Part shown: positions 1 through 46,084 of the stretch, piece by piece
Numbering within the stretch: position 1 is the first letter of the stretch
Layout of the letters: each line of letters opens with the position of its first letter
Source: Eubacteriales bacterium
Lineage (GTDB): Bacteria; Bacillota; Clostridia; Lachnospirales; Lachnospiraceae
DNA: 46,084 nt
Assembly (NCBI GenBank): GCA_030533235.1
Contig: JAUNJN010000013.1
Span: 1 to 46,084 of the forward strand
Direction: 5' to 3'
Position numbers and translations under genes: made by a program
The notes under the pieces: generated by a model
The model's database searches: none
What the model was told of the DNA's origin: nothing
The model's input: only the letters and a program-made list of their open reading frames with translations

Positions 1-1
1 G

Positions 2-2329
2 ATGGGATTTGGAGATGTAAACACGATGCAGCCACAGATGAATTATGGCATGCCAAATCCGGAGCAGCCACAGATGAATTACGGTATGCCAAATCCGGTG
101 CAGCCACAGATGAATTATGACAATCCGTTTGGTGCACAGCCACAGATGGGGTATGGGAATCCATACGGAATGCAAAATGGCGGAAAAAAACCAAAAAAAC
201 AAAAAGTTAAGAAGCCTATGACAAAGGGTAAGATTGCGGGAATCGTAACTGCAAGTGTGTTAGGTGTTGCAGCGGTTGTTTGTGGGGTAATCTTTATTCC
301 AAGATTGTTCCGCTCGCCAAAGAAAACGGTTATCAATGCATTCGAGAATACGTTTGGCATATCAACCGAGAGCCATGAGAATGACGCAGATGATCCATAC
401 GGAATTATGGATACTCTGAATGAGTTTTATACATCCGGCGGAGATATGCGGCTTTCTGTATTACTTACACCAAAGGCTGATGAAGGTTTTTCTGATGAAA
501 TAGGGATTGTATATAATACATCTGTTAATCAGGCTGCAAAGCAGTTTAATTGTGAGGTTTCTCTTACCGGAGATGGTACAGAGGCCCTTGGAATTAACTT
601 GTACGGAACAGAGGATATATCCTATTTAGAATTTAAGAATATTGTGGATGGGTATTTTTCATTCCCGAATGATTTGAAGCAGTTTGTTGATGCACCGATT
701 TGGGCCGGAGCAGATATATTTGATGCAGATATGCTTCCTGCATCGATTGATTATTTTGATAATCCGATGGCAAATATACCGGATAGTCAGGTTTCCGATA
801 TAAACAGCGGTTACGTGAATGCATTTGAAAAACTTTGGGATAATGTTACCGTAAAGAAAGATGGTAAAAAATCGATTTATGTAAACGACAACAAGGTTAA
901 GGCTACAAAGTATAAGGTTACAATTGACGAAGAAGATATTGAAAAAGCGGTACAGAATTTCTTGGATGGTGTTATCGAGGCGGCACAGGAAAATCCGGAA
1001 ATGATGGAAGAGTACGGTATGACAGCAGACGACTTGTCGATGCTGTTTGGGCAGCTTAGTGTTTCTTCGTTAATTACCGGAGAGCTTTCGTTTGATGTAT
1101 ATGTGAAGGATGATAAGGTCGTTAAAATTGAGGCAAGTGATAAGATTACAATTATGTATGTGAACCTCAATTATGACTTCCATCTTGACATTGATGACAA
1201 TGATATCTCAGGAGCACTTGACTTCTCGATTCCTATGGCGCAGACATCTCTCGGCATAAAATTTGGTGTTTATGATAGGAACGGAGATGTAAACGGTTTG
1301 TTTGAGGTGACTGTAGAGGACGATAGTATTGCATTTTCTTTCGACAGCAAAAAGACAGAAATGCAAACAGAAACAGCCCATGATATCAATTTTGCATTAA
1401 AAGAAAACGGAGACGAGGTTTTAGACGGAGTCATCAACATAAAGACAGATTCAGAAAAGCACTCATTTGAATTTGGGTTTGAAATTGGGGATGATTACGA
1501 ACGATATGGATTGCAACTTGCCGGATCGGTTTCTGATTTTGAAAAGGGTAAGAACTTTGTAATTACACTTGACAGTCTGAAGCTTATTAGTGATGATGTA
1601 GAGCTTGTTGATGTTTCAGCAAGCTATGGAATCGATACAACATCAAATTCGGCACATACAATTGACAGCAGTAAGCCGGTTTATGACCTTACAACGATGA
1701 CCCAGCAGGATTTCCAGATGATTATGGCTGAAAATACAGAAGCCATCAATGCATGGATCGATAATTTGACGCAAAATACAGGGGCATTGGGAGCTTTAAT
1801 TGTAGAGCTTTTCCAGGGTTCCGAGGGTCCGATTGATGAACCGAATGAGCCGGTCGAGCCGATCGAGGAGCCGGAAAATTATTCGTTTGACGATGCAATA
1901 CTCAATTACTCGGATCGAATCGTACAGATTACCGGGGCTCCAAGCGGATTTCATTTAGACTATGTTTCGGATTCATATATTGAGCTTTTGACTGACAATG
2001 GTTCTTATATTGACTATAATATTTATTTGGATTGTACGCCGGAGGAAATATTAGAATCTGCATTTACATCTTATATAGATTATTATGAAGTATATGAACT
2101 GGCGGAAAAAGAGAAGTTTACTTATAATGATGAGGAGTATACATATTCAATGATTACCTGTGATGTATATGGCTCAAAAATATCTCATTATATTTTTGTA
2201 AAGCAATTGGATTCCGGGTCGATTCTTGTTGCTTCCGTAATCGTGGAAGATGATGTTGACGGTTATACATATGATGATGTTGTTACGTGTATAACAGATT
2301 ATGTCAATGTTATTCAGACTGTAAATTAA
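2..2329 (+). CDS. Membrane-anchored extracellular protein of unknown function, 5' end cut by window
   Basis: The reading frame is open from the first bases, so the true start probably lies upstream of the window; 775 residues are visible. The visible N-terminus holds four 12-residue Gln-Pro-Gln-Met-rich repeats, then a Lys-rich stretch and one transmembrane segment (about residues 75-100). The rest is a large, acidic, probably extracellular region with a Pro/Glu linker near residues 610-625 and a separate C-terminal domain of about 140 residues. Proteins of this layout in clostridia often begin with a zinc ribbon; that part is not visible, so this is a guess. No catalytic motif is recognised. 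It ends 26 bp before the aroD start with no terminator between them, so the two may be co-transcribed. The function is unknown. Confidence 0.75.
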   Translation: MGFGDVNTMQPQMNYGMPNPEQPQMNYGMPNPVQPQMNYDNPFGAQPQMGYGNPYGMQNGGKKPKKQKVKKPMTKGKIAGIVTASVLGVAAVVCGVIFIPRLFRSPKKTVINAFENTFGISTESHENDADDPYGIMDTLNEFYTSGGDMRLSVLLTPKADEGFSDEIGIVYNTSVNQAAKQFNCEVSLTGDGTEALGINLYGTEDISYLEFKNIVDGYFSFPNDLKQFVDAPIWAGADIFDADMLPASIDYFDNPMANIPDSQVSDINSGYVNAFEKLWDNVTVKKDGKKSIYVNDNKVKATKYKVTIDEEDIEKAVQNFLDGVIEAAQENPEMMEEYGMTADDLSMLFGQLSVSSLITGELSFDVYVKDDKVVKIEASDKITIMYVNLNYDFHLDIDDNDISGALDFSIPMAQTSLGIKFGVYDRNGDVNGLFEVTVEDDSIAFSFDSKKTEMQTETAHDINFALKENGDEVLDGVINIKTDSEKHSFEFGFEIGDDYERYGLQLAGSVSDFEKGKNFVITLDSLKLISDDVELVDVSASYGIDTTSNSAHTIDSSKPVYDLTTMTQQDFQMIMAENTEAINAWIDNLTQNTGALGALIVELFQGSEGPIDEPNEPVEPIEEPENYSFDDAILNYSDRIVQITGAPSGFHLDYVSDSYIELLTDNGSYIDYNIYLDCTPEEILESAFTSYIDYYEVYELAEKEKFTYNDEEYTYSMITCDVYGSKISHYIFVKQLDSGSILVASVIVEDDVDGYTYDDVVTCITDYVNVIQTVN
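29..172 (+). repeat. Four in-frame 36-bp tandem repeats
   Basis: Units begin at 29, 65, 101 and 137, each encoding 12 residues starting Gln-Pro-Gln-Met. The first two are almost identical in DNA; the third and fourth diverge after the fourth or fifth residue. They encode a Pro/Asn/Tyr-rich, probably flexible cytoplasmic tail before the transmembrane segment. More copies may lie upstream of the window edge. Confidence 0.85.
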
Positions 2330-2355
2330 TTAGTAAAAAAAGAAGGTTGTATCTT

Positions 2356-3135
2356 ATGAACAACAATCATTGCATTACAATAAAACAAAAAACAATAGGG
2401 GCAGGCACACCGGCGGTGTGCGTGCCCCTTGCCTCGAAAACGGATGAACAAATCCTGGAGCAGGCAAGACGGATTGCGATGACAAAGGGTGTGGATGTAG
2501 CGGAATTTCGCGCAGACTACTATGAAGGGCTCGCAGATACTTCGCGTCTTAAGTCTTTGATGAATGAAATTCGTGAGATTCTTGGAGATATCTTATTGTT
2601 ATTTACAATTCGAAGCGAGGCAGAGGGCGGAGAGCCACTTTTGTTTTCTTCGCCGACCCTTTGTGCGCTTAATCAATATGTGATTGAAAATAAGTTGGCC
2701 GATTTGGTTGATATTGAGTTGTTTTCGGGAAATGAAAATGTTGAGGCTCTTGTTTTGCGGGCGCATGAACAAGGCATTTATGTGATTATGTCCAATCATG
2801 ATTTTTATGCGACGCCATCCAAGGAAATAATTATTGAACGATTGTGTCGTATGCAGAGTATGGGCGCAGACATTGCAAAAATTGCGGTAATGCCGCAAAA
2901 CAAACAGGATGTACTGACATTATTGTCTGCAACGGAATGTATGTATCGCGAGCATGCAACGGGACCGATTATTACTATCTCTATGGGACCGCTTGGGGCA
3001 ATCAGCCGTGTGAGTGGCGAATTGTTTGGCAGTGCGATGACATTTGCCGCAATGGGGCAAGCTTCTGCACCCGGTCAGATTCCGGTCGAAGAATTATCAG
3101 ATATGATGAAAAAAATGAACCGCTACTGTATATAG
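2356..3135 (+). CDS. aroD: Type I 3-dehydroquinate dehydratase
   Basis: Third step of the shikimate pathway: 3-dehydroquinate to 3-dehydroshikimate, in the cytoplasm, through a Schiff base. The start at 2356 is chosen because AGAAGG (2341-2346) lies 9 nt upstream; an upstream in-frame ATG at 2287 lies inside the previous gene. The product is 259 residues, close to the family norm of about 250. Visible motifs are EFRAD near the N-terminus, TIRS-x-AEGGE, the catalytic His148 in SNHDF, the Schiff-base Lys175 in AKIAVMPQ, and the C-terminal SMGPLG and SAPGQIP blocks. All active-site residues appear intact. The last codons lie inside the terminator hairpin. No other shikimate gene is next to it. 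Confidence 0.96.
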   Translation: MNNNHCITIKQKTIGAGTPAVCVPLASKTDEQILEQARRIAMTKGVDVAEFRADYYEGLADTSRLKSLMNEIREILGDILLLFTIRSEAEGGEPLLFSSPTLCALNQYVIENKLADLVDIELFSGNENVEALVLRAHEQGIYVIMSNHDFYATPSKEIIIERLCRMQSMGADIAKIAVMPQNKQDVLTLLSATECMYREHATGPIITISMGPLGAISRVSGELFGSAMTFAAMGQASAPGQIPVEELSDMMKKMNRYCI

Positions 3136-3144
3136 TAGCGGTTC
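3117..3144. terminator. Bidirectional terminator between aroD and the oxidoreductase gene
   Basis: A perfect 11-bp stem (3117-3127 with 3134-3144) with a 6-nt loop holds the aroD stop codon. A T-run follows on the plus strand, and a run of seven A's precedes it, giving a T-run on the minus strand. It can therefore serve both convergent genes. Confidence 0.9.
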
Positions 3145-3183
3145 ATTTTTGTTATAGGGAAATGCATTACAATGCATATTCAA

Positions 3184-4173
3184 CTATTCTGCCTCGCCGG
3201 CTAACGGGAATTTTATCTGCCATGCATTGCGGAGTCCATCCATAAGATTCATGATGCGAATACTTTCGCTATGTGGCATTTCCGGAAGCTCGTTCTTGCC
3301 TAAAATGATAGCATTTCTTGCAGAAATAAATTCATACTCATAGCCGGAAATCTGAGACTCCGGAGTTGTGATATCTATGATGACTTTCTCGTTACGGTAA
3401 ACGCGAATGCGTTTTGGATTTAATGTATCCTCAATAACCATATATCCGTTTGTGCCATATACGGTTGCAGTGTTATCAGCTTGGAAAAGTGTTGTAACAA
3501 GAGCAGTTGCGCTTTGTCCGTCCGGGAATTTGAATTGTAGAGTTTCCTGACCGTCAACACCGGTTTCAAGCTTCATGCAGGTTGAGCTGATTGTGTTTGG
3601 TGCCGAACCAACCAACATGGTAACAAAATTAAGCGGGTAAACGCCCAAATCAAGCAATGCGCCACCGGCAAGTTCCGGCTTCAGAATACGAGGAACATTA
3701 TCAAGCTTAAAGCCTAAACTACAGGCAACATGCGCAACGCGACCGATGGCTCCTTTGTCGATGGCCTCCATGGCGAGCTGGTACATTGGCAGACACCGTG
3801 TCCACATAGCCTCTGCACAGAAGACATTTTTTTCTTCGGAGAGTGCAAATACTTCTTTCGCGGTTGCGGCATTGTGCGAGAAAGCTTTTTCAACAAGTAC
3901 AGGTTTTCCCGCCATAATACATTGCTTTGCCTGTTCGGCATGAAAAGCATGCGGAGTGGCAATATAAATAAGCTCAACATCCGGATCTGCAATCAATTCA
4001 TCGTATGAGCCGTAGTATTTTGCAACGTTATGTTTCTCGGCGAACGCTTTTGCCTTTGCCAAATCACGTGAACCAATGGCATATGGCTCAAATGCATCGA
4101 GAGCATTTAATGTGTCTGCGATTTTATCGGCGATAATTCCGGCTCCGAGGATACCTACTTTAAAGTTAATCAT
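3184..4173 (-). CDS. Gfo/Idh/MocA-family NAD(P)-dependent oxidoreductase
   Basis: A 329-residue dehydrogenase of unknown substrate. The N-terminal Rossmann fold carries GAGIIA (residues 10-15) for the dinucleotide. The family EKP motif appears as EKAF with Lys96. The C-terminal alpha/beta substrate domain contains GGALLDLGVYPL, which is typical of the dihydrodiol dehydrogenase-like branch. Substrates in this family are usually sugars, inositols or related polyols; nothing here fixes which. The start is supported by AAGGAG upstream on the minus strand and by a TTGAAA/TATAAT promoter at 4222-4250. It is a single-gene unit, convergent with aroD. Confidence 0.88.
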   Translation of the reverse strand: MINFKVGILGAGIIADKIADTLNALDAFEPYAIGSRDLAKAKAFAEKHNVAKYYGSYDELIADPDVELIYIATPHAFHAEQAKQCIMAGKPVLVEKAFSHNAATAKEVFALSEEKNVFCAEAMWTRCLPMYQLAMEAIDKGAIGRVAHVACSLGFKLDNVPRILKPELAGGALLDLGVYPLNFVTMLVGSAPNTISSTCMKLETGVDGQETLQFKFPDGQSATALVTTLFQADNTATVYGTNGYMVIEDTLNPKRIRVYRNEKVIIDITTPESQISGYEYEFISARNAIILGKNELPEMPHSESIRIMNLMDGLRNAWQIKFPLAGEAE

Positions 4174-4221
4174 GTATGGGAAGCTCCTTTTCTCTGTTTT
4201 GTTTTGAAATCGAACACAATA

Positions 4222-4250
4222 ATTATACTTGAAAACAACGCAAGTTTCAA
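4222..4250 (-). promoter_or_regulatory. Sigma-A promoter of the Gfo/Idh/MocA gene
   Basis: On the minus strand, TTGAAA (4245-4250) and a perfect TATAAT (4222-4227) are separated by 17 bp, about 50 bp before the start codon. Confidence 0.8.
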
Positions 4251-4395
4251 ATGGATTTCAAAAGATTTGTAATTCCTGACATAAAACAGCTCCGAAACAA
4301 TGTATTTTATCCCGGATCCGGTTTCTTATAGTAAATTGAAATACATATGTTGCCTGTGATATGGTTTTTGGTAAAACAACAGGGCATGATTTTTG
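4251..4395. other. Intergenic spacer between divergent genes
   Basis: The space between the divergent oxidoreductase and xylanase genes (4174-4487) holds one promoter on each strand. This central part contains no convincing open frame, RNA or terminator. It has TTTCAAA-like repeats near 4246-4260 that could be an operator, but I cannot assign a regulator. Confidence 0.5.
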
Positions 4396-4425
4396 TTGCA
4401 GTTCAAAATTTATGCATGCTATACT
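4396..4425 (+). promoter_or_regulatory. Sigma-A promoter of the xylanase gene
   Basis: TTGCAG (4396-4401), an 18-bp spacer, then TATACT (4420-4425) with an extended TGC just before it. It lies about 60 bp before the start codon. Confidence 0.7.
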
Positions 4426-4487
4426 AAATTCACAAAAAGAGAAGGGAAAAATGAAAGAGAGAAAACTATAAATAGGGAGGAAGAAAC

Positions 4488-7388
4488 ATGAAAAAAGCAA
4501 AAACCCGTTTGATTGCCTTATGCGTTTTAATCGTTGCGGCAATTGCAGCGGTCGTTGCCATAGTGGTGACGAAGAACAAAGACAAAAAAGAAGATGCTGA
4601 CAAGGAGGATGTTGTAATTAATGTTGCAACACCTGAGGATGCGACCGCGGAACAAACGTCAAATATTATCGATAATCCAAATTTTGCAAACGGAAACATC
4701 GATGTGTGGGCGATTAATGCAGGCGAATCTGTTATTACAGAGGAGATTGCGGATGTACCGATTTTTGATAATGTAACAACGTACGGAATGATAGACCGAG
4801 ATGCAGCTGTTGCGACAACCGGTGATTGCTTTTCGCAGGATATTACAGCGAAGGTTTCAAATGGTGAGGAATATCAGTATGAGTTTTACGTAATGCTTTC
4901 CGAGGATTATATGAATGCACCGGAGGAGCAGAGAACAGTAGAGTTCTCACCTTATATCACAGTAGATGGTGAAACAACCTATCTTGGCTCTTACTCATCA
5001 GGTATTATTTCAGGAGAGAGTACAAAGGTGCTTACACCGGGAGAATGGACTAAGTTTACCGGTACGTTTAATATCAAATATTCCGGGAATCTGGATCAGT
5101 GTGTCATTCGTATTCTTGAGCAAGGTACAGAATATGGTGCCGGGGATTGCGTAAAGGGAGACTACTATGTAACAGGTGTTTCCATGATTAAGGTAGAAAA
5201 GCCAAAGGCAGAAATCGAGAAGGATATTCCAAACTGGAAGGATGCGATTACAGATGGTCTTGGTGAGGAGGCAATTGCAGGCTTTTGTCTTGCAAACACC
5301 AGCTTAACGGATGAAGCTTTAATGGAGCTTATTGAGAAGCATGGTAATGCGATTACACTTGAAAATGAGTTAAAGCCGGACGCTACGTTTGGATATAGCA
5401 ATGATGTTTGTCCGGGAACAGAAGAAGCAGAGTTAAATGGCGAGAAGCTTAAGGTTCCGGTTATGGACCATAGTCTTGCTGACAAGGTGCTCGATGTAAT
5501 TCTTGCATGGAATAACGAGCATCCGGATGACCAAATTAAGGTAAGAGGTCATGTTCTTGTATGGCATTCTCAGACTCCGGAGTGGTTCTTCCATGAGGAT
5601 TATGACACAGAGAAGCCGCTTGTTAAGGCAGAAGAGATGGATAAGCGTCAGGAGTGGTATATCAAGACAATGCTTGAGTATTACGTAGGCGAGAATAGCA
5701 AGTATAAGGATTTATTCTATGGCTGGGATGTCGTAAATGAGGCAATTAGTGATAATAGCGGTACATACCGTAATTCTTCGGAAGGTTCTATGTGGTGGAA
5801 GGTTTACGGCGACGAATCATTTATCATTAATGCGTTCAAGTATGCTAATAAGTACGCTCCTGCAGAGCTTGAGCTTTACTATAACGACTACAATGAATGT
5901 GTAGCAAAGAAGCAGGAAGGTATTGTGAACCTTCTGAAGGCTGTTAAGGCTGAGGAAGGCGAGCCGGGCGTTGGTACTCGTATTGATGGTATGGGTATGC
6001 AGTCGCATCATGACATGTATTCTCCGACCGCAAGCCAGATTGAGTCTGCAGCTCGAGCATACGCGGCAGTTGTTAATAACATTCAGCTCACGGAGCTTGA
6101 TATTAAGGCAAATGGCTTGTACGACGGCACAGAGGCTACAAGAGAGCTGGTATACAACCAGATGGCGTACAGATATAAAGAGATTTTTGATACATGTAAA
6201 GCATTAAAGGCAGATGGTGTAAACGTCACAGGTATTACAATCTGGGGTGTTATTGATACATACTCATGGTTAAATGACAATGCATCTGTTGGTGGTGGTA
6301 CAGACGGTACCCAGGCACAGTGTCCGTTGTTGTTCGATGGTGATTACAAGGCAAAACCATCATTCTGGGGATTTGTTGATCCTGCAATGCTCGAGCCTGC
6401 TACCAAGAAGGTAACAGCAATTGAATATCAGGATGATACATTTGCGGCAGGTAACACCTATGAGGCAACATCGGATAATGCATCCTTTACATTTGTTCCG
6501 ATGTGGACGGCAGAAGGACTTAAGATTAAGGTAACAGTTGTTGATGCTACAGAGGATGCAACCGATGCGATTGAAGTTTATTGGGATATTGATAATTCAA
6601 AGAGCGAATCTTTTGCCGCAGAAAATGTTGTTGTAAAGCGTGCAGATGCCGAGACAACAGAAGATGGATATACAACAGTTGTAGAGGTTCCGTTAGAGCT
6701 TTCGGCAGCAATGACGATCGGTTTTGACGTGCGTGTTATCGACGGCAACACAACGATTTCATACAACGATTCAAAGAATACACAGGAGACAAGCAGCAAG
6801 TATTATGCAGAAGCATTGATGAAGCCTTACACAACAATCCACAGAGGTACAATCACGGTTGATGCGGAGCTTGATGAAGCTTGGGCAAATGCACAGGATG
6901 TTCCGCTTTACATTGTTGTAGGTGAGGTTGAGGTTTCTTGTAACATGAAGCTTCTTTGGGATAACCAGTGCCTGTATGTTTATGCGACTGTAATCGACCC
7001 TGATTTGAATAAGGTGAACTCAGAAGTTCATCAGCAGGATTCCATCGAGGTATTTATTGATGAGAACAACCACAAGTCGGAAGCATACGAGGAAGATGAC
7101 AAGCAGTATCGTATTAACTTCAAGAACGAGAGATCTTATAACGGTTCAAAGTGTGTAAGAGATAATATTGAATCTGCAGCTAAAAAGACAGACAATGGTT
7201 ACGTTGTTGAGGCTATGTTCAAGTGGACTGATGTAAGACCTTCAGCCGGCATGGAGATTGGTCTTGAGCTTCAGGTAAACGATGCGAACAGCACAGGGGG
7301 ACGTATCGGAACACTTAGCTGGTTCGATACAACCGGTACAGGCTGGACAACACCTTCTGTTTACGGTAACGCTATGTTGGTTGATTAA
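4488..7388 (+). CDS. Membrane-anchored multidomain endo-1,4-beta-xylanase (GH10 with CBM22-like and CBM9-like domains)
   Basis: Cuts internal beta-1,4 bonds of xylan at the cell surface. The 966-residue protein starts with a hydrophobic segment (about residues 8-28) without a lipobox, so it is either secreted or held as an N-terminal anchor. Residues about 60-245 look like a CBM22 xylan-binding domain. The GH10 barrel spans about 250-640, with HVLVWHSQTP, the acid/base Glu418 in VVNEA and the nucleophile Glu536 in TELDI. Two C-terminal beta-sandwich regions (about 645-785 and 790-966) resemble CBM9/DOMON-type sugar-binding modules. AGGGAGG (4474-4480) sets the start. The catalytic residues look intact. 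No sugar transporter is adjacent; it stands as a single transcription unit ended by an unusually long hairpin. Confidence 0.95.
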   Translation: MKKAKTRLIALCVLIVAAIAAVVAIVVTKNKDKKEDADKEDVVINVATPEDATAEQTSNIIDNPNFANGNIDVWAINAGESVITEEIADVPIFDNVTTYGMIDRDAAVATTGDCFSQDITAKVSNGEEYQYEFYVMLSEDYMNAPEEQRTVEFSPYITVDGETTYLGSYSSGIISGESTKVLTPGEWTKFTGTFNIKYSGNLDQCVIRILEQGTEYGAGDCVKGDYYVTGVSMIKVEKPKAEIEKDIPNWKDAITDGLGEEAIAGFCLANTSLTDEALMELIEKHGNAITLENELKPDATFGYSNDVCPGTEEAELNGEKLKVPVMDHSLADKVLDVILAWNNEHPDDQIKVRGHVLVWHSQTPEWFFHEDYDTEKPLVKAEEMDKRQEWYIKTMLEYYVGENSKYKDLFYGWDVVNEAISDNSGTYRNSSEGSMWWKVYGDESFIINAFKYANKYAPAELELYYNDYNECVAKKQEGIVNLLKAVKAEEGEPGVGTRIDGMGMQSHHDMYSPTASQIESAARAYAAVVNNIQLTELDIKANGLYDGTEATRELVYNQMAYRYKEIFDTCKALKADGVNVTGITIWGVIDTYSWLNDNASVGGGTDGTQAQCPLLFDGDYKAKPSFWGFVDPAMLEPATKKVTAIEYQDDTFAAGNTYEATSDNASFTFVPMWTAEGLKIKVTVVDATEDATDAIEVYWDIDNSKSESFAAENVVVKRADAETTEDGYTTVVEVPLELSAAMTIGFDVRVIDGNTTISYNDSKNTQETSSKYYAEALMKPYTTIHRGTITVDAELDEAWANAQDVPLYIVVGEVEVSCNMKLLWDNQCLYVYATVIDPDLNKVNSEVHQQDSIEVFIDENNHKSEAYEEDDKQYRINFKNERSYNGSKCVRDNIESAAKKTDNGYVVEAMFKWTDVRPSAGMEIGLELQVNDANSTGGRIGTLSWFDTTGTGWTTPSVYGNAMLVD

Positions 7389-7407
7389 TTTCTATAATGT
7401 TTTTCAG

Positions 7408-7479
7408 AACCCGTGATAGGTACGGACCATAACACCGTTTGGTGTTATGGTCCGTACCTATCACGGGTTTTGTTTTATT
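7408..7479 (+). terminator. 29-bp perfect hairpin terminator of the xylanase gene
   Basis: Arms 7408-7436 and 7441-7469 pair perfectly over 29 bp around a GTTT loop, followed by a T-rich tract. It is far longer than the other terminators in this window. Confidence 0.85.
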
Positions 7480-7537
7480 ATTGTTTTCAGAGATATTGAT
7501 TTTGGCTATACAGAAATAGCGCAATTATGGGATTTTA

Positions 7538-7567
7538 TTGACATTTTCGCAATATATGAGGTATACT
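7538..7567 (+). promoter_or_regulatory. Upstream ileS promoter
   Basis: A perfect TTGACA (7538-7543), an 18-bp spacer and TATACT (7562-7567). Confidence 0.75.
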
Positions 7568-7580
7568 GAAACTTGGTGTA

Positions 7581-7609
7581 TTGACTTTTTTAGCATGATG
7601 CCGTATCAT
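7581..7609 (+). promoter_or_regulatory. Downstream ileS promoter
   Basis: TTGACT (7581-7586), a 17-bp spacer and TATCAT (7604-7609), giving a leader of only about 25 nt. With the promoter just upstream this makes a tandem pair. Neither leader is long enough for a T-box. Confidence 0.65.
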
Positions 7610-7640
7610 TTCGGCTTATATAAAGAAAGGAAACATAGAT

Positions 7641-10600
7641 ATGTACGAAAAAGTATCTACAAAGCTGGACTTTACCTCACGTGAGGAAAAGGTTTTAGAG
7701 TTCTGGAAAGAGAACAAGGTATTTGAAAAGAGCATCGAAGAAAAGAAAGACTTGCCAACCTATACCTTTTATGACGGCCCGCCAACCGCAAATGGCAAGC
7801 CGCATATCGGTCATGTGTTGACTCGTGTTATTAAAGATATGATTCCGAGATACCAGACAATGAAAGGTCATAAGATTATTCGTAAGGCTGGTTGGGACAC
7901 ACATGGACTTCCTGTTGAGCTTGAAATAGAGAAAAAGCTTGGCATTGATGGTAAGGAGCAGATTGAGGCTTACGGACTTGATCCGTTTATCAGACAATGT
8001 AAGGAATCTGTTTGGCAGTACAAAGGTATGTGGGAGGAATTCTCCGGTAAGGTTGGATTCTGGGCAGATATGGATGATCCGTATGTAACATACCATGATT
8101 CCTTTATTGAGTCTGAGTGGTGGGCGCTCAAGAAAATTTGGGATGACGGTCTTTTATATAAGGGCTTTAAGATTGTTCCATATTGCCCTCGTTGTGGTAC
8201 ACCTCTTTCTTCACACGAGGTTGCACAGGGATATAAGACAGTGAAGGAGCGTTCCGCAGTTGTACGCTTTAAGTGCGTCGATGAGGATGCTTACTTCCTT
8301 GCATGGACAACAACACCTTGGACACTTCCAAGTAACGTTGCACTTTGCGTTAATCCGGATGAGACCTATTGTAAGGTTAAGGCAGCAGATGGTCGCACAT
8401 ATTATATGGCAGAGGCACTTCTTGACACAGTACTTGGCAAGCTTGCTGAAGAAGGTAAGGCAGCATACGAGGTTCTTGAGAAATACAAGGGTATTGATCT
8501 CGAACGCAAAGAGTATGAGCCACTGTTTGAGTGTACGAAGAACAAGGTTGCGTCGCTTCCGGAGAAGGGACACTACATTACATGCGATTCCTATGTAACT
8601 ATGTCAGATGGTACCGGCATTGTTCATATTGCGCCTGCTTTTGGTGAGGATGATGCACAGGTAGGCAGAAAGTATGAGCTTCCTTTCGTTCAGTTTGTTA
8701 ACGGTAAGGGTGAGATGACAGAGGATACTCCATATGCAGGTATGTGGGTCAAGGATGCAGATAAGCAGGTGTTGATCGACTTGGATGCGGCAGGACTTTT
8801 GTTTGATGCTCCAAAGTTTGAGCATGAATATCCACACTGCTGGAGATGTGATCGTCCGCTTATTTATTACGCAAGAGACACCTGGTTTATCAAGATGTCT
8901 GCTGTTAAAGATAAGTTAGTAAAGAATAATAATACAGTTAACTGGATTCCGGAGGGTATCGGTAAGGGACGCTTCGGTGCATGGCTTGAAAATGTTCAGG
9001 ACTGGGGACTTTCGCGTAATCGTTATTGGGGTACTCCGCTTAACATTTGGGAGTGTTCCTGCGGTAAGCGTCATGCAATCGGATCGATCGAAGAATTGAA
9101 GTCTATGAGCAAGAACTGTCCGGAGCAGATCGAACTTCACCGTCCATACATTGATGAGGTTACGATTACATGTCCGGATTGTGGCGGTGAGATGAAGAGA
9201 GTACCGGAGGTTATTGACTGCTGGTTTGATTCCGGTGCAATGCCGTTTGCTCAGTGGCATTATCCTTTTGAGAATAAAGAGATTTTTGAGGACAACTTCC
9301 CGGCTGACTTTATCAGTGAGGCAGTAGACCAGACAAGAGGCTGGTTCTATTCTTTGATGGCTATTTCAACCTTGCTGTTTGATAAGGCGCCTTACAAGAA
9401 TGTTATCGTTCTCGGTCACGTTCTCGATAAAGACGGTAATAAAATGAGTAAGTCTAAGGGAAATGCAGTTGACCCTATGGAAGCTTTAAATAAATTTGGT
9501 GCAGATGCGATTCGCTGGTATTTCTACAGTAACTCTGCTCCATGGCTTCCGAACAGATTCCATGAGGATGCTGTTAAGGAAGGGCAGAGCAAATTTATGG
9601 GTACATTATGGAATACATACGCATTCTATGTACTCTACGCGAACATTGACAATTTTGATCCTACAAAATACAGCTTAGACTATGACAAGCTATCTGTGAT
9701 GGACAAATGGTTATTATCAAAGCTTAACACAATGGTTAAGATTGTCGATAATGGTCTTGGCTCTTATAATATCCCGGATGCTACAAAGGCACTTGCCGGT
9801 TTTGTAGATGACATGAGTAACTGGTATGTAAGACGTTCACGTGAGCGTTACTGGGCAAAGGATATGCCACAGGATAAGATTAATGCTTATATGACGCTTT
9901 ACACAGCACTCGTTACGGTATGCAAGGCAGCAGCGCCTATGATTCCATTCCTCACAGAGGATATTTATCAGAATTTAGTTCGTACCGTAGATCAGACAGC
10001 ACCTTTGTCAATTCATCTTTGTGACTTCCCGGTTGCAGATGACAAGATGATTGATAAGAACCTTGAGACAAGCATGGATGAAGTACTTAAGATTGTTGTA
10101 TTTGGTCGTGCTGCCCGTAACACAGCGAATATTAAGTCACGTCAGCCGATTGGCAATATGTTCATCAAAGCGGAGAATGTATTAGATGACTACTTTGTCG
10201 AAATCATTCGTGACGAGTTAAATATTAAGGAAGTTTCATTTAAGGATGATCTTTCTGCATTTACATCTTACAGCTTCAAACCGCAGCTTCGTACAGTAGG
10301 ACCAAAGTACGGAAAGCAGCTTGGTGGTATTAAGGAATACCTTGCAAACGTTAATAGTAGCGAGGCTATGGCCGAATTAAAGGCAAACGGTGCTATTAAG
10401 TTTATGGTAGGAGATGTCGAAGTATCTCTTGCAGAAGAGGATCTCTTAATCGAAGCAGCAAAGATGGAAGGCTTTGTAACAGAAGGTGACAATTATGTGA
10501 CTGTTGTTATCGACACAACATTAACTCCGGAGCTTATTGAAGAAGGATTTGTAAGAGAAATTATTTCGAAGATCCAGACAATGCGTAAGGAGGCTGACTT

Positions 10601-10790
10601 CAATGTAACAGATCGCATTAATGTATATGTATCAGGCAATGACAAGATTGCAGGTATCATGGAGAAGAATGCCGACGAAATCAAGCGAGTTGTACTTGGC
10701 GAGAATTTTGTAATTGGCGAAACAATGGGCGAAGGCAAAGAGTGGAATATCAACGGGGAAAAGGTTACACTTGGCGTTTGTACAGTTTAG
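7641..10790 (+). CDS. ileS: Isoleucyl-tRNA synthetase, long (type 2-like) form
   Basis: Charges tRNA-Ile with isoleucine. The protein is 1049 residues, longer than the roughly 920 of the common bacterial form. It carries HIGH at 55-58, GWDTHGLPVE, the editing-domain blocks WTTTPWTLPSN and GTGIVHIAPAFGEDD, and KMSKS at 601-605. Several Cys pairs (PYCPRCG, ECSCG, TCPDCGG) lie in the insert regions. Length and the PPTANGKPHIGH/GWDTHGLP wording resemble the eukaryote-like type 2 enzymes found in many clostridia; type 2 enzymes are known for low mupirocin sensitivity, but the assignment here is by eye. GAAAGG (7625-7630) precedes the ATG. It is followed 28 bp later by glgP with no terminator between. 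Confidence 0.97.
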   Translation: MYEKVSTKLDFTSREEKVLEFWKENKVFEKSIEEKKDLPTYTFYDGPPTANGKPHIGHVLTRVIKDMIPRYQTMKGHKIIRKAGWDTHGLPVELEIEKKLGIDGKEQIEAYGLDPFIRQCKESVWQYKGMWEEFSGKVGFWADMDDPYVTYHDSFIESEWWALKKIWDDGLLYKGFKIVPYCPRCGTPLSSHEVAQGYKTVKERSAVVRFKCVDEDAYFLAWTTTPWTLPSNVALCVNPDETYCKVKAADGRTYYMAEALLDTVLGKLAEEGKAAYEVLEKYKGIDLERKEYEPLFECTKNKVASLPEKGHYITCDSYVTMSDGTGIVHIAPAFGEDDAQVGRKYELPFVQFVNGKGEMTEDTPYAGMWVKDADKQVLIDLDAAGLLFDAPKFEHEYPHCWRCDRPLIYYARDTWFIKMSAVKDKLVKNNNTVNWIPEGIGKGRFGAWLENVQDWGLSRNRYWGTPLNIWECSCGKRHAIGSIEELKSMSKNCPEQIELHRPYIDEVTITCPDCGGEMKRVPEVIDCWFDSGAMPFAQWHYPFENKEIFEDNFPADFISEAVDQTRGWFYSLMAISTLLFDKAPYKNVIVLGHVLDKDGNKMSKSKGNAVDPMEALNKFGADAIRWYFYSNSAPWLPNRFHEDAVKEGQSKFMGTLWNTYAFYVLYANIDNFDPTKYSLDYDKLSVMDKWLLSKLNTMVKIVDNGLGSYNIPDATKALAGFVDDMSNWYVRRSRERYWAKDMPQDKINAYMTLYTALVTVCKAAAPMIPFLTEDIYQNLVRTVDQTAPLSIHLCDFPVADDKMIDKNLETSMDEVLKIVVFGRAARNTANIKSRQPIGNMFIKAENVLDDYFVEIIRDELNIKEVSFKDDLSAFTSYSFKPQLRTVGPKYGKQLGGIKEYLANVNSSEAMAELKANGAIKFMVGDVEVSLAEEDLLIEAAKMEGFVTEGDNYVTVVIDTTLTPELIEEGFVREIISKIQTMRKEADFNVTDRINVYVSGNDKIAGIMEKNADEIKRVVLGENFVIGETMGEGKEWNINGEKVTLGVCTV

Positions 10791-10818
10791 TAAACATGGA
10801 GAGTAGGAGGAAAATTGA

Positions 10819-13275
10819 ATGAAGAAAGCAGCAGAACCGAAAGTAGTAACATTTGATAAAGAAGGCTTCAAAAAAGAAGTTATCAACAATGTTAAGAACC
10901 TTTTCAGAAAGACAATCGAAGAGGCATCTCAGCAGCAAATTTTCCAGGCAGTATCTTATGCTATCAAGGATGATATTATTGACCGTTGGATTGCAACACA
11001 AAAGGCCTATGAGAAAGCAAATCCAAAGACAGTTTATTATTTGTCAATGGAATTTTTAATGGGACGTGCACTTGGCAACAACATGATTAACCTTACATGC
11101 TATGAGGAGATTAAAGAGGCGTTAGCGGAACTCGGGTTCGACTTGAATGCGATTGAAGACGAAGAGCCGGATGCAGCGTTAGGTAACGGTGGTCTCGGTA
11201 GACTTGCAGCATGTTTTCTTGATTCTCTTGCAACCTTGAACTATCCGGCTTACGGTTGCGGTATCCGTTACCGTTATGGTATGTTCAAGCAGGCAATTGA
11301 AAATGGTTTTCAGGTAGAGAAGCCGGATAACTGGTTAAAGAATGGTAACCCGTTTGAAGTAAAGAGACCGGAGTACGAGGTTGAGGTTCGTTTTGGCGGT
11401 TATGTAGCTACAGAGTGCCACGAAGGAAAGAACTATTTCGTACACAAGGATTATCAGGCAGTTCGTGCAATTCCTTACGATCTTCCGATTATCGGTTATA
11501 ACAACAATGTAGTTAACACGCTTCGTATTTGGGATGCAGAGCCGGTACAGGAATTCAATTTAACATCCTTTGACAAGGGTGAGTATCAAAACGCTGTAGA
11601 GCAGGCGAACCTTGCTCGTAACATCGTTGAGGTACTTTATCCAAATGATAATCACTATTCAGGTAAAGAGCTTCGTTTAAAGCAGCAGTACTTCTTCGTA
11701 TCCGCTTCTGTACAGCGTGCGATTTTGAAGTTCAAGGAGAACAATGCAGATATTCATGATCTTCCGAACAAGGTAACGTTCCAGTTGAATGATACACATC
11801 CGACAGTAACCGTTGCAGAGCTTATGAGAATTCTTGTTGACGAAGAGTGCTTAGAGTGGGATGATGCATGGGATCTCACATGCAGAACATGTGCATATAC
11901 AAACCACACAATTATGGCAGAAGCGCTTGAGAAGTGGCCGATTGACCTCTTCCAGAGACTGCTTCCGAGAATTTACCAGATTGTAGATGAGATTAACCGT
12001 AGATTCGTTCGTAAGATTGAAGATATGTATCCGGGTAACCAGGATAAGGTTCGTAATATGGCAATTCTCTATGATGGACAGGTTAAGATGGCGCATCTTG
12101 CAATTGCAGGAAGCTACTCAGTAAACGGTGTTGCACAGCTGCATACAGAGATTTTGAAGAAGCGTGAGCTTAGAGATTTCTACGAGATGAGACCGGATCA
12201 GTTCAACAATAAGACAAACGGTATTACACAGAGAAGATTCCTTCTTCACGGTAATCCGCTTCTTGCAAACTGGGTAACAAAGAAGATTGGTGATGGCTGG
12301 ATTACGGATCTTCCGCAGCTTGCAAAGCTTAAGAAGAACGCTACAGAGAAGAAGTCTCAGAAGGAATTCATGGACATCAAGAAGCAGAACAAGATTCGTC
12401 TTGCAGAGTACATCAAGGAGCACAATGGTATCGATGTTGATCCGAACTCCATCTTTGATGTTCAGGTTAAGAGATTACATGAGTACAAGAGACAGCAGCT
12501 TAATATTCTTCACATCATGCACCTTTATAATGAGTTAAAGGCGAATCCGGATATGGATTTCACACCAACTACATTCATTTTCGGTGCGAAGGCAGCTGCA
12601 GGTTACAAGACAGCGAAGCTTACAATCAAGTTAATTAACGCCGTAGCAGATGTTATCAATAACGATGCTTCAATCAAAGGCAAGATTAAGGTTGTATTCA
12701 TCGAGAACTACAGAGTATCAAATGCAGAGATTATCTTTGCAGCAGCAGATGTCAGCGAACAGATTTCAACAGCTTCCCGTGAGGCTTCCGGTACAGGTAA
12801 CATGAAGTTCATGTTAAACGGTGCAGTTACACTCGGTACTATGGATGGAGCGAACGTAGAGATTGTTGAGGAGGTTGGCGTAGAGAATGCATTTATCTTT
12901 GGTCTTTCTGCAGAGGAAGTAATGCGTTATGAGCGTGAGGGCGGATATCATCCGATGGATATCTACAACTCAAATCCAAAGCTTAAGAAGGTTCTTGATC
13001 AGTTAATCGATGGCACATACTCAAACGGAGACAGAGAGCTCTTCCGTGACTTGTATGATTCATTATTGCATAAGGATGTTTACTTTACATTGAAGGATTT
13101 CGATTCTTATGCGGATGCACAGAAGCGTGTAAATGCAGCATACAAGGATCAGGCAAAGTGGGCAGAGATGGTAATGCTTAATACAGCTTGTTCCGGGAAG
13201 TTTTCTTCTGACCGTACAATCGAGCAGTATGCACAGGAGATATGGAAGCTTGAGAAGGTAAACGTATCAATCTAA
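10819..13275 (+). CDS. glgP: Glycogen/alpha-glucan phosphorylase (GT35)
   Basis: Releases glucose 1-phosphate from alpha-1,4-glucans with pyridoxal phosphate as cofactor, in the cytoplasm. The 818-residue length is typical. The PLP lysine is Lys663 in the signature GTGNMKFMLNGA. Other family blocks include ALGNGGLGRLAACFLDS near residues 120-135, QLNDTHPT, and NGITQRRFL. AGGAGG (10805-10810) lies 8 nt before the ATG. It is probably co-transcribed with ileS. No glycogen synthesis gene is nearby, so the enzyme probably serves storage-glycogen or maltodextrin breakdown from a separate locus. Confidence 0.97.
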   Translation: MKKAAEPKVVTFDKEGFKKEVINNVKNLFRKTIEEASQQQIFQAVSYAIKDDIIDRWIATQKAYEKANPKTVYYLSMEFLMGRALGNNMINLTCYEEIKEALAELGFDLNAIEDEEPDAALGNGGLGRLAACFLDSLATLNYPAYGCGIRYRYGMFKQAIENGFQVEKPDNWLKNGNPFEVKRPEYEVEVRFGGYVATECHEGKNYFVHKDYQAVRAIPYDLPIIGYNNNVVNTLRIWDAEPVQEFNLTSFDKGEYQNAVEQANLARNIVEVLYPNDNHYSGKELRLKQQYFFVSASVQRAILKFKENNADIHDLPNKVTFQLNDTHPTVTVAELMRILVDEECLEWDDAWDLTCRTCAYTNHTIMAEALEKWPIDLFQRLLPRIYQIVDEINRRFVRKIEDMYPGNQDKVRNMAILYDGQVKMAHLAIAGSYSVNGVAQLHTEILKKRELRDFYEMRPDQFNNKTNGITQRRFLLHGNPLLANWVTKKIGDGWITDLPQLAKLKKNATEKKSQKEFMDIKKQNKIRLAEYIKEHNGIDVDPNSIFDVQVKRLHEYKRQQLNILHIMHLYNELKANPDMDFTPTTFIFGAKAAAGYKTAKLTIKLINAVADVINNDASIKGKIKVVFIENYRVSNAEIIFAAADVSEQISTASREASGTGNMKFMLNGAVTLGTMDGANVEIVEEVGVENAFIFGLSAEEVMRYEREGGYHPMDIYNSNPKLKKVLDQLIDGTYSNGDRELFRDLYDSLLHKDVYFTLKDFDSYADAQKRVNAAYKDQAKWAEMVMLNTACSGKFSSDRTIEQYAQEIWKLEKVNVSI

Positions 13276-13297
13276 TTCGATTGCATAAATAAGCAGT

Positions 13298-13350
13298 AAA
13301 CGGAGATATTGTTTCGTATTATACGAAATGATGTCTCCGTTTTTATTTCA
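13298..13350 (+). terminator. Terminator of ileS-glgP
   Basis: A 21-bp stem (13298-13318 with 13322-13342), complete if three G-U pairs are allowed, with a 3-nt loop and a T-rich tail. Confidence 0.9.
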
Positions 13351-13401
13351 CAGGAATGGCACTCGCAGATAAATCATATATTATATGGGGGGAGTTATAA
13401 A

Positions 13402-13839
13402 ATGGGAGAGCGTTTGACGGTTTATGTATCTGCGATTGCGATGGTTTTTTTATTTCCGTATATTTTGACGATGGCCGTGAATGGGAGGTATGGAGCATAT
13501 GCATCCCAAATATCGAACGTGTCTACGGGAAAGGATGTATTGATTGAAATCGAGGGCGCCAATATGCTTATGGATGTGGAACAGTATATAGCAGGTGTTT
13601 TGCCCGGGTTGGTGGATCCGGAGAGTGACATAAAAATAATCGAGGCGCAAGCGGTTGCCGTACGAACAAAAATATATTATGAGATGGGAGAGGAAACGGT
13701 CGTATCGGCCTCGAAGCTTGGGTTTTCATATTATTCAAAGGATGATTTGATTTTAAGATATGGAAGGTCAAAATATAAAAAGGTGAGAAATGTATATGAA
13801 ACGGCAACATTAAATACTTTACAGCAGATTAGTAAATAA
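13402..13839 (+). CDS. Short SpoIID-like protein, probably catalytically inactive
   Basis: A 145-residue protein with one N-terminal transmembrane segment (about residues 6-27) and then a SpoIID/LytB-type domain: VEQYIAGV near residue 60 and EAQAVAVRT at 81-89. SpoIID is the peptidoglycan lytic transglycosylase of engulfment during sporulation, normally above 300 residues. Here the C-terminal half is missing. Ungapped alignment with the usual EMP motif puts Leu70 where the catalytic Glu should be. GGGGGGAG (13387-13394) supports the start at 13402; an upstream in-frame ATG at 13309 lies inside the glgP terminator. The SpoIIQ-like gene follows after 87 bp, the usual clostridial order. It may be a relic or a lineage-specific short form. 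Confidence 0.7.
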   Translation: MGERLTVYVSAIAMVFLFPYILTMAVNGRYGAYASQISNVSTGKDVLIEIEGANMLMDVEQYIAGVLPGLVDPESDIKIIEAQAVAVRTKIYYEMGEETVVSASKLGFSYYSKDDLILRYGRSKYKKVRNVYETATLNTLQQISK

Positions 13840-13858
13840 AATATCATACACATATTTT

Positions 13859-13888
13859 GTATAAGATTTCACATATTTGCCTATACTA
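13859..13888 (+). promoter_or_regulatory. Sigma-F-like sporulation promoter before the SpoIIQ-like gene
   Basis: GTATA (13859-13863), a 15-bp spacer and GCCTATACTA (13879-13888) match the B. subtilis forespore sigma-F consensus (GYWTA, 15 bp, GGNNANAHTR) except for one base. The same bases also hold a TATACT sigma-A -10 (13882-13887) but with a poor -35. In B. subtilis spoIIQ is sigma-F dependent, which agrees with this reading. Confidence 0.6.
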
Positions 13889-13926
13889 TTTGCGAGTAAC
13901 ATTTGAAATAGCAGGAGGCATATTAA

Positions 13927-14748
13927 ATGAAACAAGTATGGGGATTTTTAAAGACCAAAGGGTTTTACATTGCACTCGGAACAGGTCTTTTGGCATTTGC
14001 CGGATTAATGGCAATGTATGATTACAAGGGAAATAAAGAATCGGCAATGCAAAATGAACAGGCAATTGATTTAAATCAGCCGGTACAGTCCGGCGATATG
14101 GATGAGTCCTTCGATCAGGCACTGCAGGAGGATGATGTTGTTGCGAATAGCGGAAATGATGCTGTAGTGACTTCAAAGGAAGCAGAGGAAGAAAATTCTG
14201 ATTTGGATAATGAGGTGGCCGGTAACTCAGATGCATGGAAGGAAGATGAAGTATCAGATAAAACGGTTGAAGACGATGAGACTGTTGAAACTGCCGGGGT
14301 ACCTGTGCAGTCTGAAGCAAATGAATTGTCCGGCTATGACGGGACGCAGGTGTTGGCATGGCCGATCGTAGGAATAATTGTCATGCCATATAGCATGGAT
14401 CAGACAATCTATTTTTCAACATTGGACTGCTATCGTTGTAATCCCGGTATGATGATTGCCGGAAACGAAGGGGATGCCGTATATGCAATTTATGACGGAA
14501 CGGTATGTGAGATAAAAGATTCCAAGGAGTTTGGAAAAACTGTGACAATTGATCTTGGAAATGGTTACATGGCAACTTACGGACAAATGCAGAATGTATC
14601 GGTGAGTGAAGGTGATACGATTGCGAAGGCACAGCAAATCGGCGAAGTGGGACCGGTTTCTTCCTATTATGAAAAAGAGGGATCACATTTGTATTTTGCG
14701 ATGACAAAGGATGACGAACCGGTAAATCCGATTGTATATATGCAGTAA
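13927..14748 (+). CDS. SpoIIQ-like protein with degenerate M23 (LytM) domain
   Basis: A 273-residue protein: one transmembrane segment (about residues 13-32), a long acidic linker (about 40-135) and a C-terminal LytM-type domain. The phrase YSMDQTIYFSTLD followed by the LytM fold is like clostridial SpoIIQ, the forespore half of the SpoIIQ-SpoIIIAH channel between mother cell and forespore. The metal site is damaged: the HxGxD position reads NPGMM (Asn172, Met176) and the HxH position reads HLY (His254, Tyr256). It is therefore probably structural rather than hydrolytic, as in B. subtilis SpoIIQ. AGGAGG (13913-13918) precedes the ATG. The neighbouring SpoIID-like gene and the sigma-F-like promoter support the assignment. 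spoIIID, often next in clostridia, is not here. Confidence 0.75.
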   Translation: MKQVWGFLKTKGFYIALGTGLLAFAGLMAMYDYKGNKESAMQNEQAIDLNQPVQSGDMDESFDQALQEDDVVANSGNDAVVTSKEAEEENSDLDNEVAGNSDAWKEDEVSDKTVEDDETVETAGVPVQSEANELSGYDGTQVLAWPIVGIIVMPYSMDQTIYFSTLDCYRCNPGMMIAGNEGDAVYAIYDGTVCEIKDSKEFGKTVTIDLGNGYMATYGQMQNVSVSEGDTIAKAQQIGEVGPVSSYYEKEGSHLYFAMTKDDEPVNPIVYMQ

Positions 14749-14765
14749 ATTAGCAGAGATTAAAG

Positions 14766-14801
14766 AAACCGGTATGTTGTCGATTGTCAGCATGCCGGTT
14801 T
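14766..14801. terminator. Hairpin between the SpoIIQ-like gene and perR
   Basis: A 14-bp stem (14766-14779 with 14788-14801, two G-U pairs) lies between convergent genes. The T-tracts on both sides are weak, so termination is likely but not certain. Confidence 0.6.
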
Positions 14802-14808
14802 GTGTGTC

Positions 14809-15195
14809 TTATGAAATACAGTTGTTGCATGTTCCTTGGAACATGACAACCGCTGTTTCAATCTGATGGTTAGTAAGCGGAGTTGCGTTTTCAATCAGAT
14901 TCTTCGTTGGATCCATCATAATATCGGAAACGCTTCCGCAGGAGAGGCACATAAAATGGCAATGTGGGTGCGTGTCAGCATCGAAACGATCGGTTTTGCC
15001 ATCGCATGAAAGACGTAAAATAACACCGGCATTTGCAAGCTGGTTGAGATTACGATAAACGGTTCCAAGACTTATTGTAGGTATTGTTTCTTTTATATGG
15101 TTATATACAACATCAGCAGTCGGATGATCCGTTCGTGTTTTCAGAAAGGTTAAAATTGCCTCTCGTTGATGGCTATATTTGACCGGGGTATTCAT
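14809..15195 (-). CDS. perR: PerR-type Fur-family peroxide/metal regulator
   Basis: A 128-residue cytoplasmic DNA-binding repressor. The N-terminal winged helix contains ISLGTVYRNLNQL. The metal-binding part has DRFD, HPHCHFMC, a CLSCG pair and a C-terminal CNNC pair, which fit the structural zinc site (two CxxC) and the regulatory site. An Asp in GSVSDI sits where PerR has Asp104 and Fur usually has Glu, so PerR is preferred over Fur or Zur. The gene is monocistronic and convergent with the SpoIIQ-like gene. Its promoter and a Fur/PerR box directly downstream of the -10 indicate autoregulation. No catalase or rubrerythrin gene lies in the window. Confidence 0.88.
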   Translation of the reverse strand: MNTPVKYSHQREAILTFLKTRTDHPTADVVYNHIKETIPTISLGTVYRNLNQLANAGVILRLSCDGKTDRFDADTHPHCHFMCLSCGSVSDIMMDPTKNLIENATPLTNHQIETAVVMFQGTCNNCIS

Positions 15196-15214
15196 AGAAA
15201 ATATCTCCTATTTT

Positions 15215-15233
15215 AGTAATGATTATCGTTATT
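15215..15233. promoter_or_regulatory. Fur/PerR box (autoregulatory operator)
   Basis: AGTAATGATTATCGTTATT matches the 19-bp Fur box at 15 of 19 positions and lies immediately downstream of the perR -10, over the start of transcription. It is placed to repress perR. Confidence 0.8.
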
Positions 15234-15263
15234 ATTATAACAGAAGCCTATACAGGGTGTCAA
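15234..15263 (-). promoter_or_regulatory. perR promoter
   Basis: On the minus strand, perfect TTGACA (15258-15263) and perfect TATAAT (15234-15239) with an 18-bp spacer. Confidence 0.85.
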
Positions 15264-15347
15264 GCAGAGGCATTCACACCTTTTTTCCTTGTAATCATAG
15301 CAAAATCGGAAAAAATTTTATTAGTAAATTTTTATTTACCGAAGCTA

Positions 15348-15376
15348 TTGACATACACAATAATAAAGGGTAAACT
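15348..15376 (+). promoter_or_regulatory. Promoter of the GGDEF-EAL gene
   Basis: Perfect TTGACA (15348-15353), 17-bp spacer and TAAACT (15371-15376), about 50 bp before the start codon. Confidence 0.8.
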
Positions 15377-15427
15377 TAATGTGTATATTTGTACAACTTG
15401 TTGTTTTTTGTCGAATAAGGAGAACGT

Positions 15428-17110
15428 ATGAATTTTGCGGAAATCAAAGGCAAATTGAATACACAAGAGACAAAACAGCTCGTGGACTCAATCTTAAATG
15501 TAGGGGACAGGGCAACTTTTGTAATTGATCGCGGAACATTTGAAGTTCTTTACCTCAATGAAAAAGCATCAGAGCTGTTCGGCGACAAGGTGGATGCATA
15601 TTGTTACGAGTTGATTTGTGACAATGAAAATGCATGTATTGATTGTCCTATGGCACAGATAACGGACAAAACGATTGTTCGGAATCGACATTCGCGCGCA
15701 CTTGATGCGATTGGAAAATGGCAATATTCTGTGATACGTTGGTTTGATAACAGAGAGGCGGTACTTGTGACCTTGCTTGATGTTGCTGTCGTATTTGGTG
15801 ATAAAGAGGACAGCCAAATTGGTCGAAAGGAGCGAATTGCAAGGGAAGGACAGTTTGATGCATTGACCGGCATACCGAATTATTCCAAATTCTGTGCGAA
15901 CACAGAAAATGCAATTCGATATAATCCGGATAAGGAATATGCGATTATCACCTTTGATATTGATAAATTTAAGAGTGTCAACGATTTGTATGGTATGTCT
16001 GTCGGGGATATGATTTTAAAGCATATCGCAAATGCGCTTCGGGGATATTTTCCGTACGATGAAAATTATGCCAGGTTGCACTCGGATGTGTTTGCATTTT
16101 TTATGTCGTATACAAAGAGAGGCGAGATTATCCGTGCGATTGAAAAGGTAAGAAGAGCGATTGTGGCAAGTGATATCCGTGTGGATATATCGACGACCTT
16201 TGGTATCTATCTTGTAAAAGACAGACATGTACCAATCAATCTTATGTGTGACCGTGCGAAGATGGCTGCAGCGACAATTAAAAATAATGTCATGAAATTC
16301 TGTGCATTTTATGATGAGCAGTATCGTGATGATATGATAAAGGTGAGTGAAATTGAGCGCGAAATGAAGCGTGCATTACACAATCATGAGTTTAAAATGT
16401 ATTTGCAGCCAAAATACAGTCTGAAGGATAATTCCATGTGTGGGGCAGAGGTTTTGAGCCGCTGGATGCATCCGGAGAAAGGGCTTATTCCGCCGATGGA
16501 TTTTATTCCGTTGTTCGAGAGAAACGGATTTATTATGAAACTGGATGAATATATGTGGGAACAGGCGTGTAAAACAATTCGGGGCTGGATAGATGCGGGT
16601 ATTAAACCGATTCCGTTGTCTGTTAATATTTCGAGATATCATATTCAGCATAATGATTTACCGTCCATATTTAATCGGTTGTTAAAGCAATACAAATTAT
16701 CGAGTGATATGCTGACGTTGGAAATTACAGAATCTATGTTTATGAATTCACCGGCAAAGCTTGCGGATGTGCTTAATACATTGCGAGAACGAGGTTTTAA
16801 GCTGGAGGTTGATGATTTCGGTGCCGGCTTTTCGTCGCTTAGCCTGATTCGTGATATTTCGGTTGATACGATTAAGATTGATAAGAATTTTCTGGATCAG
16901 GAAATTGCGTCAGATAAAGGAAAAATTGTGGTAAGTCATACAATCAGTATGGCAAAGGATTTAAATCTTCAGGTTGTAGCGGAAGGTGTTGAGACCGGAG
17001 AGCATGTTGAGTTTTTGAAAAATTCGAATTGTGATATTGCACAAGGTTATTATTTTGCAAGACCGATGCCGGTTGAGGAGTTTAACCAAATGGTTGCAAA
17101 AAAAATATAG
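15428..17110 (+). CDS. PAS-GGDEF-EAL protein, likely c-di-GMP phosphodiesterase
   Basis: A 560-residue cytoplasmic signalling protein. Residues about 25-125 form a PAS-like sensor with a Cys cluster (Cys59, 64, 70, 73). Residues about 145-290 are a GGDEF domain in which the signature reads HSDVF (218-222); the catalytic Glu is Val and both Gly are lost, so no cyclase activity is expected. Residues about 310-555 are an EAL domain reading EVL (Glu341), with VNIS, LEITES, DDFGAGFSSL, IKIDK, VVAEGVET and QGYYFARPM all present, so hydrolysis of c-di-GMP is likely. AAGGAG (15417-15422) precedes the ATG. It may influence motility, given the flagellin genes further along, but no direct link is visible. 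Confidence 0.92.
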   Translation: MNFAEIKGKLNTQETKQLVDSILNVGDRATFVIDRGTFEVLYLNEKASELFGDKVDAYCYELICDNENACIDCPMAQITDKTIVRNRHSRALDAIGKWQYSVIRWFDNREAVLVTLLDVAVVFGDKEDSQIGRKERIAREGQFDALTGIPNYSKFCANTENAIRYNPDKEYAIITFDIDKFKSVNDLYGMSVGDMILKHIANALRGYFPYDENYARLHSDVFAFFMSYTKRGEIIRAIEKVRRAIVASDIRVDISTTFGIYLVKDRHVPINLMCDRAKMAAATIKNNVMKFCAFYDEQYRDDMIKVSEIEREMKRALHNHEFKMYLQPKYSLKDNSMCGAEVLSRWMHPEKGLIPPMDFIPLFERNGFIMKLDEYMWEQACKTIRGWIDAGIKPIPLSVNISRYHIQHNDLPSIFNRLLKQYKLSSDMLTLEITESMFMNSPAKLADVLNTLRERGFKLEVDDFGAGFSSLSLIRDISVDTIKIDKNFLDQEIASDKGKIVVSHTISMAKDLNLQVVAEGVETGEHVEFLKNSNCDIAQGYYFARPMPVEEFNQMVAKKI

Positions 17111-17129
17111 AAAAAATGTAAGGCTATTC

Positions 17130-17158
17130 TTGACATGCCTATAGGTCTGTTGTATATT
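17130..17158 (+). promoter_or_regulatory. acpP promoter
   Basis: Perfect TTGACA (17130-17135), 17-bp spacer and TATATT (17153-17158). Confidence 0.85.
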
Positions 17159-17214
17159 GAACATTGTGGAGCCCGAAAAGGCATAGAAAGCTTACAAAAA
17201 GGAGATTTTCAATT

Positions 17215-17448
17215 ATGTTAGAGAAGTTAAAAGAAATCATTGCAGAGCAGTTAAGCGTAGATGAGGCAGATATTGAACTTAGCACATCATTTAAGGATGA
17301 CCTTGGAGCAGACTCTCTTGACTTGTTCGAGCTTGTTATGGCTCTTGAAGAGGAGTATAATTGCGAGATTCCTTCTGATGATTTATCATCGATCCTTACA
17401 GTTGAGGATGTTATTAAGTATCTTAAGGATCTTGGTGTTGAGGAGTAA
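17215..17448 (+). CDS. acpP: Acyl carrier protein
   Basis: A 77-residue acidic carrier that holds acyl chains on 4'-phosphopantetheine during fatty acid synthesis. The attachment Ser34 lies in GADSLD. The start at 17215 is chosen because AAGGAG (17199-17204) lies 10 nt upstream and the product then has the standard length; the frame is open for 17 codons further upstream but without a ribosome site. It has its own strong promoter and terminator and is not next to other fatty-acid genes, so it could be the housekeeping ACP or a dedicated paralogue. Confidence 0.95.
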   Translation: MLEKLKEIIAEQLSVDEADIELSTSFKDDLGADSLDLFELVMALEEEYNCEIPSDDLSSILTVEDVIKYLKDLGVEE

Positions 17449-17470
17449 TTCCTCTTACATATGGAATAAT

Positions 17471-17510
17471 AAAAGGGACTGTTTTTTGTAACAGTCCCTT
17501 TTATTATTTT
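17471..17510. terminator. acpP terminator, possibly bidirectional
   Basis: A 13-bp perfect stem (17471-17483 with 17490-17502) with a T-rich tail. It also lies 64 bp past the end of the convergent response-regulator gene and may serve both. Confidence 0.85.
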
Positions 17511-17565
17511 GCGGGTTAACACATTTACAAACCTCTAAACAGCTTCTTGTGAAGGACGGGGCGTG

Positions 17566-18273
17566 TTATTGCGAGCTTTCCAGAAAAAGCATATATGCAC
17601 GTTTGAAGTCGGGATACTTCCGTACCGTTAAATATGCTTTGTATTTGTTTTGATATAAAGAAATCAGGTTGCTGTTAAAGTTATTTATGTGATGCATATT
17701 AACGATATAGCTTCTGTGTGTGCGGAAAAAGCATTGGCTGTTTAAGATTTCTTCCCAGTAATCCATTTTTTCGGTTGAAGGGTATATGTCTTGAAGTGTA
17801 TATACAAATACATTTTTTCCTTTTGCTTCTATCATTATGATATCGCTTGCCAGGACGGTGTAAATGGAATCTTTTGTCGTGATGGCAATTTTTTCATTTC
17901 GGGATGCGTGCACTGCAAGTGCATCCTTAAGATTACGGAACAGTCGCTGCTTTTCAAGCGGTTTCGATAGGTATCGAAATGCATGAAAGTGCAGTGCTTC
18001 ATCCAGATATTCTTCAAATGCAGTAATCACAATATAAAGTGTTCCCGTATCTCGCTTGCAGAGCTCTTTTCCGGCGTGTATTCCGCTGATTCCGGACATT
18101 TCAACATCGATAAACACAATATCCAGACTTCCTTTATAATCTAAAATCTCTTCCCCTGAATGGAAGACTGCAATCTCCGGACAGGGAAGCTTGCGGGAAG
18201 AGAAATATTCTTGCAGGTATTTTTCTAATATATTACAAAAGTATATGTCGTCATCGCAGATAGCAAAGCGCAT
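17566..18273 (-). CDS. AgrA-like LytTR response regulator
   Basis: A 235-residue two-component regulator. The N-terminal receiver (about 1-125) has the acidic pocket DDD at 7-9, the phospho-acceptor Asp56 in FIDVEMSG, and the conserved Lys in YLSKPLE. The C-terminal LytTR DNA-binding domain (about 135-235) includes FFRTHRSYIVNM. This is the AgrA/ComE architecture. Its start lies 6 bp beyond the end of the kinase gene, with the ribosome site inside the kinase's 3' end, so the two are translated from one message. It is expected to be phosphorylated by the adjacent kinase and to activate the agr-like locus and other targets. Confidence 0.9.
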   Translation of the reverse strand: MRFAICDDDIYFCNILEKYLQEYFSSRKLPCPEIAVFHSGEEILDYKGSLDIVFIDVEMSGISGIHAGKELCKRDTGTLYIVITAFEEYLDEALHFHAFRYLSKPLEKQRLFRNLKDALAVHASRNEKIAITTKDSIYTVLASDIIMIEAKGKNVFVYTLQDIYPSTEKMDYWEEILNSQCFFRTHRSYIVNMHHINNFNSNLISLYQNKYKAYLTVRKYPDFKRAYMLFLESSQ

Positions 18274-18279
18274 CGTAGC

Positions 18280-19629
18280 TTACACTCCTTTTTTCTTTTT
18301 TTTGTAAAATATTTCGGTTGGCAGCGGATCATGTTGGATCAGAAGAATTGTGTGAAAGCTTTTATCCTCCTCTGAATAATACATTTCAATATTTCCCCCG
18401 TAGTGTTTAATAATATTTTCAATACTTTTTGTACCAAATCCGTGGCGAATTTTATCCGGCTTTGACGACAGATAACGATTTGTCTCTGTTTGGACAGGGG
18501 GTGTCTGACAGGAGTTAACCATGGTAACTACCGTATGCGTATGTGGAGCATTATCGGAAAGACGCAGGTCAATCTTGGCTTCGTCGGTGCCCCGGGCGGC
18601 TTCAATTGCATTGTCCATTAAATTACAGAAAATTGCGGTAACATCCTGAAAACGCATGAAATTTAAATCCGTACCTTTGGCATCCAATGTAAAACGAATC
18701 GATTGAGTGTCACATATGGATGAATATTTCGCTATTAACAGATTGAAAATCTGACAGTTTGTAGGTTGATATGTACGGGAAAGTGCAGATGTATCGGTTA
18801 GTTGTTCTATATACTGGTTCGCTTCTCTGTATTGTCCGGATATGTTGAGGTCGTGGATTGCCTGCAAATGGTTTTTGATATCATGAATCAGTATTTTTTG
18901 GTCTTCGTCTTGTTGTTCCATAAGTCTGCTATATTGGATCGCATCCTCCGCTCGTTGAGATTCCAGCTTCAGATTTGTGATGAGGGTTTGCTGTGTTTGA
19001 TTGTAATCAAAGAGCCATGCAAAAAACAAGCTGATGGCAATTAATACAAAGGACGTAAACAGCAGCATATACTCTGACGGACGGTTGAGATTGTTGTGGC
19101 AGCAGACATAGATTAAAATAACGGAAATACAGCACGTAAACGTACATATACTAAGGAGTGGCCAAAAGCTCTTGTTTGTGGAGGATTGCGCACGTCCATG
19201 ATGGAATATACGAACGACAATCAACACCACCAGAAAAAATAGCAGTTTACTGCATACAATAAAGATATATCTGGAGGTTTGGGGTACTAATGCGATGTCG
19301 GTTGCCTTTAATATTGTGTTTCCCAAAAGAATACCCGGAATAAATTCTGTCAAAAGCATCATTGACTCCAACAGTAACGTAAAAAACAAGCCCGTAAAGA
19401 GTGGACAGGCATATACTTGCAGAACTAAGAAATAATTCAGAGCAAAGAAGGATATGTCGTTTAAGACAACAATATTTGCAAAAAAGATTGCATACAAACA
19501 GGCGTAAACCAGAATATATGGGATGGAAACAGGGCGAGATGAAGCCCTGCAGAGTATGTGATCGTAATAGTAAAAAGCAATATATCCCTCAATCAAAAAA
19601 ATGAGAAGGTAAAGAATTGCATGTGCCAT
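18280..19629 (-). CDS. AgrC-like membrane sensor histidine kinase
   Basis: A 449-residue kinase. The first about 215 residues contain six or so hydrophobic segments, the usual AgrC peptide-sensing membrane domain. A coiled-coil linker leads to the HPK10-type kinase core: His249 in IHDIKNHL, the N box in FCNLMDNAIEA, and the G box in GFGTKSI. GGAAGGGG on the minus strand precedes the ATG, and a TTGCAT/TAAACT promoter lies at 19667-19695. Together with the LytTR regulator it forms the sensing half of the agr-like system; the pro-peptide and its protease are encoded about 0.7-1.5 kb away on the other strand. Confidence 0.9.
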   Translation of the reverse strand: MAHAILYLLIFLIEGYIAFYYYDHILCRASSRPVSIPYILVYACLYAIFFANIVVLNDISFFALNYFLVLQVYACPLFTGLFFTLLLESMMLLTEFIPGILLGNTILKATDIALVPQTSRYIFIVCSKLLFFLVVLIVVRIFHHGRAQSSTNKSFWPLLSICTFTCCISVILIYVCCHNNLNRPSEYMLLFTSFVLIAISLFFAWLFDYNQTQQTLITNLKLESQRAEDAIQYSRLMEQQDEDQKILIHDIKNHLQAIHDLNISGQYREANQYIEQLTDTSALSRTYQPTNCQIFNLLIAKYSSICDTQSIRFTLDAKGTDLNFMRFQDVTAIFCNLMDNAIEAARGTDEAKIDLRLSDNAPHTHTVVTMVNSCQTPPVQTETNRYLSSKPDKIRHGFGTKSIENIIKHYGGNIEMYYSEEDKSFHTILLIQHDPLPTEIFYKKKKKGV

Positions 19630-19666
19630 AGAATCCCCTTCCTAATTATGGACAAAATTCATATAT

Positions 19667-19695
19667 AGTTTACATAAGGATGGGGGAATATGCAA
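19667..19695 (-). promoter_or_regulatory. Promoter of the kinase-regulator operon
   Basis: On the minus strand TTGCAT (19690-19695), 17-bp spacer, TAAACT (19667-19672). It lies between the XRE gene and the kinase gene, so the pair can be expressed apart from the XRE regulator. Confidence 0.65.
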
Positions 19696-19757
19696 TAACA
19701 AAATAAAAGAAATAAGATGACAACATATATGGGATTGCGTGATGGAGGAGAGGGCGT

Positions 19758-20090
19758 TTATCTTTCCGAATTCGTAATAATAATTTCAATAATCTGATCC
19801 AGTACAGTCAAATCGTGTTCCGAGCACAACCGGAGCTTGTCAATTATATTTTTTGATATGTTATAGGAATGCAGACTTCCCATCATAAGATAATCCGGAG
19901 TTACGTCGAGTGCAATGCAGAGTTTACACAAAAGATCGTAGCTTGGGTGTGATTTTCCGGTTTCGATTGTAGACAAATGGTTTGTTGAAATATCCAGTTT
20001 TTCGGCAAGCTCGGATTGCTGCATGTTCAAGGCTTTTCGCCTCTTTTGAATACGTTTGCCAAATTCGTTCATGTTGTGTAGGTCGCCCAT
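19758..20090 (-). CDS. XRE-family helix-turn-helix regulator linked to the agr-like locus
   Basis: A 110-residue DNA-binding protein. The Cro/C1-type HTH spans about residues 10-65 (QSELAEKLDISTNHLSTIETG), followed by DYLMMG and a short helical tail. The start at 20090 is preceded on the minus strand by AAGGAG, 8 nt away. It is divergent from the pro-peptide gene and in the same direction as the kinase-regulator pair, so it is well placed to control both sides. A 16-bp palindrome lies just upstream of its ribosome site. Its effector is unknown. Confidence 0.85.
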   Translation of the reverse strand: MGDLHNMNEFGKRIQKRRKALNMQQSELAEKLDISTNHLSTIETGKSHPSYDLLCKLCIALDVTPDYLMMGSLHSYNISKNIIDKLRLCSEHDLTVLDQIIEIIITNSER

Positions 20091-20114
20091 AATTGTATCT
20101 CCTTTTGCAACATC

Positions 20115-20130
20115 TTATCAATTCTGATAA
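20115..20130. promoter_or_regulatory. 16-bp palindrome, candidate XRE operator
   Basis: TTATCA-ATTC-TGATAA is a perfect 6-4-6 inverted repeat located 25-40 bp upstream of the XRE start codon. Its position suits autorepression by the XRE protein; this is inference. Confidence 0.45.
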
Positions 20131-20139
20131 TTATTATGA

Positions 20140-20252
20140 ACAAGATGTAATAGAAGAAATCTATGAAATGCTTAATAGAAAAAAATTATGCACAAGATTT
20201 CGTAGATAAAATCGATAATACAAGGATTATTTTGCTCGAAAAGGCAAGATTT
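20140..20252 (+). repeat. Spaced direct repeats upstream of the pro-peptide gene
   Basis: ACAAGAT occurs at 20140 and 20192 and GCAAGAT at 20244, exactly 52 bp apart each time, with a weaker ACAAGGAT at 20220. The spacing is close to five helical turns. They could be binding sites for the LytTR or XRE regulator, or chance in A-rich DNA. I found no strong sigma-A promoter for the pro-peptide gene here, which would fit an activator-dependent promoter. Confidence 0.4.
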
Positions 20253-20365
20253 AAACATTTTTCATGATTTTGTGTCGATTCATGACCGGACTATGGAAAT
20301 CTCGGAAGAAAAGAAATATGTTTAATGTAGCACTAACAGAAAAACGGAAAACAGGAGGTAGGAAC

Positions 20366-20503
20366 ATGAAAAAGCAAAAGAAGTTATCAAATGTAATTGC
20401 TGCAATTATGACAAAGGAGCTGCAGCTAAGCGCAAAATCCGCAGGAAGTCACTGGGCATATCAGCCAAAGACACCGGAAGGCTTAAAACGCTTCCGTAAA
20501 TAA
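20366..20503 (+). CDS. AgrD-like cyclic peptide precursor without cysteine
   Basis: A 45-residue pro-peptide. AGGAGG (20353-20358) lies 7 nt before the ATG; the frame is open further upstream but has no other ribosome site. The layout is AgrD-like: an N-terminal Lys-rich amphipathic helix (about residues 2-24), a short core, and a charged C-terminal recognition tail QPKTPEGLKRFRK (33-45). There is no Cys. Ser28 starts SHWAY (28-32) directly before QP, giving a five-residue ring with Ser as the ring-closing residue, i.e. a lactone. The stop overlaps the AgrB start (TAATG), so translation is coupled. The exact cleavage points are inferred. Confidence 0.8.
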   Translation: MKKQKKLSNVIAAIMTKELQLSAKSAGSHWAYQPKTPEGLKRFRK

Positions 20504-21087
20504 TGCTATCGGTATTGGCAAGGAAAACGACCGGATGGCTTATCAGGCATGATGCAATTGACGAAGCAGACAGGGAATTGTATGAATATGCAGCATACAA
20601 TTTAATGTTTACATCCATTCCATTGACCATTTTTATTGTTGTATGTCTTTGTATGGGATATGTTATGAATGGGTTGGTGTTGCTGGTTGTTACTTTGTCA
20701 ATTCGAAGATATGCCGGTGGGTATCATGCGAAAACACCGCAACTTTGTGTTGTTATTTCCAGTGGAATGCTGACTGCCTGTCTTTTTTTATCGATTGTAA
20801 TGCCGGATCATTGGCCAACTTGTGGTGCTGTTTTGGCATCTGCAGTATGCCTGTGTATATTCAGTCCCGTGGATTCGGAAAATAGGAGGTTGGATGAGGA
20901 AGAAACACAAAGCTGCAGACATAAGGCACGTTGTATGACGTGTTTTTGGTGCCTGATTTATCTCGTGTTGTCTGTTATCGGACAGGGGAAGCTTGCGGTG
21001 TGTGTAAGCCTTGGGATCGTTGTTCCGGCAATCATGCAGATGGTTTGTATTGGCCGTTTTTCAAAAAAACATAACAAAAATGAATGA
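20503..21087 (+). CDS. AgrB-like peptide-processing membrane protease
   Basis: A 194-residue integral membrane protein that cuts the C-terminal tail from the AgrD-like peptide and joins the ring. The catalytic pair is His75 and Cys82 within RRYAGGYHAKTPQLC, with the same seven-residue spacing as His77/Cys84 of S. aureus AgrB. Several hydrophobic segments follow the N-terminal amphipathic part, and the C-terminus is Lys-rich. The start codon overlaps the stop of the pro-peptide gene. The gene order peptide-then-protease is the reverse of the staphylococcal agrB-agrD order. Confidence 0.92.
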   Translation: MLSVLARKTTGWLIRHDAIDEADRELYEYAAYNLMFTSIPLTIFIVVCLCMGYVMNGLVLLVVTLSIRRYAGGYHAKTPQLCVVISSGMLTACLFLSIVMPDHWPTCGAVLASAVCLCIFSPVDSENRRLDEEETQSCRHKARCMTCFWCLIYLVLSVIGQGKLAVCVSLGIVVPAIMQMVCIGRFSKKHNKNE

Positions 21088-21112
21088 AATCTGTCGTTTC
21101 ATTCCCAAAATA

Positions 21113-21140
21113 TTGAAAATAACGTTGTAAATGGTAGAAT
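21113..21140 (+). promoter_or_regulatory. Promoter directly downstream of the AgrB-like gene
   Basis: TTGAAA (21113-21118), 16-bp spacer, TAGAAT (21135-21140). An 8-bp inverted repeat with a 7-nt loop (21082-21089, 21097-21104) lies just upstream. The next plus-strand gene is more than 2.7 kb away, so the promoter implies a transcript between here and 21390. Confidence 0.5.
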
Positions 21141-21146
21141 GAGATT

Positions 21147-21390
21147 TGTCTGTTGGTGCGATAAGCAAAGAGAAAATTTGGGGATCGTGGTGCGTATTAT
21201 GTGAGGGATAATGTGTCGGAGAAATTGAATAATCTTTTGGATTATATGGGGGGGAATTGATATAAGTTTATGTCAAGCGCGAAGATTACATATGTCCCTG
21301 TAATACAAGGGCGATACGCACGGAAAACAGATGATCGTCCTTGTATAAAACAAGAAAAAGCACCCGGAGTCAGACTCCGAGTGCTTTTTT
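21147..21390 (+). ncRNA. Candidate small RNA or untranslated transcript next to the agr-like locus
   Basis: The gap from 21088 to 21399 holds a promoter-like sequence, about 210 nt without a convincing gene, and a strong terminator. Inside it a 13-bp stem pairs 21303-21315 with 21334-21346 (one G-U). A 40-codon frame (21270-21392) exists but has a poorly spaced ribosome site and runs through the terminator stem, so I do not call it. The transcript could be a regulatory RNA or simply the 3' part of the agr message. It matches no RNA family that I recognise. Confidence 0.4.
21356..21390. terminator. Bidirectional terminator between the agr-like locus and GH94
   Basis: A 15-bp stem with one mismatch (21356-21370 with 21374-21388) and a 3-nt loop has a T-run on the plus side and a T-rich tail on the minus side. 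It lies 10 bp past the GH94 stop codon. Confidence 0.85.
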
Positions 21391-21399
21391 AAATGGGGA

Positions 21400-23859
21400 T
21401 TAGCCCATGATTACTTCTACAGTATGTGTTTTGCCATCCCCGAATACAGGAATTACATTTCCGTCTACGGTTTTTCCGTCAACGATCATGCTCTTAACAC
21501 CCTTGCATACGTGATCCGGATTTTTTACATCAATCTTGTATGTGTCACCACGGAACTGGCGGGAAGCGGTTAGTCCGTCCCAAGCTGCCGGGATGGATGG
21601 ATCAATCTTAAGACCGTCAAAGTCAGGCTGTACACCGAGGATGTACTGTGAAATTGCGACCATGTTCCATGCAGCCGTACCTGTAAGCCAAGAGTTCTTT
21701 CCTTCACCGAAACGGCTTGCATCTTTACCTGCAATCATCTGACCATATACATATGGCTCTGTTTTGTGAAGATCGGAAATCTCCTCGTTGAATGCAGGAG
21801 CAATCTTTGAGTAGTACTCGAAGGCCTTGTCGCCGCGTCCTGCGTATGCTTCTGCACAGATAATCCATGCATTGTTATGTGTAAAGATACCTGCATTCTC
21901 TTTGTATCCGCCCGGATATGTAGAAATCTCTCCATACTGGATATAATACTTTGAAAATGCCGGATTATTAAGCACTAAACCATACTTTGTATTGAGGTAT
22001 TGATCAACAGCATTTAATGTCTTGATGTCGGCGCCTTCTTCCTTGCCGATTTCTGACATTACTGCGAAGCCCTGTGGCTCGATGAAAATCTTACCTTCTT
22101 CGCATTCCTTTGAACCCATCTTAGCACCCGTTGAATCGTATGCGCGTATGAACCAATCACCGTCAAATGCGTAATCCATAACATTTTTCTTCATCTTATC
22201 AATCTCGGCCTGAGCCGCAGTCGCCTCATCATCTTTTCCGAGGTGCTTTAAGATTGATACGTAGTTTGGTCCGACATATGTAAATAATGTAGCAACCATA
22301 ACAGACTCAGCAACCTTTGAGTAACCACCTTCTGCAGCGAACTTTGGATTGGTGTATGTTTGGAAGCTTTCGCCCGGTGTGTCAGAGTAGCAGGAGAGGT
22401 TGATACAGTCGTTCCAGTCTGCTCTCATGGCAAGCGGGAGATTGTGAGGGCCAAGGTTGTTTACAATCTTATAGAAAGAAACCTTTAAGTGGTCGAGCAT
22501 CGGTTTTGCCTTTGACTCGTCATTGTCATAAGGAACCATCTCATCAAGAATTGCCCAATCGCCCGTTTCCTTTATATATGCTGATACAGAGAGAATCATC
22601 CATAATGGATCATCTGAGAAGTCACCACCAATATCGGAGTTTCCCTTCTTTGTAAGTGGCTGATACTGATGGTAGCATCCGCCGTCAGGAAGCTGTGTTG
22701 AAGCAATATCAATAATTCTTTGTCTTGCACGATCCGGAATCTGGTGTACAAAACCGAGAATATCCTGATTTGAATCACGGAATCCCATACCACGACCGAT
22801 ACCTGACTCAAAGTAAGAAGCAGAACGTGAAAGGTTGAATGTAACCATGCACTGATACTGATTCCAGATGTTTACCATACGGTTAACCTTGTCATCAGGA
22901 GTATCTACGTTCAAAATACCAAGGAGGTTGTCCCATGTAGCCTTAAGCTCAGCAAGACCTGCGGCAACCTTTTCCGGAGTGTTGTACCGGTCAATCATGG
23001 CAAGTGCTTTTTCTTTGTTGATTGTGACGCCGTCAGCCTCAAATTTTTTGTCAGCCGGCATCTCAACGTAACCAAGTACGAATACGAGTGTCTTTGATTC
23101 GCCCGGTGCAAGTGTGATTTCCTTGCAGTGAGAAGCGATTGGTGACCAGCCGTCTGCGAAAGAGTTTCTGGATTGGTTTTCTGTTACAACCTGAGGATCG
23201 TTAAATCCGTTGTATAAACCGATGAAGGAATCTCTGTCAGTATCATAACCGTCAATTGTGTCATTAACGGTGTAGAATGCAAAATGATCACGTCTGTCTC
23301 TGTACTCTGTTTTGTGATAGATTGTAGAGTCAACAACCTCTACACGACCGGTAGAGAAGTTTCTCTGGAAGTTTGTGCAGTCGTCCTGGGCATCCCACAA
23401 ACACCACTCGATGAATGAGTACAATTTGAAGGTCTTCGGTGCAGAGCCTTCGTTGGTAAGAACAACCTGCTGTACCTCACCTGTATAATTTTGAGGAACA
23501 AAGAATGTAACCTCTGCTTTTAAGTCATTTTTCTTACCGGTAATGATTGTGTAACCCATACCATGACGACACTCGTAAGAATCGAGGGTTGTCTTGACCG
23601 GTGACCAGCCCGGATTCCAAATAGTACCGTTTTCATTAATATAGAAATAACGTCCGCCCATATCAATCGGAACGTTGTTGTAACGATAACGGGTGATTCT
23701 TCGAAGACGAGCATCCTTGTAGAAATGATAACCTCCGGCAGTGTTTGAGATCAAGGAAAAGAAATCCTGAGTTCCAAGGTAATTAATCCAAGGATAAGGA
23801 GTCTTAGGTGATGTGATGACATATTCTTTGTTTGTGTCATCAAAATAGCCAAATTTCAT
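21400..23859 (-). CDS. Cellobiose phosphorylase (GH94)
   Basis: Splits cellobiose with phosphate into glucose 1-phosphate and glucose, in the cytoplasm. The 819-residue protein begins with [16 protein letters not shown] and continues with the GH94 opening block including [10 protein letters not shown]. The catalytic acid is Asp484 in MRADWNDC. The start at 23859 is preferred over the ATG at 23871, because the AGAAAGG ribosome site abuts the latter with no spacing. No signal peptide is present. Its neighbours are unrelated, and no cellobiose transporter is in the window. The close wording to known cellobiose phosphorylases favours that over other GH94 activities such as chitobiose or cellodextrin phosphorolysis. 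Confidence 0.94.
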
Positions 23860-23891
23860 ATCGATAACCATCCTTTCTAAAAACTTCTTCT

Positions 23892-23920
23892 ATTATATAA
23901 TAATTGTTTACAAAAAACAA
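23892..23920 (-). promoter_or_regulatory. Promoter of the cellobiose phosphorylase gene
   Basis: On the minus strand TTGTTT (23915-23920), 17-bp spacer and perfect TATAAT (23892-23897). Confidence 0.75.
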
Positions 23921-24028
23921 CACAAAAACAAGGATTTATGGAGCAATTTATACAAAATGTGCGGTCTGATTATCATATAATAGGAATAATAAAATGTGAA
24001 GAATACATGTCAGGGAGTTGTCAAAAAT

Positions 24029-24056
24029 GTAAGGGAAATGTAAGGAAAATTTAAGG
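24029..24056 (+). repeat. 11-bp-period direct repeats, candidate OmpR-family regulator site
   Basis: TGTAAG at 24029 and 24040 and TTTAAG at 24051 repeat once per helical turn, ending about 20 bp upstream of the -35 of the lipoprotein gene. Such repeats are typical of WalR/PhoP/PhoB-like activators. Confidence 0.45.
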
Positions 24057-24076
24057 AAAACGGAATGGTTTCTTTA

Positions 24077-24105
24077 TTGTATCAGAGAAGGTATTGTGCT
24101 ATATT
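24077..24105 (+). promoter_or_regulatory. Promoter of the DUF4358-like lipoprotein gene
   Basis: TTGTAT (24077-24082), 17-bp spacer, TATATT (24100-24105) with an extended TGC before the -10. Confidence 0.65.
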
Positions 24106-24138
24106 TTTTACGGAAAAACACAAGGAGGTGTAAACGCT

Positions 24139-24639
24139 TTGAAGATTCGGAAAATAATGGTTTTCGCGGGGGTGCTTGCAATGGGAATGCTGAGTGCATG
24201 CAGCGGAAACGTAAAGAAATCCGAAGGAGCCGGTTTGGACAAGGTGCAGGAGGCGGTAAGTGCGCAGACACTTGCGGATGTGCTTGTTCGGGAGGGCTCC
24301 TTTAAAGATACAATGGGAGCGGTTGATGTCACGATGGCACTTACAAGACTGTACAATCTTGATGAGTCCAAAATTACAGAGAGTGCATTCTTTACAAACT
24401 CCAACGCGACAGCGGAGGAGGTTGCGGTAATTGTTGTCGCGGATGACACATATTGTTCGGAGGTGAAAGCTTCCTATGAAGCACGAATTCAGGATCAAAC
24501 GGAGGCATGCAGGGACTATCTGCCGGATGAAATACCGAAGCTTGAGCAGGCGGTTATATATGAGAATGGAAATTACGTGATCTTGTGTGTATCAGAGGAT
24601 TCTGATAAGGTTTATGAAATACTGGAAAAATATTTTTAG
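24139..24639 (+). CDS. DUF4358-like lipoprotein, TTG start
   Basis: A 166-residue secreted lipoprotein. A TTG start at 24139 is chosen because AAGGAGG (24122-24128) lies 10 nt upstream; the in-frame ATG at 24094 lies before this ribosome site and would spoil the signal peptide. The signal peptide ends in the lipobox LSAC with Cys21. The mature part has the pattern of clostridial DUF4358 lipoproteins: ATAEEVAVIVVAD near the middle, then RIQDQTEACRDYLPDE and NYVILCVSEDSDK at the end. The function of the family is not known. The gene stands alone behind its own promoter and a set of helically phased repeats. Confidence 0.8.
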   Translation: MKIRKIMVFAGVLAMGMLSACSGNVKKSEGAGLDKVQEAVSAQTLADVLVREGSFKDTMGAVDVTMALTRLYNLDESKITESAFFTNSNATAEEVAVIVVADDTYCSEVKASYEARIQDQTEACRDYLPDEIPKLEQAVIYENGNYVILCVSEDSDKVYEILEKYF

Positions 24640-24805
24640 CATGTATAATTCGGATGCGGGCGCTAAAAGCACCTTTGTGTTATGCACAAAAAGAGGTAAT
24701 CTGCATATAGTAACATAACAGATAGCTCGCAGCCGGCTTTTGTACGCCGATTTTACAGATTTTTCCCTGCCAATATACGTTTTGTTCCCGGTTGCATGAC
24801 ATAAA
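24640..24805. other. Intergenic region without a recognisable gene
   Basis: The gap lies between the lipoprotein gene and a convergent small gene. It holds short hairpins such as TTTGTG-TTATG-CACAAA and CGGC-7 nt-GCCG, any of which may end the lipoprotein message, and a TATAAT at 24644 without a good -35. I see no credible open frame or known RNA. Confidence 0.4.
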
Positions 24806-24830
24806 AAAAGGAGGCTTTTTGCCTCCTTTT
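24806..24830 (-). terminator. Terminator of the Ig-like protein gene
   Basis: A 10-bp perfect stem (24806-24815 with 24821-24830) with a 5-nt loop. On the minus strand it is followed by a run of T's, about 40 bp beyond the stop codon. Confidence 0.85.
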
Positions 24831-24868
24831 GTGTGTATGCGCATAGTGACGCACATTTCAAAATATGA

Positions 24869-25210
24869 TTACAGCTTAAACTTTACGGAAACCGGTGCAC
24901 TTAACCGCTGACCGCCTTTGGACTTGACATCGGTAGTAATAATCAGTGAATAAAGTTCGTTTGTTGCATATGGCTCCAACGGCTCAATCTCGATAACCTC
25001 ATTTTTGACATCATAATGAATGTATGTCTGTAACCGCTGATTTTGCGAGTTTGTAACATACATGGTTTCTTTGTTGACTGTTTTTGGGTCAAGCGGAATG
25101 TTGAAGCGAACCTTCCATACAAAGTTTCCTGTTTTAAATTTGAGATTTTGTTTTACCTTATTAGACAGCTGAGGAGGTATATCCTCAATCTCCAATACAT
25201 TCTTCGCCAT
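24869..25210 (-). CDS. Small cytoplasmic Ig-like (SbsA-type) domain protein
   Basis: A 113-residue protein without a signal peptide. The start at 25210 is preferred because GAGGTG lies 4 nt upstream; an ATG four codons earlier lacks a ribosome site. Residues about 30-113 have the pattern of an SbsA-type bacterial Ig-like domain: VRFNIPLDPKTVNKETMYV, then IEIEPLEPYATNELYSLIIT, and a strand at the C-terminus. Such domains normally occur in secreted proteins, so the lack of an export signal is unusual. The function is unknown. Confidence 0.7.
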   Translation of the reverse strand: MAKNVLEIEDIPPQLSNKVKQNLKFKTGNFVWKVRFNIPLDPKTVNKETMYVTNSQNQRLQTYIHYDVKNEVIEIEPLEPYATNELYSLIITTDVKSKGGQRLSAPVSVKFKL

Positions 25211-25313
25211 AGTACACCTCATATGTGTCTTATTCTGTGTTTCGGATGTGCTTCATTATAGCAAAAAACAGCGGAAAAATCAACAGTATCGATAGCAATG
25301 AGCGAATGAAATA

Positions 25314-26075
25314 TTATAAATCAAGGTATTCCTCCGGATTTAAGGCGGCATTTTCAGAGCGTATTTCAAAATGCAGATGCGGCCCCGTGCTTTGTCCGGA
25401 ATTACCGGAGTAAGCGATAAGCTCTCCCTGGTAAACAAGATCTCCAATCTCAACACTGACAGAGCTTAAGTGCCCGTAACGGGTAGTTGTTCCGTTTTCG
25501 TGTAAAATGTCAACACACAGACCATAACCTCCGTAGTATTCTGAGCGGGTTACGATGCCTGCTGCGGCAGCGTAAACATTCGTACCGGAAGTTGCGGCAA
25601 AATCAACACCTTCATGCAATCTTCCCCAACGCATGCCGTAGTGGGAAGTGATGGTGCAGCTGTCAAGCGGGAGTGTATAGTCCGGACGCTTTCTTGTACC
25701 GATGTGAATAATGGTTGGCTGCGCCTCGGTCCGGATTTTGGTATCTAATATTTGGTGCTCCATGGCAGTTCCGTTATAATAGGTTGAAAGAATGGTGATT
25801 TCTTTTGTTCCGGAAGTCCCTTCCCTGGTAGTTACATATTCACCTTCATATAGTGTATCATCGTAAACATACATACAAGGGACATCGTAGTTTTCAATTT
25901 GGGAAAATGTTTGCTTGGTTTGTCCCGTCAATATAGGTTTACCGGCATCTACATAGGTTGTGTATTGCCTGAGTTTTTGATAGAGCGACAGGCAGGAACA
26001 CAGAAGTAATAGTACAATGATTCCGAGCGCATACTTTAGTTTTCTTTTGTAGGAGCATGCATAGGCATAAGGCAT
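25314..26075 (-). CDS. Membrane-anchored G5-M23 cell-wall endopeptidase
   Basis: A 253-residue protein that should cut peptidoglycan cross-bridges outside the membrane. The start at 26075 is supported by AGGAG 8 nt upstream; a longer frame to 26150 would run through the regulatory box. One transmembrane segment lies at about residues 15-35. A G5-like domain (about 85-130) with the GTSGTKEIT pattern follows, then an M23 (LytM) domain with an intact zinc site: HEGVDF and HLHFE. This contrasts with the damaged site of the SpoIIQ-like protein elsewhere in the window. A WalR-like box lies about 57-75 bp upstream, in keeping with the control of cell-wall hydrolases by the WalRK system. Confidence 0.9.
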   Translation of the reverse strand: MPYAYACSYKRKLKYALGIIVLLLLCSCLSLYQKLRQYTTYVDAGKPILTGQTKQTFSQIENYDVPCMYVYDDTLYEGEYVTTREGTSGTKEITILSTYYNGTAMEHQILDTKIRTEAQPTIIHIGTRKRPDYTLPLDSCTITSHYGMRWGRLHEGVDFAATSGTNVYAAAAGIVTRSEYYGGYGLCVDILHENGTTTRYGHLSSVSVEIGDLVYQGELIAYSGNSGQSTGPHLHFEIRSENAALNPEEYLDL

Positions 26076-26129
26076 ATTATCATCTCCTAACAATATAATT
26101 TTTTGATTTGTGTGAATACTGACAAACAA

Positions 26130-26151
26130 TTTGTAACAATTTTGTAACAAT
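26130..26151. promoter_or_regulatory. WalR-like binding site upstream of the M23 peptidase
   Basis: Two identical 11-bp units, TTTGTAACAAT, lie head to tail (26130-26140, 26141-26151). They give TGTAAC-N5-TGTAAC, an exact match to the WalR (YycF) consensus TGTWAH-N5-TGTWAH. Confidence 0.65.
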
Positions 26152-26255
26152 TACATTGTAGAACGGGCAATAGACAAAGTAAAGAAAAAAAACGCGTAAT
26201 ATTTCGACAGAAGATTGCAAAAAATAGAAACGGCATAATCTTTTTTTAGATACCG

Positions 26256-26263
26256 GTCGATAT
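26256..26263 (+). promoter_or_regulatory. Weak sigma-28-like -10 before the 968-residue protein gene
   Basis: GTCGATAT agrees with the flagellar sigma-28 -10 (GCCGATAA) at six of eight positions; TAAT lies 16 bp upstream in place of TAAA. The flagellin gene that follows has a better match, so the two may be co-regulated. Confidence 0.35.
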
Positions 26264-26295
26264 TATTGTTAGAACGAGGAAAGGCTGGGACGTTT

Positions 26296-29202
26296 ATGAG
26301 ACAGACAAACGTTAGTTTAACACAGGATGTTGCACAGTTTAACAGCGTGCGCAGACAAGAATCGGTGACAAATCTATCGAAAGACTGTACAAACGGGGTG
26401 ACTGCCGCAGAGGATACGAACCCGGTTTTTTGTTATGCTAAATCAAAGGAATGCAAGCAGCACGGAACATCGGCAATGGATAATTTTGATGAATATTTAA
26501 AGAAACGCAGAGAGCAAGCGAAAGAGGCGTCGGTGGATGAAAAAACACTGGAGGACGAGCAAAAGGAACAGGCAAAGAAAATTGCAAAACTGTTGTCCAC
26601 AGAGGAGATTTCCGCACTTGCCCGGATGGGGATTGATGTCACCGGGGCAAAGCTTTCGGATATTCAGGGAATCGTTGAAACCATGCGTCAAAATGCGCAT
26701 AAGGAAGCACTTACGACGCTGCTTACAAAAATGCAGTTATCAACCGGAAACACAGAGAATCTTGTCGTGTCCGACGGGAAGGTAACAGTAGCCGGTACAG
26801 ACGTTGCGGTGCAGGGTGTATCGGTTTCGGATCTTGTTTCGGAGGAGTATTCGTTTACGGCTGCGGAGGATGATATGGTATATCTGCTCCGCAATGATTT
26901 GCCGCTCACAAAGGAAAATTTGTTCAAGGCACATTTTAGCGGAAGTCGCGTTTTGGGAAATCCGATTTCGGATGTGGCGTTTGAGAATATGAAATCACAG
27001 ATATGTGAAATCATCCGTCAGGCGGGCTATGACATTTCCGAGCAAAGTCTTTCAGGGGCTGATTTTTTGCTGACAAATGACCTTCCGGTTACAACAGATA
27101 CAATCTGTCTTTATATGGATTATCAAGATATCATCGGAAAAAATGTGTCAGAGATTTCGCTGCCGGACAATCAAACGGAGCTGTTAAACGAGCGGGCAGA
27201 GAAGCTTTATGATGATGTACAAGCGATTACGCCGGAGCTTGTATTTCGTATGGCAAAAGAGCATGGGACGGTTACGATTGCCTCTGCGGTTCGTTATATG
27301 AAAGAACAGTCGGAAGTAATAAAGGGACAACCGGATACCGAGGCGGTAATCAGACAGCGCCAGATGGCGGAGCTTCGTCTTACGATGACATTGGATGCGG
27401 CAAGGAGACTTGTAGGAAAGGATATTCATATTGACACGCGGGAATTGTCAAAGGTCGTAGAGGATTTGCGTGAGATAGAAAAAGATCGGATGCAATATGC
27501 CATGCGGGAGGAAGGAATGGAGATTTCGGATGCAGGCATACAGATGATTTTCGAGACCCAAAAGACGGTGCAGGATCTTGCAGAGGTTCCGGCAGCAGTG
27601 CTTGCATCACCGCTTAATCATCTTCCGTTTACGTTAAGAGGTTTACGGCAGGAGGCAAACCGATTTCTTTCGGAACGTGACGTTGTATTAAAGGATGCTG
27701 TAAGCAGCAAGCAAACGTTTGAGACAATTGTTCGTAGCTATGAGGCAGTCGGAACGGCTCCGCGTGCGGATATGGGAGACAGTATTCGCAAAGCATTTTC
27801 AAATATTGAGGATATCTTGCAGGAGCTTGCTATGCCGGTTAATGAAGAAACGACACGGGCAGTTCGGATTCTCGGCTACAATTCAATGGAAATTACAGAG
27901 TATAATATAAATGCAGTCGTCCGTTATGATAAAGAGGTGTCCGAGCTGATTCATAATTTCTATCCGGAGGCGGTTTTATCCTTCATAAAGGAAGGTCAAA
28001 ATCCGATGGATGTCCCGATTGATAAGCTAAATGAGAAGCTTCGGGAACGAAATTATCACGGAGGTGTTACCGATGCTGTAAATTATGCGACGTATCTCCG
28101 GGATATGGAGCGCGAGGGCATTGTAACAGAAGCTGAAAGAGAGAGCTACATCGGATTATATCGTATGATGCACCAACTGGCAAAATCGGGTGACCGGGAG
28201 GTCGGATATCTGTTCGCAACCGGTGCAAATCTTACGATTCGTAATTTACTCTCAGCTATGCGAAGCAGAAAGGCCCAAGGGATGGATATTCCGATTCAAG
28301 ATGATTTTGGGATGATCGAGGAGCGTATTGTCGGGGAAAAAAGGATGGATGCGCAGATAGAAGCTGCTTTTTTGGAGGATATAAGGGAGGATATCCTTAT
28401 GCGTGCTTCGAAGGCAACCCCTCTTGTGGAGCAGTATATGACAGAACATCATATAGAGACCTCGCTCGTTAATTGCAGCGCGGTATATGAGATGTTACAT
28501 GCGACCGGCGGCATTTATGATATGGTACAGACCATAATGGCAAAGCTGTCCGGGTACAAGTATGCTAAGGAGCAGGCAGTAGATGAGGAGACGGAAAACA
28601 TGACGGCATCGATAGAAGGAGAGGAAATTCCGCTTCCGATTATGCCGGAGCATGTGTTAAATCAGCTTACCGACGGTTCGCATATGGCAGCATACTATGA
28701 CAGTCTGAGTGAGAATTTGACATCCTTGCTCTATCAGACGGGTGTTTACGGCAGCGTTTCAAATGCGGATATTTCAATGGTAAAAACGGTTCAGGCAGGT
28801 TTTCGTATATTAAGCGGGCAGGCGAGAAATAATCGGTTTTCGCTTCCGATTTCGACAGAGAAGGGTATTCGGGTTGTGAATTTGTCGGTTGTACAAGGAA
28901 AACAGGCAGGCGTTACGATAGAAACGCGTAACGAAAACGGAGCGTTGATACAGGGAGCTTTCTACATACAAGAAGGTAAATTGACCGGCTCTCTGGTGGC
29001 AGATTCTCATGAAGCAAATATGTGGCTTATGGAACAGGCGGCAGACTTTATGCATGCCTTAGACGAGGAAGGCTATGCGGATGCGGATGTGTCGCTTGGT
29101 CAGCTGCGGGAGACGACGGAAGCAAAGGATACGGCTTCCACGAAAGTGCTTTATCATGTGTCTGTGTCGTGTGTAAAGGCAATGGGTGTTTTGTTTTCAT
29201 AA
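26296..29202 (+). CDS. Large uncharacterised protein upstream of flagellin
   Basis: A 968-residue protein with no signal peptide or transmembrane segment. GAGGAAAGG (26276-26284) lies 11 nt before the ATG chosen; the frame extends to a TTG at 26266 without a ribosome site. It is rich in Glu/Lys helices (a likely coiled coil at about residues 65-110) through most of its length. The last about 140 residues turn to a beta-rich pattern (RFSLPISTEKGIRVVNLSVV, then GAFYIQEGKLTGSLVAD) that faintly recalls the C-terminal domain of the hook-length control protein FliK. Similar large proteins, which I recall as DUF6240-type, occur near flagellar genes in Lachnospiraceae. A flagellar role is inferred from the neighbour and the promoter only. 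Confidence 0.6.
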   Translation: MRQTNVSLTQDVAQFNSVRRQESVTNLSKDCTNGVTAAEDTNPVFCYAKSKECKQHGTSAMDNFDEYLKKRREQAKEASVDEKTLEDEQKEQAKKIAKLLSTEEISALARMGIDVTGAKLSDIQGIVETMRQNAHKEALTTLLTKMQLSTGNTENLVVSDGKVTVAGTDVAVQGVSVSDLVSEEYSFTAAEDDMVYLLRNDLPLTKENLFKAHFSGSRVLGNPISDVAFENMKSQICEIIRQAGYDISEQSLSGADFLLTNDLPVTTDTICLYMDYQDIIGKNVSEISLPDNQTELLNERAEKLYDDVQAITPELVFRMAKEHGTVTIASAVRYMKEQSEVIKGQPDTEAVIRQRQMAELRLTMTLDAARRLVGKDIHIDTRELSKVVEDLREIEKDRMQYAMREEGMEISDAGIQMIFETQKTVQDLAEVPAAVLASPLNHLPFTLRGLRQEANRFLSERDVVLKDAVSSKQTFETIVRSYEAVGTAPRADMGDSIRKAFSNIEDILQELAMPVNEETTRAVRILGYNSMEITEYNINAVVRYDKEVSELIHNFYPEAVLSFIKEGQNPMDVPIDKLNEKLRERNYHGGVTDAVNYATYLRDMEREGIVTEAERESYIGLYRMMHQLAKSGDREVGYLFATGANLTIRNLLSAMRSRKAQGMDIPIQDDFGMIEERIVGEKRMDAQIEAAFLEDIREDILMRASKATPLVEQYMTEHHIETSLVNCSAVYEMLHATGGIYDMVQTIMAKLSGYKYAKEQAVDEETENMTASIEGEEIPLPIMPEHVLNQLTDGSHMAAYYDSLSENLTSLLYQTGVYGSVSNADISMVKTVQAGFRILSGQARNNRFSLPISTEKGIRVVNLSVVQGKQAGVTIETRNENGALIQGAFYIQEGKLTGSLVADSHEANMWLMEQAADFMHALDEEGYADADVSLGQLRETTEAKDTASTKVLYHVSVSCVKAMGVLFS

Positions 29203-29242
29203 GAGAGTTTTTTAAAGGGGTCTTTAGGAATGTGTAAGTCCA

Positions 29243-29250
29243 ACCGATAA
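29243..29250 (+). promoter_or_regulatory. Sigma-28-like -10 of the flagellin gene
   Basis: ACCGATAA matches the sigma-28 -10 (GCCGATAA) at seven of eight positions, about 40 bp before the start codon. The -35 is poor (TTTAG around 29223-29227 instead of TAAA). Confidence 0.55.
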
Positions 29251-29288
29251 AATATACAGATGAAACGGATAGAAAGAGGAGGATGCGT

Positions 29289-30707
29289 ATGAGAATCAAT
29301 CACAATTCGCTTGCGTTAAATGCCAGTGATCATTTTGCTAAAATTAATAAAAATATTGCAAAGTCGATGGAGAGGCTTTCTTCGGGATATAAAATTACAA
29401 GTCCGGCGGATGATGCTGCAGGGCTTGCAATTTCCACAAAAATGAAAGCACAAATCAGAGGACTTGATCGCGCTTCTTTAAATTCCAATGACGGAATCTC
29501 GGTAATTCAGACTGCAGAGGGTGGTTTAAATGAGATTCACAGTATTCTTGCCAGAATGCGTGAGCTTGCGGTAAAGGCGGCAAACGATGTGCTGTCAGAG
29601 GATGATCAGGATTCGATTCAGGAGGAAATTGACTCTCTGCGCGATGAGATTGATCAGATTGTTGATACAACCGCATTTAACGATCAAAAATTGTTAAACG
29701 GAGATATGACAAGACGTTCACTTTCCAGTGATCGTAATATAAAGACATCATATATCTCGGAGGCTGTAAACACGGGTGTTTATACACTCTCGGTAACAGA
29801 CGCAGCCGAGCAGGCGTCACTTGCAACCGGTATCACATCCGGGGGTGCAACTATTACGGAGGAGCAGGCAGGAACAATTACAGTCAATGGATTTTCTGTG
29901 GATATTACGGAAGGAATGACTATGGCAGAAGTGTTTGATACAATGCAGACACATTTGTTTAAGATTGGTGTGGACGTATTTGCATCTGCAGACGGAGGAA
30001 ACACGGAAGCTGATTTCACGTCCGGAGCACCTGTATATCTTCGAACACAGGGCTATGGATCCGGAGAGAAGCTTAATATTGGGATTGGAAATGCGAACCT
30101 TGCTGCAGCGCTTGGCATGGCAGATGGTGCGAGTGTATCCGGTAAGGATTGCGTGGCAACCATCACAAGTGAGGAGGGCGGCTTTTCCAAAACGGCATCT
30201 GTGTCAACAAAGGGAAATGAAATTCGTGTTGTGGACAGAAATGGATTCGAGATGACGTTTGATGCGGAGCCGGGCGTTAGCGGAATTGACACAAAGGTGG
30301 AGGTGCTTTCGGCAGGGCCTATGATTATACAGACAGGGGCAAATTCCGGAGAACAGGTATCACTTGACATTCCGTTGGTGAGTGCCAAAGGTCTGCATGT
30401 GGATAAGCTGATTATGTATACACATGAGCATGCATCCGCTGCAATTGAGGCAATTGATGAGGCGGTTAAGAAGGTGTCGGCGATTCGGTCAAAGCTTGGT
30501 GCGTATGAAAATCGTCTGGATGATATCTATGACAATCTGGAGGTTCAGAATGAAAGTATCACAGCGGCATATTCGCGTATTATGGATACGGATATGGCCG
30601 AGGAGATGACAAACTATACACAACAGGATGTGCTTGCCCAGGCTGCAATTTCCATGATGAAACGTTCAAACGAGCGTCCGGAATCAATTTTACAGCTGTT
30701 GCAGTAG
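29289..30707 (+). CDS. hag: Flagellin
   Basis: Subunit of the flagellar filament, exported by the flagellar secretion system. The start at 29289 has AGGAGG 6-7 nt upstream; an ATG two codons earlier abuts the ribosome site. The 472-residue protein has the conserved helical N-terminus (MRINHNSLALNA and SMERLSSGYKITSPADDAAG) and C-terminus (AISMMKRSNERPESILQLLQ) that form the filament core. A variable, Thr/Ala/Gly-rich surface region of about 220 residues lies in the middle. FliS, its export chaperone, follows after 30 bp. No sign of truncation. Confidence 0.97.
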   Translation: MRINHNSLALNASDHFAKINKNIAKSMERLSSGYKITSPADDAAGLAISTKMKAQIRGLDRASLNSNDGISVIQTAEGGLNEIHSILARMRELAVKAANDVLSEDDQDSIQEEIDSLRDEIDQIVDTTAFNDQKLLNGDMTRRSLSSDRNIKTSYISEAVNTGVYTLSVTDAAEQASLATGITSGGATITEEQAGTITVNGFSVDITEGMTMAEVFDTMQTHLFKIGVDVFASADGGNTEADFTSGAPVYLRTQGYGSGEKLNIGIGNANLAAALGMADGASVSGKDCVATITSEEGGFSKTASVSTKGNEIRVVDRNGFEMTFDAEPGVSGIDTKVEVLSAGPMIIQTGANSGEQVSLDIPLVSAKGLHVDKLIMYTHEHASAAIEAIDEAVKKVSAIRSKLGAYENRLDDIYDNLEVQNESITAAYSRIMDTDMAEEMTNYTQQDVLAQAAISMMKRSNERPESILQLLQ

Positions 30708-30737
30708 GAATGATTTGTTGTTTAGTGAGGACAATAT

Positions 30738-31217
30738 ATGACAAAGGAACAAATACAGGAATTTACAAGACGGATAACGCAAGAAAATCATAGTGGACTT
30801 ATACTTGTACTTTGTGATATGGTACGTGTGTACACGCAGGATGCTCTTCATGCCTTTGAAGAAGGCGATGAGACCGCCTATATGCATGCGGTAGAACAGG
30901 CAAGACGTGCGAATCATGAACTGATGGATTGCTTCGAACCGGGAGACCCCCGGGGACGCAGGGTAATATGCGTCCTTCGGTATATCTATGGACAGTATGT
31001 GACATCCTTGATTAAACGAAGCCCCGTGGAGTTTGAAGCGTGTCTTCGTTTGTTGGATAAGCTGCAGGCTGCGTTTGAGCAGATGCACAGCATGGATACA
31101 GAAGGTGCGGTTATGAAAAATGCCCATCAGGTATATGCAGGACTTACGTATGGCAGGGGTACATTAAATGAAAGCGCAGTCTGTGATGATTACAGTAAAC
31201 GAGGATTTCAGGTGTAA
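30738..31217 (+). CDS. fliS: Flagellar export chaperone FliS
   Basis: A 159-residue, mostly helical cytoplasmic protein that binds the C-terminal helix of flagellin and keeps it from polymerising before export. The N-terminal part (ENHSGLILVLCDMVRVYTQDALHAF shortened to a FliS-like L-x-L-x-x-D-M pattern) and the helices after it fit FliS. The last about 25 residues, including VYAGLTYGRGTLNE, form an extension beyond the usual length of about 130. Its place directly behind flagellin strengthens the call. GTGAGG (30725-30730) precedes the ATG. Confidence 0.82.
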   Translation: MTKEQIQEFTRRITQENHSGLILVLCDMVRVYTQDALHAFEEGDETAYMHAVEQARRANHELMDCFEPGDPRGRRVICVLRYIYGQYVTSLIKRSPVEFEACLRLLDKLQAAFEQMHSMDTEGAVMKNAHQVYAGLTYGRGTLNESAVCDDYSKRGFQV

Positions 31218-31232
31218 GCGGAGGTATTTGAT

Positions 31233-31649
31233 ATGACAAAGGACGATTGTATATTTTGTAAGATTGGAAAGGGGGACATCCCGTCAGCTACGGTATACGA
31301 GAATTCGGATTTTAAAGTATTTATGGATTTGTCACCGGCAAACAAAGGCCATGTACTCATTATTCCAAAGGAACATTACGACAATATTTTTCAGATCGAT
31401 GCGGAGACAGCGGGAAAATTATTTTCGCTTGCAACTGCGGTAGCGAGGGCTGTGAAAGCCGAAACAAAATGTGAGGGAATGAATGTGGTTCAGAACAACG
31501 GAGCGGTTGCGGGACAGACGGTTAATCATTTTCATTTGCATTTGATTCCGAGATTTGAAGGGGATGGTGTTTCGGTTACCTGGAAGCAGGGGGAAACGGA
31601 GCCGGATGAGTTGCAGGCGCTTGCAAAGGCGATTCGTAAGCACATATAG
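31233..31649 (+). CDS. HIT-family nucleotide hydrolase/transferase
   Basis: A 138-residue member of the histidine-triad superfamily, which hydrolyses nucleoside phosphoramidates or related nucleotides. The triad is HFHLHLIPR near residues 98-106. An N-terminal CIFCKI motif, common in the Hint branch and often zinc-binding, is also present. GGAGG (31220-31224) lies 8 nt before the ATG. Only 15 bp separate it from fliS, so it is in the flagellin-fliS message or read through from it, although a housekeeping function is more likely than a flagellar one. Confidence 0.93.
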   Translation: MTKDDCIFCKIGKGDIPSATVYENSDFKVFMDLSPANKGHVLIIPKEHYDNIFQIDAETAGKLFSLATAVARAVKAETKCEGMNVVQNNGAVAGQTVNHFHLHLIPRFEGDGVSVTWKQGETEPDELQALAKAIRKHI

Positions 31650-31686
31650 AGCATAAAAGACTGTGCAATGCATAGGAGATAAGAGT

Positions 31687-31733
31687 ACAGGGGATGCGGT
31701 CGATTTCTTCGATCATGTCCTCTGTTTTTTTGT
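31687..31733 (+). terminator. Terminator of the hag-fliS-HIT operon
   Basis: A 17-nt stem (31687-31703 with 31709-31725; one mismatch and several G-U pairs) with a run of eight T's. Confidence 0.85.
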
Positions 31734-31752
31734 CACAATTGCAGACTCCTTG

Positions 31753-31781
31753 TTGACATTCGGAGGAAGGATGTTTATCAT
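31753..31781 (+). promoter_or_regulatory. Promoter of the LCP gene
   Basis: Perfect TTGACA (31753-31758), 17-bp spacer, TATCAT (31776-31781). Confidence 0.8.
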
Positions 31782-31845
31782 ATATCTTGGTGACATTTGC
31801 GGAAACATAATTTTACATATATTTTACAGGATTTAGGAGATAATT

Positions 31846-33375
31846 ATGAATCAAACTGAAAAGAACACGAAGAAGGACATAAAAAAAGGGGAAGCAGCAA
31901 AAAGGAAAAGAAGTAAAAAAGAAACAAAATTACTGAAGGTATTAAAGATTATCGGATACGTGCTTTGCGGTATTATGTTTGTAAGCGGATGTATTATGAC
32001 TGCATTTGCAGCAAAGCTTAAGATGGTGCCGATCAAATATATGCTCATTGCGGCAGTGCTGTTTGTTATTATCACGGTAGGGTTTGTTGCGGCACAGCGC
32101 AATCTGACGGCAGGCTTGATTACAAAGGTGTTGGCGGTATTAATAACGTGTGTGTGTGTGATTGGATGTACATATATTCATTATACATATCGCAAGTTAA
32201 ATGAGATGACCGGTATTACAACTAAGATTGATAATATTCAGGTTTATGTATTGAATGAGGATCCGGCGCAGAATGTACTTGATGCAAAGGATTATCCGTT
32301 TGGTATTTTAAAGACGTTGGATCGGGACAATACAAATTCCGTAATTGCGGAAATACAGACAGAGGTTGCACAGCCGCTTTTTGTGTCCGAGTATGAGACG
32401 GCAATCGCGCTTGTGAAAGGTTTGTATGACCGTGAAGTTCAGGCGATTATTTTAAATTCGGCTTACGAGGGCTTTATTACCGAGACCGAAGGGTATGAGG
32501 ACTTTAAGTCTCGTGTCCGTTCAATTTCCTTCAAGGATATCGTAACGGAGATGGAAAGTGATAATATGGATCGGGAGGCTGTCAAGGAAGACGTATTTAC
32601 GATTTATGTAAGTGGCGTGGATGTCGGTGGTAAACCGGAAAACAACAGTAACAGTGATGTCAATATTTTGCTTACCGTCAATAAAAATACAAGACAGATT
32701 CTCATGATCAATACGCCGAGAGATTATTATGTTCCGCTTTCCATTTCAAACGGTGTCTGTGATAAGCTGACACATGCAGGTATTTACGGAATTGATGTAT
32801 CTGCGGATACTTTGGGATTGCTTTATGATGTAACCGTAGACGGATATGTGAAGGTAAACTTTACCGGATTCGAGAAGATAATAGATGTATTGGATGGTGT
32901 CAATGTTTATTCCGATTATGCATTCAGTGCGCATGGTTACAGCTTCCAGCAGGGATACAACCAGTTAGACGGAAGGGGCGCTCTGATTTTTGCAAGACAG
33001 AGAAAGATGTTCTCGGATGGAGACAGACAAAGAGGAAAAAATCAGATGGCGGTAATCAAGGCGGTTATCGAGGATATTGCAAGTTCTGATATGTTAAGAA
33101 ACTACAAAAATGTATTGGATGAAATTTCCGATAGTATGGTTACAAGTGTAAGCTATGAAGAGATTTCCGATTTGGCGCAGTTCCAGTTAGATGATATGAA
33201 ACCGTGGGATGTGCAGACATATAGTGTAAACGGATATGATTCTATGAATGTCACATATTCAGGCGGTTCCGAGAAGCTTTATGTTATGGTGCCAAATGAG
33301 GAAACAGTCGATCAGGCAAAACAGTACCTAAAGGATATTTATGACAATAAAGTCATTCATGTTCCAACGGAATAA
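31846..33375 (+). CDS. LytR-CpsA-Psr (LCP) family cell-wall glycopolymer ligase
   Basis: Transfers lipid-linked teichoic acid or polysaccharide onto peptidoglycan outside the membrane. The 509-residue protein has a very Lys-rich cytoplasmic N-terminus and three transmembrane segments (about residues 32-52, 62-82, 90-110). A roughly 130-residue spacer follows, then the LCP domain (about 255-425). Visible LCP residues are the Asp in YVSGVDVGG, the Arg in INTPRDYYVPL and the Arg pair region FARQRKMFSDGDRQRGKNQ. AGGAG (31835-31839) precedes the ATG. It is followed by the phosphate transporter gene after 60 bp. With glf downstream it suggests a local role in a galactofuranose-containing or other wall polymer, which is inference. 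Confidence 0.92.
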   Translation: MNQTEKNTKKDIKKGEAAKRKRSKKETKLLKVLKIIGYVLCGIMFVSGCIMTAFAAKLKMVPIKYMLIAAVLFVIITVGFVAAQRNLTAGLITKVLAVLITCVCVIGCTYIHYTYRKLNEMTGITTKIDNIQVYVLNEDPAQNVLDAKDYPFGILKTLDRDNTNSVIAEIQTEVAQPLFVSEYETAIALVKGLYDREVQAIILNSAYEGFITETEGYEDFKSRVRSISFKDIVTEMESDNMDREAVKEDVFTIYVSGVDVGGKPENNSNSDVNILLTVNKNTRQILMINTPRDYYVPLSISNGVCDKLTHAGIYGIDVSADTLGLLYDVTVDGYVKVNFTGFEKIIDVLDGVNVYSDYAFSAHGYSFQQGYNQLDGRGALIFARQRKMFSDGDRQRGKNQMAVIKAVIEDIASSDMLRNYKNVLDEISDSMVTSVSYEEISDLAQFQLDDMKPWDVQTYSVNGYDSMNVTYSGGSEKLYVMVPNEETVDQAKQYLKDIYDNKVIHVPTE

Positions 33376-33435
33376 AATGATAAGCAGGAAGTCGTAGAGA
33401 AACATACAGTAGGCAGAGGAAGAGGATTAGAGAGA

Positions 33436-35088
33436 ATGGGAATCATTGCGTTGCAGTTAATGGGCGGTTTGGGAATGTTCATGTTCGGAATGACATTCAT
33501 GAGCCATGGTATTGAGAAGGTCGCAGGTAATAAGCTGCGTGCCATTCTTGAAGCATTTACAAGAAACCGATTTTTGGGTTTAGTTGTAGGTTTGTTTTTC
33601 ACAGCGGTTATTCAGTCATCCAGTGCTGCAACCGTAATGGTAGTCAGCTTTGTTAATTCGGGATTGATGCAGCTTACAGAAGCATGCGGTATTATTTTAG
33701 GTGCCAATATCGGTACAACGGTTACGGCAATGCTTGTTGCATTTCGACTTAGTACGATTGCACCGATTTTTGTGTTCGCAGGAGCAATTATGATGAACTT
33801 CATCAAAAAGCCGATTGTAAACAAATCCGGTGAAATTGTTCTTGGTTTCGGTGTTTTGTTTGTAGGTATCAGTACCATGTCGGCTGCGATGGCAGAGCTT
33901 CGTGAGATTCCGGAAGTAATCGATTTGCTTGCTAACTTCACAAACCCTGTACTTGGTGTATTACTTGGACTTGTTATTACATCTGTAGTACAAAGCTCAT
34001 CGGTAACGGTCAGTATTCTCGTTGTCATGTCAGCTCAGGGATTGGTTGATCTTCGGATTTGTATGTTTGTTATCTTAGGCTGTAATATCGGTGCATGTAC
34101 GTCAGCAGTTCTTGCGGCCTTTGGTGGGACAAAGAATGCAAAACGTTCTGCGCTGATTCATCTGTTGTTCAATATTTTCGGAACAATTCTGATGTTTATA
34201 TTGCTTATGTTATTTTCATCTCAGATACAGGATATTATCCGTTTTGTCAGTGGCGGAGGCAACGATCCCGGTACACTCGGTCGAAACATTGCGTGGTCGC
34301 ACTTCCTGTTTAAGGTATTCCAGGTAATTGTATTCTATCCGTTTATGGATTTGATTATCAAGCTTACTTATATGCTTGTACCGGGTGAGGACAAAGAAGG
34401 CAGCGAAAAGAATTTTATTCTCCAATATATCGGAACACCGAATCCGAATCCTACGGTTGCGGCATATCTTGCCGTTCAGGAAATGGAACGTATGGCAAAC
34501 ATGACATACGAAAACTTAAATCTTGCAGTAAAGAGCCTGTTTACGCGTAAGGAAAAGGATTTGCAACAGGTTCAGGATACCGAGGAATATATTGACTTCC
34601 TTGATGAGAAAATCAGTGATTACCTGATTGAGATAAATCAGGATACATTACCGATTGCCGATTCCAAGCTTCTTTCTGCATATTTCCATGTCGTAAACGG
34701 CATTGAGAGTATCGGAGATCACGCAGAAAGAATAGCAGAGCTCGTGCCTCAGCTTAAGGAGAATGATATTACATTTTCCGATAAGAGTGAGAAGGAGCTT
34801 TCAGAAATGATGCTTAAGATTAATGAGATTCTGGAGCTTTCGCTTGCAATGTTCGTAACCGGAGATCCAAGTCAGGTTAAGAAGCTGTATGAGCTGGAAA
34901 ATGAAATTGATGTATTGGAGCGTAAGCTTCAGACAAAGCACATCCAAAGATTAAACAAGGGAAAATGCAGCGCGCATGCGGGGATTTACTTCTCCGATAT
35001 TGTTTCGGTATTGGAGCGTATTTCCGATCATGCAACCAATGTTGCACTTTCTGTCATTGAGGCAAAGGGGCTTTCAGTATCAAGATAA
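33436..35088 (+). CDS. Na+/phosphate symporter family protein with PhoU-like C-terminus
   Basis: A 550-residue membrane protein of the NptA/PhoU type. Two inverted halves carry the family repeats QSSSAATV with GANIGTT and QSSSVTVS with GCNIGAC. About eight hydrophobic segments span residues 1-310. The remaining about 230 residues are helical and PhoU-like, with an ESIGDHAERIAEL block and a second ERISDHATNVAL block. It should take up phosphate with sodium and may sense phosphate through the tail. The ribosome site (GAGGAAGAGG, 33416-33425) is modest. It is probably co-transcribed with the LCP gene and ends at a hairpin. Confidence 0.9.
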   Translation: MGIIALQLMGGLGMFMFGMTFMSHGIEKVAGNKLRAILEAFTRNRFLGLVVGLFFTAVIQSSSAATVMVVSFVNSGLMQLTEACGIILGANIGTTVTAMLVAFRLSTIAPIFVFAGAIMMNFIKKPIVNKSGEIVLGFGVLFVGISTMSAAMAELREIPEVIDLLANFTNPVLGVLLGLVITSVVQSSSVTVSILVVMSAQGLVDLRICMFVILGCNIGACTSAVLAAFGGTKNAKRSALIHLLFNIFGTILMFILLMLFSSQIQDIIRFVSGGGNDPGTLGRNIAWSHFLFKVFQVIVFYPFMDLIIKLTYMLVPGEDKEGSEKNFILQYIGTPNPNPTVAAYLAVQEMERMANMTYENLNLAVKSLFTRKEKDLQQVQDTEEYIDFLDEKISDYLIEINQDTLPIADSKLLSAYFHVVNGIESIGDHAERIAELVPQLKENDITFSDKSEKELSEMMLKINEILELSLAMFVTGDPSQVKKLYELENEIDVLERKLQTKHIQRLNKGKCSAHAGIYFSDIVSVLERISDHATNVALSVIEAKGLSVSR

Positions 35089-35097
35089 ACAGAATTT

Positions 35098-35136
35098 AAA
35101 GCGCTCATGAGATGGTTCTCGTTTCATGGGCGTTTT
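35098..35136 (+). terminator. Terminator or attenuator between the phosphate transporter gene and glf
   Basis: A 13-bp stem with two G-U pairs (35098-35110 with 35124-35136) ends in four T's. No separate promoter for glf is visible, so partial read-through is likely. Confidence 0.7.
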
Positions 35137-35154
35137 ACAATCATGGAGGATAAC

Positions 35155-36288
35155 ATGTACGATTATTTAGTAGTTGGAGCAGGATTATATGGAGCGGTGT
35201 TTGCGCAGCAGGCGAAGGCTTGCGGAAAGCGTGTGCTTGTGATTGATAAGCGTCCGCATATTGCCGGAAATGTCTATACAGAAGATATCGAGGGGATAAA
35301 GGTACATCGTTATGGCGCGCATATCTTCCATACAAACGAGAAAAGAGTGTGGGATTATGTAAACAAGTTTGCAGCTTTCAATCGATTTACAAATTCACCG
35401 GTCGCTAACTATCATGGAGAGATTTATTCGTTACCGTTTAATATGTATACGTTTAATAGGATGTGGGGGGTTGTAACACCGGAGGAGGCTAAGGCAAAGA
35501 TTGAAGAACAAAGATGTGCCGCCGGTATCGAAGAGCCAAAGAATTTGGAGGAACAGGCGATTCGTCTTGTCGGAACGGATATTTATGAAAAGCTGATTAA
35601 GGGATATACAATGAAGCAGTGGGGAAGACCATGTAACGAACTTCCCGCGTTTATCATAAAACGTCTGCCGGTACGTTTTACATATGACAACAACTATTTC
35701 AATGCACTCTATCAGGGGATTCCGATTGGCGGTTATACGGCAATGGTATCAAATATGCTGGATGGAATTGATGTTATGCTGGGTGAGGATTATCTTACAG
35801 ACAGGGAGCGGTTTAACAGCATGGCAGAGAAGGTTGTGTATACCGGAGCAATTGACGCGTATTTTGATTTTTGCGAAGGCGCACTTGCATATCGTTCAGT
35901 CCGTTTTGAGACGGAACTGCTTGATATGCCGAATTTTCAAGGAAATGCAGCGGTAAATTATACGGATGCAAAGACTCCGTGGACGCGAATTATCGAGCAT
36001 AAGTGGTTTGAGTTTGGCAAAGATACTGACGGAAATGAGTTGCCAAAGACCGTAATCAGTCGTGAGTATAGCAGCGAATGGAAGCCGGGAGATGAACCGT
36101 ATTATCCGGTAAATGATGATGAAAATGCAGCACTTTATGCAAAGTATAAGGCGCTTGCCGACAAAGAAGAGAAGGTTCTGTTTGGAGGACGTCTCGGGGA
36201 ATATAAGTACTATGATATGGATGCGGTTATTCTCGCGGCGCTTGACATGTGCGAAAAAGAGTTAAATTTTACCGCATGTGTGAAGTAG
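35155..36288 (+). CDS. glf: UDP-galactopyranose mutase
   Basis: Converts UDP-galactopyranose to UDP-galactofuranose for surface polysaccharides, using reduced FAD. The start at 35155 has GGAGG (35145-35149) 5 nt upstream; an earlier in-frame ATG at 35107 lies within the preceding hairpin. The 377-residue protein starts with the FAD-binding VVGAGLYGAVFAQ. Other Glf blocks are HRYGAHIFHTN, KGYTMKQWGR and ISREYSSEWKPGDEPYYP. The length is standard. It is the only galactofuranose gene seen; the matching transferases are elsewhere. Confidence 0.96.
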   Translation: MYDYLVVGAGLYGAVFAQQAKACGKRVLVIDKRPHIAGNVYTEDIEGIKVHRYGAHIFHTNEKRVWDYVNKFAAFNRFTNSPVANYHGEIYSLPFNMYTFNRMWGVVTPEEAKAKIEEQRCAAGIEEPKNLEEQAIRLVGTDIYEKLIKGYTMKQWGRPCNELPAFIIKRLPVRFTYDNNYFNALYQGIPIGGYTAMVSNMLDGIDVMLGEDYLTDRERFNSMAEKVVYTGAIDAYFDFCEGALAYRSVRFETELLDMPNFQGNAAVNYTDAKTPWTRIIEHKWFEFGKDTDGNELPKTVISREYSSEWKPGDEPYYPVNDDENAALYAKYKALADKEEKVLFGGRLGEYKYYDMDAVILAALDMCEKELNFTACVK

Positions 36289-36306
36289 AAGAATACAAAA
36301 ACGTTG

Positions 36307-36335
36307 TTGACAATAAAAAAAGAATCGGTTATTGT
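36307..36335 (+). promoter_or_regulatory. metK promoter
   Basis: Perfect TTGACA (36307-36312), 17-bp spacer and TATTGT (36330-36335), just upstream of the riboswitch. Confidence 0.75.
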
Positions 36336-36348
36336 AAAAGCGATATCT

Positions 36349-36534
36349 CTCTTATTCAGAGCAGTGGAGTCATAAGGGACTGAGAAGCTGCGGCAACCCC
36401 GTTATTCGGAAGGTGCCGACCTGAGCGATACTATAGAAGGATGCTGACGGACTGTTGGCGGACATTTGGTAGTCGAGCAATAAGAGGATTTGAGTACAAG
36501 ACTTTCAAATCCGACTTATGTCGGATTTTTCTTT
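36349..36534 (+). promoter_or_regulatory. SAM-I (S-box) riboswitch with terminator
   Basis: The region carries the S-box core: the AGAGCAGTGGAG block, GGGACTG, GAAGC-TGCGGCAACC and GGTGCCGACCTGAGCGA. P1 pairs 36349-36356 with 36479-36486. The terminator is a 9-bp stem (36507-36515 with 36520-36528) and a T-run. An antiterminator pairs 36486-36493 with 36505-36512 and excludes both P1 and the terminator. SAM binding should therefore end transcription before metK. The rest of the 300-bp gap to the gene contains only the promoter and the ribosome site. Confidence 0.95.
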
Positions 36535-36588
36535 TTCATTCAAATCGAAAAAGCGGAGAGATAAATACATTATTATTTAGGAGGACCT

Positions 36589-37776
36589 ATGGAAAAGGTT
36601 TTATTTACTTCAGAATCAGTAACAGAAGGACATCCGGACAAAATTTGCGATCAGATTTCAGATGCGATTTTGGATGCACTGCTTGAACAAGATCCAATGA
36701 GCCGCGTGGCATGTGAGACAGCATGTACAACCGGGTTGGTGCTTGTGATGGGTGAGATTACAACGAAGGCACAGATTGATATTCAGAGCATCGTTCGGGA
36801 GACGATTCGTGAGATTGGTTATGACCGTGCAAAGTATGGGTTCGACTGTGATACATGCGGCGTAATTACTGCGCTCGATAAGCAGTCAGCAGATATTGCA
36901 ATGGGTGTTGATAAGGCACTCGAGGCAAAAGAGCATCAGATGAGTGATGAGCAGATTGAAGCAATCGGTGCCGGGGATCAGGGTATGATGTTCGGGTTTG
37001 CGGCAAACGAGACACCGGAGCTTATGCCATATCCGATTTCACTGGCACACAAGCTGGCGCTTAAGCTTACAGAGGTTCGTAAAAACGGCACATTGCCATA
37101 TTTAAGACCGGATGGAAAAACACAGGTTTCAGTTGAGTATGATGAAAACGGCATGCCGAGCCGCCTGGATGCGGTTGTGCTTTCTACACAACATGGCGAG
37201 GAGGTTTCTCAGGAACAGATTCATGCCGATATTAAGAAATATGTATTTGATGAAGTGCTTCCGAAGGAAATGGTTGATGAGAATACAAAATTCTTTATCA
37301 ACCCGACAGGTCGTTTTGTAATTGGCGGACCAAATGGTGACAGCGGACTTACAGGACGCAAGATTATCGTAGATACCTATGGTGGATATGCTCGTCACGG
37401 TGGCGGAGCATTTTCCGGAAAGGACTGTACAAAGGTTGACCGTTCGGCTGCTTATGCTGCTCGTTATGTTGCAAAAAACATTGTAGCGGCAGGACTTGCG
37501 GATAAGTGTGAGATTCAGCTTTCTTACGCAATCGGTGTTGCAAGACCGACTTCGATTATGGTAGATACTTTCGGTACAGGTAAGCTTTCTGATGAGAAAC
37601 TTGTTGAGATTATTCGTGAGAATTTTGATCTTCGTCCGGCAGGTATTATCAAGATGCTTGATTTGCGCAGACCGATTTATAAGAAGACAGCTGCGTATGG
37701 ACATTTTGGAAGAACGGATGTGTCTTTGCCGTGGGAGCAGACCGATATGGCAGATAAGCTTGCAAGCTATTTATAG
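36589..37776 (+). CDS. metK: S-adenosylmethionine synthetase
   Basis: Makes S-adenosylmethionine from methionine and ATP. The 395-residue protein has the family motifs [17 protein letters not shown] near the N-terminus, [12 protein letters not shown], and [25 protein letters not shown] (36579-36584) lies 4 nt before the ATG. Expression is controlled by the SAM-I riboswitch upstream. No terminator is visible before the next gene, 42 bp on, so downstream genes may share the switch. Confidence 0.98.
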
Positions 37777-37818
37777 TGATTACAAGCATTTGGATTTTGA
37801 AAAAAGGGGAATCGTGAA

Positions 37819-38754
37819 ATGAAAAACATGCTTAATTTTAAAAATTATACAGCGGATGAATTAATGGACATTCTTACGCTCGCACAGGATATGAAAAAAA
37901 ATCCTGACAAATACAGCGAGTCATTAAAAGGAAAGAAGCTTTATACATTGTTTGAGAAGACGTCTACAAGAACGTTTCTTTCATTTACAACCGGAATTAC
38001 AGAGCTTGGCGGTACATACTACAACCAGCTTTGGAAGGATTCCAATTTTGTGTTGGGTGAGCCGATTTCCGAGATAAAATATGTTTGCAGAAATGTTGAC
38101 ATTATTATGGCGAGACTTGTAAAGAATGAGACGGTGGAGCTGTTTGGTAATAATGTAACGGTTCCGTTCATCAATGGCTGTGATAATTCATATCATCCAT
38201 GTCAGATTCTTGCTGATGCACTTACAATTATCGAGCATTTTGGAAGTCTTGACGTGAAGCTTCTTTATATTGGTGCAAAAAATAACGTATTTAACTCTTT
38301 GGTTGAATTTTTTGCAAAGATGAAGAAGGGTACATTGTACGGTTTGACACCACTTGTGAATGATACGGTATGTGACGAGGCATTTTATGAGGATGCAAAA
38401 GCAACCGGTTACTATGTAGAGCTCGATCCGACGATGTCCATCGATGAAGCAAAGAAGTATGTAAAGGAAATGGATATTCTTTACACCGACACGTGGGTGG
38501 ATATGGAGTTCTTCAACAATCCGGCATATGCAAAGCAAAAGGAAGAGACAATGGCAAAGATGATGCCTTATCAGATTAATGATGACTTCCTTGAGGGAAG
38601 TAAGGCGGTTGTTATGCATGATATGCCGATGCATGTTGGATTTGAGATTTCAGAGAGTGTTGAGATGAAGAATCTTGACTTGATTCTCGATGAGGCTGAA
38701 AATCGACGTCATGCTGAAAAGGCGGTTATGTATACATTGCTCAAAAATGTATAA
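37819..38754 (+). CDS. Ornithine-carbamoyltransferase-like protein with altered substrate site
   Basis: A 311-residue member of the aspartate/ornithine carbamoyltransferase family. The carbamoyl-phosphate side is partly kept: STRT at 49-52, but Phe53 replaces the usual second Arg of STRTR; HPCQ at 126-129. The amino-acid side is changed: the ornithine loop D-x-W-x-SMG reads DTWVDME (224-230), and the HCLP loop reads HDMP (267-270), so the Cys is Asp268. These changes argue against plain ornithine as substrate. AAGGGG (37804-37809) precedes the ATG. It lies between metK and pyrB-pyrI, where a true PyrB is also encoded, so it is a separate paralogue. The substrate is unknown; it may still be annotated as ornithine carbamoyltransferase by similarity. 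Confidence 0.8.
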   Translation: MKNMLNFKNYTADELMDILTLAQDMKKNPDKYSESLKGKKLYTLFEKTSTRTFLSFTTGITELGGTYYNQLWKDSNFVLGEPISEIKYVCRNVDIIMARLVKNETVELFGNNVTVPFINGCDNSYHPCQILADALTIIEHFGSLDVKLLYIGAKNNVFNSLVEFFAKMKKGTLYGLTPLVNDTVCDEAFYEDAKATGYYVELDPTMSIDEAKKYVKEMDILYTDTWVDMEFFNNPAYAKQKEETMAKMMPYQINDDFLEGSKAVVMHDMPMHVGFEISESVEMKNLDLILDEAENRRHAEKAVMYTLLKNV

Positions 38755-38801
38755 ATGTATAAGAAAACGAAATAGAGGAAATAGGAATCGGGGTTATCGC
38801 G

Positions 38802-39287
38802 ATGGCTGTATGGATTGCCGTGCTTGGCTTCGTTTTATTCCTGGGATTTTTTGTGGCGGTGATGGTTTGTATCTCCGCCATTAAAAAACAGTCCGGAATA
38901 CGAATTGCCAGCAGATTGCATCATAAACTTAATATTTCGGAGGTTGTATACGCCAATTTAGGATTGATTGCGTTGGTTGTTTTACTGGTGTTTCATTATT
39001 ATGTATTTGTTCCGGCAACACTTGTGTTTGTTTTGTTTATTGTGCTGTCGACCAGAATTCAAAGCGGAATTACGGATGATGGAGCGGTTGTGGGCTCTGC
39101 CTTTATTGAATGGGAATTTATGAAAAGCTATAAGCTGGTAAATGATCCCGAGGATTCGAATGTCATCATACTGAAAATCAGGGCGAATCGGAAGCAGTAC
39201 GTGCTTGTGTGTGACAGGAAAGACCGTGTTGCGATCCATGATATTTTCCAAAAAAATAATGTAAAAGCATCAGAGACAGTCAGTTGA
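38802..39287 (+). CDS. Small membrane protein with soluble C-terminal domain
   Basis: A 161-residue protein of unknown function. One transmembrane segment lies at about residues 3-27 and two more at about 50-85. The C-terminal about 75 residues are soluble and beta-rich, with IEWEFMKSYKL and VLVCDRKDRVAIHDIF, a pattern that recalls small DUF5673/PH-like domains of other Firmicute membrane proteins; that resemblance is by eye. The ribosome site is weak. It lies 47 bp after the carbamoyltransferase gene without a terminator, and its stop codon falls within the -35 of the pyrB promoter. Confidence 0.7.
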   Translation: MAVWIAVLGFVLFLGFFVAVMVCISAIKKQSGIRIASRLHHKLNISEVVYANLGLIALVVLLVFHYYVFVPATLVFVLFIVLSTRIQSGITDDGAVVGSAFIEWEFMKSYKLVNDPEDSNVIILKIRANRKQYVLVCDRKDRVAIHDIFQKNNVKASETVS

Positions 39288-39312
39288 CATGTGGGGTGCT
39301 TTTCGTTATTAT
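39284..39312 (+). promoter_or_regulatory. pyrB promoter
   Basis: Perfect TTGACA (39284-39289), 17-bp spacer, TATTAT (39307-39312). The leader carries a small hairpin (39332-39337 with 39341-39346) but no PyrR-type or pyrimidine attenuator that I can recognise. Confidence 0.8.
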
Positions 39313-39364
39313 AAAGGAAGTAGTTTAGGAGCCTGCATGGTGCGGGAGAACAGGAGATACGGTC

Positions 39365-40282
39365 ATGAAACATTTAATTGATCCAACTGATTTGAGTGTA
39401 GAAGAGATCGATGCGATTATGGATCTTGCACTTGATATTATTGACCACAAAGACAAATATTCTGAGGTTTGCAAAGGGAAAAAACTTGCAACTTTATTTT
39501 TTGAACCAAGTACGAGAACGAGACTTAGCTTCGAGGCGGCAATGATGGAGCTGGGAGGTAATGTACTTGGTTTTTCTTCTGCGGATTCCTCCTCTGCAAC
39601 AAAGGGAGAAAGTGTGGGGGATACGGTTCGTGTAGTAAGCTGCTATGCGGATATTATTGCGATGCGTCATCCGAAAGAGGGTGCACCGCACTTCGCATCA
39701 TTTGTATCGGATGTTCCGATTATCAATGCCGGTGACGGTGGACATAATCACCCGACACAGACACTTACGGACCTTTTAACGATTCGAAGAGAAAAGGGAA
39801 GATTAAACAATTTTACAATCGGGTTGTGTGGAGATCTTAAGTTTGGACGTACCGTACATTCGCTCATCAAGGCGCTGTCTCGGTATGAGGGGATTCGATT
39901 TATATTGATTTCACCAAAAGAACTCCGTGTCCCGGATTATATTATCACAGAAGTTTTCGAGAAGAATACAATAGAATATAAGGAAGTTTCCACAATGGAA
40001 GAGGTCATGGATGAGCTTGATATCATCTATATGACACGAGTGCAAAAGGAACGTTTCTTTAACGAAGCGGATTATGTACGGTTGAAGGATACTTACATTC
40101 TTGACAGTGCAAAATTAAAGCAGGCAAAATCGGATCTTGCGATTCTTCATCCGTTGCCGCGTGTCAACGAAATCGCAGTTGAAGTGGATGATGATCCGCG
40201 TGCATGTTATTTCCGCCAGGCGCTAAATGGGAAGTTTGTGCGAATGGCATTGATTATGACGTTGTTGGGGGTGCATGCGTAA
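39365..40282 (+). CDS. pyrB: Aspartate carbamoyltransferase catalytic chain
   Basis: Joins carbamoyl phosphate to aspartate, the second step of pyrimidine synthesis. The 305-residue protein has intact carbamoyl-phosphate motifs [13 protein letters not shown] and HPTQTLTDL and the aspartate-site HPLPRVNEI near the C-terminus. AGGAG (39352-39356) precedes the ATG. The regulatory chain gene follows with no gap, so the enzyme is the allosteric PyrBI type. The other pyr genes are not in the window. Confidence 0.97.
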
Positions 40283-40696
40283 ATGAAAATCGATAGTATT
40301 CAAAACGGAATCGTGTTAGATCATATTACTGCCGGAAAAGCGTTGCAGGTATATAATGATCTCGAGCTTAATAAGCTCGATTGCAGTGTAGCGATTTTGC
40401 AAAATGTAAAAAGTAATAAAATGGGAAAAAAAGATATCTTAAAGATTGATCAGGAATATGATGTCAATCTGGATGTGCTCGGATATATTGATCCTGACAT
40501 TACAGTTAGTATTATCAAGGACGGACAGACCGTGGAAAAGAAAAAGCTTGCGCTTCCGATGAAGCTTGTCAATGTAAAAAAATGCAAAAACCCACGCTGC
40601 ATTACATCCATAGAACAGGGAATCCCTCATATTTTTAAGCTTACGGACGAAAAAAATCGTGTGTATCGCTGTATATATTGCGAGGCAGACAAATAA
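40283..40696 (+). CDS. pyrI: Aspartate carbamoyltransferase regulatory chain
   Basis: A 137-residue regulatory subunit that binds nucleotide effectors and links catalytic trimers. The N-terminal nucleotide domain (KIDSIQNGIVLDHITAGKAL) is followed by the C-terminal zinc domain with CKNPRC and CIYC supplying four Cys. Its ATG follows the pyrB stop directly, with the ribosome site GGGGG in the end of pyrB, so the two are translationally coupled. It is slightly shorter than the E. coli protein (about 153). No clear terminator follows. Confidence 0.95.
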   Translation: MKIDSIQNGIVLDHITAGKALQVYNDLELNKLDCSVAILQNVKSNKMGKKDILKIDQEYDVNLDVLGYIDPDITVSIIKDGQTVEKKKLALPMKLVNVKKCKNPRCITSIEQGIPHIFKLTDEKNRVYRCIYCEADK

Positions 40697-40709
40697 GGAA
40701 AATTATTAG

Positions 40710-40737
40710 TTTACATTTTTTCGTATTGTGATATAAT
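40710..40737 (+). promoter_or_regulatory. murA promoter
   Basis: TTTACA (40710-40715), 16-bp spacer, perfect TATAAT (40732-40737). Confidence 0.8.
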
Positions 40738-40771
40738 TTATAAGACTATGTATAATGTCCAGAGGTGTGGA

Positions 40772-42076
40772 ATGGAAAGATATGTAATAAAAGGTGGCGT
40801 AGCCTTGGAGGGTGAGGTAACGATTGCCGGTGCAAAAAATGCGGCACTCGGCATTCTTGCTGCTGCTGTTCTTACCGATGAGGAATGTATTATTGAAAAC
40901 GTTCCGAGCGTTGAGGACACGCGAGTGCTTCTCCGTGCAATCGAAGGGCTCGGTGCCAAAGTAAAATATATAGATGCACACACAGTTTCCATATGTGCCG
41001 GAACAATCCGGGGCGGGGAGGATTTGTGTGTGGACGATATGTACATAAGAAAAATCAGAGCATCCTATTATCTTCTTGGTGCATTGCTTGGCAAGTACCA
41101 TTATGCGGAGGTAGCGTTGCCGGGAGGATGTGAGATCGGTCTTCGTCCGATTGATCAGCATATCAAGGGCTTTGAGGCACTCGGTGCATCCGTGGACATC
41201 GTAAATGGTGGTATGGTACGGGCACAGGCAGAACAGCTGATCGGTCGTCATGTATATATGGATGTTGTCACGGTTGGAGCCACGATTAATATTATGCTGG
41301 CAGCAGTCCTCGCAGAAGGTAAGACAACAATTGAGAACGCTGCGAAGGAGCCGCATATTGTAGATGTTGCAAACTTCCTTAACAGTATGGGTGCCAATAT
41401 TAAGGGTGCCGGTACTGATGTGATTCGTATTCGTGGTGTACAAAAGCTGAAGGGTACAGAATATTCGATTATTCCGGACCAGATTGAGGCCGGTACATTT
41501 ATGACGATGGCCGCCGCTACGGGCGGAAATGTACTTATCAAAAATGTAATTCCAAAGCATTTGGAGGCAATTTCTTCCAAGCTCAATGAAATCGGCGCAC
41601 ATGTCCTTGAGTATGATGATTCGGTTCGGGTTATGGCAGACGGACGATTAAAATCGACACAGATTAAAACGCTTCCGTATCCGGGATTTCCAACGGATAT
41701 GCAACCGCAGATGGCGGTTACACTTGCACTTTCTCAAGGAACGAGTATTATTACAGAAAGTATTTTCGAAAATCGATTTAAATACGTGAATGAATTATCC
41801 CGTATGGGTGCCCGTATTAAGGTTGAGGGCAATTCTGCGGTAATTAACGGTATTGAAAGTTACACGGGAGCCAATTTGGTAGCACCGGATTTGCGCGCAG
41901 GAGCAGCGCTTGTAATTGCGGCACTTGCGGCAGAGGGCTTTAGTACGGTGGAGGATATCAAATATATTCTTCGCGGATATGAGGATTTTGATGGGAAGAT
42001 ACGAGCGCTTGGCGGTAAGATTGAGCTTGTAGATTCAGATAAAGAGCTTCAAAAATTTAAACTTAGGGTCGGTTAA
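40772..42076 (+). CDS. murA: UDP-N-acetylglucosamine 1-carboxyvinyltransferase
   Basis: First committed step of peptidoglycan synthesis: transfers enolpyruvate from PEP to UDP-GlcNAc. The start at 40772 has AGAGGTG (40761-40767) 4 nt upstream; the ATG at 40748 lies near the transcription start and lacks a ribosome site. The 434-residue protein has AGAKNAAL (the conserved Lys-Asn pair) and the active-site Cys120 in LPGGCEIGLRP, so it should be sensitive to fosfomycin. The C-terminus has DLRAGAALVIAALAAEG. It could be either of the two MurA paralogues common in Firmicutes. Confidence 0.96.
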   Translation: MERYVIKGGVALEGEVTIAGAKNAALGILAAAVLTDEECIIENVPSVEDTRVLLRAIEGLGAKVKYIDAHTVSICAGTIRGGEDLCVDDMYIRKIRASYYLLGALLGKYHYAEVALPGGCEIGLRPIDQHIKGFEALGASVDIVNGGMVRAQAEQLIGRHVYMDVVTVGATINIMLAAVLAEGKTTIENAAKEPHIVDVANFLNSMGANIKGAGTDVIRIRGVQKLKGTEYSIIPDQIEAGTFMTMAAATGGNVLIKNVIPKHLEAISSKLNEIGAHVLEYDDSVRVMADGRLKSTQIKTLPYPGFPTDMQPQMAVTLALSQGTSIITESIFENRFKYVNELSRMGARIKVEGNSAVINGIESYTGANLVAPDLRAGAALVIAALAAEGFSTVEDIKYILRGYEDFDGKIRALGGKIELVDSDKELQKFKLRVG

Positions 42077-42094
42077 CGGGCGGCCCTTTGTTTC
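42065..42094 (+). terminator. Probable murA terminator
   Basis: A 7-bp stem with one G-U pair (42065-42071 with 42081-42087) spans the murA stop codon and is followed by a T-rich tract. The hairpin is short, so it may be leaky into metG. Confidence 0.55.
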
Positions 42095-42125
42095 ATTATT
42101 ACATAATTGTTAGGAGGGGGAAGTT

Positions 42126-44120
42126 TTGGCAAAGAAACCATACTATATTACAACAGCGATTGCATATACATCCGGCAAGCCACACATCGGAAATACTTAC
42201 GAGATTGTGCTTGCAGACAGTATTGCAAGATACAAAAGATTTGTCGGATATGACGTACGTTTCCAGACGGGTACGGACGAGCACGGACAGAAGATTGAGA
42301 TTAAGGCATTTGAAAATCTGTCGACACCAAAGGAATTTGTAGATGAGACATCGGCAGAAATCAAGCGTATTTGGGATTTGATGAACACGTCTTATGACAA
42401 GTTCATTCGTACAACTGATCCTGCACATGAAAAGCAGGTTCAGAAGATATTTAAAAAATTGTATGATCAGGGAGATATTTACAAGGGTGAATACGAGGGT
42501 ATGTATTGTACACCTTGTGAGTCGTTTTTTACATCGTCTCAGCTTGTTGACGGCAAATGTCCGGATTGTGGAAGAGAAGTCCAGCCGGCGAAGGAAGAGG
42601 CGTATTTCTTCAAGCTTAGTAAATATGCGGATCGTTTGATTGAGCATATTAACAATAATCCTGATTTTATTCAGCCGGAGTCTCGTAAAAATGAAATGAT
42701 GAACAATTTCCTTCTTCCGGGATTACAGGATTTATGTGTTTCAAGAACATCCTTCAAGTGGGGAATTCCTGTAGACTTTGATCCGGGACATGTTGTATAT
42801 GTTTGGATTGATGCATTGTCAAACTACATCACAGGACTTGACTTTGATATGGATGGCAATTCAGGAGAGCTATATAACCGTTACTGGCCGGCGGATCTAC
42901 ATTTGATTGGTAAGGATATCTTAAGATTCCATACGATTTATTGGCCGATTATGTTGATGGCACTCGGACTTCCGCTTCCGAAGCAGGTATTCGGACATCC
43001 ATGGTTGATTCAGAGTGATGGAAAGATGAGTAAATCCAAGGGAAATGTTATCTATGCAGATGACATGGTAGAGTTCTTCGGTGTAGATGCTGTGAGATTC
43101 TTCCTGTTACATGAGATGCCGTTTGAAAATGATGGTGTGATTTCATGGGATTTAGTAATTGAGAGAATTAATTCCGAGCTTGCCAATACCCTCGGTAATC
43201 TTGTAAATCGCACGGTTTCAATGTCGAACAAGTATTTTGACGGTGTTGTTCGTAATGCCGGTGTGACTGAGCCGGTTGACGATGAGTTGAAGACACTTGT
43301 AATTGATACACGTCTTAGGGTAAATACCTGCATGGACAAGCTTCGGGTTGCAGATGCGATAACAGAAATCTTTGCATTGTTTAAAAGATGCAATAAGTAT
43401 ATTGATGAGACAATGCCGTGGGCACTTGCAAAGGATGAGACGAAGGCGGATCGGTTAAATACGGTTCTCTATAATCTGGTAGAGAGTATTGTAGTTGGTG
43501 CAACCTTGCTTGCTCCGTTTATGCCGGAGACATCGGAAAAGATTTTAAAGCAGTTAAATGCCGAGAAACGTAAGGTAACAGAGCTTTCTGCATTTGGTCT
43601 TTATCCTTCCGGAACGAAGGTTACCGATACACCGGAAATCTTATTTGCACGTATTGATGCACCGGTGATGTTAGCTGAGATTGAAAAGAAGTTCCCTGCA
43701 AAGGAGGAAGAACCGGAGGAAACAAAGCCGAAGGTAGCAAAGAAAACAGCACAGGCACCGGTTGAGATTCCTACTGTGGATGCGGTTGTTAAAGAAGAAA
43801 TTTCGATTGACGAGTTTGATAAAATGCAGTTGCAGATCGGTGAGATAATTGCATGTGAAGCGGTTGCAAAATCCAAAAAGCTTCTTTGCTCGCAGGTTGC
43901 AGTTCAAGGGAAGACATTACAAATCGTATCCGGAATTAAAAATTATTACAGCCCGGAAGAGATGGTTGGTAAAAAGGTTGTTGTTATTACCAATTTAAAA
44001 CCTACAAAATTAGCGGGTGTGCTTTCTGAAGGTATGCTTTTGTGTGCGGAGGATTTCGATGGAAATCTGGCGCTTTTGACAGCAGAAAAGGATATGCCGG
44101 CAGGTGCGCTTATCAGTTAA
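42126..44120 (+). CDS. metG: Methionyl-tRNA synthetase, TTG start
   Basis: Charges tRNA-Met. The TTG at 42126 is the start because AGGAGGGGG (42112-42120) lies 5 nt upstream and the protein then begins with the expected AKKPYYITTAIAY; the next in-frame ATG is deep inside the catalytic domain. The 664-residue protein has HIGN as its HIGH motif, a zinc knuckle (CTPCE and CPDCG), KMSKS within DGKMSKSKGN, the anticodon-binding domain, a Lys/Glu/Pro linker at about 525-560 and a C-terminal Trbp111-type tRNA-binding domain. This is the standard clostridial form. No T-box leader is seen. Confidence 0.97.
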   Translation: MAKKPYYITTAIAYTSGKPHIGNTYEIVLADSIARYKRFVGYDVRFQTGTDEHGQKIEIKAFENLSTPKEFVDETSAEIKRIWDLMNTSYDKFIRTTDPAHEKQVQKIFKKLYDQGDIYKGEYEGMYCTPCESFFTSSQLVDGKCPDCGREVQPAKEEAYFFKLSKYADRLIEHINNNPDFIQPESRKNEMMNNFLLPGLQDLCVSRTSFKWGIPVDFDPGHVVYVWIDALSNYITGLDFDMDGNSGELYNRYWPADLHLIGKDILRFHTIYWPIMLMALGLPLPKQVFGHPWLIQSDGKMSKSKGNVIYADDMVEFFGVDAVRFFLLHEMPFENDGVISWDLVIERINSELANTLGNLVNRTVSMSNKYFDGVVRNAGVTEPVDDELKTLVIDTRLRVNTCMDKLRVADAITEIFALFKRCNKYIDETMPWALAKDETKADRLNTVLYNLVESIVVGATLLAPFMPETSEKILKQLNAEKRKVTELSAFGLYPSGTKVTDTPEILFARIDAPVMLAEIEKKFPAKEEEPEETKPKVAKKTAQAPVEIPTVDAVVKEEISIDEFDKMQLQIGEIIACEAVAKSKKLLCSQVAVQGKTLQIVSGIKNYYSPEEMVGKKVVVITNLKPTKLAGVLSEGMLLCAEDFDGNLALLTAEKDMPAGALIS

Positions 44121-44125
44121 AAAAG

Positions 44126-44165
44126 AAAAGAGGACAGAGAATGAATAATCTGTCCTCTTTTTCTT
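44126..44165 (+). terminator. metG terminator
   Basis: A 13-bp perfect stem (44126-44138 with 44149-44161), a 10-nt loop and a T-run. Confidence 0.9.
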
Positions 44166-44207
44166 ATAAAGATTCGAGGGTCAAAATCAGATATAGGAGG
44201 CTATAGC

Positions 44208-45224
44208 ATGAAAGTATTATTAATTGGCGGAACCGGTACAATCAGTATGGCAATTACGAGGCAGCTTGTCAAAGCGCAGCATGAGGTGTGGTTGATAAAT
44301 CGTGGGAATCGTACGGAGGAACTGCCGGAAGGCGTGAATGTAATTGTTGCGGACATAAGCGAGGAAGCTGCGACGAAGGAAAAACTCGGAGAGATGCAAT
44401 TTGATGTAGTATGTGAGTTTATTGGATTTGTAAGAGCGCAGCTTGAGCGTGATTACCGGCTTTTTGCAGGACGGACGCGCCAGTATATGTATATTAGTTC
44501 TGCGTCGGCATATCAAAAGCCGCTTGTGAATTATGTGATTAATGAAGGAACTCCACTTGCCAATCCGTATTGGGAATATTCAAGAAACAAGATTGATTGT
44601 GAGGCTTATTTGATGGAACGGTATCGTGAAGATGGATTTCCGATTACGATTGTTCGTCCAAGCCATACCTATGATGAGCGTTCGATTCCGCTTGGTGTTC
44701 ATGGAAATTACGGCAGCTGGCAGGTGGTAAAACGAATGCTGGAAGGGAAACCGGTTATTGTACATGGGGACGGAACCTCTCTATGGACGATGACACATAA
44801 TACGGATTTTGCAAAGGGCTTTATTGGACTTATGGGAAATGCGCATGCCATTGGGGAAGCATTTCAGATTACGTCAGATGAAAGTCTTACCTGGAATCAG
44901 ATTTATCAGGCGATTGCGGATGCGCTCGGTGTTTCATGGACGCCGTACTATGTTCCGTCTGATTTTTTGGATGCAGTCAGTGATTACGATTTTTGCGGAA
45001 GTCTTGTAGGGGATAAGGCAAACAGCGTTGTGTTTGATAACAAAAAATTAAAGCGTGCCGTGCCGGGGTATGCGGCAACGATACGCTTTGATCAAGGAAT
45101 TCGTAAAACAGTTTCATATGTGATGTCGCATCCGGAATGTCAGAGAAACGATCCGGAATTTGACGCATGGTGTGACAAGGTAATCGACGCTTTGGAGACT
45201 GCGAAAAAATCGCTTCAAAAATAA
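44208..45224 (+). CDS. NAD-dependent epimerase/dehydratase (extended SDR)
   Basis: A 338-residue nucleotide-sugar-type oxidoreductase. The N-terminal Rossmann motif is GGTGTIS (8-14), followed by INRGNR. The catalytic YxxxK is Tyr-Ser-Arg-Asn-Lys in WEYSRNK, with a preceding SSASAY. AGGAGG (44195-44200) precedes the ATG. The substrate cannot be read from the sequence; the fold is shared with UDP-sugar epimerases and with plant-type isoflavone/mRNA-binding relatives. It stands alone, convergent with a lipoprotein gene. Confidence 0.85.
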   Translation: MKVLLIGGTGTISMAITRQLVKAQHEVWLINRGNRTEELPEGVNVIVADISEEAATKEKLGEMQFDVVCEFIGFVRAQLERDYRLFAGRTRQYMYISSASAYQKPLVNYVINEGTPLANPYWEYSRNKIDCEAYLMERYREDGFPITIVRPSHTYDERSIPLGVHGNYGSWQVVKRMLEGKPVIVHGDGTSLWTMTHNTDFAKGFIGLMGNAHAIGEAFQITSDESLTWNQIYQAIADALGVSWTPYYVPSDFLDAVSDYDFCGSLVGDKANSVVFDNKKLKRAVPGYAATIRFDQGIRKTVSYVMSHPECQRNDPEFDAWCDKVIDALETAKKSLQK

Positions 45225-45248
45225 ATGAAGCAAAGGCTTCGATTTATT
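45220..45248. terminator. Hairpin shared by the epimerase and lipoprotein genes
   Basis: A 12-bp stem with one bulged base (45220-45231 with 45236-45248) overlaps both stop codons. The T-rich tail is better on the minus strand. Confidence 0.6.
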
Positions 45249-45921
45249 CTTCCGGATTAGCCGGTTTGCCTGCTGCAATCATAGCAGCATCAATTGCCTG
45301 AAAGTCAGCATCACTAATATAAAAGGAGTTGCCGTCCTCGATGATTTCAACCGTAATTGTCACGGGGTCGGCATATTTTACATCGATGTATGCGGTATTT
45401 AGAATGTTAAGCAGGCCGGTTGAAAATTCCGTTTCGTATTGTTCCAATGTGTAAGAATTGTAATCTCCGTTTTGAACTCCGGTATTAAAATCCGACACGT
45501 AGTTATACACATCGTCATAGGTTTGATTGAAAATATCAATCGGGTAGATAGTGACATCCACAAAATAGGTATCGCCATTTTGATACGGGGCTGATACAGA
45601 GTAGTTGACCTTACTGTAAATGTTCTTTGCAAGCTTCACATATTCATCGCGCATCGTAGATGCATCTGAGAGTGTGACGTTGTAATATGAGATAATCTGG
45701 TCGGCAAAATACTCCATGTTGGATTCATAAAGAGCCTCGGCATCCTGTTTTGAGGCTCCGGTATCCTTGTAGTCGTCACCGGCACCCAGATAATTGATTG
45801 CAATCAGACTCTTGACATAGTTTTTGTAGTGGTTTTTACCTTTGTCCTTACAGGCAGTAAGAGAAAAAAGCATAACAACGCTCATAACAAGGAGCACTTT
45901 TTTTGTGTTTTGATTGTTCAT
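45244..45921 (-). CDS. Lipoprotein of unknown function
   Basis: A 225-residue secreted lipoprotein. The signal peptide (residues 1-23) ends in the lipobox LTAC with Cys24. The mature part is acidic and Tyr/Asn-rich, with predicted helices at the start and beta strands at about 110-215 (VSAPYQNGDTYFVDVTIYPI, then DPVTITVEIIED). I do not recognise a named family. AAAGGA lies 8 nt before the ATG on the minus strand, and a good promoter lies upstream. A 6-bp perfect hairpin lies in its leader. Confidence 0.8.
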   Translation of the reverse strand: MNNQNTKKVLLVMSVVMLFSLTACKDKGKNHYKNYVKSLIAINYLGAGDDYKDTGASKQDAEALYESNMEYFADQIISYYNVTLSDASTMRDEYVKLAKNIYSKVNYSVSAPYQNGDTYFVDVTIYPIDIFNQTYDDVYNYVSDFNTGVQNGDYNSYTLEQYETEFSTGLLNILNTAYIDVKYADPVTITVEIIEDGNSFYISDADFQAIDAAMIAAGKPANPEE

Positions 45922-45939
45922 TGAATAAATCCTTTCATG

Positions 45940-45955
45940 GGATGCTTGCGCATCC
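45940..45955 (-). other. Short hairpin in the lipoprotein mRNA leader
   Basis: GGATGC-TTGC-GCATCC is a perfect 6-bp stem with a 4-nt loop, located between promoter and ribosome site. It may stabilise the 5' end of the message or bind a regulator; nothing more can be said. Confidence 0.5.
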
Positions 45956-45971
45956 TTCCTTTATTTTGACT

Positions 45972-46000
45972 ATTATAAAGGATATTTTCGAAATAAACAA
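45972..46000 (-). promoter_or_regulatory. Promoter of the lipoprotein gene
   Basis: On the minus strand TTGTTT (45995-46000), 17-bp spacer and perfect TATAAT (45972-45977). Confidence 0.8.
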
Positions 46001-46084
46001 TAGAACAAAGTAAAATGGATAAAAAAAGCTGTGTATATTAGTCAATGATGTGATACCTGATTCTTAAAAATAAAAGAACCGGTA

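Follow-up and report, generated by a model that had tools for sequence, protein, structure and literature searches.

The window (the entire 46,084-nucleotide stretch of DNA analyzed here) probably carries a complete agr-type quorum-sensing system with a signal closed by serine. Its agrD gene occupies positions 20366 to 20503 of the forward strand, including the stop codon (20501-20503), and encodes a pro-peptide of 45 residues that reads MKKQKKLSNVIAAIMTKELQLSAKSAGSHWAYQPKTPEGLKRFRK. The sequence AGGAGG (20353-20358, same strand), read as the ribosome-binding site, is separated by 7 bases from the agrD ATG at 20366, and the gene overlaps agrB by a single base (TAATG), the agrB ATG lying at 20503-20505. 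The peptide contains no Cys, and its Ser28 is encoded by the AGT codon at 20447-20449. The initial annotation had described such a gene, with its AGGAGG, stop-start overlap, and lack of Cys, and this description is confirmed both by the sequence and by the NCBIfam profile TIGR04223 (AgrD family cyclic lactone autoinducer peptide), which the peptide matches with 31.5 bits (E = 1.4e-7; cutoff, 19); a Pfam scan of the peptide gave no match. The AgrD-like tail reported at the same time is present as QPKTP, in keeping with the QP/EP..P recognition tail. Profile score, tail, and an adjoining AgrB with intact His and Cys all place the peptide in the AgrD family, and a chance open reading frame is unlikely because of the profile match and the conservation of the peptide in other species. 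When AgrD columns are numbered from the tail Q/E as 0, canonical thiolactone peptides have Cys at -6; the window AgrD has Gly27 there, with Ser28 next, which bears out the earlier alignment of Gly27 with the canonical Cys column and places the nucleophile of this subfamily one residue nearer the C terminus. In the window genome (67 contigs, 87% complete), this is the one AgrD above the TIGR04223 cutoff, three others being weak (E of 1.57 or more); it adjoins the only AgrB found there, and no Cys-bearing sister agrD was found in these contigs.

The membrane peptidase/cyclase gene agrB follows at 20503-21087 on the forward strand (PF04647, E = 2.9e-35). Its catalytic pair, His75 and Cys82, which had been reported as intact, corresponds to columns H71 and C78 of our AgrB alignment A1 and is invariant in all 12 rows of that alignment and in 27/27 loci of the comparison set described below. 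The A1 residues that match S. aureus AgrB R70, G75, H77, and C84 by spacing, the roles of which we take from PMC10196373, are likewise all invariant. A profile search for a solved AgrB structure returned only a viral fusion protein, as a weak match (E = 0.015). On the reverse strand lie genes for an XRE/Cro-type DNA-binding regulator divergent from agrDB (19758-20090; PF01381, E = 5.1e-16), an AgrC-like sensor kinase with seven hydrophobic segments, an HDIKNHL motif, and a GHKL ATPase domain (18280-19629; PF14501, E = 4.4e-19), and an AgrA-like LytTR response regulator (17566-18273; PF04397, E = 7.4e-19; PF00072, E = 7.3e-14), which scores below the AgrA equivalog cutoff (23.9 versus 400 bits). 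In a neighborhood survey of 20 stretches, fetched from the 26 relatives of the 27-locus set, a sensor kinase and a LytTR regulator accompany the agr genes in 18 of 20 relatives, as they do in the window, and in these 18 their homologues adjoin agrDB; L240 and L243 depart from this pattern, the L243 contig being 3.4 kb long. Sixteen of the 20 stretches contain an XRE homologue at some place, that of L243 being weak. Four Rce1-like matches occur in the window genome, none of them inside the window.

Several features surround these genes. Two direct repeats (20126-20164 and 20178-20216; 39 bases, 74%, spacing 52) lie between the XRE gene and agrD and are possible regulator sites; no such pair could be made out within 330 bases upstream of the three same-genus orthologues, and the repeats were for that reason dropped from the argument. 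An inverted repeat upstream of agrD, AACGACAAAAAA ... TTTTAYGTCGTTTCAC, was recognized by eye as common to three same-genus orthologues (L227, L228, and L229). The stretch separating agrB from the gene that follows contains a strong hairpin (21355-21389), which has T runs in each strand and is likely a terminator for both flanking genes. Terminator-like sites in the scanned region numbered 5, against 1.3 expected, and a promoter scan found promoter-like sites at chance level (6 against 6.3 expected).

Relatives were collected through AgrB. A genus search of 37 genomes gave 55 matches in 23 of them, a family search with the window AgrB gave a match in 108 of 397 genomes, from which 30 loci were fetched, and a further 71 AgrB loci came from genome contigs. 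This first set held 157 loci, including three copies of the window locus, and AgrDs were found by pattern beside AgrB and partly picked by eye. After exclusion of copies and six short pieces, 149 AgrBs, 33 of them without an identified AgrD, entered the first tree; all AgrB trees were quick trees. The window AgrB groups with those of L017, L020, and L029, from the same genus (46 to 50% identical), in a clade of 13, these four loci representing 4 of the 37 genus genomes, and a second AgrB clade of 8 has the same AgrD type. A profile of the first clade was run against 392 order-level and 397 family-level genomes and against 5 and 7 genomes of two genera; the best 8 candidates per genome were scored in the 392- and 397-genome searches, so that the members added, at 153 bits or more, number at least 5 (L159, L160, L162, L225, and L226). 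L167 (107.8 bits) was taken in for its AgrD and was then placed in the second clade. This second round yielded an AgrD candidate in 57 of 70 loci. With a profile of the second clade, 30 of 391 class genomes gave a match, and no new clade member was recognized among the loci examined. The resulting comparison set has 27 loci, the window included, with every row of both AgrB clades retained, and the canonical set against which it was read has 76 AgrDs, picked for Cys at -6. L176, from a genome of the same order, and L057 (Niameybacter massiliensis) have identical AgrDs, which, with Niameybacter placed in the Lachnospirales, suggests that this is the order of the window host as well. The types of source recorded for its relatives suggest that the host is a gut bacterium.

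The column comparison across homologues that the initial annotation had proposed was carried out on these loci, and it agrees with the suggestion made there that Ser28 is the ring residue: column -5, where Ser28 stands, is occupied by Ser in 13 loci, by Cys in 13, and by Thr in 1, so that 26/27 loci from two AgrB clades have one or the other of Ser and Cys there. The AgrDs of L017, L020, and L029, the orthologues of the window gene, have no Cys and carry AGS in the same place as the window. Eleven of the 13 Ser peptides lack Cys altogether, and the other two have it elsewhere, L002 within its leader and L167 both there and at -2. The single Thr peptide, L130, has Ser at -6 and Cys at -2, and its ring residue may differ from column -5. 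All five relatives scanned pass TIGR04223, four of them Ser peptides (L017, L128, L131, and L002) and one a Cys peptide. Among the remaining columns, Q/E at 0 and P at +4 are found in 27/27 loci, in part by construction, as the search pattern required Q/E and a nearby P, and L occupies +7 in 26/27 and F +10 in 20/27. The canonical AgrDs share with the window the kind of leader, the ANS motif, the QPxxP tail, and the gene pair and differ in having Cys at -6 (76/76, the set having been chosen for it). Because the spacing of the QP tail from the ANS motif (-10 to -8) is the same in the canonical 76 as in the 27 loci, the frame is fixed, and the nucleophile appears to be displaced by one residue toward the tail.

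A tree of the 27 AgrBs with 18 further ones requires 8 switches between Ser and Cys; 7, 6, and 5 remain once forks with support below 80, 90, and 95% are collapsed and then resolved in the most favorable way. The closest Ser/Cys pair is L002 and L045, whose AgrBs are 65% identical. The Ser codons at -5 are AGT or AGC, with the exceptions of TCC in L135 and TCA in L139. No AgrB residue tracks the choice between Ser and Cys in these loci; the best candidate occurs in 3/13 Ser and 11/13 Cys loci and is equaled in 79 of 500 shuffles. Since Ser and Cys alternate at column -5, Ser28 is likely the ring-closing residue of the window AgrD, and the alternation lends support to a lactone: the window peptide has Ser where relatives have the ring Cys, a likeness of comparison and not of chemistry. 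In a separate class-level AgrB group, outside the 27, L193 and L199 have Cys and L211 has Ser at -5, with Gly at -1.

The size of the ring depends on where AgrB cuts. S. aureus AgrB cleaves AgrD1 between M32 and D33, with D33 and E34 needed for the cut (PMC10196373), and in the present numbering this cut falls between columns -2 and -1. The 76 canonical AgrDs vary at columns -5 to -2 (3.69, 2.94, 2.86, and 3.45 bits of entropy), and column -1 is less variable (1.87 bits), being H, Y, N, or G in 74/76 (mostly H, Y, or N). In the 27 loci, columns -4, -3, and -2 have 3.20, 3.01, and 2.74 bits and -1 has 1.09 (Y in 21, F in 3, H in 2, and N in 1), so that the variable block after the nucleophile spans three columns here versus four in the canonical AgrDs. 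If in both sets the tail that AgrB removes begins with the conserved -1 residue, the ring here has four residues. On balance, these columns favor a predicted 13-membered ring, Ser28-His-Trp-Ala31 (20447-20458, forward strand), with Ser28 as the nucleophile and the cut before Tyr32; Tyr32 and the QPKTPEGLKRFRK tail (20459-20500) would then be the part removed by AgrB, which would free YQPKTPEGLKRFRK. A four-residue ring is strained, and none was found in a limited search of the open-access literature.

The initial annotation had instead proposed a five-residue lactone, SHWAY, and although comparison supports its serine lactone, column variability and the known AgrB cut favor SHWA over its five residues. 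A ring of five would follow if the AgrB cut had moved by one together with the nucleophile, to lie between Tyr32 and Gln33, and the tail freed would then be QPKTPEGLKRFRK. We consider this quite possible: rings usually have five residues (PMC12312760), and the strong conservation of Tyr at -1 (21/27) would suit a residue fixed by the cut-site pocket of the enzyme, so that this Tyr could equally be the fixed last residue of a ring. Against it, the last ring residue of canonical AgrDs, at -2, is among their most variable columns (3.45 bits), and column -1 here resembles the conserved H/Y/N residue that follows the cut in the canonical set.

Departures from a lactone through Ser28 fare much worse. 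No member of this AgrD subfamily has a product known to us, and to that extent the processed peptide might be linear and uncyclized; this is very unlikely, as alternation of Ser and Cys at one column is hard to explain without a nucleophile role. Closure of a larger lactone through Ser25 or Ser22 draws on the presence of Ser at -8 in 19/27 loci and on the nine-residue Ser lactone made by the fsr system (PMC12312760), but the -8 Ser is found with either Cys or Ser as the ring residue and is the commonest -8 letter in canonical Cys-AgrDs too (38/76). Its independence of the ring residue and its frequency in the canonical set assign it to the ANS motif before the ring, and Cys, which occupies -5 in 13/27 loci, occupies -8 in 0/27; a larger ring is accordingly very unlikely. 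Finally, the initial annotation had allowed that Cys-bearing homologues from close relatives could expose the gene as a decayed copy, and such a loss of Cys, with no cyclic signal, fits the Cys-free peptide, the Cys at the same column in 13/27 loci, and the lack of any sign of purifying selection on AgrD in codon comparisons among L017, L020, and L029 (synonymous/nonsynonymous differing codons, 7/7, 12/11, and 11/10), but it was judged most unlikely, as Ser is kept in the three nearest orthologues found in the 37 genus genomes and recurs on several branches, and the genes for AgrB, kinase, and regulator have open reading frames in the window and are conserved.

The AIPs of S. intermedius and S. 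pseudintermedius have a ring of five residues. The Ser lactone AIPs named in the literature covered are those of these species and, as GBAP, of E. faecalis (PMC12312760 and PMC3673130). As in the window, Ser replaces the ring Cys in the S. intermedius and S. pseudintermedius AgrDs and gives a lactone (PMC12312760 and PMC3673130), but the S. pseudintermedius Ser stands in the staphylococcal frame of a nonamer AIP (PMC3673130), whereas the window nucleophile is at -5, in a set of relatives that switch between Ser and Cys. Such interchange is not a given, since the replacement of Ser by Cys in the S. pseudintermedius signal reduced the response (PMC3673130). The E. faecalis fsr locus resembles our reading of the window in being agr-like and producing a Ser lactone (PMC12312760); GBAP differs in its nine-residue ring (PMC12312760) and in that fsrD lies inside fsrB in another reading frame (PMC3673130). 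That clostridial ring size can vary is suggested by the six-residue ring predicted for C. acetobutylicum-type AgrD (PMC10301443). The latter is Cys-based and one residue larger than usual, whereas the ring in the window is probably one smaller. In the open-access literature covered by our limited search, we found neither a Ser-type nor a four-residue AgrD ring described for the Lachnospiraceae, and no account of a shifted nucleophile.

Other Ser-type candidates lie downstream of AgrB genes. In the window genus, L003, L004, L016, and L107 have AgrD-like peptides with Ser instead of Cys at the canonical -6 (e.g., NKASVWMLYQEEEP); L003, the only one of this group scanned, passes TIGR04223 (22.9 bits), and L016 has Cys at -2. 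The peptides of L021, L114, L116, L120, L122, and L124 are 32 to 43 residues long, have Ser before [LF].F[FL]GEP[ED][YF]P, and are possible Ser lactones; the two scanned, L021 and L116, fall below the TIGR04223 cutoff. A third kind (L012, L018, L027, L104, and L105) reads G[KR]S.P...[YF]E, with Ser at -7, which would make a six-residue ring, and here too the two scanned (L018 and L104) are below the cutoff. Among the 37 of 55 AgrB loci in the genus that have an AgrD candidate, the likely ring position holds Ser in 22 and Cys in 15, a count in which L113 was placed by eye and less certainty attaches to the Ser candidates at -6 and -7. Ser may therefore be commoner than Cys in the window genus.

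By the mechanism of the family, AgrB would remove the tail of the window AgrD and keep the new C terminus as a thioester on Cys82, which the hydroxyl of Ser28, chosen as the ring residue by comparison only, would attack to form the lactone. The leader would then be removed from the cyclic peptide by a presumed protease, and, to judge from gene content, the adjacent AgrC-like kinase and LytTR regulator would sense the product. More broadly, it is about as likely as not that a branch of agr systems in Lachnospirales-like gut bacteria has shifted the nucleophile one residue toward the tail, with four-residue, 13-membered rings and repeated replacement between Ser and Cys while the AgrB active site stayed the same.

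A ring one residue smaller, if true, would extend the sizes described so far (5, 6, and 9 in PMC12312760). The alternation of Ser and Cys, with AgrBs up to 65% identical, offers natural pairs for the demands that AgrB and the receptor place on the nucleophile. A lactone would be free of the thiol exchange to which a thiolactone is open, and this could be of consequence in a gut rich in sulfide and thiols. If the reading of the branch is true, relatives at a modest evolutionary distance can differ in whether their signal is a lactone or a thiolactone.
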